A stretch of DNA of 29,373 bases from contig JAJZKX010000001.1 in the NCBI GenBank assembly GCA_021850745.1, positions 1 to 29,373 of the forward strand. Direction: 5' to 3'. A model generated the notes under the pieces. The model saw only the letters and a list, made by a program, of their open reading frames with translations, was not told the origin of the DNA and did not search any database. Shown in pieces: positions 1 to 29,373 of this stretch. The position numbers and the translations under genes were made by a program. Position 1 is the first letter of the stretch; each line of letters starts with the position of its first letter. This DNA is from Thermoplasmata archaeon (lineage in GTDB: Archaea; Thermoplasmatota; Thermoplasmata; Thermoplasmatales; Thermoplasmataceae).

Positions 1-2
1 GA

Positions 3-254
3 TTCAGAGAAGAAGATCAGATCAGGTTGCATAAAGTTGCGAAGGAACTGTGGGATAGGGGCGTGTACGTAATCATCAGCAACTCCAGTACCGATTTTCT
101 GAAGGAACAATATAAAGACTTCAATTGCAGGGAGATCATGGCGAATAGGGCAATCAATTCGATAGCGGGGGGCAGAGGCACAGTCCCTGAGCTGAACATA
201 ACAAATTTTAACGATAATTCCATTCTTCAATTGAACAGAACAAAGTTATTTTAA
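3..254 (+). CDS. DNA adenine methylase (Dam/D12 class), C-terminal fragment
   Basis: The reading frame is open from base 3, so the gene begins left of the window and only the last 83 residues are present. They show the C-terminal pattern of N6-adenine DNA methyltransferases of the D12/Dam class: an FxxxDQxRL stretch, then LWDRGVYVIISNS (the SNS strand), a YKDF segment, an R-A-I-N-S-x-A-G-G-R-G segment and a final ELNITNF motif before the stop. The family transfers a methyl group from S-adenosylmethionine to adenine, usually in GATC or a restriction-system site. The catalytic DPPY motif would lie upstream and cannot be checked. A TTG at base 27 could be called as a start but lies within the conserved fold. 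Whether it is a solitary methylase or has a restriction partner cannot be seen here. It converges on the cupin gene and is unrelated to the catabolic genes. Confidence 0.8.
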   Translation, partial: FREEDQIRLHKVAKELWDRGVYVIISNSSTDFLKEQYKDFNCREIMANRAINSIAGGRGTVPELNITNFNDNSILQLNRTKLF

Positions 255-462
255 CGCGCCACAGCAATCCAATTATACCGACATTGTTAGCTATTTCTCC
301 TCCTGTTTACAGATAGTTAGGTCATAATTTTCCTTGTCGGCTGCTAAATTGCCGTGAGATTTTATATCACCAAGATCCGGAGTTTCAACATTCTTTCTTG
401 ATCTATCGGAACAGACTTTTGCGATCTATCTGATTTTGGCAATTTTAATTTAGAAATATGGT
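255..462. other. convergent intergenic region, no gene seen
   Basis: This is the AT-rich space between the stops of the methylase fragment (plus) and the cupin gene (minus). I see no ORF, strong hairpin or operator-like palindrome; short T-runs on both strands could serve as archaeal terminators. Confidence 0.4.
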
Positions 463-819
463 TCATGGTTTCTTCTGTAAGGAGTACCTGACTTCGAAGG
501 TCAAACAGCCCGTGTCGGATTTCCAGGGGCCATGCGGCATGCCCGGAGGCCTGCAGGCGTACATTCCACTGGAGAAATTCTCACCAAGTCTGGTGTCATA
601 CAGTGAACCCTCAAGAATGTAAACCTCCTCCCAGAAGTCGTGTTTGAGTACTCCATTAGGTGATGTATCTGTCCCAGGTGCAAAGCGAAGCAATCTTGTA
701 GCAACACCTCCTTCAGAATCCCTCGCGAGTATTTTCTCCGTAAGACCTTCAACGCTGCCTTCACATCTTGTCCATTCCACGCCAATTATATCAAAAAATT
801 CAAGTTGTGGTTTAGCCAT
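463..819 (-). CDS. cupin-domain protein, ChrR-like
   Basis: A 118-residue single-domain cupin. Residues 60-71 carry H-D-F-W-E-E-V-Y-I-L-E-G (cupin motif 1: H60, E64/E65) and residues 91-98 P-P-G-M-P-H-G-P (motif 2, H96). The arrangement resembles the ChrR-type cupin domain that binds Zn or Fe in small stand-alone proteins. It is the last gene of the minus-strand operon: its ATG lies one base after the stop of the HpaB-type gene, and a GAGG Shine-Dalgarno sits about seven bases upstream. The position suggests a role in handling the product of the monooxygenase, as a dioxygenase, isomerase or metal-binding accessory. No reaction can be assigned from sequence alone. Confidence 0.8.
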   Translation of the reverse strand: MAKPQLEFFDIIGVEWTRCEGSVEGLTEKILARDSEGGVATRLLRFAPGTDTSPNGVLKHDFWEEVYILEGSLYDTRLGENFSSGMYACRPPGMPHGPWKSDTGCLTFEVRYSLQKKP

Positions 820-820
820 A

Positions 821-2293
821 TTATTTCCTCAGTTCTTCGTAAGAATGCCCGGACTTAAGGTCATATTTCAAAAGGAAGTTATCAACAAGTCCAACGCTTT
901 CACCAAAGTCGTAATTTCTGAATGAGTATAATTTTGCCACGTAGGGCGCCCCTGCATAGAACATTTCATACTGAAGATGCCTTCCTGCGAATTCAGAACC
1001 TATTACGTCCCACGCAAGCCTGAAGAGCTTGATTCTTTCCTCTGTCCGGAGATCGGGGGATCGTATGTATCTCTTCAAGTCTTCCATTATCTCTTTAGAT
1101 TCGAGTTCCCTGTAACTTGATGGCACTTGAAGAACACCGGCTCCGGAAAGTTCTCTGAGTATCTGTATGGTTCTTGGATAGATCTCAGATTGCATACCCA
1201 TTGCTCCATAGAGGAATCTCGGATTCGGAGCATATACGTTTATGTCGCGTCGGACGCCATTATTTTCTGATGCAATAATCATGCCCTCAACTATGGAAGA
1301 GAGGGAGGCAAGTTCCCCCAGCTTTTCAATGACCCCCTGTATCTTATCTGTTACATTTGCAGTCGCAATCTTTCTAGCAATTCCCGATATAAACTTCAAC
1401 TTAACGCTTAACCTGATCTGAGCCTGGTTATTGCCGAGCACATGTGCAGGAGTTTCGAAGAATTGCGACTGCAGTAGTTTCACATTCCGGTACACAAATA
1501 CATTTTCCCAAGGAACGAAAACATCATCGAAAACAACGAAAGCGTCTGATTCATCGAATCTCGTAGACAGAGGATAATCAAAAATGCTGGGCTTCCCAGG
1601 TGCGTAAGGAGTCCTGCAGTATAACTTAACGCCATTTGCAGAAAGGGGAACGTAAAAAGATATTGCATAATCCTCGTCTCCTTCTTTTAGGGGCGGTATA
1701 CAGCTGACAAAAATGTAATCAGAAACTGCAGCTGCCGTGCCTAGCATTTGAGAACCACGAACTATGATTCCACCTTCTACCTCCTCTGCAACCCCTACCT
1801 GCACAAACTTCTCATCGAGTTCGTGAGCAGATTTTGATCTGTCCACCTGTGGAGGGATTATGGTGTAAGCGACGTAAAGATCCTCGTCAATAACTTTCCT
1901 GTAAAAATTCAGTACATTATCAGCGAATTCTTTACCTCCTCTGGAAAAAATTGAAGGATTCGCTGCAAACCCCGCAAGAAATGAGCCGACATGGTCAGGA
2001 CTTCTTCCAACGAAACCCACGGTGATTTCAGCCCATCTGGCAATTGCACTGTGGCGATCCAGAAGATCTTCCCTGGAATGTGGAATCATGAACACTTTGT
2101 TTCCAGTGTTCCCCCATTCAGTCCTGAAGGTCATGTTATTCTCAGGTTTGCTGCTGTAATCGTACAATGAGGCAACTGTATTAACTATACCAGTGAATGC
2201 TTCGTGCTTCGTTACATCCCCTATTTTTTCTCCATTAATGTATACATTTCTTTTCCCTTTCACCGCTCTTTTATACTCTTCTCCTGTCCTCAC
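821..2293 (-). CDS. FADH2-dependent monooxygenase, HpaB family oxygenase component
   Basis: 490 residues, the usual length for the 4-hydroxyphenylacetate 3-monooxygenase (HpaB) family, which uses FADH2 from a separate reductase to hydroxylate phenols or heteroaromatics. The N-terminus MRTGEEYKRA fits the family start and supports GTG 2293. GRSPDH lies at 96-101, PPQVDRS at 147-153, RGSQMLGTAA in the middle, and the FDDVFVPWENVF segment follows. The iron-sulfur Cys residues of 4-hydroxybutyryl-CoA dehydratases are absent. R97 aligns with substrate-site Arg100 of Thermus HpaB, but His101 replaces Tyr104 and Tyr143 replaces His142, so the substrate is probably not 4-hydroxyphenylacetate. Six bases separate it from the DUF2848 stop, and GGAG at that stop provides the ribosome site. 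The flavin reductase at the head of the operon is the likely partner. A TGTATACA word lies inside its 5' end. Confidence 0.9.
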   Translation of the reverse strand: MRTGEEYKRAVKGKRNVYINGEKIGDVTKHEAFTGIVNTVASLYDYSSKPENNMTFRTEWGNTGNKVFMIPHSREDLLDRHSAIARWAEITVGFVGRSPDHVGSFLAGFAANPSIFSRGGKEFADNVLNFYRKVIDEDLYVAYTIIPPQVDRSKSAHELDEKFVQVGVAEEVEGGIIVRGSQMLGTAAAVSDYIFVSCIPPLKEGDEDYAISFYVPLSANGVKLYCRTPYAPGKPSIFDYPLSTRFDESDAFVVFDDVFVPWENVFVYRNVKLLQSQFFETPAHVLGNNQAQIRLSVKLKFISGIARKIATANVTDKIQGVIEKLGELASLSSIVEGMIIASENNGVRRDINVYAPNPRFLYGAMGMQSEIYPRTIQILRELSGAGVLQVPSSYRELESKEIMEDLKRYIRSPDLRTEERIKLFRLAWDVIGSEFAGRHLQYEMFYAGAPYVAKLYSFRNYDFGESVGLVDNFLLKYDLKSGHSYEELRK

Positions 2294-2299
2294 TTTTAA

Positions 2300-2977
2300 T
2301 CACTCCATTGTCTTTACGCTATACTTGAAGCTGAGCTGGACTCCATCCTCCGGATTTTCCATTTCCATGTGGTAAGCATTCCCATACACGAATTTGCCTT
2401 CCAATATTGGAATGGTGCCAAGAAAGACAACAGAATTGTGAAGCTTCACCCCAAGATTCTTTTCCAGATCGCTCACAATGTTTCTCACAGGAATAATTTG
2501 CAGCAGTTGCCCATCCTGATATTTTTTAACTGTTCCCTCAATTGCCACAGAACTTCTGAGAATGAATTTTTCCCAGTTCTTTTCAACGTAATCGAACTCT
2601 AGAACCTCAGAATGGACAGGTTTTCTGCATGCGGCTTTGCTTTCAGCAATCCCAGTTCTTTCGAGATCCCTGGCAGTGTGATCACTTCCAATCCCAATAT
2701 ACCATTTCCCGGAGATAACAAAGAGAACAGGTTCAACTTCGCCTGATGATTCCCTGGACATTACCCGGATAGAATCTTCGTGCGTCACAAGATCGTTCTG
2801 GATTCTGTAAAAAGATGGTATCGTTTCCGGCACTGGTACACCCTCCTCAGACAGTTCCTTGATGTGCGCCTCAGTAGTTTTTCTGTCTTTTCCAGTAAAT
2901 CCAGCAATTACAACTATTTCGGGTTCAAATTGGACGGTTTTCTGGGTTCCATATATTTTCAACCTAATGTTGACCAC
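2300..2977 (-). CDS. DUF2848 family protein
   Basis: 225 residues, GTG start. Family hallmarks are G-I-G-S-D-H-T-A-R-D-L-E (95-106), S-K-A-A-C-R-K-P (113-120) and W-x-K-F-x-L-R-S in the middle. DUF2848 has no established function that I know of; a distant relation to fumarylacetoacetate-hydrolase-like folds has been suggested by its annotation neighbourhood, and I treat that as weak. Here it sits between the flavin reductase (16-base gap) and the HpaB-type oxygenase (6-base gap), so it is almost certainly co-transcribed with both. This suggests it acts on the hydroxylated product, for example as a hydrolase or isomerase. No signal peptide or membrane segment is visible. A GTG rather than ATG start is used; AAGG immediately before it is a poor ribosome site, so translation may be coupled to the upstream gene. 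Confidence 0.85.
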   Translation of the reverse strand: MVNIRLKIYGTQKTVQFEPEIVVIAGFTGKDRKTTEAHIKELSEEGVPVPETIPSFYRIQNDLVTHEDSIRVMSRESSGEVEPVLFVISGKWYIGIGSDHTARDLERTGIAESKAACRKPVHSEVLEFDYVEKNWEKFILRSSVAIEGTVKKYQDGQLLQIIPVRNIVSDLEKNLGVKLHNSVVFLGTIPILEGKFVYGNAYHMEMENPEDGVQLSFKYSVKTME

Positions 2978-2993
2978 CTTGATCTGATCGGAC

Positions 2994-3527
2994 TCACTGA
3001 ATCGCGCTCATGAATTTCCGTTTATAGAATACCATGGCTGGCTCGTCGCTGATGACATTACAATTTGCCACTCGACCTACCACCATTATATGATCTGCGA
3101 TTTCTTCTCTTTTGTAGAGGGTACATTCAATGTGCCCGAGAGAGTCGTTCAGTACCGGAATCCCGGATTTGCTCAGGGAATAACTGTGGCCTGCAAACTT
3201 GTCCGCATTGCCATCTGTTGCAAAATCCTTTGCGGTGCACTCCTGTGTTCCCTTTAATATGTTAACAATAAACTTTCCAGATTCTTCGATAGCCCTAGCA
3301 GTTCTACTCCCCTTTATTATAAACAATGCCAGGAGGGGAGGGTCCAGTGATACGGAAGTGAATGAATTCATGGTTCCCCCACAGAAGCTTCCATCTTTTT
3401 GAATTGAGGTTACAACAGTTACCCCTGTGGGATATCTCCTGAGTATTTCCCTTAATGTTTCATTACCTGAATTTGAAATCAATAAAGCACCTTGCTTTCC
3501 ATAATTATTAAATATTAAAACTTTCAC
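2994..3527 (-). CDS. flavin reductase-like protein (HpaC type)
   Basis: A 177-residue FMN-binding split-barrel protein of the flavin reductase family. R-Y-P-T-G-V-T-V-V-T (31-40) and M-N-S-F-T-S-V-S-L-D-P-P-L (53-65) are the classic flavin-binding elements. The family reduces FAD or FMN with NAD(P)H and passes it to a partner oxygenase, here most plausibly the HpaB-type protein two genes downstream. Start choice is uncertain. GTG 3527 gives the longest frame but adds about 15 residues before the family's usual beginning. TTG at 3482 would give a more typical N-terminus and has the AT-rich box TTTAATATTTAAT about 28 bases upstream, as expected for a leaderless archaeal transcript. It is the first gene of the operon. 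The palindrome ACAAATTTGT (3541-3550) and two TGTATACA-like boxes further upstream may control it. Confidence 0.88.
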   Translation of the reverse strand: MKVLIFNNYGKQGALLISNSGNETLREILRRYPTGVTVVTSIQKDGSFCGGTMNSFTSVSLDPPLLALFIIKGSRTARAIEESGKFIVNILKGTQECTAKDFATDGNADKFAGHSYSLSKSGIPVLNDSLGHIECTLYKREEIADHIMVVGRVANCNVISDEPAMVFYKRKFMSAIQ

Positions 3528-3829
3528 ATCTAAGATTCATACAAATTTGTGTTATTTCCCCCTCTGTATTTTATTTGTTGAACCCTTGTTTTCCAGCATT
3601 AAGAAAGAAAACTTATAACGTCTTTTTTTGTAGACAATTTACAGTACCAGTAAATATTATAGTTCCTATGTATACAATTTATGGAGCAATTTTGCCTTGC
3701 ACCGGGAATGCAATTCTGAGGAGACCTCCCCTCTAAAACCATTCCGCTGGGTCGTATAGCTCAGATGAATTTCTATACTCCCCCCATGGGATTTGATTGG
3801 TTCAAATGCTGGGAAAAACTTTGTATCAG
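3528..3829. promoter_or_regulatory. promoter region of the flavin reductase operon with two operator-like boxes
   Basis: 302 bases without a gene. It holds the palindrome ACAAATTTGT (3541-3550), TTGTAGACAA (3628-3637, one mismatch to the recurring palindrome) and TGTATACA (3669-3676). The last two are about 40 bases apart, close to four helical turns. The right half (3749-3815) contains tRNA-like words but cannot fold as a tRNA. It also receives the 3' end of the aldolase-family transcript. Confidence 0.5.
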
Positions 3830-4552
3830 TTATACTCGTACTCCCCTTTTCTCCAGTCTTGTGACAAAGTATCCCCAGTCTGCCTCCATCAATTCGTTTT
3901 CAAGTTCTAGAGAATGATGCTTCTTTATGTCATCTGGATCGTACTGAAGGAGCTGCCCTACGCAGGAAGCGAAATACTGTTTTCGTGAAGCACGTTCAAG
4001 TGCCGCCCCCGTTGTGACAACCTCCTCTATGCTCCCTCCTACAATGAAAACTCCATGGCCCCTGTGCACTATGGCCTTCTTCTTCCCTAGTAAGTCTGCC
4101 ATCTGTTTTCCCATCTGAGGCGTATTTACGAATAGTGGAAGCCCGGAGTATATGGGAACACCGTCTGTAAACCCGAACGAATCTCTCGAAATTAGTGCTA
4201 TTTTCTGGTTTGCCATGGCAAGCAGGTTCGTGTAGAAAGCATGCATATGCAGAGCAGCCTTTACGTCAGCACGTACCTTGAAAACTTCTGAATAGAAGTA
4301 AAATTCATGCATGGATTCAGGATAACTGCCCTCAACCACGTTTCCTTCGTAATCTATTGTGACTATATCTGAAGCTGTGCAGTCAGCAATGGATCTCTGG
4401 TAATCGTGCAGATGCCCCGGAATCAATATTCTGTTTTCGCCGATATGATAAGCGACGTGTCCCCTCCCGAGTTCTGTCAGTTCCTCGTTCACAAGTATTC
4501 TGTTCGCTGTGGCCAATTTCTGCTTTATGCCATTCCAGTCTTGCATTTTCAT
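3830..4552 (-). CDS. class II aldolase/adducin-family protein
   Basis: 240 residues. Zinc ligands expected for class II aldolases are visible: the H-M-H pair in A-A-L-H-M-H-A-F-Y-T and the later His in H-R-G-H-G-V-F-I-V-G; the acidic residue in P-E-S-M-H-E-F-Y matches the catalytic Glu. The family includes fuculose- and ribulose-phosphate aldolases and epimerases, but also aromatic decarboxylases such as 3,4-dihydroxyphthalate decarboxylase. In an island rich in decarboxylases and hydroxylases, an aromatic decarboxylase or aldol-cleavage role is more likely than sugar metabolism; this is inference from context. It is a single gene divergent from the GntR regulator. The start ATG 4552 has a TATA-like box at 4578-4587 that overlaps the perfect palindrome TTGTATACAA, so transcription is probably repressed by whatever binds there. 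Confidence 0.85.
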   Translation of the reverse strand: MKMQDWNGIKQKLATANRILVNEELTELGRGHVAYHIGENRILIPGHLHDYQRSIADCTASDIVTIDYEGNVVEGSYPESMHEFYFYSEVFKVRADVKAALHMHAFYTNLLAMANQKIALISRDSFGFTDGVPIYSGLPLFVNTPQMGKQMADLLGKKKAIVHRGHGVFIVGGSIEEVVTTGAALERASRKQYFASCVGQLLQYDPDDIKKHHSLELENELMEADWGYFVTRLEKRGVRV

Positions 4553-4577
4553 TTTATATGTATTACCATTCTTATTA

Positions 4578-4590
4578 CTTTTGTATACAA
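4578..4590 (-). promoter_or_regulatory. aldolase-family promoter overlapped by palindrome TTGTATACAA
   Basis: The 10-base perfect palindrome TTGTATACAA (4581-4590) lies 29-38 bases upstream of the start ATG 4552. Read on the minus strand, TATACAAAAG is at the place of a TATA box for a leaderless transcript. A protein bound here would block TBP/TFB, as expected for a repressor site. Confidence 0.55.
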
Positions 4591-4759
4591 CAATTGAAAT
4601 TTGAGATATCGACGATCATTAACTCTTTCCTGATTTCCTATTCCTTTTTTAACATCTGCTAAGTAAAATTCGCTCTCGACTTTGTTGTCATGAGCATCCA
4701 TAATATTTCAGCTTTCCTTAATTCAATTGAATAAATTGTTCACTGGCCTTGGATATTTA

Positions 4760-4775
4760 TGTATCTCTGGATACA
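4760..4775. promoter_or_regulatory. inverted repeat TGTATC-N4-GATACA upstream of the regulator gene
   Basis: Perfect six-base arms TGTATC and GATACA are separated by TCTG. The outer TGTA/TACA half-sites equal those of the recurring palindrome but are spaced further apart. It lies between the divergent aldolase-family and regulator genes. Confidence 0.4.
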
Positions 4776-4835
4776 ATTATTATTTCATCCAGCTGTAGAA
4801 ATGAAGGCATTTCGCATTAACTGGGGATAAAACCC

Positions 4836-4876
4836 ATAGATTGATTTATCTATAGCTTAATATTAATATATACTTT
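4836..4876 (+). promoter_or_regulatory. regulator gene promoter: palindrome plus TATA box
   Basis: ATAGAT (4836-4841) and ATCTAT (4848-4853) form an inverted repeat with a six-base spacer. Just downstream, TTAATATATACTTT (4863-4876) is a TATA-like element centred about 24 bases before ATG 4891. The inverted repeat sits where an operator or activator site would contact the basal promoter and differs from TGTATACA. Confidence 0.5.
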
Positions 4877-4890
4877 AACAATCCAAACCG

Positions 4891-5556
4891 ATGGAAAAAC
4901 TAAGCCTACCAAAAATAGCATATGATGCCATTATTGACGTCATAATGGTTGGAACCTTGAAGCTAGGCCAACCAATACCTCAGATTCAATTAACAAAACT
5001 TCTCTCAATGAGCAGAACTCCTGTAAGGGAAGCAATGGCTGCCCTGGAAAGAGATGGAATACTGGTCAAGGAGGGTAGGAAATACTCCGTGTGCTACATT
5101 TCGAGGAAAGAAGTACAGGAGCTTTACAGTGTCAGAAAAAACCTGGAAGGAATGGCAGCATGGGACTGTGCAAGATTACTGACTCCAGAGACTGCAAAAG
5201 CTTTAACGTCCCAGATGAAAAAGATCAAGAAACTTACTTTTTCTGAGAATGTTGATCCCTATACTCTTTCGACTCAGAATGGAAACCTTCATCTCCTGAT
5301 AGCGCAGGGAAGTGATAACCGGTACAATGTCAAATTCCTAAATGAAGTGGTGTTGAAATTGAAAATTGTACGCGCAGCCACTTTAAACAGTTATGAAAGG
5401 AGGAATGAGGAGTTTGCAGAACATACAGAGATTGTCGAGGCAATTCTTGCTCGTGATTCGAGAAAGGCCAGAGTTGCAATGGAACAACACAGAATCAACA
5501 TCCTAAAATTCGCAGAGGAAAACATACTTCCTGAACTATTCCCGGATGATGAGTAG
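4891..5556 (+). CDS. GntR-family transcriptional regulator, FCD subfamily
   Basis: 221 residues. Residues 1-70 form the winged helix with the GntR helix-turn-helix M-S-R-T-P-V-R-E-A-M-A-A-L-E-R-D-G (40-56). Residues 75-215 form the all-helical FCD ligand domain. H134, H178 and H200 match three metal-ligand His positions of FCD proteins; the usual Asp four residues before the first His is Asn130 here. FCD regulators respond to carboxylic acids and sugar acids and typically bind palindromes with TNGT/ACNA half-sites, which fits TGTATACA. It is the only transcription factor recognisable in the window. The type is common in bacteria and less so in archaea, so horizontal acquisition with the catabolic genes is plausible. 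A TATA box lies 24 bases before ATG, and a T-run follows the gene at 5620-5633. Confidence 0.92.
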   Translation: MEKLSLPKIAYDAIIDVIMVGTLKLGQPIPQIQLTKLLSMSRTPVREAMAALERDGILVKEGRKYSVCYISRKEVQELYSVRKNLEGMAAWDCARLLTPETAKALTSQMKKIKKLTFSENVDPYTLSTQNGNLHLLIAQGSDNRYNVKFLNEVVLKLKIVRAATLNSYERRNEEFAEHTEIVEAILARDSRKARVAMEQHRINILKFAEENILPELFPDDE

Positions 5557-5619
5557 CCTAAGCATTCACAGATCGCAGAAATCCCCTTAATCTCCCGGCC
5601 ATTAAGCAATATAGGAATG

Positions 5620-5633
5620 CTTTTTTTGTTTTT
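5620..5633 (+). terminator. T-rich terminator after the regulator gene
   Basis: CTTTTTTTGTTTTT follows the regulator gene by about 63 bases. AGCATTC (5561-5567) and GAATGCT (5615-5621) are perfectly complementary across a long loop just before the T-run. Archaeal RNA polymerase terminates at such T-tracts. Confidence 0.5.
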
Positions 5634-5670
5634 ACCCTCATTCCAGCATTTCGGCACCCAAATTTGAGGA

Positions 5671-5680
5671 ATGTATACAT
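5671..5680. promoter_or_regulatory. palindrome ATGTATACAT upstream of the Mo-hydroxylase operon
   Basis: A 10-base perfect palindrome with the TGTATACA core, in the 288-base space between the regulator gene and the hydroxylase operon. It is about 130 bases upstream of the presumed TATA box (5806-5816), further than at the aldolase-family or MFS promoters. Confidence 0.5.
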
Positions 5681-5805
5681 TGAATCTCATCGTTAACCTA
5701 TACTTGAGGGTACACAGACAACCTGATAAATACGGGATAAATGGGAAACAGGACAAATTAAAAATGATCTCTATGTGACCTATTTTTTGTTCATTTTCTT
5801 TGGAA

Positions 5806-5816
5806 AAGTATTTAAG
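5806..5816 (+). promoter_or_regulatory. TATA-like box of the Mo-hydroxylase operon
   Basis: AAGTATTTAAG is centred about 33 bases before ATG 5845. It favours that ATG over the upstream in-frame TTG at 5800, which would lie before the box. Confidence 0.5.
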
Positions 5817-5844
5817 TTTTTGCAATATACTCAGCAGCGATAAT

Positions 5845-8304
5845 ATGGGGGTACATAAATTGCAATTAGAGCAGGAGCCACTCCATAAGACGAAGACCGG
5901 TTCCAGAAATGTTGGAAAACCTGTCAAGAGAGTTGAAGATATCAGAATTGTTAGGGGCAAAGGAGGTTATGCCGACGATATAGAGCTTGCGGACCAACAT
6001 TATGCAGCTATTCTTTCCAGTCCGTATGCCCATGCTCTCATCCGTAAAATTGATGTTTCCAAGGCTCTGGAACTACCCGGGGTTGTTTACGTTTTGACCG
6101 GTGCTGATGCTGCCAGAATAACGAAACCTATGACTTCAAGGGCAGCCACCAAATCGCCCATGTCACACTATATAATGGCGAATGAGAAAGTCAGGTATAT
6201 GGGGGAACCTGTCGCTGCCGTCGTGGCAAAGACCAAGTACATCGCACAGGACGCCGTGGAACTCATAGAAGTCGAATACGAACCATTGCCCGTGGTTGCA
6301 TCAATTGAAGAGGCACTGAAAAAAGATGCTCAGTTAATATATCCTGAACTAAAGTCCAATGAAATCGTTACCGACCATTTTGATTTTGGAAATGTGAACA
6401 AAGCCTTCAAAGAAGCGGATGTTGTTGTTAAAGAGAGAATGAAGATTCACCGGTATGCCTCCACTCCTCTCGAAACGTTTGTTGTCAATGCTTTCTATGA
6501 TCAGACCAGAGATGAACTGCTTGTCTATGCCAGCGATCAGCAACCGGGAAGAACCGTTACGTCCGTTGAGAGAACCACTGGAATACCTGCTTCAAGAATT
6601 AGGCTGATAGTACCCCCTGTTGGCGGAGGATTCGGTTATAAACTTGCGGTGTGGCAATATGTTGCCATAATGGCGGTGTTGAGCAAGGGATGTGGAAAAC
6701 CTGTTAAATGGGTACAGACTAGAATGGAAAGTCTTTACGCGTTTCACAGACCGAGGGGCTACATGGATACAGAGCTTGCACTCAGAAAGGATGGAAAGAT
6801 CCTTGGAATGAAACTGACCGACTGGGAAGCTGACGGGAACTGGCCGTACGTGGCGGCCCTTTATTCACTGATTAAATTCGCAAACATGAGCGGTGTTTAT
6901 GAGATAAGGAATCTTTCCTTCGAATACCACAGCATTGCGACGAATGATCCTCCAATAGTCCAGGATCGTGGGGTTGGAAAACCATTCATGGCGTTTTCCC
7001 TTGAGAGAATTATTGACATTGCAGCAAAGAAACTTAACATTGATCGCCTCAAAATCCGGGAAATTAACTTCATTCCTGCGGAAAAAATGCCATATACAAC
7101 TGCATCCGGAGAAGTTTACGAAAGTGGAAACTACCCTGCCACATTCAAGAAGGCAATTGAATTTTCAAAATTCTATGAAAGACTGAAAGAGAAGGAACAT
7201 CAAGTTGAGAAAGGAAAATTCCGCGGCATAGGCATAGCCTGCGGAATTGAGCCGGGAACTTCAAATCTTGGATATTATTTCCTTTCAAAAGCTTCAGAAC
7301 CTGATTATAACGGTTCTGGGCAGATGTCAACTGTCGAAATCTCCCAGGATGGAAAGATAAAGGTCAACATGAACGGCCCTGAGATAGGCACGGGCCACGT
7401 TACAACTATATCACAGGTAGTCGGTGACGTTTTTGATATTGATTCCAGTGAGGTGTCGGTGGATTCCTGGTTTGATAGCACACAGGGTCACCTGACCTAT
7501 GCAGGAACATACTCGAATGCCTTCAATGACGTGTATCTTGGTGCTGTCCTGACTGCTGCCAACCGCCTAAGGGAAAAAGTGATCAGGATATCTGCTTCAC
7601 TATTGCATGAAGATGTAAACACCCTCTCCCTGTCGAACGGTAATGTAATAAAAATAGGACAGGAGGATAAGCCGGTTCTTTCATTGCAGGAAGTTGCAAA
7701 GATAGCGTACGGCAGGTTACTGTCTTTTCCTGATGAAGAAGAACCCGGCCTGAAAGTAATTGCCTCATATGTGAACAAAACTGCCAAACCTTTTGTAAGA
7801 TCAGACTTCAACGTTCAGCTGACGCATTCCAATTCCGTTCATGTTGTTATGGTAGAGATTTCCTCAGAGAACTGGTCTCCGAAGATCATTGACTATGCCA
7901 TAGTACACGATGCAGGAAAAGTGATTAACCCGGGGATCGTGGAAGGTCTTGCGATAGGATCAACTGTAAGCGGAATTGGTGGTGCACTGCTGGAAGAGTT
8001 CAAATTTGATGAACAGGGAACAAACCTATCCATAACTTTTGGGGACTATCTCAAGCCAACAGCAATGGAAGCACCCGATATAAGACTCGATACCACGGAA
8101 TCACCTGCTCCGAATACCGTATTCGGAACCAAAGCTGTTGGAGAAGGCGGGGCTATAACCTCCCTTGCTGCAATAGCAAGTGCCGTTGAGAACGCTCTGG
8201 AACCCTTTAATGTAAAAATAACAGAACTGCCGATCACGCCTGAAAGAATTTGGAAGATGGTCAGGAAGAGCCCCCAATACAGGAATTCAGGAGGCGTGGC
8301 ATAG
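5845..8304 (+). CDS. xanthine dehydrogenase-family molybdenum hydroxylase, large (Mo) subunit
   Basis: 819 residues from ATG 5845; the in-frame TTG 5800 adds 15 residues but precedes the TATA box. The protein opens with V-G-K-P-V-K-R-V-E-D, as is usual for CoxL/XdhA subunits. Cofactor motifs include P-P-V-G-G-G-F-G-Y-K in the first half and G-T-K-A-V-G-E-G-G-A near the end, whose Glu is the family's catalytic base. The segment Q-D-R-G-V-G-K-P-F-M occupies the place of the usual aYRGaGrPE; the Cys-containing loop of CO dehydrogenase is absent, so it is a hydroxylase of a carbon substrate rather than CoxL. The subunit binds molybdopterin cytosine dinucleotide and hydroxylates an aromatic or heteroaromatic ring with water as the oxygen source. 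The FAD-subunit ATG follows its stop directly, with GGAGGCG upstream. Substrate unknown; nicotinate, picolinate or similar is a candidate. Confidence 0.93.
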   Translation: MGVHKLQLEQEPLHKTKTGSRNVGKPVKRVEDIRIVRGKGGYADDIELADQHYAAILSSPYAHALIRKIDVSKALELPGVVYVLTGADAARITKPMTSRAATKSPMSHYIMANEKVRYMGEPVAAVVAKTKYIAQDAVELIEVEYEPLPVVASIEEALKKDAQLIYPELKSNEIVTDHFDFGNVNKAFKEADVVVKERMKIHRYASTPLETFVVNAFYDQTRDELLVYASDQQPGRTVTSVERTTGIPASRIRLIVPPVGGGFGYKLAVWQYVAIMAVLSKGCGKPVKWVQTRMESLYAFHRPRGYMDTELALRKDGKILGMKLTDWEADGNWPYVAALYSLIKFANMSGVYEIRNLSFEYHSIATNDPPIVQDRGVGKPFMAFSLERIIDIAAKKLNIDRLKIREINFIPAEKMPYTTASGEVYESGNYPATFKKAIEFSKFYERLKEKEHQVEKGKFRGIGIACGIEPGTSNLGYYFLSKASEPDYNGSGQMSTVEISQDGKIKVNMNGPEIGTGHVTTISQVVGDVFDIDSSEVSVDSWFDSTQGHLTYAGTYSNAFNDVYLGAVLTAANRLREKVIRISASLLHEDVNTLSLSNGNVIKIGQEDKPVLSLQEVAKIAYGRLLSFPDEEEPGLKVIASYVNKTAKPFVRSDFNVQLTHSNSVHVVMVEISSENWSPKIIDYAIVHDAGKVINPGIVEGLAIGSTVSGIGGALLEEFKFDEQGTNLSITFGDYLKPTAMEAPDIRLDTTESPAPNTVFGTKAVGEGGAITSLAAIASAVENALEPFNVKITELPITPERIWKMVRKSPQYRNSGGVA

Positions 8305-9165
8305 ATGTACCCAAGAAATTTCGAATACTACAGAGCAAAATCGGTCCAGGACGCAATAGATTATATGGATCGTTTTAGTGAAGCCCGAATAATTGCTGGC
8401 GGTCAGAGTCTCATGCCCATGCTCAAGTTAAGAATAGCCTCTCCGGAAATACTTGTGGATATCGGGAGAATACCTGAGCTTACGAAGATTTCAGTTGAGG
8501 GCGATAGCGTGCGAATCGGTGCAATGGTAAGACACAAAGAAATTGTGGAAAACAAGATCATCATGGAAAAAATACCGATTCTTTCTGCAACCGCTGAACA
8601 CATAGCAGATATCCAGATCCGGAATAGAGGAACCATAGGCGGAAGCATCTGTGAAGCTGACCCTTCGGCAGATTATCTTCCCACCCTTTTCATTCTGAAT
8701 GCTGAATTGAGACTGCAGTCCAAGAGTGGAGAAAGAAAATTGAAGATTGAGGACTTCATCCTCGGTGCTTTCGAAACATCGATAGAGCCCGGAGAAATTC
8801 TTACTGAGATCATAATAACCTCAAACAGAAGCAACTACCGGGTTGAGAAATATGCCAGGAGAAGTGCTGATTTCGCTGTTGCCTCCATAGCTGCACTGTG
8901 CAAACTGGCCAAGGATGGATCCGTCGACGAACTGAGAGTTGCGGTGGGAGCGCAGGACGGGATACCCCTCAGATTCAGGCAGATTGAAAAAGACCTCAAG
9001 GGAGTGAAACCAGATCGTGAGGTCATAATGGAATCAGTGTCAAAGGCTGGAGAATTGCTGTCTCCCATTGATGATACCCATGGAAGCAGTGAATACAGGG
9101 CATACGTAACACTTAGAATGATGGAGAAAAAGCTTTCGGAGCTTTTGTTGACTGGAGGTGAATGA
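8305..9165 (+). CDS. molybdenum hydroxylase FAD-binding (medium) subunit
   Basis: 286 residues of the CoxM/XdhB family, which carries electrons from the 2Fe-2S clusters to the final acceptor through FAD. Family motifs are clear: F-E-Y-Y-R-A at the N-terminus, A-G-G-Q-S-L-M-P-M-L-K (31-41), where AGGQSL contacts the FAD diphosphate, I-R-N-R-G-T-I-G-G-S (107-116), D-P-S-A-D-Y near residue 121, and a C-terminal half typical of the CO dehydrogenase flavoprotein C domain. The ATG follows the large-subunit TAG without a gap, and the stop overlaps the next gene, so the three subunits are translated from one message in the order large-medium-small. Length is normal and nothing is missing. Confidence 0.94.
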   Translation: MYPRNFEYYRAKSVQDAIDYMDRFSEARIIAGGQSLMPMLKLRIASPEILVDIGRIPELTKISVEGDSVRIGAMVRHKEIVENKIIMEKIPILSATAEHIADIQIRNRGTIGGSICEADPSADYLPTLFILNAELRLQSKSGERKLKIEDFILGAFETSIEPGEILTEIIITSNRSNYRVEKYARRSADFAVASIAALCKLAKDGSVDELRVAVGAQDGIPLRFRQIEKDLKGVKPDREVIMESVSKAGELLSPIDDTHGSSEYRAYVTLRMMEKKLSELLLTGGE

Positions 9166-9644
9166 GATTGGTGAATGTAACATTGACTATTAACGGAACG
9201 AAATACATGGATGATATTGAGCCAAGAACACTGCTGGTTCATTTTATCAGGGATAATCTTAAGCTAAAAGGAACTCACATCGGGTGTGATACTGGTCATT
9301 GCGGAGCTTGTACTGTTCTGCTTGACGGAGAACCTGTGAAATCATGCCAGATCCTTGCTATTCAGGTGGACGGGCAGTCGGTTAAGACTGTTGAAGGACT
9401 GGAAGAAGGTGAAAAACCCAGCATAGAACAGGAAGCTTTCAGAAATAATTTCGCCATGCAGTGCGGATACTGTACCTCAGGATTCCTGATGATGACACAT
9501 TACATAATTCGGAACAATGCCGAACTCTCAAGAGATGAGATCAGGGAAAAGCTGCACGGAAACTACTGTATGTGCACAGGGTATCAGCAGATTGTTGATG
9601 CAGTGCAGGAAGCGCAAAAGAAATATCTTGGCGGCCATAAATAG
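9162..9644 (+). CDS. molybdenum hydroxylase 2Fe-2S (small) subunit
   Basis: 160 residues. The N-terminal plant-ferredoxin-like cluster is bound by C-D-T-G-H-C-G-A-C-T-V-L-L-D-G and a later Cys in V-K-S-C-Q. The C-terminal cluster is bound by C-G-Y-C-T-S-G-F and N-Y-C-M-C-T-G-Y. Together these are the two [2Fe-2S] centres of CoxS/XdhC-type subunits. ATG 9162 overlaps the previous stop, but the strong site GGAGGTG (9154-9160) is only one base away from it. TTG 9168 (seven-base spacing) or GTG 9171 (ten bases) fit the ribosome better and give the family-like beginning VNVTLTINGT. The true start is therefore probably one of these. A hairpin with a T-rich tail follows the gene. Confidence 0.94.
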   Translation: MRLVNVTLTINGTKYMDDIEPRTLLVHFIRDNLKLKGTHIGCDTGHCGACTVLLDGEPVKSCQILAIQVDGQSVKTVEGLEEGEKPSIEQEAFRNNFAMQCGYCTSGFLMMTHYIIRNNAELSRDEIREKLHGNYCMCTGYQQIVDAVQEAQKKYLGGHK

Positions 9645-9646
9645 AC

Positions 9647-9680
9647 AGGACTTTTGCAGTCCTATATTTTATAAAGTTTT
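9647..9680 (+). terminator. hairpin terminator after the Mo-hydroxylase operon
   Basis: AGGACT and AGTCCT form a perfect six-base stem with a five-base loop (9647-9663), followed on the plus strand by ATATTTTATAAAGTTTTTT. It overlaps the stop of the convergent amidohydrolase gene. Confidence 0.7.
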
Positions 9681-10633
9681 TTAGCGTTCCCCTTCAATAT
9701 CATTTCCTTTGTTTTCTGACTTAGGTCGTCCAGCATTTCCACATCCCTGTGAGATGTCCAGTTGCCCATGTTAAACGGATAATCTGTTCCGAGAACCACG
9801 TTGGATTCACCCCACTGCTTGATCATGAATTCCATGGAGTTTCCGTCGAAAAGAACAGTGTCGAAGAATATCTGCTTCAGGTTTTCATCATTGAACGGTT
9901 CCCGGCCCCTGACTTCCTCCCGAACCTCCGTAGCATGTTTTATCCTTCCGATTTGAAATGGCATCGCGCCTCCGCCGTGGCAGAATATAAATTTCAGTCT
10001 TGGAAATTTCTTCAATACCCCTCCAAGAAGGAGACTGGTAATAGCAACCGTTGTCTCTGCTACTGTTCCTACAACAATTCCCATGTAGAATTTACTTAGC
10101 CTTTCTCCACCCAGGAAATCGTTTGGATGTACAAAGATCGGCATTTCCAGTTCCTGCGCCTTTTCGTAGACTGGATGCAGACTGTCATCGTCAAGATTTT
10201 TTCCGGCTATGTTGGTTCCAATCTCTATGCCGTTCATTTCCATCTTGGAATGTATTCTTTCAAGTTCACTCAGCGCCATTTTGCGATCCTGAAGAGGAAG
10301 GGTACCGTTGCCCAGAAATGAAGAGCCAGCTTTCTTGCAAGCCTCTGCTATGCCATTGTTCTGGATCGATGCGGAACGCGAAGCTGTTTCTGCTTTTTCA
10401 TCATAGAGGAACAGGTGGTGAGTCGGTGAGATTACCTGAGAATCTATCCCAATGGCACCCATCTCCCTGAGTCTTGCTTCCACGTCAAAGAACCCTAGCG
10501 GCATTGGCATGATCTTTTTTCCATACGCCTCTATGCTGAAAAGTTTGGAACCAGGTATTTCTTTAATGGTCCCATTCATTTCGGATACCGAATCCCTTGA
10601 AAGAAAATGGGAATGTACATCTAGATAATTCAT
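9662..10633 (-). CDS. amidohydrolase_2 family metal-dependent decarboxylase/hydrolase, ACMSD-like
   Basis: 323 residues from ATG 10633. The frame is open to 10714, but the TATA-like AGTTATACATTTTC (10651-10664) is centred 25 bases before 10633 and the protein then begins MNYLDVHSHF, as in family members. H7 and H9 form the HxH metal motif; later come I-F-V-H-P-N-D-F, F-I-F-C-H-G-G-G and L-G-T-D-Y-P-F, giving the other two His ligands and the Asp. The family includes 2-amino-3-carboxymuconate-6-semialdehyde decarboxylase, gamma-resorcylate and 2,3-dihydroxybenzoate decarboxylases, and, as I recall, 3,6-dihydroxypicolinate decarboxylase (PicC). It is divergent from a cupin with extradiol-type ligands, a pairing that recalls the 3-hydroxyanthranilate dioxygenase/ACMSD step. 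Decarboxylation of a hydroxylated ring acid or ring-cleavage product is the best guess. Confidence 0.88.
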   Translation of the reverse strand: MNYLDVHSHFLSRDSVSEMNGTIKEIPGSKLFSIEAYGKKIMPMPLGFFDVEARLREMGAIGIDSQVISPTHHLFLYDEKAETASRSASIQNNGIAEACKKAGSSFLGNGTLPLQDRKMALSELERIHSKMEMNGIEIGTNIAGKNLDDDSLHPVYEKAQELEMPIFVHPNDFLGGERLSKFYMGIVVGTVAETTVAITSLLLGGVLKKFPRLKFIFCHGGGAMPFQIGRIKHATEVREEVRGREPFNDENLKQIFFDTVLFDGNSMEFMIKQWGESNVVLGTDYPFNMGNWTSHRDVEMLDDLSQKTKEMILKGNAKKLYKI

Positions 10634-10650
10634 AGGCAACTGTAAGTTAT

Positions 10651-10664
10651 GAAAATGTATAACT
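10651..10664 (-). promoter_or_regulatory. TATA-like box of the ACMSD-like gene
   Basis: Minus-strand AGTTATACATTTTC is centred 25 bases upstream of ATG 10633 and sets the start choice. On the plus strand it reads as a degenerate ATGTATAAC, similar to a half of the recurring operator. Confidence 0.5.
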
Positions 10665-10749
10665 TTTTGCATGAGTTTATTAACTTGATTTAATTTTTTA
10701 CCTTTTGAATCCAAATAATCAAAAGTTTATTAGGGAGGTGTCGATCCTA

Positions 10750-10782
10750 ATGCAGAATACCTATGTCTGGGGATATAATTGA
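10750..10782 (+). other. possible 10-codon leader ORF overlapping the cupin start
   Basis: ATG 10750 opens MQNTYVWGYN and stops at 10782, in a different frame from the cupin ATG 10763. GGAGGTG (10734-10740) is spaced nine bases from this ATG, whereas the cupin ATG is 22 bases from it. Either the cupin relies on this leader for coupled translation or the site is coincidental. Confidence 0.25.
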
Positions 10783-11206
10783 AAAGATCACATCAAAAGG
10801 CATCAATGTTGTTTTCTCAAGATCGGAAAAACCTAAAAAATTAGCTCTTGAATTCGGCTCGGAACTCCTAAGATTCAAGGACATGACTCCTCCCAATATG
10901 CTGTCCAGCGAGTCTCCGCCACTAATGCTTCTTGCCGGAGACGGAACAAGCATAGAGCTTTCGAAAAGGAGAGAACCGATGCCTTTCTGGCACAGGAACA
11001 TGGACTACGATGAAGTTATAATCTGTATAAAAGGAGAGGCAAAGTGGAGTACTGAAACAGGCGAATATAACCTTAAGGAGGGGGAGATGATCCTGATCCC
11101 GCGCGGAGTTTCACACACCGTCGTTGCCAATAAGGATACGGACTATACTGCAATAGAAATAAAGTCGAGACCGCAGCTTACTGTCAATAAAGAATTGAAA
11201 AAATAG
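10763..11206 (+). CDS. cupin protein, candidate 2-His/1-carboxylate dioxygenase
   Basis: 147 residues with one cupin barrel. Motif 1 is P-F-W-H-R-N-M-D-Y-D-E-V-I (74-86) and motif 2 is P-R-G-V-S-H-T-V (113-120). H77, E84 and H118 give a 2-His/1-Glu metal site; the second motif-1 His of oxalate-type cupins is Asn79. This ligand set resembles 3-hydroxyanthranilate 3,4-dioxygenase and related ring-cleaving cupins, so ring opening of a hydroxylated aromatic is a reasonable hypothesis, not a demonstrated function. The cyclase-family gene follows after 15 bases with GAGGAG before it, so both are in one operon, divergent from the ACMSD-like decarboxylase. ATG 10763 is chosen because the frame has no better start upstream and the protein length suits a stand-alone cupin. 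A TATA-like AGTTTATTAG lies at 10724-10733. Confidence 0.85.
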   Translation: MSGDIIEKITSKGINVVFSRSEKPKKLALEFGSELLRFKDMTPPNMLSSESPPLMLLAGDGTSIELSKRREPMPFWHRNMDYDEVIICIKGEAKWSTETGEYNLKEGEMILIPRGVSHTVVANKDTDYTAIEIKSRPQLTVNKELKK

Positions 11207-11221
11207 GACGAGGAGATTAAA

Positions 11222-12040
11222 ATGTCTGAAAAAGTGGATAAACTCCTGAAGCTGTTCAACTCGGGAGTGAATGTGTATGATTTGGAGCATGTAAGGTATC
11301 CCGGTATGCCTGCTTTTGATCCGGTCAAACCCGGCTTGGAATACTTTCTTTACAGGCATCACGAGAGTTATTACCTTCCGGAAACGAATGGCCCCAGAAC
11401 CAGTGCCTCAGGACTTATAATAATGAGCGATCAGTCCGGGACTCATATGGATGCACTGTGCCATCAGGCATCTGATCTGAAGTTCCATGATGGCACCAAG
11501 GTTACACCTGAAGTAGAAACCCCTTGGGGATTCAATAAACTCGCTGCTCACAATCTGCCATTTGTGATCAGGAGGGGTGTCCTGGTTGATGTGGCAAAGA
11601 AATTTGGCGATCCCCTCCCTCCGGATCACGAGATAACCCTTGAAGAATTCCAGTCTACAGTGGCATCTGAGGGCATAGAGTTTGGAAAAGAAGATGTTGT
11701 GCTGGTCAGAACGGGCTATGGGAAGCACTGGAATGACCCTGAAAAGTATGAAAAAGCAGCGGGAGTTTCAAAAGAAGTCAGCCAGCACCTGGTGGGCAAA
11801 TGCTTCGCTGTTGGATCTGACAATCTTGCATGGGATGTTCCGCATGTCAGGGATCCGGAAACTTATTCTCTCCTGCCGGGCCATCTGTACCTCCTGGCAA
11901 GGGCAGGCATATACATAATCGAAAATATCAACCTTGAGGAACTGTCGAAGAATAACGTCCATGAGTTCCTCTTCCTGGCCTTCCCCCTTAAGTTCAAGGG
12001 TGCTACTGGATCGCCGATCAGGCCCCTCGCCATTGTTTGA
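11222..12040 (+). CDS. cyclase-family metal-dependent hydrolase (kynurenine formamidase-like)
   Basis: 272 residues of the 'putative cyclase' family, which includes bacterial kynurenine formamidase (KynB) and isatin hydrolase. The signature S-G-T-H-M-D-A-L-C-H (72-81) supplies H75, D77 and H81, the expected Mn/Zn ligands. The family hydrolyses formamides and cyclic amides or lactones. The C-terminus E-F-L-F-L-A-F-P-L-K-F-K-G-A-T-G-S-P is also typical. In this operon it follows the cupin by 15 bases, behind GAGGAG, so it may hydrolyse the product of ring cleavage, for example an N-formyl or lactam intermediate. At 272 residues it is longer than KynB (about 210) but within the range of the longer subgroup. 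A small hairpin, CCAAT-TTT-ATTGG (12082-12094), follows the gene. Confidence 0.88.
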   Translation: MSEKVDKLLKLFNSGVNVYDLEHVRYPGMPAFDPVKPGLEYFLYRHHESYYLPETNGPRTSASGLIIMSDQSGTHMDALCHQASDLKFHDGTKVTPEVETPWGFNKLAAHNLPFVIRRGVLVDVAKKFGDPLPPDHEITLEEFQSTVASEGIEFGKEDVVLVRTGYGKHWNDPEKYEKAAGVSKEVSQHLVGKCFAVGSDNLAWDVPHVRDPETYSLLPGHLYLLARAGIYIIENINLEELSKNNVHEFLFLAFPLKFKGATGSPIRPLAIV

Positions 12041-12081
12041 TGGATATTCGTGATGCCTGCCACCCGGCGTCTCGTTTAATT

Positions 12082-12094
12082 CCAATTTTATTGG
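12082..12094 (+). terminator. weak hairpin after the cupin/cyclase operon
   Basis: CCAAT and ATTGG form a five-base stem with a TTT loop about 42 bases after the cyclase stop. There is no strong T-run after it, so the call is tentative. Confidence 0.3.
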
Positions 12095-12132
12095 CGACTG
12101 ACTTGAAACATAACAATCATTAAAAGGAGAAT

Positions 12133-12148
12133 ACAGTTAAATGACTGT
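12133..12148 (+). promoter_or_regulatory. inverted repeat around the ubiX TATA-like box
   Basis: ACAGT (12133-12137) and ACTGT (12144-12148) flank TTAAAT, which is centred about 30 bases before ATG 12170 and could serve as the TATA box. A site embracing the TATA box would suit a regulator, but arms of five bases may arise by chance. Confidence 0.3.
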
Positions 12149-12169
12149 TAACAGGAATAGCGTGGATTC

Positions 12170-12748
12170 ATGAAGAGAAGAATCGTTGTTTGCATAACTG
12201 GATCAACCGGTGCAATATATGGCGCAAGACTGCTCCAGGCGTGTTCAAAAATCGAGAACATTGAAACACACGCAGTGATAAGTGGTGCTGCCGAGGCAAC
12301 ACTCAGGCTCGAGATGCGTAAGGAACGCGGAGAAATTGAGAAACTGGCAACTTACGCATATAGCGAATATGATTTTGAGGCACCGATAGCAAGCGGATCC
12401 TTCATTACAGATGGCATGATAGTTGCACCCTGCTCCATGAAAACGCTCTCAAGTATTGCCACAGGTTTTGAGCAAAACCTTGTGACCAGGGCAGCAATGG
12501 TGGCGCTGAAAGAGAGAAGACCACTCATCCTCCTCACGCGGGAGACTCCCCTAAACCTCATCCACCTCAGGAACATGGTACAGGTGACTGAAGCTGGGGG
12601 AATAATAATGCCCCCCCTTCCTCCGCTGTATTTTGAGTCAAAGGACATGGTTGAATTGGCGGACCTTACCGTAGGCAGGGTTCTGAACATGGTCGGCGTG
12701 AAAACTGATCTGCTGAGAGAGTGGGGAAAAGAGAAACTGACTGATTAG
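12170..12748 (+). CDS. ubiX: UbiX-like flavin prenyltransferase
   Basis: 192 residues, full length. It makes prenylated FMN (prFMN), the cofactor of UbiD decarboxylases, from reduced FMN and dimethylallyl phosphate. Motifs in order: I-T-G-S-T-G-A-I-Y-G near the N-terminus, I-A-S-G-S-F-I-T-D-G-M with A-P-C-S-M-K-T-L-S-S-I-A (about 83-104), L-K-E-R-R-P-L-I-L-L-T-R-E-T-P-L (about 122-137) and N-M-V-Q-V-T-E-A-G-G. The family's catalytic Ser, Arg and Tyr surroundings look intact. It is a single-gene unit convergent with the FMN split-barrel gene, only four bases between stops. As the only UbiX in the window it presumably serves all UbiD proteins here that use prFMN. Start ATG 12170 is supported by the immediate KRRIVVCITG beginning. 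Confidence 0.95.
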   Translation: MKRRIVVCITGSTGAIYGARLLQACSKIENIETHAVISGAAEATLRLEMRKERGEIEKLATYAYSEYDFEAPIASGSFITDGMIVAPCSMKTLSSIATGFEQNLVTRAAMVALKERRPLILLTRETPLNLIHLRNMVQVTEAGGIIMPPLPPLYFESKDMVELADLTVGRVLNMVGVKTDLLREWGKEKLTD

Positions 12749-12752
12749 AATC

Positions 12753-13241
12753 CTAAAATAATTTTTCTTCTCTGGCAAACCTCAGCATTCTTAAAAAATT
12801 TCCAGAATACTTTTCTTCGACGCTTTCTGCTTTGAAGAGTAACTCCGATATGAGGGGAGCCTTCTCGGAAAAATCCTCCAGGACAGATACTGTCTCTGCC
12901 AGGAAAAGTGTTTCTGATTCTATTTCTATGTGTGAGTTAACTGCAACGTATCTTTCAAACCTGCATTTGACATATTCAACGCCGGGTAGACTCTGGATAA
13001 TTAGCGTACCTTTTCCATTCATGCTAATGTTCTGGTTGGTTCCGGAAAATGAATTGATCATCACAAGGAGGCGAGTTTGATCCAGGCAAAGAACCTGAAA
13101 GGGAGATAGAAGCGCTACATGCGGATAGCCGGAATCATTCTGACTGAGAAGAAAAATAACCGAGTTCTTCCGGTCAGAATTTTTTTCTCCCAGAACCTTC
13201 AGGATTTTCCTAGGTATTTTCGTTCCGAGATCATGTGACAT
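12753..13241 (-). CDS. FMN-binding split-barrel protein (pyridoxamine 5'-phosphate oxidase-like)
   Basis: 162 residues. The sequence has the split-barrel pattern of the PNPOx/flavin-reductase superfamily: a strand with N-S-V-I-F-L-L-S, then S-G-Y-P-H-V-A-L-L-S-P-F, then a strand-turn R-L-L-V-M-I-N-S-F-S-G-T-N-Q-N-I, and a helical C-terminus ending F-A-R-E-E-K-L-F. It is not a close match to any family with a known substrate that I recognise. The start follows the stop of the 533-residue UbiD-like gene by 32 bases, and AGGTGA stands immediately before ATG 13241, so the two are probably co-transcribed. Pairing of a flavin-fold protein with a UbiD relative lacking two catalytic residues suggests a reductase, flavin-delivery or structural partner. 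This is inference from position. Confidence 0.7.
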   Translation of the reverse strand: MSHDLGTKIPRKILKVLGEKNSDRKNSVIFLLSQNDSGYPHVALLSPFQVLCLDQTRLLVMINSFSGTNQNISMNGKGTLIIQSLPGVEYVKCRFERYVAVNSHIEIESETLFLAETVSVLEDFSEKAPLISELLFKAESVEEKYSGNFLRMLRFAREEKLF

Positions 13242-13273
13242 GTTTCACCTGGATTAAGAATCACTGGAGAGAC

Positions 13274-14875
13274 TTATACCTTCTCCCTCAGTTTAGAAAG
13301 TCTCTCACCAACATCGTAATGATTTCCATTAACAATTTCCATTGCGTCTTTTGCAAATTCTTCCGGCCAGTATCCCAGTTCGTATCCATACCATGGTTCA
13401 ACAAGGCTGAGTTGCGGTAAATTGAGTTCTTTCCATTTATTCAAAGCTGCTTCCATGTATTCCTTCTTTGGAAGCGATGTTGGTGGATACGGATATTTTA
13501 TAGTGGCGTCAATAAGCATTCCCGAACTTCCTACACCGCCGGGGAATTCCTTTTCCTCGTGTGAGGCACCTGGACTGTATGCGGAAGGATCAAGTCCGGG
13601 GCTCTTGCCAGTCACGATCTTTACATCTCTTGCCGGCTGAACTCTCCAGCTCATGGCCCATATCACGGAATCGAGTGATCTTATGTCTATATCGTCATCG
13701 ACGACGATAAAGAATTTTCCCCATCTGGAATCGTAGGCCGAAGCAAGATTGAGCACCTGCCAAGGATGCGCTTTGTTCATCTTCTTTATCTTGATAACGC
13801 ACCACTGAGCCTGGCTCATTTCATGCCAGGCAATATCTATTATTCCAGGCACCTTTGCATCAAATTTTAAGAATTTATAATATACATTCTCTGAGGATAC
13901 CTGTCTCACTTTGCTGCTCTCACTGGGAGGAAACTGGCTCATTATATGTATAAATACGGGGTTCTTTCTCATTGTCACCGCTGTGACGTCGAATACCGGC
14001 CTCAACCATACATCAGTTGCCATGTATCCCGTATATTCCCCGAATGCGTTTCCCGGCTCCATGTATTCGGTTGAGATCAGTCCCTCGATAACTATGTCGG
14101 CATTGGCAGGGACTTCCATGTCAATGGTCTTGCATTTAACCATCTGTACAGGATCACCTGAAAAACCTCCAGCTATCGTGAATTCGTCCACCCCGTAAGG
14201 TATCTTTGCGGCAGCAACAAAAAAATATGAAGGTGGACCGCCCACGATGACTGCTGCTGGCATGGGTTTTCCAAGTTTTTTCCACTTGTTCCAGTGAATT
14301 ATCCCTTGATTCCCCCTGTTTATTTCCCAAAGAAGTTTAGTTTTTCCAAACACATGCGCGGAGTAATTACCCAGATTTCTAATCCCTGTTTCGGGATCCC
14401 TGGTTACAATCTGGGTTGTGGTTCTTATCTGCCCACTGAAGCCCGGAAGTTCTACAGGTATGGGAAGTGATTCTATGCCATTTCCATCCTTCAGAAGGTC
14501 TCCTCCGGTAACTACAATCTGCTGAACTGCACCGGAATTCACTTCCTCGGTTTCAACAGGGTGAAGCTGTGCGTTTTCCCATTTCTTTGCTATTGCCTGT
14601 CGTGTTGGATCACACTGCAGACCGAGAGCGTAAAGTTCAGTCGATGAAGCGTAAATTCCGGTCGCAACATCGATATTGAATTTTCTGGATTTTGCGTCAT
14701 GCACATTCGTAAAAAGAAATCCCCTGCGTTGATTTTCAGGTAACCCCCTGTATTGGAGCCTAGCCAGAGTAGTGATATCTGTTTCCTTTTTTACCGGAGA
14801 ATCTATCGTAAAAAGTTTACCATGGTCATCAAGCGTCTTCAGGTAGTCCTGCAAGTCTCGGTAGTACGAACCCAT
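13274..14875 (-). CDS. UbiD-family protein, divergent 533-residue type (copy 1)
   Basis: 533 residues, longer than typical UbiD (about 490), and similar along its whole length to the protein at 16762-18363. The UbiD fold is evident from T-R-D-P-E-T-G-I-R-N-L-G-N-Y (158-171), V-I-E-G (262-265) and F-G-E-Y-T-G-Y (278-284). In working UbiD enzymes the motif continues Y-R, giving the Arg that holds prFMN; here it is Tyr171-Ser172. The first Glu of the E-x4-E/D pair is Gly275, while Glu280 remains. Two of three catalytic residues are therefore replaced. UbiD enzymes decarboxylate or carboxylate aromatic and alpha,beta-unsaturated acids; this one may need a partner subunit or use other chemistry. 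It heads an operon with the FMN split-barrel gene. A TATA-like CTAAATAG is centred 25 bases before ATG. It is divergent from the canonical UbiD copy 2. Confidence 0.9.
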   Translation of the reverse strand: MGSYYRDLQDYLKTLDDHGKLFTIDSPVKKETDITTLARLQYRGLPENQRRGFLFTNVHDAKSRKFNIDVATGIYASSTELYALGLQCDPTRQAIAKKWENAQLHPVETEEVNSGAVQQIVVTGGDLLKDGNGIESLPIPVELPGFSGQIRTTTQIVTRDPETGIRNLGNYSAHVFGKTKLLWEINRGNQGIIHWNKWKKLGKPMPAAVIVGGPPSYFFVAAAKIPYGVDEFTIAGGFSGDPVQMVKCKTIDMEVPANADIVIEGLISTEYMEPGNAFGEYTGYMATDVWLRPVFDVTAVTMRKNPVFIHIMSQFPPSESSKVRQVSSENVYYKFLKFDAKVPGIIDIAWHEMSQAQWCVIKIKKMNKAHPWQVLNLASAYDSRWGKFFIVVDDDIDIRSLDSVIWAMSWRVQPARDVKIVTGKSPGLDPSAYSPGASHEEKEFPGGVGSSGMLIDATIKYPYPPTSLPKKEYMEAALNKWKELNLPQLSLVEPWYGYELGYWPEEFAKDAMEIVNGNHYDVGERLSKLREKV

Positions 14876-15064
14876 TATTAGAGAGAAACAACCTCCTATT
14901 TAGTCTTTCTCTTAACTGTACACTTTGGCATATTAACTGGAAAGTGGCTCCAGAATTGCCGGGAATTCAATTAACCAAAATTCAGAACTTTCTTATTGTG
15001 AAATGATGCTGTACGTGTTGGTTTTATCGCTTCTGAATGGATAAGTTTAAGAAGTGCTTTATTA

Positions 15065-15077
15065 GATGTATACAATT
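15065..15077. promoter_or_regulatory. palindrome TGTATACA upstream of UbiD copy 2
   Basis: GATGTATACAATT with the perfect core at 15067-15074 lies 33-40 bases before ATG 15107, at or just upstream of where a TATA box is expected (TATACAATTAAG). It may regulate copy 2 and possibly the divergent copy 1. Confidence 0.55.
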
Positions 15078-15106
15078 AAGTGCAAAAAACTTTATCCAGA
15101 TAAATT

Positions 15107-16585
15107 ATGCAACTTTCCGCAGGTGTAGAATTGCAAATAAATCAGAGCTTTAGACATTATATAGAAAAAGTAGCTTCAGACGGCCTCTTGAGAACTGTTG
15201 ACGGCTCCAGCTGGGACTTGGAAATAGGCGCCATTACTGATGCGAATTCCAAGGCCAATAAGTATACACTTCTCTTCGACAATGTGAAAGGTTACCCCAA
15301 GGGATTCAGGGTCCTGACCGGTTCCCTTCTTGATGCTACCCGTGTGGCACATGCACTTGGTCTTGAAGGGCGATTTGACAACATGAAACTCACCGCTTTC
15401 ATAAAAGACAGACTCAAAAATGCCGTTAGCAATCAGTTGAAATTCGAGCCGGTTTTTGTTTCATCTGCTGACTTCATGACCAATGTGCAGAAAGGAGATA
15501 ACGTGGACCTGACGAAGTTTCCTGTTCCGAAATGGTTCAAGGAAGATGGAGGCAGATATATCGGAACCATGGATGCTGTCATAACACGAGACCCTGACAC
15601 CGGATGGGTTAATGTTGGAACCTACAGAATAATGATGAAAGGAAAAGACAGGCTTGTGATTTTGATGGAAGCGTCCAGACATGGAAGAACGCACGTTCAA
15701 AAATATCTCAAACGCGGCCAGAAATGTCCCATAGCTATTTCAGTCGGCCACAACCCCGCATTGAATCTCTTTTCCGCGAATGAAGTCCCGGAGGGTGTCT
15801 CCGAATACAACTTCCTTGGAGCCGTCAGGGATGAACCAATGGAAGTCTACAAAGGGAATGTCACCGGGCTGCCCCTGCCTGCGGACAGTGAAATTGTCAT
15901 TGAGGGTTACATAGACGGGGAAATGGACGATGAGGGGCCTCTTGGAGAGTTCATGGGATACTATGCCGGTGGAAAAATGAGAAACCCAGTCATAAAGGTT
16001 GAGGCCGTTTATTACCGGAATGACCCAATTCTCTTGGGGACTTGTGCTGGTAAACCACCTTATGACTATTCCTACTTCAGGTGCCCGATCAGGGCGTCAC
16101 TTATCTGGAATGCGCTGGAAAGTTCAGGGATTTCCGGAATTAACGGGGTATGGTGCCATGAAGAGGGTTACTCTAGAGCGTTCACCACGGTCTCGGTCAA
16201 ACAGACTTTCGGCGGCCAGGCTGTCATGGCAGGGCATATAGCTTCTCAGTGCAGGCCGGGTGCTGTAGCCGGGAGGTATACTGTTGTTGTAGATGAGGAC
16301 ATAGATCCGTCTAATCTGAGCGAAGTGGTATGGGCAATGTGCAGCAGAAATGACCCGGCTACGGGAATTGACATCATACGGAACACCATGGGTACTCCAC
16401 TTGACCCAATTTCCAGACACGAGGATGACAAGGATCTGCTTGAATACACAAGCTCGAGGGCAGTTATCTATGCTGTAAAGCCGTTCGACAAAATATTGAA
16501 AAATACCTTCCCTGAAGTGGTGAAAGCTGATCCGGAAACAGATTCTTCTGTCAGGAAAAAGTACGAAGAAATATTCCGGAAATAA
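15107..16585 (+). CDS. UbiD-family decarboxylase, canonical catalytic residues (copy 2)
   Basis: 492 residues. The family pattern T-R-D-P-D-T-G-W-V-N-V-G-T-Y-R lies at 160-174 and E-G-P-L-G-E-F-M-G-Y at 276-285. R174, E276 and E281 align with Arg173, Glu277 and Glu282 of Aspergillus Fdc1, the residues that position prFMN and the substrate; Asn169 corresponds to the metal ligand Asn168. It should therefore be an active prFMN-dependent (de)carboxylase, with cofactor from the nearby UbiX. Closest in the window to copy 4. Substrate unknown; an aromatic or heteroaromatic carboxylate is likely from context. ATG 15107 is chosen; TTG 15131 is an alternative closer to the family's usual beginning. The palindrome TGTATACA lies just upstream, so control by the GntR-type regulator is plausible. 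Confidence 0.93.
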   Translation: MQLSAGVELQINQSFRHYIEKVASDGLLRTVDGSSWDLEIGAITDANSKANKYTLLFDNVKGYPKGFRVLTGSLLDATRVAHALGLEGRFDNMKLTAFIKDRLKNAVSNQLKFEPVFVSSADFMTNVQKGDNVDLTKFPVPKWFKEDGGRYIGTMDAVITRDPDTGWVNVGTYRIMMKGKDRLVILMEASRHGRTHVQKYLKRGQKCPIAISVGHNPALNLFSANEVPEGVSEYNFLGAVRDEPMEVYKGNVTGLPLPADSEIVIEGYIDGEMDDEGPLGEFMGYYAGGKMRNPVIKVEAVYYRNDPILLGTCAGKPPYDYSYFRCPIRASLIWNALESSGISGINGVWCHEEGYSRAFTTVSVKQTFGGQAVMAGHIASQCRPGAVAGRYTVVVDEDIDPSNLSEVVWAMCSRNDPATGIDIIRNTMGTPLDPISRHEDDKDLLEYTSSRAVIYAVKPFDKILKNTFPEVVKADPETDSSVRKKYEEIFRK

Positions 16586-16731
16586 TGAGTTTCGTATTTC
16601 TGGTATTGTATTTTTGCAAGATTCCTGATTTTGTCATTTTATCAATACCGTGAATTCTTCAAATAATTTGGATTGTCTGTTAAATCTTCATTTTAAAGCG
16701 TTTCACGATTTGTCTAAAAATTCTATCAAAT

Positions 16732-16742
16732 AAACTTTATCT
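16732..16742 (+). promoter_or_regulatory. TATA-like box of UbiD copy 3
   Basis: AAACTTTATCT is centred 25 bases before ATG 16762, consistent with a leaderless transcript. The same word AAACTTTATC occurs before copy 2 (15085-15094) but closer to its ATG. No TGTATACA is seen in the 176-base gap between copies 2 and 3. Confidence 0.5.
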
Positions 16743-16761
16743 AAGTTGGATATGTCGTATC

Positions 16762-18363
16762 ATGGTGTTCAATGATCTGCGGGAATATCTGGCAGAACTG
16801 GAGAACAGGAATCTTTTGACGACGGTGAATCGCGCAACGAAGCTTGAAACGGAGTTAATGCCCCTCGTAAGACTACAGTTCAGGGGAATTCCGGAAAATA
16901 AGAGAACCGGTTTTCTTTTCACTGATGTCTATGACTCTACTGGCAAAAAATATGATGCCAGGGTTTGCACGGGAGTATTATCAAGTTCCATGGAAATCTA
17001 TGCCACCGGAATGGGATGTAAACCTGAAGAGGTTCCGGATCGTTTCACATACGGAATAGAGCATCCTATTCCGCCAAGAATAGTTGAATCCGGGAAGTGT
17101 CAGGAAGTCGTCATAACTGGAAAAAGACTTGACCTGGGAGGATTGAGCGACATTCCACTCCCGGTTGAGATACCGGGATACAGCTGCCAGGTGAGGACGA
17201 CAACGGCTTTTGTTACCAGAGACCCGGAAACCGGAATACAGAATGCTGGTACATATTCCGGGCAAATATTCGGACCCAGAAAGATACTCTGGGAAATTCA
17301 CCGGGGAAGCCATGGATTCACCCATCTTAAGAAGACCGCAGAAAAGAGTAAAACCATGGATGCTGCAATAGTCATCGGTGGGCCGCCATATGTACAGTAC
17401 ACCGCGGCTGCCAAGGTCCCATACGGAATGGATGAGTTTGCTGTGGCCGGGGGAATAGCAGGAAAACCTATTGATGTGGTAAAATGCAAAACCGTGGATC
17501 TGTACGTTCCGGCCACGGCAGAGTACATAATAGAAGGAAAGGTCTCTGTCGAGAACTTCGAGCAGCAGACGCCATTCGGCGAGTATACCGGATATGTTGC
17601 CGCGGATGTGGAAAGTCAATGGTGCCCGGTTATGGAGGTTACTGCAGTCACGCATAGAAAAGACAAACCAATATTCCAGACGATCATAAGCCAGATGCCG
17701 CCAAGCGAGAGCAGCAAGCTGAGACAGGTTGCGTATGGCAGTGCCTTCGTGAAATTCCTTAAAAATGACTGCGGGATTCCGGGAATTAAGAAGGTAGCGT
17801 TTCATGAATCCAGCGGAAGCTGGCAGTACTGCGTAATCCAGCTAAAGAAACACAGTCCGACAGATTCCATGAGGGCACTTGTATGTGCATCTGGCTATGC
17901 TTCGGATATTGGGAAAATACTGATCGCAGTGGATGAGGACATAGATCCGTTTGATCCGGACTCGGTCAACTGGGCTATGAGTTTCAGGATGCAGCCTCAC
18001 AGAGACACACAGATCATAAGAGGAAAGGCTGCCCATCTTGACCCGTCAGCAGCTTCACCCGGAGAAGATGATGATCCCAAGGGGCACAGGGAGAGTTCTG
18101 CACTCCTCATTGACGCAACGAGAAAAACTGATTACCCGCCTACATCGCTTCCAAAGAAGGAATTCATGGAGAATGCCGTGAATATATGGAACGAGCTTGG
18201 TCTTCCACCGCTTTCGCTGAAACAGCCATGGCATGGGTACAACCTGGAGAAATGGACTCCGGAATTTCAGAGATACTCCGACATGATCCTGAGGAGAGAG
18301 CAGTTCAAGATCGGTGAGGAACTGGAAAAGAAGAGGCAGAAAGTGGACATTCTCTCCAAATAG
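16762..18363 (+). CDS. UbiD-family protein, divergent 533-residue type (copy 3)
   Basis: 533 residues, the same length as copy 1 and similar throughout, including the C-terminal block Y-P-P-T-S-L-P-K-K-E-F-M. As in copy 1, the UbiD Arg is replaced: T-R-D-P-E-T-G-I-Q-N-A-G-T-Y-S ends in Ser166. The first Glu of the pair is Gln269, with Glu274 kept; another acidic residue, Glu267, sits two places earlier (Glu273 in copy 1). The metal Asn161 is retained, and W-E-I-H-R-G (177-182) keeps the His that is Asn in copy 1. The shared substitutions in two proteins argue for a functional subclass rather than decay. It has its own TATA box and ends at a strong terminator shared with the convergent isochorismatase-family gene. 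Confidence 0.9.
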   Translation: MVFNDLREYLAELENRNLLTTVNRATKLETELMPLVRLQFRGIPENKRTGFLFTDVYDSTGKKYDARVCTGVLSSSMEIYATGMGCKPEEVPDRFTYGIEHPIPPRIVESGKCQEVVITGKRLDLGGLSDIPLPVEIPGYSCQVRTTTAFVTRDPETGIQNAGTYSGQIFGPRKILWEIHRGSHGFTHLKKTAEKSKTMDAAIVIGGPPYVQYTAAAKVPYGMDEFAVAGGIAGKPIDVVKCKTVDLYVPATAEYIIEGKVSVENFEQQTPFGEYTGYVAADVESQWCPVMEVTAVTHRKDKPIFQTIISQMPPSESSKLRQVAYGSAFVKFLKNDCGIPGIKKVAFHESSGSWQYCVIQLKKHSPTDSMRALVCASGYASDIGKILIAVDEDIDPFDPDSVNWAMSFRMQPHRDTQIIRGKAAHLDPSAASPGEDDDPKGHRESSALLIDATRKTDYPPTSLPKKEFMENAVNIWNELGLPPLSLKQPWHGYNLEKWTPEFQRYSDMILRREQFKIGEELEKKRQKVDILSK

Positions 18364-18377
18364 ATTTGAAAGCGAAT

Positions 18378-18410
18378 TCCGGTGTACCTCCACCGGATAA
18401 ATTATTTTTC
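18378..18410. terminator. hairpin terminator between UbiD copy 3 and the first isochorismatase-family gene
   Basis: TCCGGTG and CACCGGA form a perfect seven-base stem with loop TACCTC (18378-18397), followed on the plus strand by TAAATTATTTTTC. It lies in the 38-base convergent gap and may serve both genes. Confidence 0.75.
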
Positions 18411-19046
18411 AGCCGTTGAGAGGATTTCAATTATTTTTTCCAGACTTACTACGTATCCAAAATTCAGGTGGAAATTCCTGAGCATTGGCTCATGAAGATC
18501 TGCATCAGTGGTAGAAATACAATCCCTGACAAGAATAGTTTTATAATCCATCATGAAAATGTGCCTGGCAGTGCTGTCGACACACAGATTCGTCTGTGTT
18601 CCTGTGATGAGAACTGTTGCTATGTTCTTTGACCTGAGTATCAGATCCAGATCTGTGTCAAGCATTGCGTCATAACGGTGTTTCTCCACCACAATTTCCC
18701 CATTCAGTGGCTTAAGCTCATCTATAATTTCTGAACCCCACGTACGGGGTCTGCAAATACCAGCGTCGTTTTTTTTCTCGCCAGACCTGCCAAGCCAGTT
18801 TTTTGAATCAGTATATGTGTGATGGACAGTTTGCGTAAAAATTACGGTGATCTTTTTTTCCCTGCAGAAACGCAGAAGTTTCAAGTTCTCGGGGATTGTG
18901 TCAATCACGGAAGCAAGATCGTGCCCTTTTGAACCGACGTACCCCTCAGGTTTCACGAAGTCATTCTGCATATCTATTATTATCAATGCTGTGGTTTCCG
19001 GCAAAACTGGTGGAATCACTTTTTTCAATTGTTCTATTGCGGACAT
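18402..19046 (-). CDS. isochorismatase-family hydrolase (copy 1)
   Basis: 214 residues from ATG 19046. The catalytic triad of cysteine hydrolases is present: D25 in I-I-D-M-Q-N-D-F, K122 in V-V-E-K-H-R-Y-D-A-M and C155 in T-G-T-Q-T-N-L-C-V-D-S-T-A-R, with the preceding cis-peptide region intact. The T-Q-T-N-L-C version is common in amidases such as ureidoacrylate or nicotinamide-type enzymes; the substrate is not determined. GTG 19070 would add eight residues, but the ribosome site GAGGT (ten bases before) supports 19046. The gene stands behind a possible 47-codon ORF, and the nearest TGTATACA (19325-19332) is about 280 bases upstream. Hydrolysis of an amide or carbamoyl intermediate is the likely role in the island. 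Confidence 0.9.
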   Translation of the reverse strand: MSAIEQLKKVIPPVLPETTALIIIDMQNDFVKPEGYVGSKGHDLASVIDTIPENLKLLRFCREKKITVIFTQTVHHTYTDSKNWLGRSGEKKNDAGICRPRTWGSEIIDELKPLNGEIVVEKHRYDAMLDTDLDLILRSKNIATVLITGTQTNLCVDSTARHIFMMDYKTILVRDCISTTDADLHEPMLRNFHLNFGYVVSLEKIIEILSTAEK

Positions 19047-19054
19047 TATGCTTT

Positions 19055-19198
19055 CTACCTCTTTGAACACTCATCAATTCGCATCAAGAAGATTACTCGA
19101 AGCAGATTTAACGGTATTTTTTCTATCCTCACAGTCAAATTTTTCTGATCTTTCCGAAATAGCTCCAATTCAGGCCTCTCCTGAAGATTTTCCCTCAT
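19055..19198 (-). CDS. possible small hypothetical protein
   Basis: A 47-codon ORF (ATG 19198) encoding a charged peptide with R-K-D-Q-K-N-L-T-V-R-I-E-K in its middle. Its TAG is eight bases before the isochorismatase-family ATG, and the Shine-Dalgarno of that gene covers its last codons, an operon-like arrangement. I recognise no family, and an ORF of this size may arise by chance. Confidence 0.25.
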   Translation of the reverse strand: MRENLQERPELELFRKDQKNLTVRIEKIPLNLLRVIFLMRIDECSKR

Positions 19199-19400
19199 CA
19201 CAGTAGGATTCCCTCAAATTTTCCCGTCTCTTGAGTAAACCTGAATGGAGATAGAATCGGAGCATGGATTCTAGATACCGTTATAGATAACGCAATTCTT
19301 ATTCTTTTTGCCTTTATTGTTATCTGTATACAATGGAGTTCAGCATCGTGATATTTCTCAATTAAGGGTAACGTGATAAGAACGGAGATATGAAGCCGCC
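19199..19400. promoter_or_regulatory. intergenic region with a perfect TGTATACA
   Basis: TGTATACA is at 19325-19332. The minus strand also has an AT-rich TTATCTATAAC near 19280 that could be a distant promoter for the 47-codon ORF and the isochorismatase-family gene. No other gene is seen. Confidence 0.45.
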
Positions 19401-20096
19401 CTAACTGCCATTCAGTTTTCTGTTTGATTCCACGGCTTGCACAAGCAAAGGAAACACCTCGTCCAGCTTCATTATGCCCGCATATTTTGTATCAAGATCA
19501 AACAAAGTGACCTTGTGCGATATCTGAGATCTATCGGCAACACATTCCTCGGGTACAATTACATTATAGTTGTAGGAAAAAGCGTCAATAACTGTTGCTC
19601 TTATGCAACCGGATGTTACCATTCCGGTGATTATGACCGTATCTACGGAGAGATAGTTCAGTATGGAGATAAGGGGTGTCCCGAAGAAGGCACTTGGCTT
19701 TGATTTCTCTAGAACTATTTCCGATTCCGCAGGTTCGAGTTCCCCGTATATCGTATTATGTTCAGTCCTCTTTTCTCTGGAAAGCGGTGAAGACTTATTG
19801 TTCCAGCTGCCCCTGTGAATTTCATATACTTCGTCGGGTGCAGTTATATCCTTTGTGTAAACGACCGGGACTCCGAGTTTTCTGCATTGGTTCAGCAGCA
19901 ATTTAATGTTTTTCGCACATGGAACACCGGTTTTACTGAAACCGGTGGGAAATTCATCGCTTACGAAGCCTCTTGTCATATCAATTATCAAGAGGGCAGG
20001 TTTTTTACCAAACTTTGAGGTGCTTTTATTGTTGATTCTGTATTTCTCCAGAATCACTTTTCTATCTTCTTCCGGAATAACATCAGGTATATACAT
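19401..20096 (-). CDS. isochorismatase-family amidohydrolase (copy 2), maleamate/N-carbamoylsarcosine amidase-like
   Basis: 231 residues from ATG 20096; the TTG two codons earlier is less likely because the TATA-like CTTATTTATG (20119-20128) is centred 28 bases before 20096. D39 (L-I-I-D-M-T-R-G-F), K131 (V-L-E-K-S-K-P-S-A-F) and C164 (T-S-G-C-I-R-A-T-V-I-D) form the triad. The T-S-G-C-I/V-R-A-T signature is the one of N-carbamoylsarcosine amidohydrolase and of maleamate amidohydrolase (NicF/PicF), which releases ammonia in aerobic nicotinate and picolinate degradation. It is one of the stronger hints that an N-heterocycle or its ring-opened amide is degraded here. The gene stands alone, 300 bases or more from its neighbours, with no perfect operator box near its start. 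Confidence 0.9.
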   Translation of the reverse strand: MYIPDVIPEEDRKVILEKYRINNKSTSKFGKKPALLIIDMTRGFVSDEFPTGFSKTGVPCAKNIKLLLNQCRKLGVPVVYTKDITAPDEVYEIHRGSWNNKSSPLSREKRTEHNTIYGELEPAESEIVLEKSKPSAFFGTPLISILNYLSVDTVIITGMVTSGCIRATVIDAFSYNYNVIVPEECVADRSQISHKVTLFDLDTKYAGIMKLDEVFPLLVQAVESNRKLNGS

Positions 20097-20128
20097 ATGC
20101 AAGAAGGAGTACGGTAGACATAAATAAG

Positions 20129-20529
20129 ATTTTTGAGGAACCCCCAGGAAATCGCGTCTATTAGCATGATCTAAGACACCCTCCCCGCTTAATAACGAAT
20201 GTCCATTATTGGTGCTGCCAGATTTTCAATTTTACTAAATCTATTATTAGATGTGCACGAACCGGATATCCAGGATTGAAACAACACCAGTAAAGATAGC
20301 AAGAAATGAAGAATTTCAACTTAGGACCGACTTCCGGATCCTTAATGATGATCCTAGAGGCAGTCTGCAAAACACCTAGCTCGTGAATTTGGATTCCATA
20401 TTGATCTTTTTATCAAAAAATGCCAGAAAATCAGATCGTTTTAGTTGCTCACATTATATTTACAGTAAGTATTTCGTATCTTGAACCGTGTTCTGACGAC
20501 ACGCGATATTTGGAGACAATTTACGCTGT
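20129..20529. other. intergenic region with one doubtful 42-codon ORF
   Basis: Between the second isochorismatase-family gene and the first MFS gene. ATG 20251 opens a 42-codon frame ending at 20379, with the segment F-Q-L-R-T-D-F-R-I-L-N-D-D-P-R. It reads like protein but has no recognised family; it may be a small gene or a remnant. The single GGATTGAAAC word at 20273-20282 is not repeated. Confidence 0.3.
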
Positions 20530-20560
20530 ACTTAAATAGAAACAATTTTATGTATACAAT
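20530..20560 (+). promoter_or_regulatory. MFS copy 1 promoter with palindrome TGTATACA
   Basis: ACTTAAATAG (20530-20539) is the TATA-like element. The perfect TGTATACA (20551-20558) lies about where transcription should begin, so a bound repressor would block initiation. The palindrome also contains an ATG at 20550 that is in frame with the transporter. Confidence 0.55.
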
Positions 20561-20591
20561 TAGTAACACTTCAAGTAGAGATGGATATCAG

Positions 20592-21887
20592 ATGTCTGAA
20601 GACATAAGCTATTCGAAAAACGAAAAGATCGGGACGCTGGCGGGTATTTTATTCGGCCATTTCAGCGACGGTTATGATCTTGTTATAATAAGCTATTTGT
20701 TTTTCCCACTATCCATACACTTTGGGACAAGCATAGCGGTAATTGCGATTGCCCTGACGATAAGCCTGGTATTTTCCGCATTTGGCGGAATAATATTTGG
20801 CTGGATAGCAGACAGGCATGGGAGAAAAATAGGACTGATGCTGTCGATAGCTGTTTTTGGATTTGCAACTCTGTTGACAGGAACAGTCAATGCAATATGG
20901 CAACTTTATCTTCTGAGAGCAATAGAGGGCCTCGGCATTGGTGGAGAATGGGGAATCGGTTTTGCCCAGCTCACCGAAGTGTGGTCTCCTAAGTGGAGAG
21001 CAACAGGAGGCGGAGTCCTTCAGGGAGTGTTTATCATGGGTTCGATCGCAGGGGCATTTACAGGCGGTTACATGATCACGGCGTTTGGCCCGGCAATCGG
21101 GTGGAGATATGCCCTCATGGTTGCAGGGGCAGTTGCTCTCGCAGGTGTTGTAGTTATCAAGATAGTAATGCCGGAATCCAAATACTGGAAGAGTTACAGG
21201 AAAAAACTGGAAGCTGGAGGTGCTGAAACAGCAAGAAAAGAGAAGATACCGATCCTTCAGATTTTTTCACCACAGGTTAGAAAATGGACACTCTTCTCAC
21301 TCCTAATTGGAGGGGCTAACCTCTTCATCTATTTCTCATATGCGAGTTTTATGCCTACACTTCTGGCAACTGCATATGCTCTCAAGCCAAATCAGTACAC
21401 GGAAATACTTGTTGCAGGACAGGCCATCGCCGTTCCATTTTACTGGATAAACGGCCTGCTTTCCGACCGTTTTGGAAGGAAGATAACGGCAATTTCCTAT
21501 GGACTGGTTTACACCATAGCAGTGGTGCTGTTCTTCGTGTCAATCCTGGATAAAATTCCATATGTGGCGCTCCTTGCCTTCCCATTGTTCTATACATATA
21601 CAATCGTGTCCATAGGTCAGGGAATCTCCGGAGAGTATGGAGTGTGGTACAGCGAGCATTTCCCAACAAGAATGCGTTCGACAGCAACCAATTTTGGATA
21701 CATGGTTGGGAGAGGAGCTGCAGGGGCTATGGCTTCATTAATCATCCCCATTATGTATTCAGGATTTGGAGGACTGAAGTTCCTGGGAATAGCCATGTCC
21801 ATTGCGATGCTCGTGGGTGCAATTGTCCAGTTAATAGGACTCTTTGGTCTGAAAGAAACGAAAGGTACTGTTGTGACCGTTGATTGA
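20592..21887 (+). CDS. MFS transporter, aromatic-acid/sugar-type symporter (copy 1)
   Basis: 431 residues from ATG 20592; in-frame ATG 20550 adds 14 residues without resemblance to the family start. Twelve hydrophobic segments are readable. The loop 2-3 signature G-W-I-A-D-R-H-G-R-K and the loop 8-9 signature L-S-D-R-F-G-R-K are both present, as is R-A-I-E-G-L-G-I-G-G-E-W after segment 4. The charged residue in the first segment (F-S-D-G-Y-D) is the Asp typical of aromatic acid:H+ symporters. The C-terminus L-K-E-T-K-G-T-V is shared with the transporter at 25419, to which it is the closer relative. Likely role: proton-coupled uptake of the carboxylic acid degraded by the neighbouring enzymes. 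A strong hairpin ends the transcript. Confidence 0.9.
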   Translation: MSEDISYSKNEKIGTLAGILFGHFSDGYDLVIISYLFFPLSIHFGTSIAVIAIALTISLVFSAFGGIIFGWIADRHGRKIGLMLSIAVFGFATLLTGTVNAIWQLYLLRAIEGLGIGGEWGIGFAQLTEVWSPKWRATGGGVLQGVFIMGSIAGAFTGGYMITAFGPAIGWRYALMVAGAVALAGVVVIKIVMPESKYWKSYRKKLEAGGAETARKEKIPILQIFSPQVRKWTLFSLLIGGANLFIYFSYASFMPTLLATAYALKPNQYTEILVAGQAIAVPFYWINGLLSDRFGRKITAISYGLVYTIAVVLFFVSILDKIPYVALLAFPLFYTYTIVSIGQGISGEYGVWYSEHFPTRMRSTATNFGYMVGRGAAGAMASLIIPIMYSGFGGLKFLGIAMSIAMLVGAIVQLIGLFGLKETKGTVVTVD

Positions 21888-21896
21888 TAATTCCCG

Positions 21897-21931
21897 CTGG
21901 AGTTAATTTGAACTCCAGTTCTTATTTTTAA
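21897..21931 (+). terminator. hairpin terminator after MFS copy 1
   Basis: CTGGAGTT and AACTCCAG form a perfect eight-base stem with a six-base loop (21897-21918), followed by TTCTTATTTTTA. It is the best intrinsic-type terminator in the window. Confidence 0.8.
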
Positions 21932-22134
21932 CTCATTCCTCATTTATTAGTGTCCTCGCGAATATAATGTAATACTTATAAAAATGGTTTTACCGATTTC
22001 TGTTCCTCAGCTATGGAGCCAACGTGAGCGATGAGGGAAAAAGATGAGTATTGAATTTATTATGGTACTGGTTCCTGTATACCTTATTATCGATATTTCT
22101 CTAAATGTTTTAAAATAATAAAGCAGCATGCAAA

Positions 22135-22164
22135 AATTAGAGTTGAGGGTTAAAATGCCCCTCA
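22135..22164 (-). terminator. hairpin terminator after MFS copy 2
   Basis: TGAGGG (22144-22149) and CCCTCA (22159-22164) pair around a nine-base loop; on the minus strand AATTTTTGC follows within ten bases. It ends the transcript of the transporter whose stop is at 22172. A TGTATACC word (22076-22083), one mismatch from the palindrome, lies further along in the convergent space. Confidence 0.6.
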
Positions 22165-22171
22165 TTCCAGA

Positions 22172-23524
22172 CTAAGCAGCGTTGAGTTCTTCTTTTTCAC
22201 GGCTAATGTTCCCGAGAGTTTCTTTTGAGAACAAAGTTCCTATTGTATAAAGTACTGCCAGGATTGCAACAGCTATGGCCTGTGCTTCCGGAAATATCCC
22301 TTTCCCATAGATAGCCATGAATCCGCTGATTATCATTGGCCAAACACCGGCAACACCGTAACCGAGATTCCAGTTTAGTCCAAGTCCACTTGCCCTCAGG
22401 CTTGTCGGGAATACTTCATTCAGATATAGGCTGAAATCTGCCTTGCTTATTGAGGCGAAGAAGTACATGGGCATCAGTGTGATCATTATTCCCAGAACAT
22501 CGGAGCTTGGCAGGCTTCCAAGATGTATGTACAGGAAACTTATCAGGATTAGTACTACTCCACTGCCTACTGCCAGCACTTTTCTCCCCGTGAATTGTGA
22601 TATTGTTCCCCCGAGTACAGATCCAATGACGCCGATTGCAGCCCCTACCAGAACTACAAGTGCTATTGTAGGGTGCGCCAGGTGGTTCACAGCACCAAGA
22701 AATGCCGGAAAACCGTTTTCTGTGAGATTATCGTACCCGAGAAGCCCGACCGACATCATAAGAGTGAGATAAAAGGTATTTCTGATTGGTGATTTCTTTA
22801 TGAGTAGAGTTGAAAGCGGCTTTCCTGTAACTTTTCCCTTTTTCTTTGCGAGACTGTAGATGTTCGATTCCGGAGTGATGTACAGCACCGGAAGAATGAT
22901 TATTATCGGAATCAGGGTCACTAGGAACATGAATCTCCAGCCTAGAGTGAAATATGCAGCTCCAGTAAACGTAAGAGTAATCAGGAGCAGCCATGCAGCA
23001 CCTATTACATGAGCCCAGCTGCCACCAGACTCCGCAAAACCGGTCATGAAGCCTCTCCACTTTTCAGGGAAATTCTCCGGTCCGAACACTAGACCCCCTG
23101 AAATCAGACCTCCTATGAAAACTCCAGCGATAAGTCTGAGCCCTATGAATATGGCCGGGGACAGCATTCCTACCTGACTGTACGTTGGTGTTGCCGCAAG
23201 CAGAGCAGTGAACAGCGACGTACCCAGGATATTAATGTATAGAGACCTCTTTCTTCCGTGAGCATCGGTATCTTTCCCAAAAATTGCAGCTCCAATTGGC
23301 CTGGTTATTGAACCTGCCGAGAAACCCCCCCAGAAAATGAGGAGCGAGATACCAAGCGTTTTAGACGGGTAGATGGCCTCGCTTACCGGAAGCGCAACAA
23401 AAGTCAGGGCGATGAAACTTAAGATGTCAAACGTGTAGGCAAAGAAAGAAATGTAGAGAGCTTTGCCGTTGTAGAGACTAAGTTTCTCCCCTCCAGTACC
23501 TGTGTTATCTGGATTACTTACCAT
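22172..23524 (-). CDS. MFS transporter, metabolite:H+ symporter-like (copy 2)
   Basis: 450 residues with twelve predicted membrane segments. R-P-I-G-A-A-I-F-G-K-D-T-D-A-H-G-R-K-R is the loop 2-3 signature of the metabolite:H+ symporter branch (shikimate, citrate, proline/betaine type). The second-half signature is shortened to S-Q-F-T-G-R-K. It differs from the other two MFS proteins, so it probably carries another substrate. ATG 23524 has a TATA-like TTTTAATATAACC region (23541-23556) centred about 26 bases upstream. Two operator-like boxes lie 80-110 bases upstream: TGTATTCA (23607-23614, one mismatch) and TGTATACA (23624-23631, perfect). Confidence 0.9.
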   Translation of the reverse strand: MVSNPDNTGTGGEKLSLYNGKALYISFFAYTFDILSFIALTFVALPVSEAIYPSKTLGISLLIFWGGFSAGSITRPIGAAIFGKDTDAHGRKRSLYINILGTSLFTALLAATPTYSQVGMLSPAIFIGLRLIAGVFIGGLISGGLVFGPENFPEKWRGFMTGFAESGGSWAHVIGAAWLLLITLTFTGAAYFTLGWRFMFLVTLIPIIIILPVLYITPESNIYSLAKKKGKVTGKPLSTLLIKKSPIRNTFYLTLMMSVGLLGYDNLTENGFPAFLGAVNHLAHPTIALVVLVGAAIGVIGSVLGGTISQFTGRKVLAVGSGVVLILISFLYIHLGSLPSSDVLGIMITLMPMYFFASISKADFSLYLNEVFPTSLRASGLGLNWNLGYGVAGVWPMIISGFMAIYGKGIFPEAQAIAVAILAVLYTIGTLFSKETLGNISREKEELNAA

Positions 23525-23544
23525 ATAATGTAATGATCAAGGTT

Positions 23545-23631
23545 ATATTAAAATATAATGCTAACTAATATCCTTTTTTAGTAAGCTTTTAATTGTAGTT
23601 ACTAAATGTATTCATTGATTTGATGTATACA
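23545..23631 (-). promoter_or_regulatory. MFS copy 2 promoter with two operator-like boxes
   Basis: The TATA-like region is at 23545-23556. Upstream are ATGTATTCAT (23606-23615) and TGTATACA (23624-23631), with starts 17 bases apart. Paired boxes like this also occur upstream of the flavin reductase operon. Confidence 0.5.
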
Positions 23632-23678
23632 CTTATCTTATTTCTCCCGTTTTTGAGCACAAATTAACCACATGTTTT

Positions 23679-23900
23679 TCATAGCATGAACCAAAAGCAA
23701 GATTTCTCAAGATAATTGATCAATCTCCGACTCCCGAACTTCCTCAGTACATCGTCAAGGACGTCCAGCGTCACATGTGAATCCCTTATAGTTTCAGGCA
23801 GAAACAACGTTCTGTAATGGAAATCAATGTTCTCGAAACATATTATGCATAATTGCCAGATCTGGAGATCAGTACGAAGTCCATCTGTTTCCAATTTCAT
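23679..23900 (-). CDS. doubtful small ORF overlapping the end of UbiD copy 4
   Basis: A 73-codon frame that starts inside the last 32 bases of UbiD copy 4, in another frame, and ends in the gap before the MFS promoter. It contains the helix-like segment T-L-D-V-L-D-D-V-L-R-K-F-G-S-R-R and several Cys. No family is recognised and there is no clear ribosome site. It could be a small gene translated with the UbiD message or chance coding. It does not resemble the small D subunit of hydroxyarylic acid decarboxylases. Confidence 0.25.
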   Translation of the reverse strand: MKLETDGLRTDLQIWQLCIICFENIDFHYRTLFLPETIRDSHVTLDVLDDVLRKFGSRRLINYLEKSCFWFML

Positions 23901-25332
23901 CAGAAAATTTTTGGAACACTGACCTTCTCAGGTCCTCTTTCGCTTCGCATCTCTCCGGAAAGGTCTCCATCCTCTCATAAGGCACTACTGCAAATATTAT
24001 GCCTCGTGAATTTGTGTGGTGACCCGGCAGAACATCCTTCGGCCTGAGTGGATCAACCCCACTCGCCCATGCTTTTCTGATTATCCCTATCTCTGCCGGA
24101 TCAGAACGACTGCATACAGCCCACATAACGTCATCCATATCGTACGGATCAACATCATCGTCCACAACCACAACCCATTTTCCCATGTATGCAGCACTTC
24201 TGGTCTGTGAGGCAAGATAACCTGCTTCCGTTGCATGTCCCGGGTAAGACTGCTTAATGGAAATGTTGAGAAATTGCCTTCCGACACCGAATGGCGGAGC
24301 GTATACTCCCTTCACGTTTGGAACCCCATTTTTTACGATCTCATCAAATATGAGTGCGGATTTCCAGATGCTCCTCCATACTGCGTGATCGTTCATGCTC
24401 CCTTTGGACATTGCTGAACCAAGCTGGATAGCATTATTCCTGTAATACAGGGACTTTACCTCAACGAATGGTTTCTGTTTTGCGTCGCTTGCATAATATC
24501 CGGTCCATTCCCCGTGAGGCCCTTCGAGTCTTGTCTGATCAGGATAAGCATACCCTTCAATCGCAATCTCAGAAGATGCAGGTATTGGTAAGCCGGTAAT
24601 TTTTCCTCGGATTACCTTCATCGACTCCTTTCGTATCGCCCCGTAATATTCCAGCTCAGAAATATTGGTTGGAATCTCGCTTCCAGCGAGCACATAGAGC
24701 AAAGGGTCCGGTCCGAAAATCATTACAACCGGCATGGGTTTGTTTCTCTGAAAGTATTTATCTCTATGGGAAGCCCCATGTTTCCCCTTTTCAGCATTGA
24801 TACCAACGATGTTTTTTCCGAAAAGTTGAGCCCTGTATGAACCCACATTGATTTTTCCTGTGTCCGGGTCAGCAGTAATTACAGCAACTCCAGTACCTAT
24901 AAATTTGCCACCATCCCTGTTATGCCAGAGTGGCGTTGGAAATTTCATGAGATCGACATCATCGTTCTCTTCATAATTCTCAAGAACGGGGCCATGCGCA
25001 ATGAACTCCACCGGATATTTCACGCATTCTGATTCCCAAAGATTTGGTAGTCCCCTGAGTTGCTCAACAGTTTCCCTCAGATTAAGATCCTCTGGAAAGC
25101 CAAAGGTGTAATTGAAAAGGCGATGATTGGAAACAGAGTTTGTCATTACTCTGAAACCACTGTCCCGGTATCCTTTGATCTCTTCGAATAATATTGCCGG
25201 ACCATGGTTTTTTGCATTAACCTGGGCAATCGCAGAAAGTTCGAGATCAAGATCTGCCCCTTTGATAGACTTAAGTTCGCCAAGCTGTTTTGCGCCTTCA
25301 ATCCATTCTCTCAAATCCTGCCATTTGTTCAT
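23869..25332 (-). CDS. UbiD-family decarboxylase, canonical catalytic residues (copy 4)
   Basis: 487 residues, most similar in the window to copy 2. Family motifs: T-A-D-P-D-T-G-K-I-N-V-G-S-Y-R (153-167) and L-E-G-P-H-G-E-W-T-G-Y-Y (269-280). R167, E270 and E275 are the prFMN catalytic set, with Asn162 as metal ligand, so it should be an active prFMN-dependent (de)carboxylase. It lies 86 bases downstream of MFS copy 3 on the same strand; no clear TATA box is seen before ATG 25332 apart from AT-rich GAATATTGAAAATC about 20 bases away, so read-through from the transporter gene is possible. That would couple uptake of a carboxylate with its decarboxylation. The substrate cannot be read from the sequence. 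Confidence 0.93.
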   Translation of the reverse strand: MNKWQDLREWIEGAKQLGELKSIKGADLDLELSAIAQVNAKNHGPAILFEEIKGYRDSGFRVMTNSVSNHRLFNYTFGFPEDLNLRETVEQLRGLPNLWESECVKYPVEFIAHGPVLENYEENDDVDLMKFPTPLWHNRDGGKFIGTGVAVITADPDTGKINVGSYRAQLFGKNIVGINAEKGKHGASHRDKYFQRNKPMPVVMIFGPDPLLYVLAGSEIPTNISELEYYGAIRKESMKVIRGKITGLPIPASSEIAIEGYAYPDQTRLEGPHGEWTGYYASDAKQKPFVEVKSLYYRNNAIQLGSAMSKGSMNDHAVWRSIWKSALIFDEIVKNGVPNVKGVYAPPFGVGRQFLNISIKQSYPGHATEAGYLASQTRSAAYMGKWVVVVDDDVDPYDMDDVMWAVCSRSDPAEIGIIRKAWASGVDPLRPKDVLPGHHTNSRGIIFAVVPYERMETFPERCEAKEDLRRSVFQKFSDEIGNRWTSY

Positions 25333-25418
25333 AGATAAACCAGATTTTCAATATTCAAGCCTTAATTTAATCTTTATCTATTTTGCTGAATTGGTATCCA
25401 AAAAAAGATGGTGAAAAA

Positions 25419-26705
25419 TTAGAATTGGGAAATAACCGTTCCCTTGGTTTCTTTGAGCCCAAAAACAGCTGAAATCATGATGACCGCACCTATTAACATA
25501 GCTACTGACATACCTTGACCTAACCCGCCTGCCGATATTGCCAAAATTGGTACCATTATAGGCGCAAGACCGCCACCGACACCTCTTCCGACCATATAAC
25601 AGAAATTCGATCCCGTGGCTCTCATTCTTGTAGGGAACATTTCACCAAGCCATACTCCGAAAAGCGCCGCATAGCTCGCCTGGAAGAAGTAGAGAAGACC
25701 ATACGAATAGAAAGACCCGTAACTGAAGATGTTTCCTGCATATGCTAGGTTCTGCATTGAAGTATAGAAGAACGGAAATATCACCATAAGTGATATGAAA
25801 CCGAACATGGTTGCCGATCTTTTTCTACCGAACTTGTCATTTGCGCCTCCAATTAATACCTCCGCAATTATTCCAAGAAGAGACCCAATCGTTATGATCA
25901 GTGGAATAACTGTGGCGGGAACCTTTCCAACCTTTGCGAAGAAAGTCGGGTAAAATACCTGCCCTGAATAGAAATAGAACATGAACCCTAGAACCAGAAG
26001 AGTTCCAAAAAAGGTCCATCTGATCATATCCCTGTTGAATATTTCCTTTAGTGGAGATTTCTCAACAATTCCCGTGCTTTTTCCGGAAAGTGCATCTTTA
26101 ACCTTCTGTTGCCAGACCTTCGATTCAGGCATAAAAATCCTGAATGTCAGAAGTGCCATGGATATCAATCCTACGAAGATGTAAGAGTATCTCCAGCCTA
26201 CTGCAGTTCCATAATGACTGAGCATGTATCCGGCCGTTACGGCACCGAGGAGGCCGCCTGCTGGAAACATTGCCTGCAGAAACCCGCCAGCAAGACCTCG
26301 TGACTTTTCTCCCCAAGCTTCATTCAGCAACGAGAACCCTACTCCCCACTCGCCGCCGACTCCAAGGCCAGCAATGAACTGAAATAGATAGAACTGCGAC
26401 AGATTCGCCGATAATCCTGTTAGGACTGTTGAAATCCCGAATACAAGTATTGTAATCAGTAGAGTCGGTCTTCTCCCCATCCTGTCTGCTAACCAGCCGA
26501 ATCCTATTCCTCCAAGAACGGAACCCACCAAAGCAAAAGTTACTGCATATACTACTATGGGTACACTTGTTGCGAAATACTCACTAACTGTTACCAGCAA
26601 AAAGGTGGTTAACAGCAGGTTGTATCCATCAAAAAGATATCCCAATGTGGCCCCCAGATAAGTTCTTCCCTTTTCCGACGGCGTGTATGAAACGTTTGTG
26701 ACCAT
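25419..26705 (-). CDS. MFS transporter, aromatic-acid/sugar-type symporter (copy 3)
   Basis: 428 residues with twelve hydrophobic segments. G-W-L-A-D-R-M-G-R-R (loop 2-3), F-I-A-G-L-G-V-G-G-E-W-G (segment 4), N-D-K-F-G-R-K-R (loop 8-9) and the end L-K-E-T-K-G-T-V are shared with MFS copy 1, so the two are paralogues of one branch. L-F-D-G-Y-N in the first segment keeps the Asp typical of aromatic acid:H+ symporters. The start ATG 26705 is well supported: TATATATAAATAC (26725-26737) is centred 26 bases upstream on the minus strand. AGTATACA (26747-26754), one mismatch from the recurring palindrome, stands just upstream of this TATA box. UbiD copy 4 follows on the same strand. Confidence 0.9.
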   Translation of the reverse strand: MVTNVSYTPSEKGRTYLGATLGYLFDGYNLLLTTFLLVTVSEYFATSVPIVVYAVTFALVGSVLGGIGFGWLADRMGRRPTLLITILVFGISTVLTGLSANLSQFYLFQFIAGLGVGGEWGVGFSLLNEAWGEKSRGLAGGFLQAMFPAGGLLGAVTAGYMLSHYGTAVGWRYSYIFVGLISMALLTFRIFMPESKVWQQKVKDALSGKSTGIVEKSPLKEIFNRDMIRWTFFGTLLVLGFMFYFYSGQVFYPTFFAKVGKVPATVIPLIITIGSLLGIIAEVLIGGANDKFGRKRSATMFGFISLMVIFPFFYTSMQNLAYAGNIFSYGSFYSYGLLYFFQASYAALFGVWLGEMFPTRMRATGSNFCYMVGRGVGGGLAPIMVPILAISAGGLGQGMSVAMLIGAVIMISAVFGLKETKGTVISQF

Positions 26706-26724
26706 CGGGATACAAATGATAAGC

Positions 26725-26756
26725 TATATATAAATACTTCCATCTAAGTATACATT
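26725..26756 (-). promoter_or_regulatory. MFS copy 3 promoter with near-operator box
   Basis: Minus-strand GTATTTATATATA (26725-26737) is the TATA box. ATGTATACTT on the minus strand (core 26747-26754, one mismatch in TGTATACA) abuts its upstream side, where it could block or help TFB binding. Confidence 0.55.
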
Positions 26757-27010
26757 CCAAAGTTATAACTTAACCAGATGATTCAAAATGGAATAATTTC
26801 TTGGTAGCCAGGTGTTTCCCATCATCAGGCTTACGTCATCCGGTGCACAGGGTACTTAATGAGCAATACAGATTATATTATGGAGCAGATATGAAAAATA
26901 ACCGGATTACCGCACACCTCCAGGATCGGTAAAAAAATTATGAAGAGATACAACTACTTAAAATGGATACTGGAATTAAAGATAATCATGGCCAGCATTG
27001 GATCGCCTTA
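26757..27010. other. intergenic region, no gene supported
   Basis: This AT-rich stretch upstream of the third transporter shows only very short frames. A 55-codon plus-strand frame starting at 26963 is antisense to the small minus-strand gene and looks less like protein. I see no repeat or RNA gene. Confidence 0.35.
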
Positions 27011-27214
27011 TTATGGCCGTTCAGCGATCTGGGAATGTTTTGTCATCCATCCCGGATGATTTTTTACCCATTCTGGATGTTGGCAGAGCCAGACAAAACG
27101 CCTTGCAGTTGTATTTGTCCCAGTGAATAACGGGGGCTCATCCCGGTCATACATGTCCCTGTCAAGTCTCCTCATATCATCACCGGATTTCTGTAACTCT
27201 GTGATTATATTCAT
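27011..27214 (-). CDS. small hypothetical protein
   Basis: 67 residues, charged and Trp-rich, with D-M-R-R-L-D-R-D-M-Y-D-R-D-E-P-P in the N-terminal half and P-E-W-V-K-N-H-P-G-W-M near the end. There are no Cys pairs or membrane segments. The composition is protein-like, and ATG 27214 has AT-rich DNA upstream (TTAATTATC about 15 bases away, close for a TATA box). I recognise no family. It may be the only intact gene in this decayed stretch. Confidence 0.45.
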   Translation of the reverse strand: MNIITELQKSGDDMRRLDRDMYDRDEPPLFTGTNTTARRFVWLCQHPEWVKNHPGWMTKHSQIAERP

Positions 27215-27315
27215 TAATATCTGATAATTAACAAGCGGGTTTTACTAAATCTTGTGGTACATAACTGCAGAATCATGAGGAGTTCATATCGGTTTCCTAT
27301 AGACTAATTTCCAGA

Positions 27316-28160
27316 TTAGATACGGACATTCATTTCGTTCTGTATTGTTACCTCCAGAACCTCCGCTGAATACGACCCATACCATGCTGCTGTCAACCAA
27401 GTGATTGCTGCGTCACGCAGACAACCACAAATTCTGAAGCCTTAACGCTGAGTTGTTGACTCACCGCTTCTTCCACTGGCATTAATTTTGCCCTTCTCCA
27501 GTATCTTGAACATATCATGTGAACAATCCAGGGTATTCACATTTAAACGTAAAGCTGTCAACCTTGAAGCGTTGTAATCAGGTAACGTATCCTTGTATTC
27601 ACTTCATTTCTTGGAACCATAGGGAATTTAACAACGGCAGAAAGGTTTGACTTCATTACGTCGATAGAGTCCTTCAGATTCGGGTATACACCAAGGATAG
27701 TACTTTCCTTGTTCTTCAGGGTTTGGAGGATTGTGTCATACCTTTCCTTTTCAATCGAGCCCTCCAGTTCTGCCGCAACTGATCTTAGGGAGTCTTCTTC
27801 CCTATTCTGATTCCTCGTACCAGCAGAAGAGGCTATCGAAGCCCCTAAAAGGCTTATCTCAATCCTCGTTACATTTTCTTTCTAAGTCTCTGTTTCCTCT
27901 TGATCAGGGGAGAGTTTTTCGATCCCGGGAAGTGTCTCGGCTCCGTTGAATCAAGGTTCGCATCTTTATCTTTCCCTTTTACGGTAAAGCTCAGATGTTT
28001 TCCGATTGCCTCCTTGAATTGAGATGCGTTGCCCCTTTTCTCCAGAAAAAGGCGATATTCCATGTTTGAGAAGTTCACGAATATCATTATCAAGACGTTC
28101 CAGCTTCTCCAGTGCGTCTACAAGTTTTGCGTGTGATTCTATATAGGGCAGCAATCGATC
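27316..28160 (-). pseudogene. multiply frameshifted remnant of an unidentified gene
   Basis: Reading the minus strand from right to left, protein-like sequence continues through several frames. Segment A (to about 28065) includes A-K-L-V-D-A-L-E-K-L-E-R-L-D-N-D-I. Segment B (28065-27869) includes F-L-E-K-R-G-N-A-S-Q-F-K-E-A-I-G. Segment C (27884-27558) includes S-L-R-S-V-A-A-E-L-E-G-S-I-E-K-E and runs to K-F-P-M-V-P-R-N-E. Segment D (about 27600-27442) includes D-Y-N-A-S-R-L-T-A-L-R-L-N-V-N-T and, past an in-frame TAA, A-I-T-W-L-T-A-A-W-Y-G-S-Y. Each change of frame lets a plausible sequence go on, as in a decayed gene of about 270 codons; sequencing errors are an alternative. The family is not recognised. 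The first segment resembles a coiled coil. The 5' end is unclear because segment A runs into a Phe/Leu/Ser-rich stretch antisense to a charged plus-strand frame. Confidence 0.5.
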
Positions 28161-28445
28161 ATCTTCTGATAAGCGTGAGGAGAATCTGGATAAAAAGATT
28201 GATGAGATGATAAAGGAAAAAAGCGAGAAGGAGAATGACAGTGTCGGGAATAGCTGAAGAATTTTTCTCATCGGGCACGTTTGTTTAGGCCTGATTTCCG
28301 CGTGAGATAGTCTGACACGGTTTGCTGCGGACCAACTTGTTTCCTTCTTCCCATTACACTGACAAACAGCGTTTGCGGTCATGAATGACCTGCATAGAAT
28401 TAGACAACATGGTTAAGTACATACAGGGAATATTTTTAGTTGACC
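28161..28445. other. intergenic region before the M20 gene
   Basis: This holds the unclear 5' end of the pseudogene and the promoter of the M20 gene. TTAAGTACATA (28413-28423) is centred about 28 bases before ATG 28446 and could be its TATA box. A charged plus-strand frame (28177-28256, with D-K-K-I-D-E-M-I-K-E-K) has no start codon and is probably a fragment. Confidence 0.35.
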
Positions 28446-29373
28446 ATGAACATCGATAAGGTGCTGGATAAATATCTCGGAGAGATACTCGTCCTCTCAG
28501 GAAAAATCTACGACCTGAAGGAACTGGGAAGCCACGAGGTACAGTCCTCCATAACCATGGTTCGATTTCTGGAGAATCTTGGATTTACTGTTCGCCTGCC
28601 TTATCTTGACATGCACACAGCATTCAGGGCGGAATCGGGAGATGGCAGGTTCACGGTAGGATTCCTGGCAGAATATGATGCACTTCCCAATGGGCATTCC
28701 TGCGGACACAATCTAATCTCTGCATGGGCTGCAGGATGTGCTGCCATACTGAAAGAGGTGATACATGGTATACGGATTATCGTAATAGGAACTCCGTCAG
28801 AGGAAGGCATGGGAGAATATGCAGGCAGTAAAGCCAGGATGGTCGCTGAGGGCGTATTTGATGATATCAACATTGTTTTCGGCATGCATCCAGACGATAG
28901 ATGGGCAGCAGGTTCGAAGACTCTTGCCGACCTAACGCTGAGACTTGAATTCACCGGCATATCCTCACATAGCGCCGATTCTCCCGAGAGTTCAGTAAAT
29001 GCCTTGGATGCTGCAGTCACTACATATTCAGCAATAAACAGTATGAGAGGATGGGCAAAACATGATAAACATCTCGTCGTGGGGATGATCTTCAGGGAGG
29101 CTGGCGAGGCCACGAATGTCGTGCCCGAAAAGGCGATACTTGACGTGGAAATACGATCCACCTCAACAGAGTTTGTGAAAACGTTTTCAAGGAAGGTCCT
29201 GAAACTTGCCACGGGCATATCTGACGGATACGGAACCAATTTAACGACACTTGAGATAACACCGCTCTACGGCAGTTACAAACCAAACCTGACCATGGAT
29301 TCTATTATCGAGGAAGAACTGAGAAAACTCGGTCTGGATCCGGTCAATGTTGATCAACTTGAGGAACTCCCGT
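28446..29373 (+). CDS. M20-family amidohydrolase (p-aminobenzoyl-glutamate hydrolase/PM20D2-like), 3' end outside window
   Basis: 309 residues are visible; the frame is still open at the right edge, and about 80-130 more residues would be usual. The start MNIDKVLDKY followed by E-L-G-S-H-E-V-Q-S-S is typical of the M20D branch. Metal and catalytic motifs: A-E-Y-D-A-L-P-N-G-H-S-C-G-H-N (75-89, with C86 and H88), G-T-P-S-E-E-G (115-121, Glu pair) and G-M-H-P-D-D (146-151, H148). The region from about 165 to 270 is the dimerisation insert. M20D enzymes cleave amides of amino acids or aromatic amides, so a role in opening an amide-linked substrate or intermediate is possible. It may also be independent of the island, being separated by 1.7 kb of gene-poor DNA. 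Confidence 0.9.
   Translation, partial: MNIDKVLDKYLGEILVLSGKIYDLKELGSHEVQSSITMVRFLENLGFTVRLPYLDMHTAFRAESGDGRFTVGFLAEYDALPNGHSCGHNLISAWAAGCAAILKEVIHGIRIIVIGTPSEEGMGEYAGSKARMVAEGVFDDINIVFGMHPDDRWAAGSKTLADLTLRLEFTGISSHSADSPESSVNALDAAVTTYSAINSMRGWAKHDKHLVVGMIFREAGEATNVVPEKAILDVEIRSTSTEFVKTFSRKVLKLATGISDGYGTNLTTLEITPLYGSYKPNLTMDSIIEEELRKLGLDPVNVDQLEELP

Follow-up and report, generated by a model that had tools for sequence, protein, structure and literature searches.

Candidate active-site variants of UbiD-family enzymes in a Thermoplasmata archaeon, with an arginine upstream of the canonical site

The prFMN-dependent (de)carboxylases are conventionally defined by their catalytic motif, the Glu-Arg-Glu network, and their prFMN is made by UbiX. 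In A. niger Fdc1 this network involves Arg173, Glu277 and the acid-base residue Glu282; work on this enzyme describes R173A as having low activity and poor cofactor maturation, with only Glu-to-Asp changes retaining activity (PMC5818171). In phenylphosphate carboxylase, two UbiD-like proteins (PpcA and PpcB) are encoded side by side; in the one genome compared, both score above the curated cut-offs and both are fully canonical (Asp/Tyr/Arg/Glu/Glu). In phthaloyl-CoA decarboxylase (Pcd, 8oz5), which uses a CoA ester, alignment places no Glu at 277, and Arg173 is kept with no Arg around the place of residue 145 of the protein P0001 described below. In HmfF, the 2,5-furandicarboxylate decarboxylase, Arg, Glu and Glu are all kept in the alignment. 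Compared with these systems, two archaeal proteins (P0001 and P0002) resemble phenylphosphate carboxylase in that UbiD-like proteins are encoded side by side, and resemble Pcd in lacking a Glu at 277; unlike all three, they have Ser in place of Arg173. An invariant Arg lies upstream. The earlier note had cited the phenylphosphate carboxylase subunits as a precedent for departure from the triad, which the canonical PpcA and PpcB of the genome compared contradict.

The window, i.e., the whole stretch of DNA analysed, comprises 29,373 nucleotides (contig JAJZKX010000001.1) and contains four UbiD-family genes (Table 1), whose reading frames, strands, lengths and motif residues were rechecked and agree with the earlier note. 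UbiX is encoded in the same island as the variants, which is circumstantial for the use of prFMN.

Table 1. Features of the window and the codons of the substituted residues
Feature	Position	Strand	Basis
UbiX flavin prenyltransferase	12170..12748	+	NF004685 and TIGR00421 above cut-off
Small protein (162 aa), probably a PNPOx-type split-barrel flavin protein	12753..13241	-	relatives, weak PDB hits
P0002, Arg-relocated UbiD-like, ‘SGE’ type, 533 aa	13274..14875	-	PF01977 match
Codon, Gly275 of P0002 (place of Fdc1 Glu277)	14051..14053	-	
Codon, Ser172 of P0002 (place of Fdc1 Arg173)	14360..14362	-	
Codon, invariant new Arg151 of P0002	14423..14425	-	
P0003, canonical UbiD-family decarboxylase, 492 aa, between both variants	15107..16585	+	PF01977 match
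P0001, Arg-relocated UbiD-like, ‘SQE’ type, 533 aa	16762..18363	+	PF01977 match
Codon, invariant new Arg145 of P0001	17194..17196	+	
Codon, Ser166 of P0001 (place of Fdc1 Arg173)	17257..17259	+	
Codon, Gln269 of P0001 (place of Fdc1 Glu277)	17566..17568	+	
P0004, second canonical UbiD-family decarboxylase, 487 aa	23869..25332	-	PF01977 match

Both variants belong to the superfamily of A. niger Fdc1 and E. coli UbiD: against PF01977/PF20696, P0001 scores 176.2/78.5 bits and P0002 170.3/74.9 bits, the curated cut-offs being 23.3/24.2. The predicted model of P0002 (pLDDT 95.7) has the UbiD fold, and a first, weaker model of P0001 (pLDDT 80.7) also had HmfF at the top of its Foldseek ranking. Against TIGR00148 (NCBIfam UbiD family decarboxylase), the 533-aa proteins score 241 and 235 bits, just below the cut-off of 244.85 that is passed by P0003 (284.9) and P0004 (267.8); against TIGR02723/TIGR02724 (phenylphosphate carboxylase alpha/beta) they reach 89–137 bits, the cut-offs being 564.6/468.95. 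In terms of the canonical signature RXnEX4[E/D], P0003 and P0004 have complete triads (R174/E276/E281 and R167/E270/E275), whereas P0001 and P0002 have Ser166 and Ser172 for the Arg and Gln269 and Gly275 for the first Glu, and retain the acid-base Glu (Glu274 and Glu280), all as first noted. Also retained are the Asn, His and Glu that in Fdc1 are ligands of the metal and the prFMN phosphate (Asn161/His188/Glu225 in P0001; Asn167/His194/Glu231 in P0002). Upstream of these lie Glu136, Ser141 and Arg145 in P0001 and Glu142, Ser147 and Arg151 in P0002.

This upstream Arg, 21–22 residues before the 173 place, is present in all proteins of the subclass, in a column that holds Tyr or Phe in most canonical relatives. 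In a sample that covers part of the superfamily, drawn from three query proteins' relatives together with the corresponding loci, 254 of 447 full-length homologues have Arg at the 145 column and none at 173, and the other 193 have Arg173 and none at the 145 column; thus, Arg is found at the 145 column in 254/254 non-canonical full-length proteins. In a set of 178 proteins, 55 have Arg, Glu and Glu, 123 have neither the Arg nor the first Glu but keep Glu/Asp at the last position, and none is mixed, so that the change in the triad cannot be attributed to chance. Arg145, Asn161, Tyr165 and Glu225 (P0001 numbering) are invariant (135/135). An Arg in this loop is in itself unremarkable, because canonical short proteins often carry one adjoining the Tyr: an Arg lies within −24 to −20 in 44/60 of these, compared with 8/133 canonical proteins that are long (505 aa or more). 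The S-type Arg lies one residue closer to site 166 than does the Tyr of most long canonical proteins (101/137), and BLAST pairs Arg151 of P0002 with Gly153 of P0003. Few independent co-changes lie behind the pattern: there are three pairs, each of them concordant, which gives p 0.25 in a sign test.

The acid at Fdc1-277 is usually replaced in S-type proteins by Glu/Asp at position 136 of P0001, with few changes behind this exclusivity (6 and 5 on the tree); 18/137 S-type proteins have no acid at either position, and covariation of 136 with 166, taken as a sign of contact, has just three independent pairs behind it, counted on starred branches (median p 1). For a few divergent proteins, different alignments put different residues at 277; one of them (L012) reads STE or SHE/SAE accordingly. 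Two traits noted earlier as marking P0001 and P0002 turned out to be those of the family. The extra Glu two residues before the last is indeed present in both, but it also occurs in 119/127 canonical long relatives and hence is a family trait rather than a compensation; likewise, both proteins are 533 aa and 49% identical, but the shared length is likewise a trait of this family of about 530 aa. The variants are about 40 residues longer than P0003, and C-terminal columns are missing from the short members.

The suggestion of a selected subclass is supported. The S-type, comprising UbiD-like proteins of about 530 aa, forms one large clade (137/329 tree rows, support 0.998; 137 of the 140 non-Arg rows by FastTree) spread over several archaeal groups and the Desulfobacterales. 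In trees of representatives the S rows need three or two changes, and a single S-type clade is not rejected (p-AU 0.185; 0.0546 when P0160 is included). A second, unnamed clade (N-type; 115/120 of proteins P0179–P0298, about 540 aa, the named members all bacterial) shares with the S-type the presence of Arg145 and the absence of Arg173, but differs in having Asn in place of Arg173, an Asp at 277 in most cases, and no acid at 136. A single origin of the swap in the two types is rejected (AU p 1.5e-4); the swap has arisen at least twice. A wider-phylum search around G001 gave 1/389 genomes, the centre genome only, and the phylum of G005 gave 3/398.

On balance, we regard P0001 and P0002 as active-site variants of prFMN-dependent UbiD enzymes, in which the single active-site Arg appears to have moved 21–22 residues upstream. 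With the Arg apparently shifted to a nearby place throughout a large group, they are more likely to be functional, flavin-dependent enzymes whose active site has been remodelled than to have lost their activity. From the order of strands, Arg145/Arg151 would probably lie in the β-hairpin that holds the 173 place, on its adjoining antiparallel stretch; by DSSP, the register of this hairpin is ambiguous. From there, with prFMN presumably bound, the Arg may still clamp the substrate by a negatively charged group, most probably a carboxylate, and tune the equivalent of Glu282, and the side vacated at 173 could admit substrates whose shape or orientation canonical enzymes refuse. P0001 and P0002 would work alongside the canonical UbiD as (de)carboxylases, in an archaeal island for aromatic catabolism. 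The different cofactor geometry proposed earlier can be kept in an altered form, since these proteins have an invariant Arg nearby, overlooked in the earlier note, in a column where canonical members have none; an alternative Arg of the kind envisaged as a refutation does exist, its placement in the catalytic position being a prediction.

The alternative with most in its favour, though we think it unlikely, is a structural or regulatory role for the variants: they would be subunits with little catalysis of their own in a hetero-oligomeric carboxylase/decarboxylase, formed with P0003 or with each other. The variant genes appear to travel with canonical UbiD genes in one putative, recurring aromatic-catabolism island: the SGE-REE-SQE cassette occurs in the window and at L006, and at L003/L004 with the first gene cut by the contig end; P0002-like and P0003-like genes occur in the same 7/117 genomes; and, with partial ORFs included, 10/12 S-type genes with enough flank have a short canonical UbiD no more than 3 kb away, compared with 15/51 long canonical genes (Fisher p 0.0009). 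A multi-UbiD complex of about 750 kDa is also proposed for naphthalene carboxylase (PMC12016498). Against subunits speak the non-independence of the loci counted, the divergent transcription of the SGE and P0003 genes in the window, the distance of about 9 kb between the SGE and P0003-like genes in the G790 region (L109/L110), the lack of a P0003-like gene at the L009 and L116 loci, the canonical residues of the heteromer compared (PpcA/PpcB), and the retention of the acid-base Glu and metal ligands, which would be superfluous in a dead subunit.

It is less probable still that loss of the Arg173–Glu277 pair means that no free carboxylate is handled and that another prFMN cycloaddition takes place (e.g. 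on a CoA ester, or in isomerisation/hydration), with Arg145 binding the substrate elsewhere. The behaviour of Fdc1 R173A would fit, as would the missing Glu277 equivalent of Pcd, which nevertheless keeps its Arg; however, the Arg is never simply lost but alternates strictly with position 145 in the 447 proteins, and the N-type keeps an acid at 277. That the variants are degenerate pseudoenzymes drifting after duplication, to which the 14 different residues at position 277 of the S-type might point, is highly improbable given a large clade across archaea and bacteria, the invariant residues, the intact reading frames in the window and the recurring island.

Searches of the open-licence PMC literature turned up no description of the 145/173 swap. 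The S-type and the separate N-type swap suggest that the Glu-Arg-Glu motif can be rebuilt, and a ‘missing Arg’ alone is no evidence of a dead UbiD; the clades may hold carboxylation chemistry that has yet to be exploited, and the swap lends itself to direct tests with mutants (Tyr/Arg and Arg/Ser exchanges).

The gene for the 162-aa protein adjoins the SGE gene here, and relatives lie beside it in archaeal genomes (G001, G002, G003, G007, G008, G004). The protein itself has no Pfam match, and one relative (L113:12227-12682) matches PF01243; its only PDB hits are PNPOx-type and all weak (best E 0.14), so that an LpdD-like identity is not supported. It is conceivable, though doubtful, that the repeatedly re-sited Arg marks a distinct prFMN class with a new substrate pocket, and that, as Arg173 helps Fdc1 to mature its prFMN oxidatively, the archaeal S-type may need this protein as a dedicated factor for delivery or maturation of prFMN; it would then be a new kind of UbiD helper. 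The profile of the 162-aa protein gave one weak match (22.4 bits, L133:4719-5579), near PpcA/PpcB.

The window encodes four UbiD-family proteins, two of which, P0001 and P0002, belong to the UbiD superfamily and lie outside its canonical Glu-Arg-Glu class. The residue changes which the earlier note had claimed for these two proteins, at Fdc1 positions 173 and 277 (sites 166 and 269 in P0001 numbering, used below unless Fdc1 is named), were borne out on residue check. P0001 and P0002 are 49% identical, and P0002 and P0003 28%.

Locations of the UbiD-like proteins and of the neighbouring flavin protein
Feature	Location	Strand	Residues or remark
P0001, variant UbiD	16762-18363	+	Ser166/Gln269/Glu274
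P0002, variant UbiD	13274-14875	-	Ser172/Gly275/Glu280
P0003, canonical UbiD	15107-16585	+	Arg/Glu/Glu
P0004, canonical UbiD	23869-25332	-	Arg/Glu/Glu
162-aa protein, probable PNPOx-type flavin protein	12753-13241		adjoins UbiX and SGE (P0002-type) genes
Weak match to 162-aa profile	L133:4719-5579		22.4 bits
N-type members	L010:5879-7513; L059:6848-8653		also 115 of P0179-P0298
Phthaloyl-CoA-decarboxylase-like proteins	L017:4269-6149; L017:8156-9691		Chloroflexi MAG
UbiD-like protein	L055:11691-13148		Arg 173, Asn 277, Asp 282

P0001 and P0002 belong to a big group. Protein searches were run with each (the best 120 of 4357 and the best 120 of 3244 matches). Of 178 proteins compared, 55 have Arg, Glu and Glu and 123 have non-Arg at Fdc1 173, non-Glu at 277 and Glu or Asp at 282, with no mixed motif states among the 178. 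The earlier note asked whether the Ser/Gly-Gln type forms a clade. In a FastTree of 329 rows with motif columns excluded, a single clade (support 0.998) takes in 137 of 140 non-Arg rows; the Arg label requires three changes, where 200 shuffles require 105.6 on average. Among the matches listed, variant members named by organism come from Thermoplasmatales, Sulfodiicoccus, Aigarchaeota, Thaumarchaeota/Nitrososphaerota, Caldarchaeum and Desulfobacterales/Thermodesulfobacteriota; all eight named Chloroflexi or Dehalococcoidia proteins checked have the canonical motif.

Column-by-column comparison of 135 variant, 127 long canonical and 58 short canonical sequences revealed that the strongest difference between variant and canonical proteins is at position 145 (P0002 151), rather than at 173: this residue is Arg in 135/135 variants, and Tyr or Phe in 185/185 canonical sequences. 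Ser replaces the DGG-type Asp (P0003 Asp147) in 115 of the 135 variants; at position 136, 101 of them have Glu, 16 Asp and 15 Asn. When full-length proteins from all sources were pooled (447, after three fragments were dropped from 450 aligned), Arg166 was present in 193, none with Arg145, and Arg145 in 254, none with Arg166. In the S-type (Ser at 173), Arg lies 21 residues before site 166 in 101/137 proteins and 22 before in 36; the long canonical residue in this column lies 22 before in 122/133. Short canonical proteins often read GGRYIGT and therefore have Arg within -24 to -20 of site 166 in 44/60 cases (long canonical, 8/133), so canonical proteins too can carry an Arg in this loop. What sets the variants apart in this sample is the strict alternation of Arg at the Tyr column with Arg173.

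Excerpts of the Fdc1 literature (PMC5818171) describe the Arg173-Glu277 pair as binding the substrate carboxylate and tuning Glu282, with very low activity in E277Q, low activity in R173A and poor prFMN maturation in R173 variants. A protein simply without both Arg173 and Glu277 should be a poor decarboxylase. Because Arg145 is invariant and Glu136 frequent, it is suggested that the Arg-acid pair may be rebuilt from the neighbouring strand via these two residues, which would leave the space at 173 free. Acids are found at 277 in 190/193 canonical proteins (at 136 in none) and at 136 in 119/137 S-type proteins (at 277 in none); in none of the 447 are both positions acidic. This pattern fits a rebuilt pair, though both acids are missing from 18 S-type proteins.

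A second large UbiD-like clade, the N-type (about 540 aa), has Asn at Fdc1 173, usually Asp at 277, and Arg in the 145 column; the acid at 277 is kept in 116/117. A third search, with another non-canonical query (from locus L010; best 120 of 4784 matches), gave E-R-N-D-E at 141/145/166/269/274 in 112 of the 120 listed, with named N-type members from Desulfobacterales, Chloroflexi/Dehalococcoidia, Acidobacteria and Deltaproteobacteria. The Arg swap arose more than once. An IQ-TREE of 38 representatives makes a canonical protein the sister of the N-type pair (99/97) and unites 13 of 14 S-type rows in one clade (100/99). Holding together all swapped rows (p-AU 0.000145), or the S- and N-types alone (0.000539), was rejected; the S-type alone as one clade was not rejected (0.185), and S-type plus protein P0160 was borderline (0.0546). 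Arg166 and Arg145 each require four changes on 384 long rows, and the three independent starred pairs are all concordant, a number too small for a sign test (p 0.25).

Other products of the island are UbiX, HpaB/HpaC-like monooxygenase parts, a xanthine-dehydrogenase-type molybdenum hydroxylase, a class II aldolase, an amidohydrolase, a cyclase, two isochorismatases and MFS transporters, and much of it is found again around the same genes in G001, G002, G003, G007 and G008, genomes of G001's order. P0002-like genes occur in 7/117 genomes of this order and P0003-like genes in the same seven (that of G008 interrupted by a contig end); the P0001 type is in six, G008 being without it. Genome G790 has both types, with a P0003-like gene about 9 kb from the SGE gene. 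A short canonical UbiD lies within 3 kb of 10/12 S-type genes versus 15/51 long canonical genes (p 0.0009; loci not independent). Either a shared pathway or subunits, the latter proposed in the earlier note, would fit this neighbourhood; the divergent gene orientation within the window and the greater distances seen elsewhere favour a pathway. The note's precedent for non-triad subunits, phenylphosphate carboxylase, fails in genome G942, since PpcA (1040 bits) and PpcB (1033.5 bits) are both Asp/Tyr/Arg/Glu/Glu. Possible decarboxylase types in the window are the four UbiD proteins, the class II aldolase, which resembles 3,4-dihydroxyphthalate decarboxylase (weak match, below cut-off), and amidohydrolase_2; several such types in one island suggest an aromatic or heteroaromatic substrate with more than one carboxyl group.

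Relatives of the 162-aa gene directly adjoin the SGE gene in G001, G002, G003, G007, G008 and G004 (the last matching PF01243 PNPOx_N), and one adjoins canonical UbiD and UbiX in locus L110. A profile built from eight of these neighbour-gene sequences found one weak match and no further strong match in the loci collected. LpdD resembles a proteasome-assembly chaperone, so the 162-aa protein as a candidate prFMN delivery or maturation factor is only a lead. That UbiD maturation can require helpers, e.g., LpdD, is stated in an excerpt of PMC10865409.

Among the solved members aligned (UbiD, HmfF, HudA, VdcC, phthaloyl-CoA decarboxylase Pcd and phenazine-1-carboxylate decarboxylase 7pda; Fdc1 and AroY lay outside the comparison), none has the swap; Pcd keeps Arg and lacks the Glu277 equivalent, as do the two L017 proteins. 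The L055 protein adjoins a canonical 543-aa member. The UniRef name of P0019, the Sulfodiicoccus acidiphilus S-type protein, starts 'Anhydromevalon' (presumably anhydromevalonate phosphate decarboxylase), and looks like an over-annotation, because the motif is altered and the neighbours are catabolic. In the Desulfobacterales MAG G006 (loci L012, L018), UbiD-family genes are extremely expanded, with 90 matches to P0001 at E <= 1e-20.
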